Of a stretch of 35,191 nt of DNA, positions 1 to 35,191 are shown in pieces. Every line of letters starts with the position of its first letter. The stretch's first letter is position 1. The notes under the pieces are model-generated. The model searched no databases. It saw only the letters and a program-made list of their open reading frames with translations, and had not been told where the DNA came from. The stretch is from an uncultured Erysipelotrichaceae bacterium. Lineage in GTDB: Bacteria; Bacillota_I; Bacilli_A; RF39; UBA660. The DNA is taken from contig CACZTI010000062.1 in assembly GCA_902783985.1 (NCBI GenBank), forward strand, positions 1 through 35,191, given 5' to 3'. The position numbers and the translations under genes are program-made.

Positions 1-59
1 GATAATTAATGTAAAAAAATTATAAAATAAAAGTGTTTAAAAAAATAAGAAAGGAAATA

Positions 60-89
60 CCCGAGACACAGTTTAGTGAACGGGGTCGG
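60..89 (+). promoter_or_regulatory. GC-rich imperfect inverted repeat just upstream of the DUF285 gene
   Basis: A 30-base G+C-rich island in otherwise almost pure A+T, ending 9 bases before the ATG at 99. CCGA (61-64) can pair with TCGG (86-89), CAC (67-69) with GTG (76-78), or alternatively CCCG (60-63) with CGGG (81-84). A purine-rich GAAAGGAAA precedes it at 49-57, too far away to be the usual ribosome site, so this element replaces or masks the normal one. It could be an RNA hairpin in the leader, a protein site or a recombination site. No second copy was found in the window. I do not recognise it. Confidence 0.35.
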
Positions 90-98
90 ATTTAAAAA

Positions 99-2159
99 AT
101 GGAAGAAAATATTATTAAAAAGAAAAAGAAAATAACAATATTAACAATATCAGGGTTATTTGCTATTGTATTCGTTTTAGTAGGTGTAACTTATGCATTC
201 TTTAATTATACAAGAACAGGACCAGCTAATACCTTAAATACAGGAAGAATTTATTTTAGTACGGAACAAACAAATCAAAATACCATTACTTTAAATAATA
301 TTTTTCCAATGACTAAAGAACAGGCTTTAGCAAATACGAGTACTAATGGAACATTAGTAGTAACTTTTAATGGAGATACCACTTATACAGATGGAATGGA
401 ATACTTATTAAGTATTGACTCTGTATCAAGAGATACAAATGTCCCAATAAGTTTAATAATGGATGTAAATATTACTGAAAATAGTGTAGCAGTATTAGAA
501 AATACAAATTATTATACTGCAAGAAATAGTAAAGATACATCAATGTATAAAACAGAAGGAGTAGATACTATAATTAATAGTACTAATCATAAAGTAATAA
601 CCGATATTGAAACAGGTAAATATTTACTAGCAGGATATATTAAAAGTGGTCAATACGGAGTAAATGGTACATTAACAATAAAAGCCTTTATTGATACGGA
701 TAATATTCTAATTACAGATACTCCAGATGATCAAAGTAAAGCACCAACAGGATATACTGATGGAACAGTAACTACAGAAAAAACAGTTATATCAACAGAT
801 GATTGGAATGCTTTAAAAACAAATGGAATAATTTTTAAAGTAAAAGGGGAAGCAAGACCTGGAATATGGGTTAGAAATCCTAATGCCACTGCTACATTTG
901 ATGTAGGAAGTGTTGTTAATACAAAGTTGAAATTACTATTCAAAGAAGATGATTATTCAGGACAAAATTTACAAGGTACATCCATTAGTAATATTACTGA
1001 TTATAGTGTGTTTTCTTTAAATCAATTTGTTAGAGTATATGAAAAACCAAATATAAGTGATTTTACAAATAAGAATATTATTTCATCTTCATCTTCTGAG
1101 GAATTAATATATGCATGGAAAGATGATGAAAATAATATTTATTGGTATACAGATGCTCGTGATGTTTATTTAAATGCAGATAGTAGTTATATGTTTGATT
1201 ATATCGAAGCATTAGATTATTCTGGACTTGAAACTATTGATTCTTCAAATGCCACAAACATGGCATATATGTTTAATGGCTTGACGATGGAATACGTTGG
1301 TTCTTATTATTCTACTTCGAAGAATCTTTTTGATAAAATTGCAAATTGGGATGTTTCAAATGTCACAAATATGAGTGGTATGTTTAAAAATAGTATTGAA
1401 GTGGATTTTTCAAAAATTGCAAATTGGGATGTTTCAAGTGTTACAAATATGAGTGAAATGTTTAGAGGTGTTTGGAATGTTGATAATTGTGGAGATTATA
1501 ATAACGCATCACCTATTAATAATTGGAATGTAAGAAATGTATCTAATTTTAATAATATGTTTGAAATTACATCAATTGGATGTGTTCCAAGTGATTTTAC
1601 TTATCCAATATTTACTTTAAGACCTGGTACTTGGGATAATACTTTTGCTAATGATACATATGCTGGTACATATGTATTTACTCCTGTAGATAATATTGAT
1701 GATATTTGTCCTAACTGTGTTTTTATTTCAACACATGGTATGTCAATACATACAATTATATATACGAAAAATAATCTTGATGGAAAAACTCCAACGGTGA
1801 TAACTAATGCTGTTAGTTATAGTGATGTTGAGGATGAAGGAAATCTTTTGGGAGTTGTATTAGATAGTAATAATATGATAGATAAAGCTTATATTTGTGG
1901 TGTTAATGAATATAAAAATATAAGATTTTGTTTGGAAGGTAGTACAAATAATTCTACAGTATATGAAAGAAATGAAACTATATTAAAAAGAATATTTGAT
2001 AAAGTTTCTAGCGGTTATGGAGGTATGAAAACATATTATTTTTCAAATGATGATATGTATGCAGAAACTAGTACTTCTGGAAATGTTAAAGTTGGTTTTC
2101 GATATGAATATTGGCAATATAATTCAGGAGGCACTATATATTATTATTTAGCTGGATAA
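99..2159 (+). CDS. Cell-surface protein with N-terminal membrane anchor and DUF285 (BspA-like) repeats
   Basis: Predicted surface-exposed protein of 686 residues. After a short lysine-rich start, a hydrophobic segment at about residues 13-34 ends in VTYAFF and is followed by NTLNTGRIYF, a layout that recalls the TasA/camelysin class of signal plus beta-sandwich; that resemblance is inference. Residues about 384-490 carry the 25-residue DUF285 pattern: NATNMAYMF, then WDVSNVTNMSGMF, WDVSSVTNMSEMF and the diverged WNVRNVSNFNNMF. Such repeats occur in surface proteins of Mollicutes and gut Bacillota, often in large variable families. The last 170 residues have no family I recognise. A stop at 93-95 is in frame, so ATG 99 is the earliest start. 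No classic Shine-Dalgarno is seen; a GC-rich element takes its place. Ends before a long hairpin terminator. Confidence 0.75.
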   Translation: MEENIIKKKKKITILTISGLFAIVFVLVGVTYAFFNYTRTGPANTLNTGRIYFSTEQTNQNTITLNNIFPMTKEQALANTSTNGTLVVTFNGDTTYTDGMEYLLSIDSVSRDTNVPISLIMDVNITENSVAVLENTNYYTARNSKDTSMYKTEGVDTIINSTNHKVITDIETGKYLLAGYIKSGQYGVNGTLTIKAFIDTDNILITDTPDDQSKAPTGYTDGTVTTEKTVISTDDWNALKTNGIIFKVKGEARPGIWVRNPNATATFDVGSVVNTKLKLLFKEDDYSGQNLQGTSISNITDYSVFSLNQFVRVYEKPNISDFTNKNIISSSSSEELIYAWKDDENNIYWYTDARDVYLNADSSYMFDYIEALDYSGLETIDSSNATNMAYMFNGLTMEYVGSYYSTSKNLFDKIANWDVSNVTNMSGMFKNSIEVDFSKIANWDVSSVTNMSEMFRGVWNVDNCGDYNNASPINNWNVRNVSNFNNMFEITSIGCVPSDFTYPIFTLRPGTWDNTFANDTYAGTYVFTPVDNIDDICPNCVFISTHGMSIHTIIYTKNNLDGKTPTVITNAVSYSDVEDEGNLLGVVLDSNNMIDKAYICGVNEYKNIRFCLEGSTNNSTVYERNETILKRIFDKVSSGYGGMKTYYFSNDDMYAETSTSGNVKVGFRYEYWQYNSGGTIYYYLAG

Positions 2160-2211
2160 AGAAAAAATAAAAAAAGAATGATAAAAAATATTAATTATTT
2201 AAAATAATTAT

Positions 2212-2272
2212 AACCTTGTATAATATATTATAAATTCTAAATAGAACTATATATAATTATACAAGGTTTTTT
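2212..2272 (+). terminator. Intrinsic terminator of the DUF285 gene
   Basis: Perfect 13-bp arms AACCTTGTATAAT (2212-2224) and ATTATACAAGGTT (2256-2268), with further weak pairing inside the loop, followed by a T-run to 2272. Confidence 0.85.
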
Positions 2273-2356
2273 GTAAAATACTTTGTAAAATAATTGATTA
2301 TAAAAGAGAAAAATGATATGATAATTATATCTTGTTTTGATTATAGAGGTGAGATT

Positions 2357-2893
2357 ATGAATAAAAAACAAATGTTAAAGGAACAAAAGAGATTAAAAAA
2401 AGAACAAAGAGAGTCTACTTATTTATTTAATAATGAAGGAGATATTAGTAAGAATATTATTATTACTACAGTATCAGTTATTGCTTTTGTATTAGTTGTT
2501 TTTTGTTTTGTTAATATAGCTAAGGGTAATTGGAATATTTTTAATAAAAGTAATATTGAAGTAGAAGCAATTGATAACAAAATGGTTATGGTTGGTACGA
2601 TGTTTAATAAAAGTGATGAAGAGTATCTTGTTTTAGCTTATGATATGAATGATCGTAATGAAAATGATTATTATGGTGCCTTAACAGAAAATTATTATGA
2701 TTCTAAAACATTGTATCGTTTAGATTTATCAAGTGGTTTTAATAGTAAATTTATTGGTGATAAAGAAGTTATATCAAGTGATTTAACTAAATTAAAAATA
2801 GTTGGACCAACATTATTTGTTATTAAAGGAAATAGTATTGTTAAAACATATAATACTGAGGATTCTATTACGGAGTATTTTAATAAAAAATAG
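2357..2893 (+). CDS. Membrane-anchored thioredoxin-fold-like protein without CXXC
   Basis: Protein of 178 residues. A very charged Lys/Arg-rich cytoplasmic tail (about residues 1-35) is followed by one membrane segment (about 36-58) and an outside domain. Near the C-terminus, LKIVGPTLFVIKGNSIV looks like the cis-proline strand turn of thioredoxins (usually G-x-P-T-L-hydrophobic-x-K-x-G-x), and YLVLAYDMND fits the strand before the active site. The CXXC pair is absent and the outside domain has no cysteine, so a redox role is unlikely; a binding or scaffold role is inference. The start at 2357 is chosen for the GAGGTGAG ribosome site at 2346-2353; earlier in-frame ATGs at 2294 and 2318 lack one. 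A small hairpin with T-run follows the stop. Confidence 0.6.
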   Translation: MNKKQMLKEQKRLKKEQRESTYLFNNEGDISKNIIITTVSVIAFVLVVFCFVNIAKGNWNIFNKSNIEVEAIDNKMVMVGTMFNKSDEEYLVLAYDMNDRNENDYYGALTENYYDSKTLYRLDLSSGFNSKFIGDKEVISSDLTKLKIVGPTLFVIKGNSIVKTYNTEDSITEYFNKK

Positions 2894-2911
2894 ATTTAAA
2901 TCTATTTTTTT
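2885..2911 (+). terminator. Weak terminator-like hairpin
   Basis: Palindrome AAATAGATTTAAATCTATTT followed by T residues overlaps the stop of the upstream gene. The tight loop makes it weak; it could allow read-through into the EcfA-like gene. Confidence 0.5.
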
Positions 2912-2916
2912 GGTAT

Positions 2917-3693
2917 ATGGTTATGGATATATTTACAATAAATAATTTAAGTTATTTAGATATTAAAAATTTATCTTTAAAATTTAAAAGTAATGAAATG
3001 TCATTAATTTTGGGTAGTAATGACTATTTATTTAAAATATGTTCTTTAGATATTTTTTTACCTAATATTATTACATTAAATGGTAATATATTAAATAATA
3101 AAAATAATTATTTAAAAGATATTGGGATAGTTAAAAGAATTAATGAAAATAGTTTTTATTATAAAAAAGTTTTTGATGAATTATTATTTTGTTTACTAAA
3201 TAGAGGATATTTAAGAAATATTGCCATAAAGATGATTGATGATGTATTAAATGAATTTGAGTTATCATATATTCATGATAAAAATACCAGCGATTTAGAT
3301 ATTTATGAGAAACAAAAATTATTAGTAGTAATGGGAGTTATTCATAATCCTAATGTATTATTAATGGATAATCCTTTGGATATTTTACCAAAAGAAGATG
3401 CAATTAAAATAATAAAAATATTAAAAAAGAAATGTCATGATGGTTTATCAATTGTGTATTTTACTAATAATTTAAATTATGGTTATTATAGTAATAAAAT
3501 AATATTATTCAATAAAAATCAATATGTTGGTGAATATCATTATCAAGATCTTTATGATAATGATAAAATATTTTATGATAATAATATTGAAATACCTTTT
3601 ATAGTGGATTTAAATATTAAATTAAGAATGTATAATATTATTGATAAAAATTATGATGATATAAAGGCTTTGGTTGATAATATATGGGATTAG
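2917..3693 (+). CDS. Degenerate EcfA-type ABC ATPase (first copy)
   Basis: Protein of 258 residues at the place where ecfA1 stands in the ecfA1-ecfA2-ecfT-truA block of Bacillota. The overall ABC outline remains (strand-turn SLILGSND, Q-loop-like IGIVKR, helical part, VLLMDNPLDIL, YFTNN), but the ATP-handling residues are gone. The Walker A lysine-Ser/Thr is missing (LGSNDYLFK), the signature LSGGQ has become LDIYEKQ, the Walker B glutamate is Asn (MDNP), and the H-loop His is Asn. It therefore probably cannot hydrolyse ATP. ECF modules energise vitamin-uptake S components; whether this one still assembles is unknown. Start ATG 2917, with ATG 2923 as an alternative; neither has a strong ribosome site. 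It overlaps the next gene by 10 bases, so they are co-translated. The reading frame is intact, which argues against a simple pseudogene. Confidence 0.65.
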   Translation: MVMDIFTINNLSYLDIKNLSLKFKSNEMSLILGSNDYLFKICSLDIFLPNIITLNGNILNNKNNYLKDIGIVKRINENSFYYKKVFDELLFCLLNRGYLRNIAIKMIDDVLNEFELSYIHDKNTSDLDIYEKQKLLVVMGVIHNPNVLLMDNPLDILPKEDAIKIIKILKKKCHDGLSIVYFTNNLNYGYYSNKIILFNKNQYVGEYHYQDLYDNDKIFYDNNIEIPFIVDLNIKLRMYNIIDKNYDDIKALVDNIWD

Positions 3694-4352
3694 TATTAAA
3701 GAGTAATAATATAAATATTAAGATTCATCAAAATAAAATAATTGGTGTTATGGGTATTAATTATGATAGGTTTTTGGTATCAATAGGTGGGAATAATATA
3801 TCATATATTGGAAAGATTGATAATTTTTATACTAATAATGTTATTAGTGAAATAAATCTTTATAATAATGATATTGATAGTATTAATTATTATTTAGATA
3901 AATTAATGTTAAATAAGGATTTTTTAGATAAAAAGATATCTGATTTATCATATGGTGAAAAGCATCTTTTAAGATATTTAATTGGATTTATTAGAAATAA
4001 AAAAATTATAGTTATTGATGAACCTTTTCTTGATTTAGATTATGGTATGAAGAAAAGAATTATATTTTTATTAAAAGAAATGTTAAATAATCATAAGACA
4101 ATTATTATTGGTAGTTTTGATAGTGATGTTATATATAGTATATCTTCTTATGTATTGTTACTATCTCATAATAAGCATTTTTATGGGGATATTAACGATG
4201 TTTTTAGTAACAATGATATTTTATCTTTATATGATATAAAAAAGCCTCAGATTGTAAGCTTTGTTGATATAATAAGAAATAATAAAAAAATAATGATAGA
4301 TTATTCTAATGATATTAGAGATTTGATTAAGGATGTGTATAGGAATGTTTAA
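3684..4352 (+). CDS. Degenerate EcfA-type ABC ATPase (second copy)
   Basis: Protein of 222 residues, shorter than the roughly 280 usual for EcfA. Here the Walker A loop is lost (GVMGINYDRF in place of GxxGxGKST), but the signature LSYGEKHL and Walker B with catalytic glutamate (IIVIDEPFLDLD) are kept. The H-loop region (GSFDSD) has lost its His. YGDINDVF near residue 170 matches the usual EcfA E/Y-G-x-x-x-x-V-F segment. Paired with the first copy it is complementary in part: the neighbour has neither site, this one has only the signature/Walker B half. The start ATG overlaps the upstream stop region, and the stop overlaps the next start, so the three form one translationally coupled unit with truA. 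Confidence 0.7.
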   Translation: MGLVLKSNNINIKIHQNKIIGVMGINYDRFLVSIGGNNISYIGKIDNFYTNNVISEINLYNNDIDSINYYLDKLMLNKDFLDKKISDLSYGEKHLLRYLIGFIRNKKIIVIDEPFLDLDYGMKKRIIFLLKEMLNNHKTIIIGSFDSDVIYSISSYVLLLSHNKHFYGDINDVFSNNDILSLYDIKKPQIVSFVDIIRNNKKIMIDYSNDIRDLIKDVYRNV

Positions 4353-4896
4353 AAATAATAATATTAGTTTAATTTGTCGTATTATATGCTTATTAACATT
4401 TGTATCGGTAATTCTTTTTGTTGATAATTTATATGTTTTAGGTATTCTTGCAATCATTGTTTTTCTTTTAGTAAGACTTGATAATAATATTTTTATTAGT
4501 ATTTTAATGGTTCTTAATTTTATTGGATTTATGGTTGGATATACCTGTAAATATTATATATTAATTAGATTATTATTGGTAATTAGTTATAGTTATTATT
4601 ATTTAAAAGATAATGTTAAGTATAAAAAAATTGAAATTTTTAGTAATTATGATATAATTTATGATAAACTATTTAAAAGAAATCAAAAAAAATTAAAGAA
4701 TATTAAGGAAGGAGAAGTAATTGATAAAGATATAATTAAAAATAAAACTGAATATGATTTAGAAGAATTTAAAAATAGAGGTTTTGTAAAAACATATCAG
4801 AAAAATAATAATATTTCAATGCAAGAAATATTTTATGTATTATTTCATTTGTTTTTATTATTTATATCAATTATTATTGGATCATGCGTTATTTAG
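4345..4896 (+). CDS. Truncated EcfT-like membrane protein
   Basis: Protein of 183 residues with about four hydrophobic segments in the first 90 residues, a charged middle (about 95-150) and one C-terminal hydrophobic segment. I assign it to EcfT by position alone (after two EcfA-like genes, before truA) and by its membrane nature. EcfT is normally about 260 residues with cytoplasmic coupling helices carrying Ala-x-Arg motifs, which I do not see. The start at 4345 is chosen over ATG 4333 because AAGGA at 4328-4332 is better spaced; it overlaps the upstream stop. Its 3' end overlaps truA by 13 bases. Confidence 0.5.
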   Translation: MFKNNNISLICRIICLLTFVSVILFVDNLYVLGILAIIVFLLVRLDNNIFISILMVLNFIGFMVGYTCKYYILIRLLLVISYSYYYLKDNVKYKKIEIFSNYDIIYDKLFKRNQKKLKNIKEGEVIDKDIIKNKTEYDLEEFKNRGFVKTYQKNNNISMQEIFYVLFHLFLLFISIIIGSCVI

Positions 4897-5615
4897 TTTA
4901 CTTTTCATTTGATGGGAAAGACTTTAATGGTTATCAAAAACAAGATGGTTTAAGGACTGTCCAAGAAGAACTTGAAAAAGCGTTGAAATTTATTAATGCA
5001 GGAAAAGAAGTATTGGTTACTAGTTCTGGAAGGACAGATAAAGGTGTTCATGCAATGTCTATGGCATGTCATTTTGATTTATCTGTTGATATTACTTGCT
5101 ATAAATTAAAAAGAGCGATGAATTCTAATTTACCAAGTGATATCCATATTATTAGTACTCATTTGGTTGATAATGATTTTCATGCTAGATATATGGTTAA
5201 GGAAAAAGAGTATAAGTATTATCTTAATATGGGAGAATATAATCCTTGTAAAAGATTTTATGAATATCAATACTGTAAAAAGTTAGATGTTGATGAAATA
5301 AGTAAAGCAATAAAGTTTTTTAAAGGAGAACATAATTTTAAAAGTTTTACACCTAATAAAGACATTAGAAATAATTATGTTAGAAAGATAAGTGACTGTT
5401 ATATTGAGGTTATTGATAATACTTTAATTTTTACTTTTAGAGGTAATGGATTTTTAAAATATCAAATAAGAAATATGGTAGGATATTTAATAAAAGTAGG
5501 GGAACATAAAAAGAAAAAAGAAGATATTCCTAAGATACTAGATATGAAAGATCGAAAATATGCTAGTATTACTGCTCATGCTGAAGGATTATATTTATAT
5601 AAAGTTGTATATTAA
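4884..5615 (+). CDS. truA: tRNA pseudouridine(38-40) synthase TruA
   Basis: TruA converts uridines 38-40 in the anticodon arm of many tRNAs to pseudouridine. The protein of 243 residues has full family length. The catalytic aspartate is D52 in the hallmark SGRTDKGVHA. Other family blocks are FDGKDFNGYQKQ near the start, HARYMVKEKEYKYYL in the middle, and the C-terminal FLKYQIRNMVGYLI that lines the active site. The gene overlaps the EcfT-like gene by 13 bases, which keeps the ecfT-truA junction known from many Bacillota. Translation is probably coupled, since no independent strong ribosome site is visible. It ends at a hairpin shared with convergent ezrA. Confidence 0.96.
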   Translation: MRYLVYFSFDGKDFNGYQKQDGLRTVQEELEKALKFINAGKEVLVTSSGRTDKGVHAMSMACHFDLSVDITCYKLKRAMNSNLPSDIHIISTHLVDNDFHARYMVKEKEYKYYLNMGEYNPCKRFYEYQYCKKLDVDEISKAIKFFKGEHNFKSFTPNKDIRNNYVRKISDCYIEVIDNTLIFTFRGNGFLKYQIRNMVGYLIKVGEHKKKKEDIPKILDMKDRKYASITAHAEGLYLYKVVY

Positions 5616-5638
5616 AAGACCACTGTTGTGATCTTTTA
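5612..5638. terminator. Hairpin between truA and ezrA, usable in both directions
   Basis: Arms AAAAGACCAC and GTGATCTTTT around a TGTT loop, with one mismatch, with T on one side and A on the other; it fits convergent termination. Confidence 0.65.
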
Positions 5639-7342
5639 ATTTGCTATTTTAATTATTTTATTGGCAAAATCTTCATCAATGATTTTTATTGCTTTTAATA
5701 TTTGATGATAACTTTCTTGATATTTTCCTTCATAATATAAATCAGTTACTCTAGATAAAATTTTATCTAAATTTTTATCATTACGGAATTTATTACTATA
5801 AATTAATAATTGTTCTGTAAAATAAGCGTATTTAGTCATATCATTTGTTGTTTTATATAATTTAAATGTAAGATCTCTTGCTGTTTCAACACGCATATTT
5901 AGATTTTTAATAACTATTGGTTTATTGTTAATTTCTTCATCAACGTTTTTAAGAGCTGTTAAGGCTTCTTCTTCTTGAATAAAGTATTCATCATGAATAA
6001 TAGGTAATTTGAAATTTCTTATTTCTGAACGACATTTTTTAATAATTTCTTCAATATCATTGTATTCAGTATGAGCTCTTTTTTCATCTTCATAAAAACT
6101 TCCAAGTGTTCTTAACGAAGTATCAAATTCCTGTGATGTAGTATTAATTCTATTTAATAAATCATTAATGGAAATAACTCTTTTTTGAAATGATTCTTGT
6201 TTTTTCTTTTTATCACGGTTTAATTTTTTATAATCTTTAATAATTTGGGCTAGTTTTAGATTCAATTGATCAATAATTTCTAGGTCTTTTTCATTTAAAT
6301 GATATAATGATTTAATGTCATCTAATTGACTATAGATATCTTTAACTACTTTTTCTAATTTATTCTTTTTATCTATAAAAGCAGTATCTAATTGGTCAAA
6401 TTGATTTTTAGCATCTTTTTCTTTTTCTAAATCCTTAAATAAATTATCAAGATATTCAAGAATCATTCTTAAATCAAATAAACTATTATTAATATTTAAA
6501 ACTTTAGCTCGTGATAAAATATCATTTTCTTTTTTTTCAATGTCACTGATATTTTCTTCATAGTTTAAAAATCCAAGAGTATAGCCTTCATTTTGCATAT
6601 TTTGATATTCTTCATTTAAATCTTTAATTCTACCAGGTATCAAATCATTTAATAATAGTAAGATATCTGGAAGTTCTTTTATAATGATATCTAAATTATC
6701 TATCATTGTGTCAAGTGATCTTACTACTAAAACAACTTCATTATATAGTTTTTCATCAATTACTTTATCGAAATCTTTAAATCTCTTAGCAATATTTTCA
6801 AACTGCATTTTAATGGTATCTGCTAAATCTTTAAACATTGGTTCTTTTTCTTTAAATGTATGATCAAGATAACGATATTTAGTTTTTAATTTAGTTACTA
6901 TTTCACGATATTTTTCTTCATATGATGATATTTCTTTTATTTCGTTTAAAATATTATTAAATATATAGTCAACATCATTAAGTGTTAATTCAATATCTGA
7001 GTATATTTCATAAAATTGTTTTTCATTTCTATTTTTTATACTATCATCTAATTCAATTAACATGTCTTCTATTTTAGTTAATTTTTCATTTTTGGCATTT
7101 TCAAATTGTGTTTTAAAACTATTAATTTTGTTTTCCAATTGTTCACTTTTAGCGATTTCTTCTATTTTTTCAATTTCTATTAGAACAGGAAGACTTTCTA
7201 ATTTATTCTTTTTAATTTCTAATAAATTTTGAGCTTGCTTTAATTTATTATTTTCTTTTTTTCTTAAATATTTGATTACAAAAAATGATACTGTTAAAAA
7301 GAGAATAAATGCAAATATAATGATAATATAAATTGTTTTCAT
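5636..7342 (-). CDS. ezrA: Septation ring formation regulator EzrA
   Basis: EzrA is a membrane-anchored, spectrin-like protein that binds FtsZ and helps place and coordinate the division ring in Bacillota. The 568-residue protein has the typical layout: an N-terminal membrane segment (about residues 2-24), then an almost wholly alpha-helical coiled-coil cytoplasmic body. Family blocks include LPVLIEIEKIEEIAK, YRYLDHTF and DLIPGRIKDLNEEYQNM. Length matches the family's roughly 560-575. The start at 7342 is the second of two adjacent ATGs, chosen for the GAAGGTGA site; the frame stays open to 7447 but the extension is an AT-rich leader. The place beside rpsD is also conserved in Bacillus. An extended -10 (TGGTATTAT) lies upstream. 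Confidence 0.92.
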   Translation of the reverse strand: MKTIYIIIIFAFILFLTVSFFVIKYLRKKENNKLKQAQNLLEIKKNKLESLPVLIEIEKIEEIAKSEQLENKINSFKTQFENAKNEKLTKIEDMLIELDDSIKNRNEKQFYEIYSDIELTLNDVDYIFNNILNEIKEISSYEEKYREIVTKLKTKYRYLDHTFKEKEPMFKDLADTIKMQFENIAKRFKDFDKVIDEKLYNEVVLVVRSLDTMIDNLDIIIKELPDILLLLNDLIPGRIKDLNEEYQNMQNEGYTLGFLNYEENISDIEKKENDILSRAKVLNINNSLFDLRMILEYLDNLFKDLEKEKDAKNQFDQLDTAFIDKKNKLEKVVKDIYSQLDDIKSLYHLNEKDLEIIDQLNLKLAQIIKDYKKLNRDKKKKQESFQKRVISINDLLNRINTTSQEFDTSLRTLGSFYEDEKRAHTEYNDIEEIIKKCRSEIRNFKLPIIHDEYFIQEEEALTALKNVDEEINNKPIVIKNLNMRVETARDLTFKLYKTTNDMTKYAYFTEQLLIYSNKFRNDKNLDKILSRVTDLYYEGKYQESYHQILKAIKIIDEDFANKIIKIAN

Positions 7343-7364
7343 CATTTCACCTTCTACTATATTA

Positions 7365-7373
7365 ATAATACCA
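7365..7373 (-). promoter_or_regulatory. Probable extended -10 promoter of ezrA
   Basis: On the minus strand, TGG followed by TATTAT (7370-7365) makes an extended -10 about 20 bases before the start. No good -35 is visible. Confidence 0.45.
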
Positions 7374-7459
7374 TAAAATAAATGAAAAATATAGTTTTTT
7401 TTAAAAAAAAGAGTTGACTTAAATATAAAATATTTATATAATATCATTGCATATTCTTA

Positions 7460-7488
7460 TTGACAGCCCAATTTATCGATATTTTAAT
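7460..7488 (+). promoter_or_regulatory. Promoter of rpsD
   Basis: TTGACA (7460-7465), exactly 17 bases, then TTTAAT (7483-7488). The predicted transcript starts near 7495 and leaves a leader of about 110 bases. Confidence 0.75.
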
Positions 7489-7494
7489 GTGTTT

Positions 7495-7603
7495 TTTAAG
7501 TTTAGAAGTAACTTTTGGCTATCGGGTGAAACTATTAGAAAAAACTCCCTAGAGTATTTGTAAATGTCAATTATATGTAATATAATAATTGAAGGAGGAT
7601 ATT
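7495..7603 (+). promoter_or_regulatory. Candidate S4-type autoregulatory leader of rpsD
   Basis: A 109-base leader precedes rpsD, with a relatively G+C-rich conserved-looking core GGCTATCGGGTGAAAC (7517-7532) and CTCCCTAGAG downstream. In Bacillus, ribosomal protein S4 represses its own mRNA through a leader structure. Position and the G+C core suggest the same here; I could not derive a full fold, so identity with the Bacillus element is inference. Confidence 0.45.
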
Positions 7604-8206
7604 ATGGCAAGATATACTGGATCAAGTTATAAGAGAAGTAGATCAGTTGGATTTTCTACTCTTGAAAATGGCAAAGAGTTAGCAAGACGTCCTTACAGAC
7701 CAGGTCAACATGGTAGTGATAGAAAAGGAAAACTTTCTGATTATGGTACTCAGTTAAAAGAAAAACAAAAAGTTAAATTTATGTATGGTCTTAATGAAAG
7801 ACAATTTAAGAAAACTTTTATTGAGGCAGGTAAAATGGCTGGTGTACATGGTGAAAATTTCTTAAAACTACTTGAAAGTCGTTTAGATAACTTAGTTTAT
7901 CGTATGGGATTTGCTAATACAAGACGTGGAGCAAGACAACTTGTTAATCATGGACATATTGCTGTTGATGGTAAAAAAGTTGATATTCCATCATTTAGAG
8001 TTAAAGTAGGATCTGTTATTTCTCTTAAAGATAATACTAAAGAATTAAAATCAGTTAATGATGCTTTAGCTGCTGTAACTAAAAGAGTTGAATATATTGA
8101 TTATGATACAAATAAGAAAACAGCTAAGTATGTTAGATTACCTGAAAGAAATGAATTAAATGCAGATATTAATGAAGCTTTAATTGTTGAATTCTATAAT
8201 AGATAG
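7604..8206 (+). CDS. rpsD: 30S ribosomal protein S4
   Basis: S4 starts assembly of the 30S subunit by binding 16S rRNA and in Bacillus also represses its own synthesis. The 200-residue protein begins [13 protein letters not shown], the usual form in Bacillota, has no N-terminal zinc-binding cysteines, and contains the S4 RNA-binding domain ([21 protein letters not shown] through [17 protein letters not shown], about residues 90-140). It ends in the expected LIVEFYNR. Start ATG 7604 lies 5 bases after AAGGAGG; a TTG at 7589 is in frame but is part of the leader. The gene is monocistronic, with its own promoter and a strong terminator. Confidence 0.98.
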
Positions 8207-8208
8207 TT

Positions 8209-8245
8209 AAAAAAGCAAAAAGTAATAATTTTTTGCTTTTTTTTG
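8209..8245 (+). terminator. Terminator of rpsD
   Basis: Arms AAAAAAGCAAAAA and TTTTTTGCTTTTTT with a short loop and a long T-run. Confidence 0.85.
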
Positions 8246-8265
8246 TTTTATTTATGAAATAATTG

Positions 8266-8274
8266 TGATATTAT
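8266..8274 (+). promoter_or_regulatory. Extended -10 promoter of the DUF4282-like gene
   Basis: TGA followed by TATTAT (8269-8274), about 20 bases before the start codon; the -35 is weak. Confidence 0.5.
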
Positions 8275-8295
8275 ATAAGTGAAAGGAGTACTTAT

Positions 8296-8694
8296 ATGGG
8301 TAGTGTTTCAAATCTATTTGGTTTAAGTTTAGGAGTAGTTGGAACTGATGTATGGATTACTGTTGCATTTGTTCTTGCTATTTTAGCAGCTGTTGGTGGT
8401 TATTTCTTTTTTGTTAAACCTGAAAAAAAATATTCTAACAAAATTGTAACATGGTGCAGAGATTTCTTGAATTTTCAAGAATTATTAATTGTTCCAATTC
8501 TTAAAATCACTTATATTTTTGTAACAGTTTATTTTGTATTATCAGCATTTAGTTTTATAAGTTATAGTTTTATGACATTTATAACTTATCTATTATTAGG
8601 TGTTGTTGGTACAAGAGTTGTTTACGAAGCAAGTATGATTTTAATTGGTATTTGGGAAAATACTAAAGAAATTAATAAAAAAATGAAAAAGTAA
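8296..8694 (+). CDS. Small three-helix membrane protein, DUF4282-like C-terminus
   Basis: Protein of 132 residues with hydrophobic segments at about 18-42, 66-90 and 95-120. The C-terminal segment, VVYEASMILIGIWENTKEI, resembles DUF4282 proteins, where a last helix with a Glu is followed by ENxxEI. Function of that family is unknown. It has a strong ribosome site (GAAAGGAG) and its own extended -10, and it is followed by a terminator. Both neighbours have separate transcription, so it is a single-gene unit. I see no substrate or catalytic residue. Confidence 0.6.
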   Translation: MGSVSNLFGLSLGVVGTDVWITVAFVLAILAAVGGYFFFVKPEKKYSNKIVTWCRDFLNFQELLIVPILKITYIFVTVYFVLSAFSFISYSFMTFITYLLLGVVGTRVVYEASMILIGIWENTKEINKKMKK

Positions 8695-8712
8695 ATTTTT
8701 CATTTTTTTTAT
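8682..8712. terminator. Bidirectional terminator
   Basis: Arms AAAAAATGAAAAA and TTTTTCATTTTTTT overlap the end of the small membrane protein gene and face the convergent beta-propeller gene. Confidence 0.75.
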
Positions 8713-8713
8713 A

Positions 8714-10042
8714 TTAGGAATTTTTTTCTTGATATTTTTCTATAATATTTTGGTAGTCACATCCAGTAAAGAAATGACATTCTTTATTTGTAGTTCCGAT
8801 ATACATTATATCATCATCTATTTTGGTTAACTTATTTATAATAAAATTATTTTGATTATCAAATGTTTTAGAATAAATAATATTATCATTTAATTTATTT
8901 ACATCTGTTAAATTATATTTTCTAATCATACTAATTTTATTTTCATCTTTTGAATCAACATTTAACAATATGTTAACATATAAATTATTGTTATCAATAA
9001 CCATAGTATTAATACGATGGTGTGTACTATTTTTTATGGAATAGCTTCCAAGATATTTGCTATTTGTATTATATGATACAATTCCAGCATCATATTGAAA
9101 AATGGGATTTCCATCTTTATCTTTTTCTGTTCCAATATTTATAGCACCACCAAGATATAAGATATCATTATTTCTTGCTATACTTGTAAAACCTTCATAA
9201 TCAGTATTGGAATAGGTTCTTTGCCATACAACTTTCTTACTTATTAAGTTTGTATCGTTTTCTTCTCTATTAAAATTCTTTTTAAATTTAACTAATATTC
9301 CATAATTTGTAGCGTCTTTTCCACAAACGATATATCCATCATCAACTTTAATAATATCATTAAATTTTCCTGATTTATTACCACCATAGTTATTATGTTC
9401 TAATAATTCGCCATTCATATCATATTTGACAATGATGCCACCACCTGTTATATGGTTACCTAATTCCATATTTTCATAGATGCTTTGTCCAATAACGATT
9501 AATTTATCATCATCTGCTATTACTTTATAAAATTCAGTATCACTTAGGACAGAGTATGTTTGTTTCCAGATGATATTTCCATTATAATCATATTTAATTA
9601 TTAATGCATCTCTTGTATTTAGAGATATTTGTTTAGCATCTTTAGCATAACTTCCAACTACAACATATCCATCATTTACTTCGATAATATCATAGAATGT
9701 TGAGTCATAATCATTTTCAAATGTTTTTTCCCATATTAGATTAAAATTATTATCATATTTTACTAGTTTGGATTGTGTTGCAATAACATTTTGTTTTTGT
9801 TTGGTAGTATCATCAGTATATTCATATATTTTCTTAGATAAATAATTACTATTGTTAAAGTCACTTATTCCAACACCAATATAACCATTATTGGTTTTTA
9901 TTAGATTATTTAAACTATCAATATGATTGATAGTTCTTTCTCTTGATATATATATTATTAACATAATCAATAGTTCTATTAAAATTACTATTATACATAT
10001 TATCATAATTGTTAAAATTTTCTTGTTTTTTTTCTGTTTCAT
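8714..10042 (-). CDS. Membrane-anchored beta-propeller-like protein
   Basis: Protein of 442 residues: Lys-rich start, one membrane segment (about residues 9-34), then an outside domain built from repeating units. Each unit has a pattern like DGYVVVGSY, then I-x-KYDxNGNxIWKxTY; clear copies include DNNFNLIWEKTF, DYNGNIIWKQTY, DMNGELLEHNNY and KKVVWQRTY. This is the repeat style of secreted bacterial propellers of the SBBP/Kelch-like kind, used for binding rather than catalysis. ATG 10042 follows AGAGG by 6 bases. The gene starts 10 bases after the stop of the hydrolase-like gene, so the two form an operon. The ligand is unknown. Confidence 0.7.
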   Translation of the reverse strand: MKQKKNKKILTIMIICIIVILIELLIMLIIYISRERTINHIDSLNNLIKTNNGYIGVGISDFNNSNYLSKKIYEYTDDTTKQKQNVIATQSKLVKYDNNFNLIWEKTFENDYDSTFYDIIEVNDGYVVVGSYAKDAKQISLNTRDALIIKYDYNGNIIWKQTYSVLSDTEFYKVIADDDKLIVIGQSIYENMELGNHITGGGIIVKYDMNGELLEHNNYGGNKSGKFNDIIKVDDGYIVCGKDATNYGILVKFKKNFNREENDTNLISKKVVWQRTYSNTDYEGFTSIARNNDILYLGGAINIGTEKDKDGNPIFQYDAGIVSYNTNSKYLGSYSIKNSTHHRINTMVIDNNNLYVNILLNVDSKDENKISMIRKYNLTDVNKLNDNIIYSKTFDNQNNFIINKLTKIDDDIMYIGTTNKECHFFTGCDYQNIIEKYQEKNS

Positions 10043-10052
10043 AATTACCTCT

Positions 10053-11147
10053 TTATCTTGATAGATAACTTAAAATGTTTGTATCATTTATTATTTGATA
10101 ACCGTGGTTATGGCTACTATAAGTCCATTGATTGCTTGTATCAACGGCATCTTCTACATAATATACACCATTACCAATATTAGGATTTAGTGTTTTATCA
10201 GCATTGGTATAGAAGACAATGTTTTGAGCTCCATATTTTTTTAAGTTATGATATGTTTGGGCCATGGATTTATCTTGCCATGGATCATTACCGTCACTTG
10301 ACATAAAAATAAATTCCATGTCAGTCATTTTACTATAATCACTTTCTGATATTGTATTAAAATATGATCCATCCATTTTTTGCATGTATGAACCTAAATC
10401 AACAGCTACGAGACTTGAAAAGTAATTTTTTGGAGCTTCACAAATTAATGGGAAAGATGCTGTTGCTCCCATCGAGTATCCAACTATTGAATTTCTTACA
10501 TGATTGGTGGTTGTGGTACTTCCGCATGCCATAAAATTTCCTAGATAGGTTGCTGGAATTACTTTATCTGCCTGACGATACATGTTGTAATAATCTTCTT
10601 TTTGAAAGTAAGGTACAATAACTAGGCTACCATCATTTATATTTATATTATTTGGTAAGGCATTTTTATTATCATCATTATTTCTTTTTACAGCTCCATA
10701 TCTTGTTTCACCTGATCCTGGTAATATGGTTATGGTATTGTTAATATTTCCTAATTTTGTATTAGGAGTTTTGTAAAATCTACATCCAATGTAATTTTCA
10801 CCATTTACAGTTACACTTTCGGTATTGATGTTATATTGATAATTTTTTCCATCAATATTTATTGCATATGTATCATCATTTATTTGGGTTCCACCGTGAG
10901 ATAGAAAATATTGTGTTAATTCTTCTTTGGATACTTTTTCCATATTTGCTGGTGCTCGATCAAATCCTAAGTGGTAACTTCCACCACTAGTAGAAACACT
11001 ATTGGTGGTGACACTGACATCTGTTGGAATAGATAATTCACTATATTCATCAAGAATTTCTTGCTCTTGGTCATTAATTTCATTATTTATTTTTTCAATA
11101 TCATTAGATAATTGTTCGCATTCTGCCCATAACTCATCTATCGTCAT
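10053..11147 (-). CDS. Alpha/beta-hydrolase-like protein with N-terminal helical hairpin
   Basis: Protein of 364 residues. Residues 1-40 form an acidic amphipathic helix pair (ELWAECEQLSNDIEKI...), residues about 55-130 a beta-rich linker, and the rest looks like an alpha/beta hydrolase: nucleophile elbow GYSMGA with Ser at about 225, an acid candidate in SSDGNDPW near 288, and SHNHGY with candidate His at 346/348. An esterase or peptidase on an outside substrate is possible, but the substrate cannot be told. No signal peptide is visible; the N-terminal helices recall WXG100/LXG secretion domains only loosely, without a WXG turn. The start at 11147 is preferred because ATG 11159 lies inside the GAGGTG ribosome site. 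First gene of an operon with the beta-propeller protein. Confidence 0.6.
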   Translation of the reverse strand: MTIDELWAECEQLSNDIEKINNEINDQEQEILDEYSELSIPTDVSVTTNSVSTSGGSYHLGFDRAPANMEKVSKEELTQYFLSHGGTQINDDTYAINIDGKNYQYNINTESVTVNGENYIGCRFYKTPNTKLGNINNTITILPGSGETRYGAVKRNNDDNKNALPNNININDGSLVIVPYFQKEDYYNMYRQADKVIPATYLGNFMACGSTTTTNHVRNSIVGYSMGATASFPLICEAPKNYFSSLVAVDLGSYMQKMDGSYFNTISESDYSKMTDMEFIFMSSDGNDPWQDKSMAQTYHNLKKYGAQNIVFYTNADKTLNPNIGNGVYYVEDAVDTSNQWTYSSHNHGYQIINDTNILSYLSR

Positions 11148-11170
11148 ACAACACCTCATTATAATTATAT

Positions 11171-11199
11171 AAATTTTTAATTAATAAATCAACTTTTTT
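11171..11199 (-). promoter_or_regulatory. Possible promoter of the hydrolase/propeller operon
   Basis: Minus-strand TTGATT, 17 bases, TATAAT, placed immediately before a second TATAAT and the ribosome site. The resulting leader would be very short, so confidence is limited. Confidence 0.35.
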
Positions 11200-11777
11200 T
11201 AAAAATTATAATGGAATTTCTTTTTAATTTGTGATATTTTGAAAATGATAGTTTTCTTTTTTTCTTCAAACATTTTACTTATTTCATCTAAAGAATAACC
11301 ATTATAATACATTTCAAAAATACCTGCTGATATATAATCTAATGTGTTTTTAAAATAGATAAAATAATCTTTCTCTTCTTCATATGAAAAAATGTCTTTA
11401 TCATCTTTTATAAAATCAAGATATGATATATTATTATTTAAGTTGTCGTATGACAAACTGTTATTTAAAATTATTTTTTTATTTGAATAATTATTTTTTA
11501 TTTCAGATAATAACATATTATTAATAATTTTTTTTAAATAGATTATAAATCTTGCTGTTTTCTTTTCATTATAAAAAGAGGAAGATTTATAAAGTGCAAT
11601 ATAACCTAATTGCATTAAATCATCCATTTCATATCCAAATTTTTTAAATAAATTATAATATTTTCCTACTAATTTTTTTATTAGTGGTTTATATTTTTGA
11701 CACAATATTTTAAAATTGTCATTATTGTTTTCACTTACCATATATATTATTTCGTAATCATTAAAATCTTTATACAT
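11199..11777 (-). CDS. Sigma-70 family factor, SigH-like
   Basis: Protein of 192 residues. Region 2 is clear at about residues 20-95: FKILCQKYKPLIKKLVGKY, then DDLMQLGYIALYKSSSFYNE, matching the core-binding and -10 recognition part of SigH/sporulation-type sigma factors. A region 4-like helix-turn-helix is weaker (YSLDEISKMFEEKKKTI). In Bacillus the order is mrnC-rlmB-yacP-sigH, and here the gene follows rlmB by 8 bases, which supports orthology with SigH. SigH in Bacillus controls early stationary-phase and competence genes; with such a diverged region 4 the target promoters may differ. Ribosome site AAAAGG lies rather far from the ATG, so coupling with rlmB is likely. Last gene of the operon. 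Confidence 0.75.
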   Translation of the reverse strand: MYKDFNDYEIIYMVSENNNDNFKILCQKYKPLIKKLVGKYYNLFKKFGYEMDDLMQLGYIALYKSSSFYNEKKTARFIIYLKKIINNMLLSEIKNNYSNKKIILNNSLSYDNLNNNISYLDFIKDDKDIFSYEEEKDYFIYFKNTLDYISAGIFEMYYNGYSLDEISKMFEEKKKTIIFKISQIKKKFHYNF

Positions 11778-11785
11778 AAAATATT

Positions 11786-12481
11786 TTACCTTTTAATGAC
11801 TTCGTATACAAGTACCCCGGTTGCTACTGAAGCATTTAAACTATTAACCTTTCCATACATTGGAATACTTACTATTTCATCAGTTTGTTCTTTAACTATT
11901 CTTGAAAGACCCCTTCCTTCATTACCAATAATTAAAGCAGTTTTGTTTGCATAATTAACTTCATGATAATTTTTACCATTCATATCAGCACCATATATCC
12001 AAAATCCTTCTTTTTTTAACCTATTAATAGTATTAGTTAAATTGTTTACTTGAGCTATTTTGACATTATATAAGGTTCCTACACTTGTTTTCATAACTGT
12101 TTCATTAACAGATACTGAACGATTTATAGGAAGAATGATGCCATCAATACCACTGGCTTCAGCTGTTCTTATAATTGCTCCAAGATTATGCGGATCTTCA
12201 ATATGATCTAAAATAAGAATAGTACATTTATTTTTATTATTAATTATATCATCAACTGATGAATATAAATAATCCTCAACAAATAATATTACACCTTGAT
12301 GATTGTTTTTGGCAATACTATCTAACTTAATTTTACACTCATATTTTATAGGAATATGTTTTTTATTAATAAGATTAATAATTTTATCTTCATTAAAGTT
12401 ATCTTGTAGTATTGCTTTAGTTATTTTTAAATGATCAATGTTTAATATTTCTTTAACATTGTTTCTTCCTGATACTAACAT
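11786..12481 (-). CDS. rlmB: 23S rRNA (guanosine-2'-O-)-methyltransferase RlmB
   Basis: SpoU/TrmH-family knotted methyltransferase that 2'-O-methylates a guanosine of the 23S peptidyl-transferase region. The 231-residue protein has an N-terminal substrate-binding domain (SGRNNVKEIL) and the catalytic trefoil-knot domain: LDHIEDPHNLGAIIRTAEA (motif 1), ALIIGNEGRGLSRIV (motif 2) and SIPMYGKVNSLNASVATGVL (motif 3). It overlaps mrnC by 7 bases and is followed by the sigma factor gene, as in Bacillus. RlmB rather than another TrmH family member is chosen from this gene order. Confidence 0.93.
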   Translation of the reverse strand: MLVSGRNNVKEILNIDHLKITKAILQDNFNEDKIINLINKKHIPIKYECKIKLDSIAKNNHQGVILFVEDYLYSSVDDIINNKNKCTILILDHIEDPHNLGAIIRTAEASGIDGIILPINRSVSVNETVMKTSVGTLYNVKIAQVNNLTNTINRLKKEGFWIYGADMNGKNYHEVNYANKTALIIGNEGRGLSRIVKEQTDEIVSIPMYGKVNSLNASVATGVLVYEVIKR

Positions 12482-12855
12482 ATATTCTCCTTAAGTATTT
12501 CGTTTATTATTTCATTTATTCTAGATATTTTATTTTCTAATTTTAGATAACCAATTAATGCCTCAAAACCAGTTGCATATTTATATGTAACAATGTCACA
12601 ATTTTTGGGATGGGAATTATTTTTATGATTTCTAGCTCGTTTAATGATTTTTACTTCTTCATCATTAAAAAAGTCGTTATCTAATAGTTTTTTTAAGAAT
12701 TTAGCTTGAGCTTTGGCTGATACATATTTAATCGCTTCTTGTTGTAGTTCATTAACGTTTCTAATTCCTTGATTAATTAAATATTCTCTTATATAATCTT
12801 CATAAATGGTATCACCAAGATATGCAAGAACAAGAGAATTTATTTCTTTTGTCAT
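12475..12855 (-). CDS. mrnC: Mini-ribonuclease III (MrnC)
   Basis: MrnC is a dimeric RNase III catalytic domain without the double-stranded RNA-binding domain that matures 23S rRNA ends in Bacillota. The 126-residue protein has the signature LAYLGDTIYEDYIREYL near the start and YKYATGFEALIGYLKL near the end, which hold the acidic metal ligands. Its length is typical for the mini form. The ATG overlaps the yugP-like stop as ATGA, and the 3' end overlaps rlmB by 7 bases, so the operon is tightly coupled. Confidence 0.94.
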   Translation of the reverse strand: MTKEINSLVLAYLGDTIYEDYIREYLINQGIRNVNELQQEAIKYVSAKAQAKFLKKLLDNDFFNDEEVKIIKRARNHKNNSHPKNCDIVTYKYATGFEALIGYLKLENKISRINEIINEILKENIC

Positions 12856-13532
12856 CTTCGATCATTCCTTGTGAACATAAACACTAGTCTTAATATTTCT
12901 AAAATTGTGGATAAAACGCCTGCAACATATGTTAAGGCAGCAGATGTTAACATTTTTTTAGCACCATTATGTTCATCTTTATTAACAATATTTAATTTTT
13001 TTATTATTTTTAAAGCTCTACTTGATGCATTAAATTCTACTGGTAAGGTAACTAATTGAAATAAAAGGATAATTATTTCAAAAGCAATACCAATCCAAAT
13101 TAAATTTACCATGCTTAGTATTACACCTAACATAATAGCAATATATCCCATTTTAGATGATAAATTAACAATAGGGATTATTTTGTTACGAAATCTTAAA
13201 AAAGTATATCCATTTTTATCTTGAATAGCATGACCACATTCATGGGCTGCTACTGATGCTGCTGCAATTGTGTTACCATGATAGATATCATGTGATAATT
13301 TGATGGTTTTGTTTGATGGATCATAGTGGTCTGATAGTTCACCATCGGTTTCAAATATTAAAACATTAGATAAATTATTTTTATCAAGTATTTCTCTTGC
13401 AACATCATAACCAGTCATTTTCTTTTTAAGAGTTATTTGTTTGTATTTTTTGTAATTATGTCTTATAAATAATGATGCACCACCTGATATCAGTGTAGCA
13501 CTTAAAATTAATATTAAAGATATTGTATCCAT
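12852..13532 (-). CDS. YugP-like membrane zinc metallopeptidase
   Basis: Protein of 226 residues of the Zn-peptidase family that includes Bacillus YugP. One N-terminal membrane segment (about residues 4-22) is followed by a cytoplasmic-face domain with HECGHAIQ (HEXXH zinc motif, near residue 97) and a third acidic ligand candidate in PVEFNASSRA (near 168), with membrane segments between and after. The substrate is not known. The ribosome site AAGGAG lies 6 bases before the ATG. It heads the operon yugP-mrnC-rlmB-sigma, and its stop is a TGA inside an ATGA overlap with mrnC. Promoter TTGACT-17-TATGAT lies upstream. Confidence 0.88.
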   Translation of the reverse strand: MDTISLILILSATLISGGASLFIRHNYKKYKQITLKKKMTGYDVAREILDKNNLSNVLIFETDGELSDHYDPSNKTIKLSHDIYHGNTIAAASVAAHECGHAIQDKNGYTFLRFRNKIIPIVNLSSKMGYIAIMLGVILSMVNLIWIGIAFEIIILLFQLVTLPVEFNASSRALKIIKKLNIVNKDEHNGAKKMLTSAALTYVAGVLSTILEILRLVFMFTRNDRR

Positions 13533-13557
13533 TTTGTCTCCTTTTTCATTTAATTAA

Positions 13558-13586
13558 ATCATACAATATATATGATAAATAGTCAA
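13558..13586 (-). promoter_or_regulatory. Promoter of the yugP-mrnC-rlmB-sigma operon
   Basis: On the minus strand TTGACT (13586-13581), 17 bases, TATGAT (13563-13558), about 25 bases before the start codon. Confidence 0.7.
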
Positions 13587-13611
13587 TAAACTTTCTTTTT
13601 TCTCATTTTTG

Positions 13612-13620
13612 TGTTATAAT
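13612..13620 (+). promoter_or_regulatory. Extended -10 promoter of def
   Basis: TGT followed by TATAAT (13615-13620), a perfect extended -10; -35 weak. It is divergent from the operon promoter at 13558-13586. Confidence 0.65.
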
Positions 13621-13639
13621 TAACGGCAGGTGACGAAGT

Positions 13640-14188
13640 ATGTTGAAAATGAGTGATATCTTAGATGAAAAGAATAAAATATTAAGAGAAAAAAGTGAAG
13701 AGGTTACTTTTCCTTTATCTGAATCTGATAAAAAGACAATAAATGATATTATTGAAATGCTTACAAATAGTCAAATACCAGAACTTTCTGAGAAATATGA
13801 TTTAAGACCAGGTATGGGACTTGCGGCAATTCAACTTGGTATCAAAAAAAGATATTTTGTTGTTGTTCATGAGTATGAAGAAGGTAAATTCGATAATTAT
13901 GTTTTAATTAATCCTAAAATAGTATCATCAAGTGAAGAAATGATTTATGTAGGTGAAGGGGAAGGATGTTTATCAATTAATAGGGAAACAGTTGGAATTG
14001 TTCCAAGAAGTGCAAGAGTTACTATGGAAGCATATGATATGGATGGTAATAAGATAAGAGTAAGAGGAAGAGAAGAATTAGCAATTGCCTTTCAACATGA
14101 ATTAGATCATTTAAATGGAATATTATTTGTAGATCGTATTGATAAAAATGATCCATTTAAAAATAAAAATTTATATCGAGAAATATAA
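13640..14188 (+). CDS. def: Peptide deformylase
   Basis: Removes the formyl group from the N-terminal methionine of new proteins, with Fe2+ or a related metal. All three motifs are present: GMGLAAIQLG (residues 58-67), EGCLS with metal ligand C110, and QHELDHLNG with ligands H153 and H157 and catalytic E154. The 182-residue length and the insertion before motif 2 fit the type II enzymes of Bacillota. ATG 13640 follows AGGTGA by 6 bases. Single-gene unit with its own extended -10 and terminator. Confidence 0.97.
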   Translation: MLKMSDILDEKNKILREKSEEVTFPLSESDKKTINDIIEMLTNSQIPELSEKYDLRPGMGLAAIQLGIKKRYFVVVHEYEEGKFDNYVLINPKIVSSSEEMIYVGEGEGCLSINRETVGIVPRSARVTMEAYDMDGNKIRVRGREELAIAFQHELDHLNGILFVDRIDKNDPFKNKNLYREI

Positions 14189-14216
14189 AAAAAGCAACCG
14201 AATGGTTGCTTTAATA
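14187..14216 (+). terminator. Terminator of def
   Basis: AAAGCAACC, loop GAAT, GGTTGCTTT, with A-run before and T-rich stretch after. Confidence 0.85.
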
Positions 14217-14217
14217 A

Positions 14218-14245
14218 TAAAAAAAATGGATTAAATCCATTTGTC
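14218..14245 (-). terminator. Terminator of tRNA-Ala
   Basis: Read on the minus strand, AAATGGATTTAATCCATTT followed by a T-run, 9 bases after the tRNA CCA end. Confidence 0.75.
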
Positions 14246-14253
14246 ATTCAAAA

Positions 14254-14329
14254 TGGTGGAGCATAGCGGGATCGAACCGCTGACCTTCACGGTGCAAACG
14301 TGACGCTCTCCCAGCTGAGCTAATGCCCC
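14254..14329 (-). tRNA. tRNA-Ala (anticodon TGC)
   Basis: Minus-strand cloverleaf of 76 bases with encoded CCA. Acceptor GGGGCAT pairs with ATGCTCC (one G-T wobble), the D arm is GCTCAGCTGGGAGAGC, the anticodon stem TCACG/CGTGA encloses loop TTTGCAC giving anticodon TGC, and the T arm carries GGTTCGATCC. It stands alone, with its own terminator, and points away from the two structured RNAs. Confidence 0.97.
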
Positions 14330-14459
14330 AATTGCGACTTGCAATTAAGATTATACATGTTTAGTGTATTAAAGTCAATAACTTTTTATTATTTTTTTGT
14401 TGATTTTTATAGATAAAAACACTAAATTAAAAAAAATTAAAAAAATTTTAAAAAAACTA

Positions 14460-14488
14460 TTGCATTTTTTAAAAAAATAGCATATACT
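14460..14488 (+). promoter_or_regulatory. Promoter of structured RNA A
   Basis: TTGCAT (14460-14465), 17 bases, TATACT (14483-14488). The predicted start, near 14495, is the first base of stem P1. Confidence 0.7.
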
Positions 14489-14494
14489 AATAAT

Positions 14495-14930
14495 GTCTTG
14501 ATAATAATAAGTACCAAGAATAGTTTATTCTACTTAATGTTTTTTTAGATTCTTTGATTAGAATCTTGTAGTTCATTTATTGAACTACTGGAATATCTTT
14601 ATGATATTCTTACGGTATAATGTTTAACCGTTTTGTTTGTAGTCCTTTGTTGACTATTTGCTATTTTATATAGCTGTACCTTTTATAGGTACTGTAGATA
14701 AATTATTGTTTATTAAGTACTTGTTGGTAAGAAAAACTACTTTTGTGTAGTAATTATCGCCTCAAGACAAGACAATTGTTTGTGAGAGAGAAAACTCAAA
14801 TGATAAGATGTTGTGGTAAATACTGATAATATTTATTTTAGGTTATACATTAACTGTCGATGTTAGTGTTAACTGTTACAACTTTTTCTAAACTCGGAAT
14901 GATATTCTTTATCAGAGGATGTCATTTTTT
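14495..14930 (+). ncRNA. Structured RNA A: kissing-loop RNA with seven-hairpin inserted domain
   Basis: About 436 bases with no coding frame. P1: GTCTTG (14495-14500) with CAAGAC (14763-14768). P2: AAGTAC (14509-14514) with GTACTT (14717-14722), enclosing seven hairpins in a row: arms 14547-14553/14560-14566, 14568-14574/14582-14588, 14591-14597/14603-14609, 14612-14616/14627-14631, 14640-14644/14652-14656, 14660-14664/14670-14674, 14676-14681/14687-14692. Then GGTAAGAAA (14726), hairpin ACTAC/GTAGT, TTATCGCC (14754), P1', CAATTGTTT, AAATGATAA (14798). A three-way junction follows: GTTGT (14810-14814) with ACAAC (14878-14882), enclosing TAAATA/TATTTA with loop CTGATAA (14823-14829), and TTAAC/GTTAA. 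The terminator hairpin at 14899-14925 has loop TTATCAG (14909-14915), exact complement of CTGATAA. RNA B repeats the plan with changed but still pairing stems. I do not recognise it as RNase P, tmRNA, 6S, SRP or a known riboswitch. Confidence 0.8.
14899..14930 (+). terminator. Terminator hairpin of RNA A with kissing loop
   Basis: Ten-pair stem ATGATATTCT/AGGATGTCAT (two G-T pairs), loop TTATCAG, then six T. Confidence 0.85.
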
Positions 14931-14945
14931 GTTTGCTTTTTTATC

Positions 14946-14974
14946 TTGAAATTATTTTTGTTTCATGATACAAT
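14946..14974 (+). promoter_or_regulatory. Promoter of structured RNA B
   Basis: TTGAAA (14946-14951), 17 bases, TACAAT (14969-14974). The predicted start, near 14981, is the first base of stem P1 of RNA B, as in RNA A. Confidence 0.75.
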
Positions 14975-14980
14975 GTAATT

Positions 14981-15230
14981 ACTTAGTATAGTAAAGGCGA
15001 ATAAATAATTACAATTTAATGGACTCTATAATTATTTGTTCTCTCTTTATGGGGTAAGAAAGAATTTTTATCAGCCACTAAGTGCAACAATTGTTTTGAG
15101 AGAAGATACTCTAAATGATAATCTCTAGCATAAATACTGATAATATTTATGATTCTACTTAAAATGTAGATTCTAGATTTTCTCTAAACTTGGAATTGGT
15201 ATTCATTATCAGTGAATATTGATTTTTTTT
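14981..15230 (+). ncRNA. Structured RNA B: second member of the kissing-loop RNA pair
   Basis: About 250 bases, same order of parts as RNA A. P1: ACTTAGT (14981-14987) with ACTAAGT (15077-15083). P2: TAAAG (14992-14996) with CTTTA (15045-15049), here enclosing one long hairpin (15000-15011 with 15029-15040, one G-T) in place of the seven-hairpin array. Then, 3 bases after P2' as in A, GGTAAGAAA (15053), TTATCAGCC (15068), P1', CAATTGTTT, GAG/CTC hairpin, AAATGATAA (15113). Junction stem TCTAG (15124-15128) with CTAGA (15173-15177) encloses TAAATA/TATTTA with loop CTGATAA (15137-15143), and TCTAC/GTAGA. Then CTAAACTTGGAAT and the terminator with loop TTATCAG (15206-15212). Stems differ from A but stay paired. 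It ends about 40 bases before the LtaS-like gene, which has its own promoter, so it is more likely a free RNA than a leader. Confidence 0.8.
15194..15230 (+). terminator. Terminator hairpin of RNA B with kissing loop
   Basis: AATTGGTATTCA pairs with TGAATATTGATT (with G-T wobbles) around loop TTATCAG, followed by a T-run. Confidence 0.85.
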
Positions 15231-15247
15231 TATATTGATAGTATAAT
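15219..15247 (+). promoter_or_regulatory. Promoter of the LtaS-like gene
   Basis: TTGATT (15219-15224), 17 bases, TATAAT (15242-15247). The -35 lies inside the 3' arm of the RNA B terminator, so the two may compete. Confidence 0.65.
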
Positions 15248-15270
15248 GTTTCTAAAGAAGTGGTGGCTGT

Positions 15271-17310
15271 ATGATTGTAAAAATAAAAGATAGCGTTAAT
15301 ATTAAAAGAAAAAAAGTTAAGAAAGGTTTTTCGAGATTTAAAGATGAATTTAAATCTTTCTTTAAAGAAAAAGGAAAAGTGAAAAAAATAAAAAAATGGA
15401 TAATTGGTCTATGGAAGTATTGTTTAAAAAAGAATATTTTTAATGTTTTACTTTTAGCTTTACCATTTATTATCATGGATTTGGCAACTAGAATTTTTGG
15501 CTTTGATGTTAGTTTTTATTCATTATTTAAAATAAGTCCTAGATTATTTTCATTATCTTATATTATTTTGATGTTGGGAATATCATTAAATATTAAAAAT
15601 AAATATGGAAAGATATTATATAGCGGATGTTTCTTTATTTTCTTTGTTTTGTATTTAGTACAATCAGTTTATTATGGAACAATGCATAATTATTTTAGTT
15701 TTTCTTTAATGGCTTTAGCAGGAGAAGGTAGTGACTATTTTTTAGATGCTCTTAAAAATACCAATATTTTTGTCTATATTATTGCAATTATATTAATAAC
15801 AATTTATATTTTTGCAATGAAGAAATATCCTAAAAAAACATCTTATAATAAAAAGAGAATAATAAAGGTATCAATTGTTTTTATAATTTTGCATGTTTTA
15901 AGTAAAATATTTTTAGGATCTGCTAATGTGGAACTAACATGGGATACATGGAAGAATCCTCGAAATGTTTATAATAATTTTAATGATAGTAATAAATGTT
16001 TTAGTATTAGTGGTTTTTATGAATATACTTTTAGAGATTTTTATATTAATTATTTAAAAGGTGAAGAAAAAAAAAGTGATACGGAAAATAACTTCTTAAG
16101 TGAGGTATTTAGTGATCAAAATGATAGTTATTCTAAAAATAAATATACTGGAAAATTTAAAGGAAAAAATGTTATTTTTCTTCAACTTGAAGGTATTGAT
16201 GATTGGATTTTGACAAAGGATATTATGCCAAATACATATAAACTTCTTGATAATGCAATTAATTTTAAGAAACATTATTCTTTTTATACTGGTGGAGGTA
16301 GTACTTTTAATTCAGAATTTATGGTTAATGTTGGTTATACAACTCCATTTACATATCCAATGAATGCTTATACTTTAAATAAAAGTGATTTTCCATATTC
16401 GATGGCTAATTTGATGAAACAGAATGACTATGGTATTAAAGCTTTTCATATGAATACTAGAGAATATTATAGTAGAGGTATTAATTATTCTAATTGGGGA
16501 TATGATAATTATTTAGGTTTAAAAGATTTAGGAGAATACACTGATAGTTCTTATCAATTAGATAGGGAACTTGTATTAAATCAAACTTTCTATGATGAAA
16601 TGTTTAAAAATACTGGTAAATTTATTAATTATATTATAAGTTATAGTAATCACTTACCATTTGATGCTAGTAAAGGTGTTTGTAATCAGTTATTAAAAAA
16701 AGATTATGAAAAGAAGTTAGCGGATATGGAAGATGATGAACAAAAAGAATTCCTTGAAAATTTAAATTATACTGAAGTTGATTGTATAAAAAGACAAGCT
16801 AAAGAAACTGATGATATGATAGGATTATTGCTTAAAGGATTAAAAGATAATGGTTTATATAATAATACAGTAATATTTCTGTATGGAGATCATTACTTAT
16901 ATACGGTATCTGATAAAGAAATATTAAAAGAACATGGTAAAGATATTGATACAAATTTAATAAATCATACGCCATTATTTATTTGGAGTGCAGGGATGAA
17001 GAAAGAAGAAGTTAATAAAGTTACTACACCTCTTAATATCTTACCAACTTTCCTAAATTTAATGGATGTTAATTATAATGAAAAATGGTATTTAGGAAAA
17101 GATGTTTTTGCAAAAGATTATAAACCTATTGCTATATTTCCAGATATGTCTTGGTATGATGGAACTTATTATGTGGAAGATGGAGAAGTGAAAAATAATA
17201 AAAAGATTAATCATGACTTATTAGAAGAAAAGAATAGTTATGTAGATTATTTAGTTAAGAAAAATGATTTAGTACTTAAATATAATTATTTTAAAGAAAT
17301 AACCAATTAA
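15271..17310 (+). CDS. Lipoteichoic acid synthase-like sulfatase-fold membrane enzyme
   Basis: Protein of 679 residues of the LtaS family, which polymerises glycerol phosphate from phosphatidylglycerol on the outer membrane face. A charged cytoplasmic start is followed by five membrane segments (about residues 53-215) and an outside sulfatase-type domain. Metal and catalytic residues line up with LtaS: E307 in FLQLEGIDDW, nucleophile T345 in GGGSTFNSEF, and D540-H541 in YGDHY. FHMNTREYYSRG and the NWGYDNYLGL block also follow the family. Which polymer is made (LTA or a related phosphoglycol) cannot be told. ATG 15271 follows GTGGTGG. It has its own promoter downstream of the two structured RNAs and a terminator after it. 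Confidence 0.88.
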   Translation: MIVKIKDSVNIKRKKVKKGFSRFKDEFKSFFKEKGKVKKIKKWIIGLWKYCLKKNIFNVLLLALPFIIMDLATRIFGFDVSFYSLFKISPRLFSLSYIILMLGISLNIKNKYGKILYSGCFFIFFVLYLVQSVYYGTMHNYFSFSLMALAGEGSDYFLDALKNTNIFVYIIAIILITIYIFAMKKYPKKTSYNKKRIIKVSIVFIILHVLSKIFLGSANVELTWDTWKNPRNVYNNFNDSNKCFSISGFYEYTFRDFYINYLKGEEKKSDTENNFLSEVFSDQNDSYSKNKYTGKFKGKNVIFLQLEGIDDWILTKDIMPNTYKLLDNAINFKKHYSFYTGGGSTFNSEFMVNVGYTTPFTYPMNAYTLNKSDFPYSMANLMKQNDYGIKAFHMNTREYYSRGINYSNWGYDNYLGLKDLGEYTDSSYQLDRELVLNQTFYDEMFKNTGKFINYIISYSNHLPFDASKGVCNQLLKKDYEKKLADMEDDEQKEFLENLNYTEVDCIKRQAKETDDMIGLLLKGLKDNGLYNNTVIFLYGDHYLYTVSDKEILKEHGKDIDTNLINHTPLFIWSAGMKKEEVNKVTTPLNILPTFLNLMDVNYNEKWYLGKDVFAKDYKPIAIFPDMSWYDGTYYVEDGEVKNNKKINHDLLEEKNSYVDYLVKKNDLVLKYNYFKEITN

Positions 17311-17335
17311 AGATATGCAAATATCTTTTTTTGTG
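17309..17335 (+). terminator. Terminator of the LtaS-like gene
   Basis: AAAGATAT/ATATCTTT hairpin with GCAA loop followed by T-run. Confidence 0.8.
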
Positions 17336-17363
17336 GTATAATAGGTGCTCATGTGGGGTTATT

Positions 17364-17732
17364 ATGGAAGAAAGACTAATGAATGGTGAAGAAGTATTAA
17401 TATTTCGAAATGCCTCTGATATATATGAACAATGTGAAAGTGACTTTATTAAAGGTTATATTATATATAGTTACAAGTCAAAGAATTTATCATATAATAG
17501 AAAACCTTATTATATTTGGATATATAGGGTCATGGGTGAAGATAATATGGAATATGAATGTGCTAATGGAATGATTATCTATGGTACTGATTATATGATG
17601 AGACCAATTGATTATCTTAAAAAAGTTAGAAGTATGCTTGTAAATAATGTTAATGAAATTAATAGATTAGAAGAAATAAATAAGAGTTTGGTAAAAACTA
17701 TTAATAGTTTAAATAGTGTAATAAAAAAATAA
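17364..17732 (+). CDS. Hypothetical protein, 122 residues
   Basis: Not recognised. Soluble and mixed alpha/beta: LMNGEEVLIFRNASDIYEQC at the start, a Tyr-rich centre (IIYSYKSKNLSYNRKPYYIW), then a C-terminal helix with heptad-like spacing (MLVNNVNEINRLEEINKSL). No signal peptide or membrane segment. The frame is open from 17331, but a TATAAT-like -10 (17337-17342) lies in that part, so ATG 17364 is chosen; its ribosome site is weak. It sits alone between two terminators. Confidence 0.55.
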   Translation: MEERLMNGEEVLIFRNASDIYEQCESDFIKGYIIYSYKSKNLSYNRKPYYIWIYRVMGEDNMEYECANGMIIYGTDYMMRPIDYLKKVRSMLVNNVNEINRLEEINKSLVKTINSLNSVIKK

Positions 17733-17756
17733 ATTAGCAAAACTAATTTATTTTCA
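17728..17756. terminator. Bidirectional terminator between the hypothetical gene and aquaporin
   Basis: AATAAATTAG, loop, CTAATTTATT, with T-run on the plus side and A-run (T on the minus strand) on the other. Confidence 0.75.
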
Positions 17757-17777
17757 TATAATAAGTATGATTACTTA

Positions 17778-18404
17778 TTATTTTTTTAAGATGTACTTAA
17801 AGAAATATGCTGCAAGTGCTGCACCAACCATAGGTGCTAGAATAAATACCCAAATTTGACTTAGGGCATCGCCACCCTGGAATATTGCAGGTCCAAGACT
17901 TCTTGCAGGATTTACTGATGTTCCTGTAAATGGAATACCAAATAAATGTACAAGAGTTAATGTTAAACCAATTACAATACCTGTTACATGAGTATTTTCT
18001 TTTTTATCGGTAACACCTAAAATAGTAAGTACAAAGATAAATGTTAGAATTACTTCTATAAGAAGAGCAATCCAAACACTACCTGTATAAGTATTAGCTC
18101 CTAAGTTTTTAGTACTTTCAGTTATTACACTTAAAATACCACTACCTGCAATAGCTCCTAATACTTGAGCACATACATATTTTCCAAATTCTTGCCAAGG
18201 CATTTGATGTGTAAGAGCAAAACCAAGGGAAACTGCTGGATTAATATGAGCTCCAGAGACATTTCCAATAGAATATGCACAAGCAACAACTACTAAACCA
18301 AAAGCAAGAGCTATACCTAAATAATTTCCTGTTGTAACAGCAATACCACAGGCAATTAATGTAAGCATAAGGGTTCCGGTAAATTCAGCAATGTACTTTT
18401 TCAT
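17778..18404 (-). CDS. Aquaporin of the AqpZ type
   Basis: Six-helix channel of the MIP family, 208 residues. Both pore half-helices are intact: SGAHINPAVS and GTSVNPARSLG. The selectivity-filter context fits water channels such as AqpZ rather than glycerol facilitators: LAFGLVV in helix 2 and VHLFGIPFTGTSVNPAR with the helix 5 His. The short loops also fit the water type. Start ATG 18404 follows GAAGGAGG; the frame stays open upstream through the leader. Transcribed alone, converging on the hypothetical gene. Confidence 0.93.
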   Translation of the reverse strand: MKKYIAEFTGTLMLTLIACGIAVTTGNYLGIALAFGLVVVACAYSIGNVSGAHINPAVSLGFALTHQMPWQEFGKYVCAQVLGAIAGSGILSVITESTKNLGANTYTGSVWIALLIEVILTFIFVLTILGVTDKKENTHVTGIVIGLTLTLVHLFGIPFTGTSVNPARSLGPAIFQGGDALSQIWVFILAPMVGAALAAYFFKYILKK

Positions 18405-18569
18405 ATATCCTCCTTCTATAATAAGTATACAATAATTTTGTAAAAAAAAACACATATTTTGTAAATTTTAGTCAAGATATTTAATATTACCCTTTAAATT
18501 ATTAAGAAATAATGATACTATTTATATGTGAGCAGTAATACTGTTCATTTTTTTGTAAAGGAGGATAAA

Positions 18570-18815
18570 TTGATCACTGAAAAAATAATTTTGTGGGATA
18601 CAAAATATGGTAGAGTTAGATGTAATCTTTATAAGTTAATGAGATCTAGGAAAGTTTCAATTTTTCAATTAGCAAGATTAACTAATATTAGATACGATAT
18701 TATAAAGAAATATGCTGATAATCAAATGATAAGATATGATGCAGCTATTTTATCAAAATTATGTTTTGTATTAAATTGTAGTATTGGTGATATTATTGAG
18801 TATGTTAATAAGTAG
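18570..18815 (+). CDS. Small XRE/Cro-CI family regulator (TTG start)
   Basis: Protein of 81 residues made of one helix-turn-helix of the Cro/CI kind: NLYKLMRSRKVSIFQLARLTNIRYDIIKKY, then LCFVLNCSIGDIIEYV at the end, the usual five-helix bundle. It binds DNA; target unknown, and many such single-domain regulators act on themselves or a neighbour. A perfect AAAGGAGG is followed 5 bases later by TTG 18570, so I choose this non-ATG start; an earlier open frame from 18528 has no ribosome site. A hairpin with T-run follows. Confidence 0.85.
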   Translation: MITEKIILWDTKYGRVRCNLYKLMRSRKVSIFQLARLTNIRYDIIKKYADNQMIRYDAAILSKLCFVLNCSIGDIIEYVNK

Positions 18816-18835
18816 TAATTGTTTAAGGAGTGTCA

Positions 18836-18860
18836 GAAAACTAAATAGTTAGTTTTTTTG
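18836..18860 (+). terminator. Terminator after the XRE gene
   Basis: AAAACTAA/TTAGTTTT hairpin followed by T-run. Confidence 0.65.
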
Positions 18861-18886
18861 ATAGTCTTTTTTTAATTAAATATAAT
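18858..18886 (+). promoter_or_regulatory. Promoter of the small ORF-uvrB unit
   Basis: TTGATA (18858-18863), 17 bases, TATAAT (18881-18886). No CGAAC-N4-GTTCG SOS box was seen around it. Confidence 0.75.
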
Positions 18887-18959
18887 AGGAAAAGACTAAA
18901 CAGAAATTAATATTTTTAAATAATCCTAATTTAAAGTTGTGACTTTGATTCGAGAAGGT

Positions 18960-19079
18960 ATGAAAAAGTTCCTTTTTTTAGGACTTTGTGGTATTATATT
19001 TTATGGAATTGGACTTTATTTTGACCTACATGGACGAATTAATTGGTCCGCAGTAGTCATAATGATATTAGGGAGTTGA
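18960..19079 (+). CDS. Possible 39-residue membrane peptide upstream of uvrB
   Basis: Short frame: [20 protein letters not shown], then [10 protein letters not shown] and AVVIMILGS. It would make two short hydrophobic helices around a polar turn. It lies in the uvrB leader after the promoter at 18858-18886; its TGA stop ends 5 bases before the uvrB ATG, so it could couple uvrB translation. AGAAGG is only one base from the ATG, which is poor; an in-frame TTG at 18945 is an alternative start without a better site. Small size and weak start keep confidence low. Confidence 0.45.
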
Positions 19080-19084
19080 TAGAA

Positions 19085-21034
19085 ATGTTTAATCTAGTTA
19101 GTAAATTTACGCCTTCAGGAGGTCAACCTGAAGCAATAGAGAAGTTGGTTAATGGAATAAAAAAAGGTGAGAAAAACCAAGTACTTTTAGGTGCAACAGG
19201 AACTGGTAAAACTTTTACAATTGCCAATGTCATTAAAGAAGTTAATAAACCAACACTGGTACTTGCGCATAATAAAACTCTTGCAGGACAACTTTATAGT
19301 GAATTTAAGGAGTTGTTTCCAAATAACCATGTATGTTACTTTGTATCATATTACGATTATTATCAACCAGAAGCTTATGTTCCTTCAAGTGATACCTATA
19401 TTGAAAAAGATGCATCTATAAATGATGAAATAGATGAACTTCGTCATTACGCTACTAGTATGTTACTTTCATATAATGATGTTATTGTTGTTGCATCAGT
19501 ATCTTGTATTTATGGTATTGGAGATGTTGAAGATTATAAGAATCATATGTTAACGGTTAGTGTTGGTGATAACATAGAAAGAAATACGGTATTACAAAAA
19601 CTTGTTGACATGTTGTATGAAAGAAATGACATAGATTTTAAAAGAGGTACTTTTAGAGTTAAAGGGGATATAGTTGATGTTATTCCAACAAATGAACATG
19701 CTAAGGGAATTAGAATAGAATTTTTTGGCGATGAAATAGATAAAATTAGTGAAATAGATATTTTAACAGGAGTTGTTTTAAATAATAAAAAATCTGTTAG
19801 TATCTTCCCAGCTAGTCACTTTGTAACAAGTGAAGATAAACTTGAAAAGGCTCTTGAAAATATTAAAATAGAATTAAAGGATAGAATACAATTTTTTAAG
19901 GATAATAATAAACCATTGGAAGCTGAAAGAATTGAACAGAGGACTAATTATGATCTTGAAATGCTTGCGGAAACAGGTTTTTGTAGGGGGGTTGAAAATT
20001 ACTCAAGACATTTGTCTGGTAAAAAGGAAGGTGAAGCTCCTACTTGTTTAATTGATTTCTTTCCTAAAGATTTTTTACTTGTTGTTGATGAAAGTCATGT
20101 AACAATACCACAAGTTAGGGGAATGTATAATGGAGATAGAATGAGAAAGCAAAACCTTGTGGATTTTGGATTTCGTCTTCCTAGTGCGCTTGATAATCGT
20201 CCTTTAAAGTTTAATGAGTTTGAAAGTAAATTAAATCAAGTAATTTATGTATCAGCAACACCTGGAGATTATGAAATGGAACTTGTTCATAACAAAGTTA
20301 TCCCTCAAATTATAAGACCAACAGGATTATTGGATCCTACTATTGAAGTTAGACCTACATTATCTCAAATAGATGATTTAGTTGGTGAAATAAAAGATCG
20401 TATGAAGAAAAATGAAAGAGTTTTAATTACGACTTTGACTATTCATATGGCAGAAGAACTTACTAATTATTTAAAAGAATTAGATATTAAAGTAGCATAT
20501 TTACATACTGAGATTAAAACTTTAGAAAGACTTCGAATTATTCGTGATTTAAGACTTGGAACATATGATGTTGTGGTTGGCATTAATCTTCTTCGTGAAG
20601 GAATAGATATTCCGGAGGTTAGTTTAATTGCCATTTTGGATGCTGATAAGGAAGGTTTCTTAAGAAGTGAACGAAGTCTTATTCAAACAATAGGAAGATG
20701 TGCAAGAAATGCAAGTGGTCATGTTATCATGTATGCTGATAAAATAACCGATAGTATGAAAGTGGCTATTGATGAGACTAAAAGAAGAAGAAGTATACAA
20801 GAAGCATATAATAAAGAACATGGTATTGTTCCTAAAACAATTATTAAAGAAATTAGAGATTTAATTAGTAATATAGATGATTCTAAAAGTGATAAACCAA
20901 AGAAAGTATCCAAGAAAGAAAGAATGGATAACATTAATAAAATTGAAGAAGAAATGCGTAAAGCTGCTAAAGAACTTGATTTTGAAAGAGCGATGGAACT
21001 TAGAGATATTTGGTTGGAGATGAAAAGTGAATAA
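19085..21034 (+). CDS. uvrB: UvrABC system protein B
   Basis: UvrB is the damage-verifying helicase-like subunit of nucleotide excision repair; it is loaded by UvrA and recruits UvrC. The 649-residue protein has the Walker A GATGTGKT (residues 36-43), the beta-hairpin [12 protein letters not shown] that grips DNA, helicase motif [13 protein letters not shown], the RIGRCARN-type motif VI (QTIGRCARN), and the C-terminal UVR motif [20 protein letters not shown] that contacts UvrC. ATG 19085 gives the normal N-terminus ([17 protein letters not shown]) and follows GGGAG. The usual partner uvrA does not follow in this window; a PspC gene with its own promoter does. Confidence 0.98.
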
Positions 21035-21040
21035 TGTTTA

Positions 21041-21069
21041 TTGACTTTAACTAAATGTTATGATATTAT
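21041..21069 (+). promoter_or_regulatory. Promoter of the PspC-domain gene
   Basis: TTGACT (21041-21046), 17 bases, TATTAT (21064-21069). Confidence 0.7.
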
Positions 21070-21085
21070 TTGTTTGGTGGTAGAA

Positions 21086-21304
21086 ATGAGCAAAAATGTT
21101 AAAAAAAGATTATATCGTACTGAAAAAAATGATGCAAAAATATGTGGAGTATGTGGTGGTATTGCAGAGTATTTTGATGTTGATCCAACACTTGTAAGAA
21201 TTGGCTGGGCGATTATGATTTTTGCATTTGGAACTGGGATTTTAGCATATTTTGTTTGTGCTATTTGCATGCCAACTAAATCTGAAATTGATAAACAATC
21301 CTAA
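21086..21304 (+). CDS. PspC-domain membrane protein
   Basis: Protein of 72 residues that is one PspC domain: KKRLYRTEKNDAKICGVCGG, IAEYFDVDPTLVRIGWAIMI, then a second hydrophobic stretch ending in CMP. In enterobacteria PspC senses envelope stress; in Bacillota small PspC proteins are membrane-stress associated but less studied. Start ATG 21086 follows GGTGG; the frame is open upstream through the promoter. It has its own promoter and terminator. Confidence 0.9.
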   Translation: MSKNVKKRLYRTEKNDAKICGVCGGIAEYFDVDPTLVRIGWAIMIFAFGTGILAYFVCAICMPTKSEIDKQS

Positions 21305-21325
21305 GGTTTTCTTAGGATTTTATTT
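21297..21325 (+). terminator. Terminator of the PspC-domain gene
   Basis: AATCCTAAG, loop GTTTT, CTTAGGATT, then TTATTTT; it overlaps the last codon. Confidence 0.8.
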
Positions 21326-21342
21326 TAATTATAGGTGATAAT

Positions 21343-22179
21343 ATGGCAAAATTATTCTCAAAAATATATATTGAAATAACTAATTATTGTAATTTAAATT
21401 GTTCTTTTTGTTCTATTGATAATAGAATAAAGAAAGAAATGAGTGTTGATGAATTTAATATTGTTATCAAAAAAATAAAAAAATATACAGATAATGTCTA
21501 TTTACATGTTAAAGGAGAACCATTATTACATAGTAGGTTAGATCAAATACTAAAAATATGTAATGATAATAATATTAATGTATCTATTACTACTAATGGT
21601 ACTTTACTTGATAAAAAAATTGATATCTTATTAAATAGAAAAATTAAACAAATTAATGTATCTTTACATTCAGAGAATAATATTTCTAATTATTTTGATG
21701 AAGTATTTAAATCATGTGATAAATTATCAAATAATACTACTATTATTTATAGAATATGGGTATTAAATAAAATATCCCCAATAATTGTTGATAAAATTAA
21801 AAATTATTATAAATTATCAACAGATATTGTTAATAAAATAAAAATAGAAAAAAATATTAAAATAGATAATAACATTTATGTGGATAAAGATATAGAATTT
21901 GTTTGGCCAAATGATGGTAGTTGTCAAAGTGATAAAGGAACATGTTTGGGAACAAGAAGTCATATTGCCATACTATCTAATGGTGATATTGTACCATGTT
22001 GTTTGGATAGTTCTGCTAATATAAAACTTGGTAATATCTTTCATGATGATTTAGATACTGTTATTAATAGTAAATTATTTAATGATATTAAAAATGGTTT
22101 TCAAAATGGAATAATAGTTTGTGATTTATGTAGGAAATGTACTTATAGAAAAAGATTTGAAAAAAAACTAGTTAGCTAG
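21343..22179 (+). CDS. Radical SAM protein with SPASM-like C-terminal cluster domain
   Basis: Protein of 278 residues. The radical SAM [4Fe-4S] motif is CNLNCSFC (CxxxCxxC, near residues 16-23), followed by the glycine-rich KGEPLLH and ITTNGTLL blocks that bind S-adenosylmethionine. The C-terminus carries further cysteines (GTCLGTRSH, NGDIVPCCLDS, CDLCRKC) in the spacing of a SPASM domain holding an extra cluster. Such enzymes modify peptides or proteins, for example in sactipeptide or mycofactocin-type pathways, but no precursor peptide gene is seen nearby. ATG follows AGGTGA. The 3' end overlaps convergent phospholipase C by 4 bases. Confidence 0.85.
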   Translation: MAKLFSKIYIEITNYCNLNCSFCSIDNRIKKEMSVDEFNIVIKKIKKYTDNVYLHVKGEPLLHSRLDQILKICNDNNINVSITTNGTLLDKKIDILLNRKIKQINVSLHSENNISNYFDEVFKSCDKLSNNTTIIYRIWVLNKISPIIVDKIKNYYKLSTDIVNKIKIEKNIKIDNNIYVDKDIEFVWPNDGSCQSDKGTCLGTRSHIAILSNGDIVPCCLDSSANIKLGNIFHDDLDTVINSKLFNDIKNGFQNGIIVCDLCRKCTYRKRFEKKLVS

Positions 22180-22190
22180 TTTTTTTCTAT
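22162..22190. terminator. Bidirectional terminator inside the overlapping gene ends
   Basis: AAAAAACTAG, TTAG, CTAGTTTTTTT. The hairpin serves both convergent genes and encodes their last residues. Confidence 0.7.
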
Positions 22191-23099
22191 AGGTAGACCA
22201 GTTGAATAATTATAATTTTCTATTAATTTATCAAGGTTTATATCTTTATCTTCAAATATATATTCATATAATTTATTAATAATATTTGCAGAGTCTTTGG
22301 TAATTGTTTCATATAATTCTTCAAATGATTTATTAGATGTTATTTTTTTATTTTCAATATTATACCATTTATGATGTTCTTTATTAAGATATAGGTTATC
22401 TTTATTTAATTTAAAGTGATATGATAAATTTTTACATCTTTTAATATTAAAAGGATTTAAATCTAGGATAGAATATAAGAATCTTTTAATACCATATTTA
22501 TCATATCTTATATATTTATAAGTAAACTGCATCTCTTTTAGGGATCTATAGTAATATTTTCCCATATTAGGAGTATTCCAAAATTTTAAAAATAATTTAT
22601 CTAATTCTTTTTTGATAATATCTTTTTCCGTATAATTAAATACTAATTTACTATGATTGTGTTTATAGTAATCTTTTGTTTCAAATTTATTTACATAATA
22701 ATTATCTAAATATGTTTCTATATCAAAATGAAGATCATTTCTTTTGGTTGCTCCATTTATTTTAGCATGATAATTAACATAGGGATGGGCGCATCTATCA
22801 GCTACATAATGAGTAATTAATCCTGATATAAAGGTAAATAATTCTAAATCTTTATTTTCTTTGTTATCATTTATTAACATTTTAAAATAATTAAGAACAT
22901 TTTCTGTGTGAAATAGGTGTCCTAATTTTTCTATTTTATTACTCTTTAATAAATATATATGGTAGAAATATAAGACATCCATATTTTGACAATATACTTT
23001 ATAATTATTAAGATTATTTTTAATTATTTTTTTGGGTTTATCATTTAAATTTTTTAAGGTATCAAGACCTATATAAGCATGAGTTATTGTACTTGGCAT
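22176..23099 (-). CDS. Zinc-dependent phospholipase C family protein
   Basis: Protein of 307 residues with the histidine/aspartate pattern of the Zn-dependent PLC / S1-nuclease fold: H7 (THAYIGLD), D41 (CQNMDVLYFYH), H64 (HLFHTENV), then ITHYVADRCAHP (H97, D101, H105) and HFDIETYLD. These bind up to three zinc ions in the family. No signal peptide is present, unlike the secreted clostridial toxins, so an internal or non-toxin role is likely. ATG follows AAGGAGG. The promoter ATGACA-17-TATAAT is well formed, divergent from the Abi_2 gene. Confidence 0.82.
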   Translation of the reverse strand: MPSTITHAYIGLDTLKNLNDKPKKIIKNNLNNYKVYCQNMDVLYFYHIYLLKSNKIEKLGHLFHTENVLNYFKMLINDNKENKDLELFTFISGLITHYVADRCAHPYVNYHAKINGATKRNDLHFDIETYLDNYYVNKFETKDYYKHNHSKLVFNYTEKDIIKKELDKLFLKFWNTPNMGKYYYRSLKEMQFTYKYIRYDKYGIKRFLYSILDLNPFNIKRCKNLSYHFKLNKDNLYLNKEHHKWYNIENKKITSNKSFEELYETITKDSANIINKLYEYIFEDKDINLDKLIENYNYSTGLPIEKN

Positions 23100-23136
23100 A
23101 ACTTCCTCCTTAATAAAAATATATGCATTTGTATAA

Positions 23137-23165
23137 ATTATACTAAATTTTCATAAAAATGTCAT
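23137..23165 (-). promoter_or_regulatory. Promoter of the phospholipase C-like gene
   Basis: On the minus strand ATGACA (23165-23160), 17 bases, TATAAT (23142-23137). Confidence 0.7.
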
Positions 23166-23183
23166 ACTAAAATTAAAAAAATG

Positions 23184-23192
23184 TGTTATACT
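23184..23192 (+). promoter_or_regulatory. Extended -10 promoter of the Abi_2-htrA unit
   Basis: TGT followed by TATACT (23187-23192), with a weak -35. Confidence 0.55.
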
Positions 23193-23212
23193 TATATGGT
23201 AGGGTGAAAAGA

Positions 23213-24148
23213 ATGGGTAGAAATAAGGAATTTAAAAAGATTGATGAACAAGTAGATATTCTTATTAATAAAGGTTTAACTATTGAAAATAAAGAGTATG
23301 CTAAAGAAGTATTATTTCGTGAAAATTATTTCTTTTTAAATGGATATAGGCATCTATTAATAAAGAGTGAAACAGATAAAACTTATATTAAAGGGGCAAC
23401 ATTTGAAGAATTATACAGTATCTTTTTGTTTGATAGAAGTTTTCGTAATATCTTATTTAAAAATATTTTAATTATTGAAAATAATATTAAGTCAATTATG
23501 AGCTATGAATTATCTTTAAAATATGGATATCGTGAAAAAGATTATTTAAATTATCGAAATTTTAGTAATAATCCTAATAAATATCGACAAGTTGTTGATG
23601 TAGTTAAGAAGATAAAAAGACAAGTTAAATCAAATGCTAGTAGTCACTCTGCAACGATGCATTATGTTAATAATTATGGATATATACCTTTATGGGTATT
23701 AGTTAAAGTGTTATCATTTGGTCTTATTGGAGAATTTTACGCTATATTAAAAGATGATGATAAAGATAAAATAGCGGATATTTATAATTTAGATAGTAAT
23801 ACCCTTAGTAATTATTTAGTATTACTTTCAAATTATCGTAATATTTGTGCTCATGAAGATATTGTTTTTGAAAATAAAACCCAAAGAATGATAGAAGATA
23901 CTAAGTATCATCGATTACTTAATATTCCTGTTACAAATGGCGAATATATTTATGGTAAGGGTGATGTTTTTGCTCTTATAATTATTATGAAAGCAATGTT
24001 AAAAGAAGAAGAATTTAAAAATTTATCTTTAGAAATTGAAAGAAATTTAAAGAATTTAGAATTAAACTTATCAACTATAAAAATTGAAAAAGTTTTAGAT
24101 AGAATGGGATTTCCAGTTAATTGGATGAGTTTAATGGAATATAATTAG
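23213..24148 (+). CDS. Abi_2 (AbiD/AbiF-like) HEPN-family protein
   Basis: Protein of 311 residues of the Abi_2 family, known from lactococcal phage abortive-infection genes. N-terminal LINKGLTIENKEYAKEVLFRENYFFLNGYRHLL is the family start. The HEPN ribonuclease motif R-x4-H is RNICAH (R209, H214) near SNYRNICAHEDIVF. Such proteins are thought to cut RNA and stop growth on infection; defence here is inference from the family. ATG 23213 follows AGGGTG; the frame is open upstream across the promoter. The htrA start codon lies 13 bases after the stop, so the two are co-transcribed. Confidence 0.82.
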   Translation: MGRNKEFKKIDEQVDILINKGLTIENKEYAKEVLFRENYFFLNGYRHLLIKSETDKTYIKGATFEELYSIFLFDRSFRNILFKNILIIENNIKSIMSYELSLKYGYREKDYLNYRNFSNNPNKYRQVVDVVKKIKRQVKSNASSHSATMHYVNNYGYIPLWVLVKVLSFGLIGEFYAILKDDDKDKIADIYNLDSNTLSNYLVLLSNYRNICAHEDIVFENKTQRMIEDTKYHRLLNIPVTNGEYIYGKGDVFALIIIMKAMLKEEEFKNLSLEIERNLKNLELNLSTIKIEKVLDRMGFPVNWMSLMEYN

Positions 24149-24161
24149 AGAGGTGATGTAT

Positions 24162-25307
24162 ATGAAAGATAAAATTAGTTATGGAATAGTTGTTTTATTT
24201 GCTTTTGTATTAGGTGGTCTTGCAATGTATTATTTTAGCTCAATGCATCGTGTTACTGTAGTTGAAAATCATGATGGTACAAAAACGGAACTTGTTAATA
24301 CTTGTAAAAGTTGTAATAGCACCGTTATTATGGAAAATGGAAGTCTTGCTGCAAGTGTTGAAAAGGTATACGATTCTGTTGTTTTAATTAGAAATTATAA
24401 AAATGATAAACTATCAGGTAGTGGATCAGGATTTATTTATAAAACGGATGATAAATATGCTTATATTATGACTAATCATCATGTAGTATCTGGTGGAAAC
24501 AAATGGAGTATTGTAACAACAAAAGATGATGAGATATATGGAAATGTTTTGGGAAGTGATGAATACCTTGATTTAGCAGTTATTAAAGTTGATAAAAAAA
24601 GTTATATGAATGCTGTAACAATGGTTCCTAGCGATAAAAAAGTAAGTCTTGGTGATACTGTTTTTGCAATAGGTTCACCTGTTGGATATGAATATCGCAA
24701 TACCGTAACTAATGGAATTGTTTCAGGTGTTAATCGTTTAGTTGAAGTATCTGTTAAATCTACTGGTTCAAGTTTATTTGGTGGAACAACAAGTGATTGG
24801 GTTATGGAAGTTATTCAAACTAATGCTGCAGTAAACCCTGGTAACTCTGGTGGACCATTATTTAATTCCAGTGGAGAAGTAATTGGTGTGATTTCTATGA
24901 AACTTGTAGAAAGTTCGATTGAAGGTATGGGTTTTGCTATACCAATTGACTATGCTATGAGTCATATTGAATCACTTGAAAAAGGAGAAAAGATAGAAAG
25001 ACCTCTTTTAGGAATTAGTATGATGAATGTAACGGATAGTTATGCTTTATGGCAAAATAGAATTACATTGCCTGAGAATGTCACAGAAGGTGTAGTAGTT
25101 GTTGAAACAAGTGATGGAGCTGCTAAATCTGATCTTAAAAAAGGTGATGTTATTGTTGAACTTAATGGTTCTAAAGTAAAAAACTCAGCTTATCTAAAAT
25201 ATTTATTATATAAATATAATGCTGGTGATACTGTAAAGGTTACTTATAATCGTGATGGAAAAATAGCAACTACTTCTATTAAATTAACAAAAAATACGAA
25301 TAGTTAA
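24162..25307 (+). CDS. HtrA/DegP-type membrane-anchored serine protease
   Basis: Envelope quality-control protease, 381 residues. One N-terminal membrane anchor (about residues 5-25) is followed by a trypsin-like domain with the triad H107 (TNHHVVSG), D137 (LDLAVIKV) and S229 (NPGNSGGPLF), and one PDZ domain (about 275-375; GVVVVETSDGAAKSDLKKGD). Length and single PDZ fit HtrA of Bacillota. NTCKSCNS just after the anchor is an unusual cysteine pair outside the membrane. ATG 24162 is chosen for spacing after GAGAGG; ATG 24156 and GTG 24153 lie closer. Follows the Abi_2 gene in one transcript. Confidence 0.93.
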   Translation: MKDKISYGIVVLFAFVLGGLAMYYFSSMHRVTVVENHDGTKTELVNTCKSCNSTVIMENGSLAASVEKVYDSVVLIRNYKNDKLSGSGSGFIYKTDDKYAYIMTNHHVVSGGNKWSIVTTKDDEIYGNVLGSDEYLDLAVIKVDKKSYMNAVTMVPSDKKVSLGDTVFAIGSPVGYEYRNTVTNGIVSGVNRLVEVSVKSTGSSLFGGTTSDWVMEVIQTNAAVNPGNSGGPLFNSSGEVIGVISMKLVESSIEGMGFAIPIDYAMSHIESLEKGEKIERPLLGISMMNVTDSYALWQNRITLPENVTEGVVVVETSDGAAKSDLKKGDVIVELNGSKVKNSAYLKYLLYKYNAGDTVKVTYNRDGKIATTSIKLTKNTNS

Positions 25308-25327
25308 AAAAACTATTCTTTTTTTCT
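25298..25327 (+). terminator. Terminator of htrA
   Basis: GAATAGTT, loop AAAAA, AACTATTC, followed by T-run. Confidence 0.85.
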
Positions 25328-25362
25328 TTTAAATATGATATTCTTATATAGAGGAGGAAGGA

Positions 25363-25809
25363 ATGAAAAAATATCTATTTATTATTGGTTTATCTTGTTT
25401 ACTTGTTTTAACAGGATGTGGTAAGAAAGAAGAAAAAAGACTTATTTGTTCACAAGAAGAATCATATAGTGGTATGAAAATTAATGTTGATATGATTGCA
25501 GATTTTAAGGGAGATAATCTTGAAGCTTTAGGACTTAAATATACCATGGATTTATCTGAATATAATGATGAACAAATTAAGGCTGTATCAGATCAAGATA
25601 TGTGTGCATCTGTTAAAGCATCTATGTCTGCAAGTGGATTAGGTGAAGCGTTTACTAATTGTAAACAAGGCGTAAATAATAAAATACTTGAAATTACTGC
25701 TGACTTTGATTTAGATAAGATGGTAGGCGATGACTTATCAAAAGAAACTAATGTTGAAGAAGCAACTAAAGAACTTGAAAAACAAGGTTATACTTGTAAA
25801 GTTCAGTAA
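25363..25809 (+). CDS. Small lipoprotein
   Basis: Protein of 148 residues with a lipoprotein signal peptide and lipobox LTGC (lipidated Cys at 19), so it is held on the outer face of the membrane. The mature part has four more cysteines (ICSQE, DMCAS, TNCKQ, YTCKV) that could form two disulfides, and a beta-alpha pattern reminiscent of the DUF1307/YehR kind; that link is a guess. Strong ribosome site GAGGAGGAAGG. Expressed alone, ending at a terminator shared with the convergent LysM gene. Confidence 0.8.
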   Translation: MKKYLFIIGLSCLLVLTGCGKKEEKRLICSQEESYSGMKINVDMIADFKGDNLEALGLKYTMDLSEYNDEQIKAVSDQDMCASVKASMSASGLGEAFTNCKQGVNNKILEITADFDLDKMVGDDLSKETNVEEATKELEKQGYTCKVQ

Positions 25810-25831
25810 AACAAGATTGTAAAATATGTAA

Positions 25832-25859
25832 AATAGAGTAGTGGTTACTCTATTTTTTT
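25832..25859. terminator. Bidirectional terminator between lipoprotein and LysM genes
   Basis: AAATAGAGTA, GTGGT, TACTCTATTTTTTT. Confidence 0.8.
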
Positions 25860-26155
25860 ATGATTAATAATTGACCTTCTATTAAATCTTTAGTATTTAA
25901 ATTATTTTGTTGCATTAAGGTATTGATATCTATTTTGAATTTATTACATATAGAATTCATAGTATCATTTTTTTCAACATAATATTTTATAGGATTATTA
26001 TTGATGCTTGGTACAATTAATTGTTTTCCAATGTTAATTAGAGTAGTATTTAAATTATTGATATTCATTAATTCTCTATATGTTATATTATATTTTTTAG
26101 CTATGTTATATAAAGTATCTCCTTTTTCTACAATATATAAATCAATATTATTCAT
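25850..26155 (-). CDS. Protein of two LysM domains
   Basis: Protein of 101 residues that is almost only two LysM repeats, which bind N-acetylglucosamine-containing glycans such as peptidoglycan. Repeat 1 is YIVEKGDTLYNIAKKYNITY to LIVPS (about residues 5-50); repeat 2 is YYVEKNDTMNSICNKFKIDI to LLIIKK (about 57-101). There is no signal peptide or membrane segment, so how it would reach the wall is unclear. ATG 26155 follows AGAGGTG; GTG 26161 overlaps that site. Confidence 0.88.
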   Translation of the reverse strand: MNNIDLYIVEKGDTLYNIAKKYNITYRELMNINNLNTTLINIGKQLIVPSINNNPIKYYVEKNDTMNSICNKFKIDINTLMQQNNLNTKDLIEGQLLIIKK

Positions 26156-26248
26156 ATTCACCTCTACTTTATTCTATGAAATAGATGATTTTTGGATAAT
26201 ATTTAAAAAAATTTATTTAAAGTGATATATTTTATATATATGTTTAAT

Positions 26249-26288
26249 AAAAAAACATCCTATTATTTTTTATAGGATGCTTTTTTTT
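26249..26288. terminator. Bidirectional terminator with CATCCTAT stem
   Basis: CATCCTAT (26256-26263) with ATAGGATG (26272-26279), A-run before and T-run after. It covers the end of the RyR-like gene, whose last codons lie in the stem. Confidence 0.75.
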
Positions 26289-26821
26289 AATATTTTTCCT
26301 GATGATTGGATTCCATATTGTTCACAAATTGTTGTAATATCAATTAAACCACTCATATAAGCTTGTACTTTAATTTGAGCAGGACCAATTTGTGCTTTAT
26401 CTTTATCTTGTTCTTCTTTTGATAATTGTTCATATGGAACAGCTAGTTTTGGGTCACCATAATTTGGATCATAAACCCAAGGGTTTCTTTTTAACCATTC
26501 TTCATGAATAATTGCTCCCATTTGTTCTAATTCTTCTGGTGTAATTGGTTCGTTAGCTATTGTTTTATCATAAACTAATTCAATGGCCACTCTAGCGGCT
26601 TCAAGGTTTTCATATTGCCAATTTGATGGTAATTCTTCAAATAAGCAATTTGCAATATCAACTTTATCAGTACCATGATTTGCATTCCATGCTTCATCTT
26701 TTGATATTTTAATTCTTGGTTCGAAAGTACCATCTTCTTTTTTTCTTGGTGCTCTCCATGCCTCATGTAAATCTGAACCTAATGCATATGAAAGAGCATC
26801 TTTTATTACTGTATCGTCCAT
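26270..26821 (-). CDS. RyR-domain-like protein
   Basis: Protein of 183 residues. Residues about 100-150, with IIHEEWLKRNPWVYDPNYGD then LAVPYEQLSKEEQDKDK, match the RyR domain pattern: a His-x2-Trp, a later Trp, an acidic turn and PY-x-x-L-x-x-EE-x-x-x-D. RyR domains are known from ryanodine receptors and from bacterial and phage proteins of unknown, probably nucleotide-derivative-binding, function. The N-terminal half has a related look (DLHEAWRAPRKKEDG, then DIANCLFEELPSNWQY), so it may be a tandem. It is less AT-rich than its neighbours and soluble. GGAGG precedes the ATG by 6 bases. Confidence 0.65.
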   Translation of the reverse strand: MDDTVIKDALSYALGSDLHEAWRAPRKKEDGTFEPRIKISKDEAWNANHGTDKVDIANCLFEELPSNWQYENLEAARVAIELVYDKTIANEPITPEELEQMGAIIHEEWLKRNPWVYDPNYGDPKLAVPYEQLSKEEQDKDKAQIGPAQIKVQAYMSGLIDITTICEQYGIQSSGKILKKSIL

Positions 26822-26841
26822 TATTGTCCTCCTTTTGTTTT

Positions 26842-26850
26842 ATTGTATCA
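26842..26850 (-). promoter_or_regulatory. Extended -10 promoter of the RyR-like gene
   Basis: Minus-strand TGA followed by TACAAT (26847-26842). Confidence 0.5.
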
Positions 26851-26932
26851 TATCTTTGATTATTTTAATATAATTTATACAATACATGTTTTTGTCTAAT
26901 TCGTTTCATAAAATATGTAATGTGCTGAATGT

Positions 26933-26978
26933 AAAAAAAACATCCTATTGTCTAAATTTCATAAGACTTTATAGGATG
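26933..26978 (-). terminator. Terminator of the NrdD-like/dut operon
   Basis: CATCCTAT (26941-26948) pairs with ATAGGATG (26971-26978), inner AGTCT/AGAC pairing, then a T-run on the minus strand. The outer stem has the same eight bases as the terminator at 26256-26279. Confidence 0.75.
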
Positions 26979-27003
26979 AATTAATTATAAATTATTAATG
27001 TTA

Positions 27004-27186
27004 TTATTTTGTTCCTTTTGTAGTTATATTTGTTTTACTTCCGACTCTCATAAATCTTTCAGGATTTTCTTTTGCTAATTGAATTGATTCATTTGTTTCA
27101 TATGCAATATATTGTTGTCTACCTAAAGATTCTAATAGTTCTTCTTGTTGACCCAAACTTTTCTTAGCTATTTCTTCTAAATTCAT
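27004..27186 (-). CDS. Small hypothetical protein, 60 residues
   Basis: Not recognised. A mostly helical, charged soluble protein (LEEIAKKSLGQQEELLESLG, then ESIQLAKENPERFM) with an unstructured tail (SKTNITTKGTK). AAGG lies about 8 bases before the ATG. It follows dut by 49 bases and precedes a terminator, so it is probably the last gene of the NrdD-like/dut operon. Confidence 0.5.
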   Translation of the reverse strand: MNLEEIAKKSLGQQEELLESLGRQQYIAYETNESIQLAKENPERFMRVGSKTNITTKGTK

Positions 27187-27235
27187 TATTATGCCTTGTT
27201 ATTCAAAATAATAAAATATTACTTTACACAGTTAT

Positions 27236-27682
27236 TTATTTTTTACCAGTTGATCCAAATCCGCCATTACCTCTTTTAGTATCAGATAAATCTTTAACTA
27301 TATTAAATTTTCCTTTAATATATGGGGTAAAGACAATTTGGGCAATTCTCTCATTTGGTGTGATGGTTCTAATTTCTTTTGAGTGGTTATGTAAAGCTAC
27401 AATGATTTCACCACGATAATCAGAATCGATGACACCTACTTTATTAGCAGGAGCTAGTCCTTCTTTACAAGATAATCCACTTCTTGGGTAGATTAATCCT
27501 ACAAGACCATCTGGTATTTCAAGAGATATTCCGGTTTTAATAAATTTGGTTTCTGATGGGTTTATTATCTCATCTTTTTGGATGTTAGCGTAAAGATCAG
27601 CACCTGCTGCAAAGTTACTTCCATATGTAGGAATAATAGCATCATCATTTAGTAATTTAATATTAATTTTTTCTTCTTTCAT
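27236..27682 (-). CDS. dut: Deoxyuridine 5'-triphosphate nucleotidohydrolase (dUTPase)
   Basis: Trimeric dUTPase splits dUTP to dUMP and pyrophosphate, keeping uracil out of DNA and feeding dTMP synthesis. All five motifs are present in the 148-residue protein: AGADLYAN, PRSGLSCKEG, NKVGVIDSDYRGEI (with the catalytic Asp), ERIAQIVF and the glycine-rich C-terminal RGNGGFGSTG that closes over the substrate. The ATG lies one base after the TGA stop of the NrdD-like gene, and its ribosome site AAAAGGAGA lies in that gene's 3' end, so they are coupled. Confidence 0.97.
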   Translation of the reverse strand: MKEEKINIKLLNDDAIIPTYGSNFAAGADLYANIQKDEIINPSETKFIKTGISLEIPDGLVGLIYPRSGLSCKEGLAPANKVGVIDSDYRGEIIVALHNHSKEIRTITPNERIAQIVFTPYIKGKFNIVKDLSDTKRGNGGFGSTGKK

Positions 27683-27683
27683 T

Positions 27684-29315
27684 TCATTCTCCTTTTATTT
27701 TAATTACTTGGGTATTATTATATATTAATTTTAAGATATTTTCAATATCATCATGTTGTTTAATTATTGAATAAGATTTTGTTATATTTTGATATTTATT
27801 TTCCGTGATTAACTGTTCTTCTATATTTTGATATTCCATTTCATATGATAAATGGTAATATTCTTTATCAGTTATTTCTTTTATTAATCCAAATTTATCT
27901 AAATCTGATTTTAGAAAATAAGAACTTATTTCTTTATCATAAATGGATACTAAATTAAAGTTTAAATTAGTTTCTTTTTTCCAATTATCACATGTTTTTT
28001 TTAGATATTTAATTAATTTTAATGAAAAATCATCTTTTTTCATAATTTTATTTACTTCATATAATCCAAGGAAACCAATGGATAATGTTGAATTATTCTT
28101 TAATAATTTATCTATTTTATCAAATTTATTTAGTTTTGCTAAAGCTCCTTTTTGCCAAAGAATAGGGGATGTATTGCTTAAGGTACCTAAAAGTGAATGA
28201 TATTTAGAAAGTAAGGCTTCTTTAACTATTTCAAGTTTATCATCAAGTATTTTATAAAAATCTTCTTCATTACTTGAAGATAAGGCTATTCTTACAAGAT
28301 TTAGAGATACAGTTCCTTGGTTAAATGTATTTTCTTGAAAATAGTTTTCTTGTAGTAACCTTTTGTTAACAATAAAGATATGGTATTTCATTATTTCTTT
28401 AGTTAAATAATAATATTTTTGATTAATATAATTATCTTCATTTAATTCATAATATAAGTTAATGTTTTGATAATCATTTTGATATTTATTAATAATTTCT
28501 TGAATTAATTTAACTGATAATTCTTCATAATCTTTTTCTATTTTTAAATAAAAGTTTACTTTTGGTAATGTACCTTTAATATTAATTAGAGTAGATAATT
28601 GTTGAAATAATATGTTAATTGATTCTTTAATATTGTCTTTTGGTTTATAGTATTTAATTATTTTAGTTAGATTAATATTTACTTCATTAATTTGATTGGA
28701 TGAAGTTATATTAATTATTTCTGATAGTGTTAAACATGCATTTAATAGATTATTTGGTTTATTAGTTATTGTTTCACTATCTAAGATATCAATAAAATTG
28801 ATGGTTGATGTATTAATAAATGGTTCTAGGAAGTATTCTAAATCATGAAAATAAATAAAGCCATTCTCGTGTTCAATAACTACTTTTTCAGGGAGTAAGA
28901 TTCTTTTAGATAGATTTTTTGACACTTCACTAGCGATTAAATTTCTATTTGTTACAATATTTTGATTATTAGTTTGATAATCATTATTTGTATTACCATT
29001 TTTTATTATTGAAAGAATTGATTCATCAGTATTGTTGTTTTTTCTTACTAAAGCTCGTGTGTATCTATAAATAATATAACTTTTGGCTAGGGCATATTTT
29101 TTGATTTTCATAAGATCAGTTTCAATAAAATCTTGGATGTCTTCTACAAGCATACGTTTTTTATTTAATTCTTCAATATGTTTAATAATAGTTTCTATTT
29201 GTTTATTAGAGGCTCTTTCTGGTTCTCTTACATCTCTATTGGCTTTACTAATTGCAGTAAATATTTTACTTCTGTCGTATTCAACGATTCTTCCATCTCT
29301 TTTAATTATTTTCAT
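27684..29315 (-). CDS. NrdD-like protein lacking the glycyl-radical C-terminus
   Basis: Protein of 543 residues related to the anaerobic (class III) ribonucleotide reductase. The N-terminal ATP-cone is clear at about residues 1-90 (IIKRDGRIVEYDRSKIFTAI, KKYALAKSYIIYR). The barrel part follows NrdD order: VVIEHENGFIYFHDLEY, TVSLNLVRIAL, TLSIGFLGLYEV. Active NrdD is about 600-780 residues with catalytic cysteines, a Zn-cysteine site and a C-terminal glycyl-radical RVxGY; this protein ends before that part and has only two cysteines (NACLTL and KKTCDNW). Reductase activity is thus unlikely; a nucleotide-sensing or scaffold role is inference. Intact long frame, coupled to dut, and a palindromic Crp/Fnr site stands at the activator position of its promoter. 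No nrdG activase is seen. Confidence 0.75.
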   Translation of the reverse strand: MKIIKRDGRIVEYDRSKIFTAISKANRDVREPERASNKQIETIIKHIEELNKKRMLVEDIQDFIETDLMKIKKYALAKSYIIYRYTRALVRKNNNTDESILSIIKNGNTNNDYQTNNQNIVTNRNLIASEVSKNLSKRILLPEKVVIEHENGFIYFHDLEYFLEPFINTSTINFIDILDSETITNKPNNLLNACLTLSEIINITSSNQINEVNINLTKIIKYYKPKDNIKESINILFQQLSTLINIKGTLPKVNFYLKIEKDYEELSVKLIQEIINKYQNDYQNINLYYELNEDNYINQKYYYLTKEIMKYHIFIVNKRLLQENYFQENTFNQGTVSLNLVRIALSSSNEEDFYKILDDKLEIVKEALLSKYHSLLGTLSNTSPILWQKGALAKLNKFDKIDKLLKNNSTLSIGFLGLYEVNKIMKKDDFSLKLIKYLKKTCDNWKKETNLNFNLVSIYDKEISSYFLKSDLDKFGLIKEITDKEYYHLSYEMEYQNIEEQLITENKYQNITKSYSIIKQHDDIENILKLIYNNTQVIKIKGE

Positions 29316-29332
29316 AGGTTCTCCATAACTTA

Positions 29333-29338
29333 ATTATA
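29333..29338 (-). promoter_or_regulatory. -10 of the NrdD-like/dut promoter
   Basis: Minus-strand TATAAT (29338-29333), with no usable -35, as expected for an activator-dependent promoter. Predicted start near 29326. Confidence 0.55.
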
Positions 29339-29359
29339 GCAATGGAATAGTGATAAATA

Positions 29360-29377
29360 TTGTTGCAAATGCAACAA
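29360..29377. promoter_or_regulatory. 18-bp palindromic operator between the Crp/Fnr gene and the NrdD-like gene
   Basis: TTGTTGCA-AA-TGCAACAA, perfect 8-bp arms; read as TGTTG-N6-CAACA it has the half-site spacing of Crp-type sites. It overlaps the regulator's own -35 (TTGCAA 29363-29368) and is centred about 42.5 bases upstream of the predicted start of the NrdD-like operon. Confidence 0.75.
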
Positions 29378-29391
29378 GAAAATATTATAAT
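29363..29391 (+). promoter_or_regulatory. Promoter of the Crp/Fnr regulator gene
   Basis: TTGCAA (29363-29368), 17 bases, TATAAT (29386-29391). The -35 lies within the palindrome, so bound regulator would block it. Confidence 0.65.
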
Positions 29392-29407
29392 TATTTTGGA
29401 TGGATTT

Positions 29408-30043
29408 ATGGAAGAATTAAAAATATTTAATGATATTGAATTAATTGATATTTTAAAGATGATTAAGTGTTTTGATGGAAGAAGAATAACTTATAAAAGA
29501 GATCGAACGATTCTTTCTAATGTAATAAATTCTAATTTAGTAGGGATTATTATTTCTGGTTCTGCTAATTTAATAAGATATGATTATAATGGTAATCGAA
29601 GTATTATTGAAAGTTTAGAGAAAGACTCAGTATTTGGGAAAACTTTTTCTTATTTAGATAATGAAGTAGTTGTAGTAGCTACAACAGATTGTGAAGTTTT
29701 ATTACTTGATTATACATTATTGATGAATAGGTGTAAAAAGAATTGTCCTTGTCATAATAAATTAATAGATAATGTCTTTGAATTATTATCCCAAAAGATA
29801 ATTGATTTAAATGAAAGAGTAGAAGTATTATCTAAAAGAAGTATTAGAGAGAAAGTACTTAGTTATTTAAATATTGTTGCTAAGAAAAAGGGAAAGAAAT
29901 CTTTTTATTTGCCACTTACATATACTGAACTTGCGGATTATTTATCGATTGACCGTAGTGCCATGATGAGAGAGATTAAGAATTTAAAAGATGAAGGTTT
30001 TATCTATAGTAATGGTAAAAAGTTAACGATAAAAGAGTATTAG
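29408..30043 (+). CDS. Crp/Fnr family transcriptional regulator
   Basis: Protein of 211 residues: an N-terminal cNMP-binding-type beta-roll (about residues 20-105), a dimer helix, and a C-terminal winged helix with recognition helix LADYLSIDRSAMMREIKNLKDEGFI. A cysteine group at C109, C113, C115 and H116 (RCKKNCPCH) stands just before the dimer helix, with C95 near it; many clostridial Crp/Fnr proteins have cysteines here, which may hold a metal or sense redox state. RSIREKVLSYL is a typical hinge-side block. ATG 29408 follows GGATGG; the frame is open upstream through its own promoter. It is divergent from the NrdD-like/dut operon and shares the palindrome at 29360-29377. Confidence 0.9.
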   Translation: MEELKIFNDIELIDILKMIKCFDGRRITYKRDRTILSNVINSNLVGIIISGSANLIRYDYNGNRSIIESLEKDSVFGKTFSYLDNEVVVVATTDCEVLLLDYTLLMNRCKKNCPCHNKLIDNVFELLSQKIIDLNERVEVLSKRSIREKVLSYLNIVAKKKGKKSFYLPLTYTELADYLSIDRSAMMREIKNLKDEGFIYSNGKKLTIKEY

Positions 30044-30060
30044 ATATAGAAAAATTAGTA

Positions 30061-30987
30061 TTAAATTAACTCATAAGTTGTTATTCTAATTCTATCATCT
30101 GATGAATATTCTATTAAATATTTGTTATCCTTTTTACATACAATAATGCCAATAGTTTTTTCTTGATTAATAGATTTGATGTGTTTATCTATATAATTCA
30201 TATAAACTTGTATTTGACCTAAATGGTCTTTTTTTGATTCAGTTACTTTCAATTCAACAACTACATGACAATTATAATTAGAATTAAAAAGTAGTAAATC
30301 AATATAATTAGGTTTATTACCTATTATTATTTTGTATTCACTTTTTCTAAAATAAAAACCATCACCTAATTGTTCTAAAAAGTTTTCTATATCTTTTAGT
30401 ATAAAAGATTTTAATGCTTTTTCCTCTAAATTTTCTTTATCAATGTTGCTATTATATGTATTGATATAAATTGGATTTTTAATATTATCATAAACATCTA
30501 GTTTTTCTTTATTGATTAATTTGTTTTTTGTTTTATCATCCAATCTTTGATATTCTTTATTTTTAATTTTTTCTTGTAAAGTTCTTCTTCCCCAATGATA
30601 AGTGATAATTTGTTCAATATAATAGTTAATTTCATTTTTATTATTTAAAGTCATTAATACAATATAATGTGACCAACTTATAGATTGGACAACCAGTGGT
30701 TGTCCTTTTTTTACATATAAATAAAAACGTCTCATATTCTTTAAATTTTGAATAGAATATCCTTTCCCTAATTCTATTGTTAATCTTTCTGAATATTTTT
30801 TAATAATTTTGTTGCCATATGTTGCCTTCTTTTCGCCGCCTTGAGCTTCGATTATCATTTTACCAACATTGTAATAGTGGGTAAGTTCATTACGATTGGT
30901 AAAATAAGTATCGATTTTTTTATCAATGACACTTTGCATTAATTCATTTTTAATATCGTTATAATATTTTTCTTCAAATTCATTCAT
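30061..30987 (-). CDS. YhcG-like PD-(D/E)XK nuclease family protein (DUF1016)
   Basis: Protein of 308 residues. The N-terminal DUF1016 half has the family blocks YYNVGKMIIEAQGGEKKATYG, YSIQNLKNMRRFY and SWSHYIVLM. The C-terminal half is a PD-(D/E)XK nuclease: D230 (NYIDLLLF), E245-x-K247 (VVELKV) and a later Gln (GQIQVYMNYID). Such proteins are found near restriction, toxin-antitoxin and defence genes; the substrate is DNA by inference. ATG 30987 is chosen for its AGGAGGTT site; the frame stays open to 31089 across a strong inverted repeat. Neighbour of a RelB/RelE pair on the opposite strand. Confidence 0.87.
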   Translation of the reverse strand: MNEFEEKYYNDIKNELMQSVIDKKIDTYFTNRNELTHYYNVGKMIIEAQGGEKKATYGNKIIKKYSERLTIELGKGYSIQNLKNMRRFYLYVKKGQPLVVQSISWSHYIVLMTLNNKNEINYYIEQIITYHWGRRTLQEKIKNKEYQRLDDKTKNKLINKEKLDVYDNIKNPIYINTYNSNIDKENLEEKALKSFILKDIENFLEQLGDGFYFRKSEYKIIIGNKPNYIDLLLFNSNYNCHVVVELKVTESKKDHLGQIQVYMNYIDKHIKSINQEKTIGIIVCKKDNKYLIEYSSDDRIRITTYELI

Positions 30988-31004
30988 AAATAACCTCCTA
31001 TATG

Positions 31005-31067
31005 CGCAAAAAGAGCGTCCTTCCTTAGCGATCTTAATAGTTTTAATACTACCGGAAGGCACGCCCT
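31005..31067 (-). repeat. GC-rich inverted repeat in the leader of the YhcG-like gene
   Basis: Arms GGCGTGCCTTCC and GGAAGGACGC pair over about ten bases with one bulge, around a roughly 30-base loop that can itself fold (TAGT/ACTA). It is richer in G+C than its surroundings. The segment also keeps the YhcG frame open (VPSGSIKTIKIAKEG, then RSFCAY), so it is either a leader hairpin or a coding palindrome. Confidence 0.5.
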
Positions 31068-31214
31068 TATAAATATGTTTATTAAACATAAGTCTCTTGA
31101 ATAAATTTAATTAATTAAATAATATATCAAAAAACTTTTGTTAGTCAAGAGTAATTAATAAAATTTAAAAAAATAATTTTGAGATAGAAAAAAAGGTAAT
31201 TGTTTTGAAGATAA

Positions 31215-31251
31215 TTTAACATTATCTTTTCTTTTTGGCATAAAATATAGA
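31215..31251 (+). repeat. Direct repeat, copy 1 (left of the toxin-antitoxin pair)
   Basis: 37 bases beginning TTTAACATTATCTTTTC and ending GCATAAAATATAGA, identical to 31947-31983 but for one G/T. The 5' end also forms AAGATAAT/ATTATCTT with bases just left of it, a terminator-like hairpin absent from copy 2. Confidence 0.85.
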
Positions 31252-31268
31252 TGAAGTATTATTTTATG

Positions 31269-31300
31269 TTTACATTGTATAAAAATAATGATACAATGTA
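31269..31300 (+). promoter_or_regulatory. Promoter and palindromic operator of the toxin-antitoxin pair
   Basis: TTTACA (31269-31274), 17 bases, TACAAT (31292-31297). Perfect 10-bp arms TACATTGTAT (31271-31280) and ATACAATGTA (31291-31300) span both elements, as expected for repression by the antitoxin or the complex. Confidence 0.8.
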
Positions 31301-31318
31301 ATTGGGAGTGATGAAAAT

Positions 31319-31600
31319 ATGGAATCTTTAACTTTAAATGTTCGTGTTGATGGTAATGATAAAAAGAATTTTGAGAAATTCTGTAATAGTGTAGGAATTA
31401 ATGTATCTACTGCTGTTAATATGTTTATTAAGGCTGTTTTAAGAGAACAAAGAATACCTTTTGAAGTAAAAAGTAATTTATCTCAAGATATAGTTTATGA
31501 AAAATTATATGAAGCAGAGATTGAAATGCAAACAAATAATAAACGATATAATTTAGATGAAATTTCAAGTAGTTTAAATAATATTATAGAAGGGAAGTAG
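31319..31600 (+). CDS. RelB/DinJ-family antitoxin
   Basis: Protein of 93 residues. The N-terminal 50 residues are a ribbon-helix-helix domain of the RelB/DinJ type: LTLNVRVDGNDKKNFEKFCN, then GINVSTAVNMFIKAVL, and REQRIPFEV. This part dimerises and binds the operator; the helical C-terminal tail would wrap the toxin. The stop is one base before the toxin ATG, so translation is coupled. Palindromic operator over its promoter. Confidence 0.9.
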   Translation: MESLTLNVRVDGNDKKNFEKFCNSVGINVSTAVNMFIKAVLREQRIPFEVKSNLSQDIVYEKLYEAEIEMQTNNKRYNLDEISSSLNNIIEGK

Positions 31601-31601
31601 T

Positions 31602-31913
31602 ATGTATCAATTAGAGTTTTTACCAATTGCTAAAAAAGATATGGAAAATATCATTTATTATGTTGCTTATAATTTGAATAATGATGTTGCGGCAAAGGAA
31701 TTAGCTAAAAGTTTTATAGATGGAGCTAAAAATATTTTGGATTTTCCTTTTGGATCATCTATTTATACTACTTCAGAAAAGTTAAATTATGAATACCGAT
31801 GTATAAAAATAAAAAATTTTCTTATGTTTTATATAATTGATGATGATAAAAAGATAATAACTGTTGTAAGAATTCTATATAAAAAAATGAACATTGAAGA
31901 TATTTTGAATTAG
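31602..31913 (+). CDS. RelE/ParE-family toxin
   Basis: Protein of 103 residues with the family outline: YQLEFLPIAKKDMENIIYYV at the start, LAKSFIDGAKNILDFPFGSS in the centre, and YRCIKIKNFLMFYIIDDDKKIITVVRILY at the end (shown here as two consecutive blocks, YRCIKIKNFLMFYIID and DDKKIITVVRILY). The C-terminal Arg and Tyr of VVRILY are the place of RelE catalytic residues. RelE proteins cleave mRNA on the ribosome, ParE proteins inhibit gyrase; I cannot decide between them. Bracketed with its antitoxin by direct repeats. Confidence 0.88.
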   Translation: MYQLEFLPIAKKDMENIIYYVAYNLNNDVAAKELAKSFIDGAKNILDFPFGSSIYTTSEKLNYEYRCIKIKNFLMFYIIDDDKKIITVVRILYKKMNIEDILN

Positions 31914-31946
31914 TAATTAATCTAAAATAACTAGAAAGGTAGTGTT

Positions 31947-31983
31947 TTTAACATTATCTTTTCTTTTTTGCATAAAATATAGA
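31947..31983 (+). repeat. Direct repeat, copy 2 (right of the toxin-antitoxin pair)
   Basis: 36 of 37 bases identical to 31215-31251, start-to-start distance 732. It lies 30 bases before the S10 operon -35. Confidence 0.85.
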
Positions 31984-32012
31984 AAAAATATGAAAAAAAG
32001 TTAAAAAAATGC

Positions 32013-32041
32013 TTGCATTTAGATAGTGGTTATGTTAGAAT
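32013..32041 (+). promoter_or_regulatory. Promoter of the S10 ribosomal operon
   Basis: TTGCAT (32013-32018), 17 bases, TAGAAT (32036-32041), with TG at 32033-32034 making an extended -10. Confidence 0.75.
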
Positions 32042-32047
32042 TAACAC

Positions 32048-32180
32048 TGTGTGTTTTAGTGCATTGATGTGTGAGGTTGCTGATACGCCAGGAAGAGTTG
32101 CTAAATAAAAATTGGAGTATCGGGTTATTCACACGGAGCATGCCTATACCAGATATAGACGAAAGGAGTGAAAACACAAA
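32048..32180 (+). promoter_or_regulatory. Structured leader of the S10 operon
   Basis: About 130 G+C-richer bases between promoter and rpsJ. GTGTGA (32069-32074) pairs with TCACAC (32129-32134); inside it TGATAC (32081-32086) pairs with GTATCG (32117-32122, one wobble); a further hairpin CTATA/TATAG follows near 32143-32160. This is where an autogenous r-protein leader is expected; which protein binds cannot be told. Confidence 0.7.
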
Positions 32181-32489
32181 ATGAGTAAGAAAGTTAGAAT
32201 TAGACTTAAAGCATATGATCATCGTGTTCTTGATACTGCATGTACCAAAATCGTTGATGCTATTAAGCGTTCAGGTGGGGAAATATCAGGACCTGTGCCA
32301 CTTCCTACAGAAATAGAGAAGTACACAATCCTTAGAGCTGTTCACAAATATAAAGATTCTCGTGAACAATTTGAAAGAAGAACTCACAAAAGACTTATTG
32401 ATATCAAAAATCCAAGTAAGGAAATTATTGATGCGTTAACTCACATTGATTTGCCTAGTGGTGTTGATATTGATATTAAAAATATTTAA
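32181..32489 (+). CDS. rpsJ: 30S ribosomal protein S10
   Basis: First gene of the S10 operon; S10 lies in the 30S head and also takes part in antitermination as NusE. The 102 residues match the family throughout: [55 protein letters not shown] and LPSGVDIDI. The ATG follows GAAAGGAGTG. Confidence 0.99.
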
Positions 32490-32514
32490 TTAAAATTAGA
32501 AAGGAAAATGGAAA

Positions 32515-33237
32515 ATGAAAGGAATCTTAGGAAAAAAGATTGGAATGACAGAAGTATTTACTAATGATGGTGTTTTAGTTCCAGTAACTGTTATTGAAGT
32601 TGAACCTAATGTTGTAACTCAAATTAAAACAGTTGAAACTGATGGATATGATGCTATTCAATTAGGAAATACTACTATAAGAGAAAAAGTAAGTAATAAA
32701 GCAAGTATTGGTCATACTAAAAAAGCTAATACTGAACCTAAGCGCTTCTTAAAAGAAATAAGGGGAGTTGACACTAGTTCATATACTTTAGGACAAGTAA
32801 TTGACGCAAGTATGTTTGAAGCTGGTGAAATAGTTGATGTAACTGGAGTAAGCAAAGGAAAGGGTTATCAAGGTGTTATTAAAAGATATAACCAAACTAG
32901 AGGACCTATGGGACATGGATCTCAATACCATAGAGGTGTAGGATCACTTGGAACACTACTTCCAATGCATGTACTTAAAGGAAAGAAATTACCTGGACAT
33001 ATGGGTAATGAAAAAGTTACTATTCAAAATTTAACAGTTGTTAAAGTTGATTTAGAAAATAATTGTATATTAATAAAAGGTAATGTACCTGGACCAAAGA
33101 AATCTTTAGTAATCATTAGAAATGGTATTAAAGCAAATGGTAAAAAGGTAGCAGCTCCTGAATTAATAACTTATGCAGTAGAAGAAACTAAAGAAGAGGT
33201 TGCTAATGAAACTGCAGAAGGGATTACTCAAGAATAA
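32515..33237 (+). CDS. rplC: 50S ribosomal protein L3
   Basis: L3 binds near the 3' end of 23S rRNA and reaches to the peptidyl-transferase centre. The 240-residue protein begins [15 protein letters not shown] and carries the family core [16 protein letters not shown] and [18 protein letters not shown], whose Gln is methylated in some bacteria. The C-terminus has an acidic extension ([18 protein letters not shown]) beyond the usual end, a feature of some Bacillota. The gene starts 25 bases after rpsJ with AAAGGAAA as ribosome site. Confidence 0.98.
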
Positions 33238-33270
33238 TTAATGTTAATTATTTAAGAGAAGGAGGATAAT

Positions 33271-33864
33271 ATGGAAAAAATAGATGTTAAATTAAATAAA
33301 GAAATATTTGATATTACACCTAATGAAAGTGTTATATTTGATGCTATTAATGTCTCTCGATGTGGATTAAGACAAGGAACATATAGCACTAAAACAAGAA
33401 GTGAAGTATCAGGTGGTGGAAGAAAACCATGGAGACAAAAAGGTACTGGTCGTGCAAGACAAGGAAGTATTAGAGCTACACAATGGCGTGGTGGTGGAAT
33501 TGCAATTGGACCAAAACCAAGAGACTATTCTGTTAAAATGAATAGAAAAGAAAGAAGATTAGCATTACTTTCTGCATTAAGTTATAAAAATAAGAATAAA
33601 GAAATTGTGGTTGTTGATGAAATTAATTTAGAAAGTAATAAAACAAAAGATTTCGTTAAAGAACTTGAAAAACTTAATCTTGCTGATAAAAAAGTATTAG
33701 TAGTTATGAGTGAGCTTACTGAAAACGTAATACTTGCAAGTAGAAATTTAATGAATGTATTATTAATGGAACCAAGCGAAATTAATGTACTAGATGTTAT
33801 TAATGCTAATGTTTTACTTTTTGATAAGAAAGCAATAAGTGATGTTGAGGAGGCATTTAAATAA
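33271..33864 (+). CDS. rplD: 50S ribosomal protein L4
   Basis: L4 binds 23S rRNA, lines the exit tunnel, and in some bacteria represses this operon. The extended loop GGGRKPWRQKGTGRARQGSI is intact, as are the end blocks. 197 residues, slightly short but complete. GGAGG precedes the ATG. It overlaps rplW by one base (TAATG). Confidence 0.98.
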   Translation: MEKIDVKLNKEIFDITPNESVIFDAINVSRCGLRQGTYSTKTRSEVSGGGRKPWRQKGTGRARQGSIRATQWRGGGIAIGPKPRDYSVKMNRKERRLALLSALSYKNKNKEIVVVDEINLESNKTKDFVKELEKLNLADKKVLVVMSELTENVILASRNLMNVLLMEPSEINVLDVINANVLLFDKKAISDVEEAFK

Positions 33865-34145
33865 TGGATACAAAATATTTAGAAATTATTAAAGCTCCTT
33901 TAGTTACTGAAAAAGCAAGAAGTGAACAACAAAATGGAAAATATACTTTTTTAGTTAGTGAAAAAGCTACTAAAACAGAAATTAAAGAAGCTATAGAAAA
34001 AATATTTAAAGTTAAAGTAGAAAGTATTTCTACAACAAATATTAAAGTAAAAGAAAAAAGAGTAGGTCGTTATACTGGATTAACTAACCGTGGTAAAAAA
34101 GCTGTTGTTAAGTTAAAAGACGGTATGACAATCGAAAATATGTAG
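33864..34145 (+). CDS. rplW: 50S ribosomal protein L23
   Basis: L23 sits at the exit of the peptide tunnel and docks trigger factor and SRP. 93 residues with the family start IIKAPLVTEKARSEQQNGKY, middle FKVKVESISTTNIK and end. Start and stop overlap or nearly touch rplD and rplB, with GAGGAGG inside the end of rplD as its ribosome site. Confidence 0.98.
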   Translation: MDTKYLEIIKAPLVTEKARSEQQNGKYTFLVSEKATKTEIKEAIEKIFKVKVESISTTNIKVKEKRVGRYTGLTNRGKKAVVKLKDGMTIENM

Positions 34146-34154
34146 GAGGTTCTT

Positions 34155-34985
34155 ATGGCTATTAGAAATTTTAAACCAACAACTAACGCAAGAAGAAAAA
34201 TGAGTACTTTAGTTAATGAAGAAATTACTACAAATACTCCAGAAAAAAGTTTAGTTGTAACAATAAAGAAAAATGGTGGTCGTAATAACCAAGGTAAAAT
34301 TACCGTTCGTCACCAAGGTGGTGGAGAAAAAAGAAAATATCGTATTATTGATTTTAAAAGAAATAAATATGATATTAAAGGTAAAGTTGCTACTATTGAA
34401 TATGACCCAAATAGAACTAGTAACATTGCATTAATTAATTATGCAGATGGAGAAAAAAGATATATTATTGCACCAAAAGATTTAACAGTTGGTATGGAAA
34501 TTGTTAGTGGTGAAAATGTTGATATTCGTGTTGGTAATGCTTTACCAATAATGAATATTCCAGTTGGTACAGTAATTCATAATATCGAACTTCGTCCTAA
34601 AAAAGGTGCAGAACTTTGTCGTTCAGCTGGAACTTCTGCTCAAATATTAGGAAGAGAAGGAAACTATGTAATGGTAAGATTATCAAGTGGTGAACAAAGA
34701 AAAATCCTTGGTACTTGCTATGCAACTATTGGAGAAGTTGGAAATGCTGATCATGAACTTGTTAAACTAGGAAAAGCTGGTAGAACAAGACATATGGGAA
34801 TAAGACCAACAGTACGTGGTTCTGTTATGAACCCTAATGACCATCCACATGGTGGTGGTGAAGGACGTGCACCAGTTGGTAGAAAGGGACCTGTTACTCC
34901 TTGGGGTAAACCAGCACTTGGATATAAAACTCGTGTTAAAAAAGCAAGTGATAAGTTTATCGTAAGAAGAAGAAATGGTAAATAA
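34155..34985 (+). CDS. rplB: 50S ribosomal protein L2
   Basis: L2 is needed for subunit joining and peptidyl-transferase activity. 276 residues, full length, with [18 protein letters not shown]-type core ([19 protein letters not shown]), the [14 protein letters not shown] block and the C-terminal [19 protein letters not shown] loop carrying the functionally important His. GTAGGAGG precedes the ATG by 5 bases. Confidence 0.99.
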
Positions 34986-35003
34986 TAAGGAAAGGAAATA
35001 ATT

Positions 35004-35191
35004 ATGGCAAGAAGTTTGAAAAAAGGAGCCTATGTATTTGATAGACTACTAAAAAAAGTTAAAGTATTAAATGAAACTGGAAAAAAAGAAGTTATTAAAA
35101 CTTGGTCAAGACGTTCTACTATTTATCCTGACTTTATTGGACATACATTTGCAGTACATAATGGAAAAGAATTTATTCCTGTATATGTAAC
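35004..35191 (+). CDS. rpsS: 30S ribosomal protein S19 (partial, cut by window end)
   Basis: The first 62 residues of S19, beginning [19 protein letters not shown] and reaching [19 protein letters not shown] and [11 protein letters not shown]; the last third lies beyond the window. S19 binds 16S rRNA in the 30S head next to S13. AAGGAAAG precedes the ATG. The Trp of TWSRRS is encoded by TGG, one of the signs of the standard code. Confidence 0.97.

Follow-up and report, generated by a model that had tools for sequence, protein, structure and literature searches.

The window (the whole stretch of 35,191 nucleotides analysed here) carries two tandem structured RNAs on its forward strand, C1 at 14494..14930 (~436 nt) and C2 at 14980..15230 (~250 nt). 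A tRNA-Ala (TGC) gene on the reverse strand (14254-14329) lies directly upstream of the pair. Elsewhere in the window, an S10-Clostridia ribosomal leader (32056-32162, forward strand) was detected 5′ of a 102-aa ORF at 35.6 bits, barely over the cut-off. The initial annotation had placed the two RNAs within these limits; all of the stems and conserved blocks it named were located in the sequence, and the absence of a protein frame was upheld. It had also assigned a promoter and a terminator to each copy. The C2 promoter, TTGAAA-17-TACAAT (14946..14974), scored 10 of 12 in a consensus scan, and that of C1, TTGCAT-17-TATACT (14460..14488, with the -10 box at 14483-14488), was read in the sequence but fell below the threshold of the scan. 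Each RNA ends in a hairpin with a UUAUCAG loop followed by a U-run (14901..14930 and 15199..15232); the terminator scan is GC-based, and both of these AU-rich hairpins were missed by it. TATAAT-like boxes occur immediately 5′ of the P1 stem in relatives, in which promoters and terminators both recur at matching positions. C1 and C2 are apparently transcribed independently of each other.

P1 is formed in cis by TGTCTTGA (14494-14501) and TCAAGACA (14762-14769) in C1, and by TACTTAGT (14980-14987) and ACTAAGTG (15077-15084) in C2. P2 was found as AAGTAC/GTACTT (14509-14514/14717-14722) in C1, which includes a large multi-hairpin variable domain, and as TAAAG/CTTTA (14992-14996/15045-15049) in C2. 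The 5′ and 3′ strands of P4 are ATTATCG (14753..14759) and UGAUAAGA (14801..14808) in C1, and UUUUAUCA (15066..15073) and UGAUAAU (15116..15122) in C2. As judged by RNAduplex, the best partners of the two C1 strands are the C2 3′ strand (15116-15122) and the C2 5′ strand (15066-15073), respectively. Between the P4 strands lie a palindromic dimer segment, D (ACAAUUGU at 14772..14779 in C1, AACAAUUGUU at 15086..15095 in C2), and the P5 hairpin (14783..14798 and 15097..15112), which in C1 has a conserved, purine-rich loop. The P6 junction, GUUGU/ACAAC in C1 (14810..14882; strands GTTGT 14810-14814 and ACAAC 14878-14882) and UCUAG/CUAGA in C2 (15124..15177; strands TCTAG 15124-15128 and CTAGA 15173-15177), surrounds the P7 hairpin and a variable hairpin, P8. 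P7 (14817..14835 and 15130..15150) carries the 7-nt loop CUGAUAA in both copies, and a second junction hairpin was found as TTAAC/GTTAA (14850-14854/14868-14872) and TCTAC/GTAGA (15154-15158/15166-15170). The fold of C1 has a z-score of -6.7, with 0/100 shuffles as good, and that of C2 is weaker at -2.6, with 2/200 shuffles as good.

The initial annotation had taken the pair for a new RNA family and had named a match to an existing Rfam family as grounds against this. The comparison with Rfam models that it had suggested refuted the claim, as the core of both copies is RF03040, "PGK RNA": the covariance model scored 70.3 bits in C1 (14745..14836) and 62.5 bits in C2 (15060..15150), with a gathering cut-off of 50.8. 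A third match in the same genome (C99, 28 bits) is below the cut-off and was discarded as chance. The pair was unmatched by 6S RNA (RF00013), for which a separate gene was found in this genome at G000 C45:18473-18658 (57.7 bits), and neither the window nor the sampled loci matched the covariance models of OLE, ROOL and GOLLD. PGK RNA, probably first described in a 2017 Weinberg/Breaker motif survey, is already known as a sequence family, though a poorly described one. The Rfam model has 92 bases, is typed Cis-reg, and spans the core alone; the whole RNA is free-standing, measures ~250-440 bases, and has a promoter and an AU-rich terminator hairpin of its own. P4, P5, P7 and the conserved loops of this 92-nt core are present in both copies, whereas the full RNA of 250-440 nt adds P1, the variable domain, the P6 junction and a terminator predicted to kiss P7, and its palindrome is absent from the Rfam model.

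Matches to RF03040 were found in 57/288 genomes of the order, and matches to our own model R1 in 48/241. Each of the five genomes sampled from the window's genus has two copies. Six of the 296 genomes in a class-wide draw matched, all from the window's own family. A pattern scan of named genomes identified 86 loci; among the matches listed, the records come from uncultured bacteria and are for the most part metagenome assemblies, with labels such as Bacilli, Erysipelotrichaceae and Tenericutes. As viral contigs, phages and plasmids gave no PGK RNA match, a phage, plasmid or mobile-element RNA was dropped as a candidate.

Across ~45 relatives the parts follow a common order, namely the -10 box, P1 5′ strand, variable domain, P4 5′ strand, P1 3′ strand, D and P5 in the 5′ half, and the P4 3′ strand, P6 enclosing P7 and a variable hairpin, a AAACUCGGAA-like strand and the terminator hairpin in the 3′ half. 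The purine-rich P5 loop, the 7-nt CUGAUAA loop of P7 and the UUAUCAG loop of the terminator are shared. The covariation that had been read from the two copies of the window was borne out in homologues for P1 and P6. P1, usually just 3′ of the -10 box, covaries in cis through many versions (TACTTAGT/ACTAAGTA, TGTCTTGA/TCAAGACA, CCTAGAG/CTCTAGG, TGTCTAATA/TATTAGACA, ACTTAATAGA/TCTATTAAGT and ATCTCGGT/GCCGAGAT). Cognate P6 strands pair in cis at -7.0 kcal/mol as compared with -4.2 kcal/mol when permuted (102 members, 0/5000 as good). The P7 and terminator loops also covary, in that 5/5 members whose P7 loop has CUGACA show UGUCAG in that of the terminator. RNAalifold recovered P5 alone from A1 and A2, a result that an intermolecular P4 in some of the members would predict. 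In one PGK RNA (G155:C8, locus L099), the variable domain includes three imperfect tandem GAGTAG..ATTTGGAAA blocks, and hence this domain can grow by repeats. At a further locus (L051 4866-5321, G072:C50), a TnpB/Cas12f-like fragment with IS605 HTH and TNB domains lies directly 3′ of a PGK RNA.

Given the Rfam type and the phosphoglycerate kinase gene that is next on the same strand at the best-scoring locus (G041), PGK RNA could be read as a cis-regulatory leader that folds within its own transcript and controls the gene downstream. However, each copy is terminated by a hairpin and U-run of its own, a convergent gene follows the RNA in G140, G047 and G164, and the neighbours vary, including SpoIVA, HU, EF-P, Ffh, TGT, topoisomerase/PFL-like, peptidase U32, rubrerythrin and others. 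In the window, a gene for a sulfatase-domain, LtaS-like protein occupies the downstream position rather than pgk. Among the sampled loci pgk is downstream at G041 only, and this adjacency may plausibly have given the family its name; unlike what RF03040 implies, there is no general association with pgk. Moreover, the paired copies described below show no pairing of P4 in cis. On gene context, control in cis of pgk or of whichever gene follows was rejected, and a leader of this kind is very improbable.

D, the segment before P5, is ACAAUUGU in most members, and at least ten central hexamers occur in it (CAATTG, CGATCG, GCGCGC, GAATTC, CACGTG, CATATG, TGATCA, TGTACA, ATATAT and TATATA). Among the 92 members having both the P7 and terminator loops, D includes a palindrome of at least 6 in 86 and of at least 8 in 74, as compared with a palindrome of 8 in 11% of shuffled D segments. 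D is palindromic in 3/19 members without the terminator loop. A palindrome of 12-16 nt is able to fold as an ordinary hairpin, and in single-copy members cognate P4 strands are complementary in cis (-8.3 versus -6.3 permuted), though cis and trans P4 of homodimers are indistinguishable by sequence. P4 might then form in cis, with P1 and P4 as a pseudoknot of one molecule and any complementarity between copies as a side effect of duplication. A hairpin, however, needs no self-complementary inner four bases, yet the loop would be AAUU, GAUC, ACGU, AUAU or GUAC, and this variety points to pairing between two molecules. Three genomes (G140, G056 and G061) each carry two copies whose palindromes are incompatible with one another, and these copies are classed, from their pairing potential, as insulated homodimers.

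Most members in which D is not palindromic lie near a second, homologous copy, the D of which is complementary over 8-13 nt. In these loci, the two copies of which are designated A and B, P4 is swapped, such that the 5′ strand of B pairs with the 3′ strand of A and the reverse, with differing sequences. Examples are CTTATCATT/AATGATAAG and TCGCTA/TAGCGA at locus L134, and CTTACCAT/ATGGTAAG and GTCCATCGT/ACGATGGAC in G068. A copies keep the CUGAUAA loop and have a plain terminator or none, and B copies are without this loop and have a UUUAUCAG hairpin with the UUAUCAG loop. In the genus designated g28, models R1 and R2 found A in 30/39 genomes and B in 26/39, giving 29 adjacent pairs. B-type copies were confined to g28 in an order-wide search (5/385 genomes), and at the putative heterodimer loci that were sampled both A and B score below the RF03040 cut-off. 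A search for a partner copy of G032, G158 and a few A copies found none.

Further features were observed at individual A/B loci. B copies in L134, L154 and L097 have a conserved CGGCTAA..CTGTCAATG-like stretch 3′ of the P4 3′ strand. In G288:C11 (L253), the D segments of A and B (ATTACAAT and ATTGTAAT) are strand-swapped relative to other pairs, which indicates an exchange of two complementary sequences. L10 ribosomal leaders lie ~1-2 kb upstream in L154, L134, L097 and L132. The g28 RNAs are often found 3′ of a gene whose C-terminus reads as L7/L12, and the A/B locus of g28 seems to follow the rplJ-rplL operon.

Complementarity between partners was evaluated using RNAduplex energies for 28 of the 29 A/B pairs (one B anchor was not located) and 10,000 re-pairings, a permutation that models phylogeny incompletely. 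Cognate energies were -9.8 for D, -9.3 for P4 A5:B3 and -9.2 for P4 B5:A3, as compared with -6.8, -5.7 and -6.4 when permuted, with 0/10,000 as good in each case. No signal was detected for P4 in cis in the same A/B pairs, as 3802/10,000 permutations were as good for A and 9347/10,000 for B. With 10 sequence clusters, all three intermolecular helices remained at 0/20,000 and both cis controls were at chance. Cross P4 was better than cis P4 in 28/30 pairs. In G416 and G413 cis P4 outscores cross P4, and in some pairs the B segments are strongly self-complementary too.

A blind-alignment scan of all A-B column pairs ranked P4 B5:A3 first (0.424) and D second (0.344), both above the permutation maximum of 0.323 (40 permutations). 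P4 A5:B3 was seventh because the region is badly aligned, and a stack of poly-U with GGAGAA came third, exactly at the permutation maximum, and was rejected as an artefact. In five genomes with two A/B pairs, a copy's own partner (-24 to -33) was always favoured over the other partner (-8 to -20). Complementarity of cognate partners thus exceeds both non-cognate and within-copy complementarity in genus g28, and also in G069. At the level of sequence, co-evolved complementarity between the copies, without a cis P4 signal, is shown for the A/B pairs, and P4, which Rfam draws inside one RNA, is predicted to pair between molecules in them.

These pairs also bear on the ordinary hairpin considered above, since D and most P4 helices of A and B fail to form in cis, whereas their trans combinations are complementary, with species-specific sequences, and the strand-swapped D of G288_C11 is trans-complementary as well. 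Folding of D and P4 within one molecule is accordingly thought highly unlikely. Trans complementarity, and one locus type in which the copies are convergent, would equally suit a sense/antisense arrangement, with A and B as regulators, one inhibiting the other, instead of subunits of one structure. However, A and B are homologues whose three complementary blocks are collinear and occupy corresponding places in the structure, and in the single-copy form these blocks recur as a palindrome; a dimer accounts for this more readily than an inhibitor does. A regulator and its target appear very improbable.

A tandem A and B could alternatively be one transcript forming an intramolecular pseudo-dimer. 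In the short-spacing class (179-199 nt between copies; e.g. G288_C1 and G416), neither a terminator nor a promoter was seen between the copies, and these may be fused single-chain dimers. In contrast, a terminator and a promoter resembling TTGACA/TATAAT separate the copies of long-spacing pairs, and both C1 and C2 come with a promoter and terminator of their own. In L124, L126, L167 and L116 the partners are on opposite strands, with P4 and D matching across, and must therefore be separate transcripts. The copies of G069 lie on separate contigs, with D energies of -7.6 and -5.8 for self-pairing and -17.5 for the cross. A single transcript is therefore unlikely in general, and probably holds for the short-spacing class only, as a fused dimer.

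For the window pair, RNAduplex energies of P4 were -3.4 (C1) and -5.0 kcal/mol (C2) in cis, and -7.9 and -6.3 kcal/mol across the copies. D gave -15.4 kcal/mol for C1:C2, -13.6 for C1:C1 and -9.4 for C2:C2, and the RNAcofold binding terms of the cores were -9.9, -5.2 and -4.8, respectively. The summed cross P4 beats cis P4 in five of the five genomes of the genus, and D alone favours the C2 homodimer in G003. C1 and C2 both retain both loops and a palindromic D. These predicted energies are suggestive of an early or symmetric heterodimer, with a modest cross preference; as D is palindromic in both copies and the preference is modest, C1 and C2 homodimers are possible in this genus.

Taken together, each copy is very probably a free-standing, trans-acting non-coding RNA that works within a dimer, and this dimer would be physical and stable in the cell. 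P1 would close inside each molecule, and the P4-5′/P1-3′/D/P5/P4-3′ stretch of one RNA would run antiparallel to its counterpart in a second RNA, giving three consecutive collinear intermolecular helices, P4, D and P4′. Two junctions would separate these helices, with P1 branching off from one strand there and P5 from the other. The P7 loop CUGAUAA would kiss the terminator loop UUAUCAG, presumably in trans, a contact that rests on few changes and could be cis in homodimers. In single-copy genomes D is palindromic and the dimer would be symmetric; two-copy genomes would form either two insulated homodimers or a diverged A/B heterodimer, with the P7 loop retained by A and the UUAUCAG loop by B. 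C1 and C2 would represent a tandem, early-heterodimer type, in which self-pairing is possible and C1:C2 is predicted to be best. Pairing of the cores between molecules, which the initial annotation had missed, also offers a reason for the tandem arrangement of two copies. It is likely that a symmetric homodimer gave rise, after gene duplication, to dedicated heterodimers forming orthogonal pairs within one cell, as separate transcripts and, in some cases, apparently as fused single-chain dimers. Tentatively, the dimer might serve as an RNA scaffold or assembly platform.

OLE, ROOL and GOLLD are bacterial RNA-only homo-oligomers, some with symmetric kissing loops, and have conserved intermolecular contacts (PMC12286853). 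PGK RNA resembles them as a bacterial non-coding RNA with putative oligomer contacts, as read from complementarity and predicted energies, but differs in that its putative interface consists of strand-swapped helices and a palindrome; the terms "heterodimer" and "hetero-oligomer" are absent from that paper (PMC12286853). Natural functional RNA oligomers are rated as rare in a review, whose examples are chiefly viral RNAs, mRNAs, ribozymes and riboswitches that form homo-oligomers (PMC7357161), and the best of the recent examples are homo-oligomers too (PMC12286853). Retroviral dimer initiation sites, phi29 pRNA and other RNA dimers (PMC7357161) share palindromic or complementary intermolecular pairing, whereas in PGK RNA paralogous chromosomal genes would have diverged into dedicated partners, with orthogonal pairs per genome. 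No natural paralogous RNA heterodimers were found by title or abstract in a search of non-subscription papers, and a natural homodimer/heterodimer RNA system of the PGK type appears to be new. Hence, the sequence family and the principle of RNA oligomers are known, and the predicted strand-swapped, palindromic-to-heterodimeric mode with orthogonal pairs appears new.

The database label, cis-regulatory and tied to one gene, would be corrected to that of a trans-acting RNA commonly found in a single order of uncultured Bacilli from the gut. The intermolecular contacts are readable from sequence because the two partners differ in sequence, and many genomes would record the divergence, insulation and rewiring of an RNA-RNA interface. 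If this is true, PGK RNA heterodimers would be the RNA counterpart of paralogous protein subunits.
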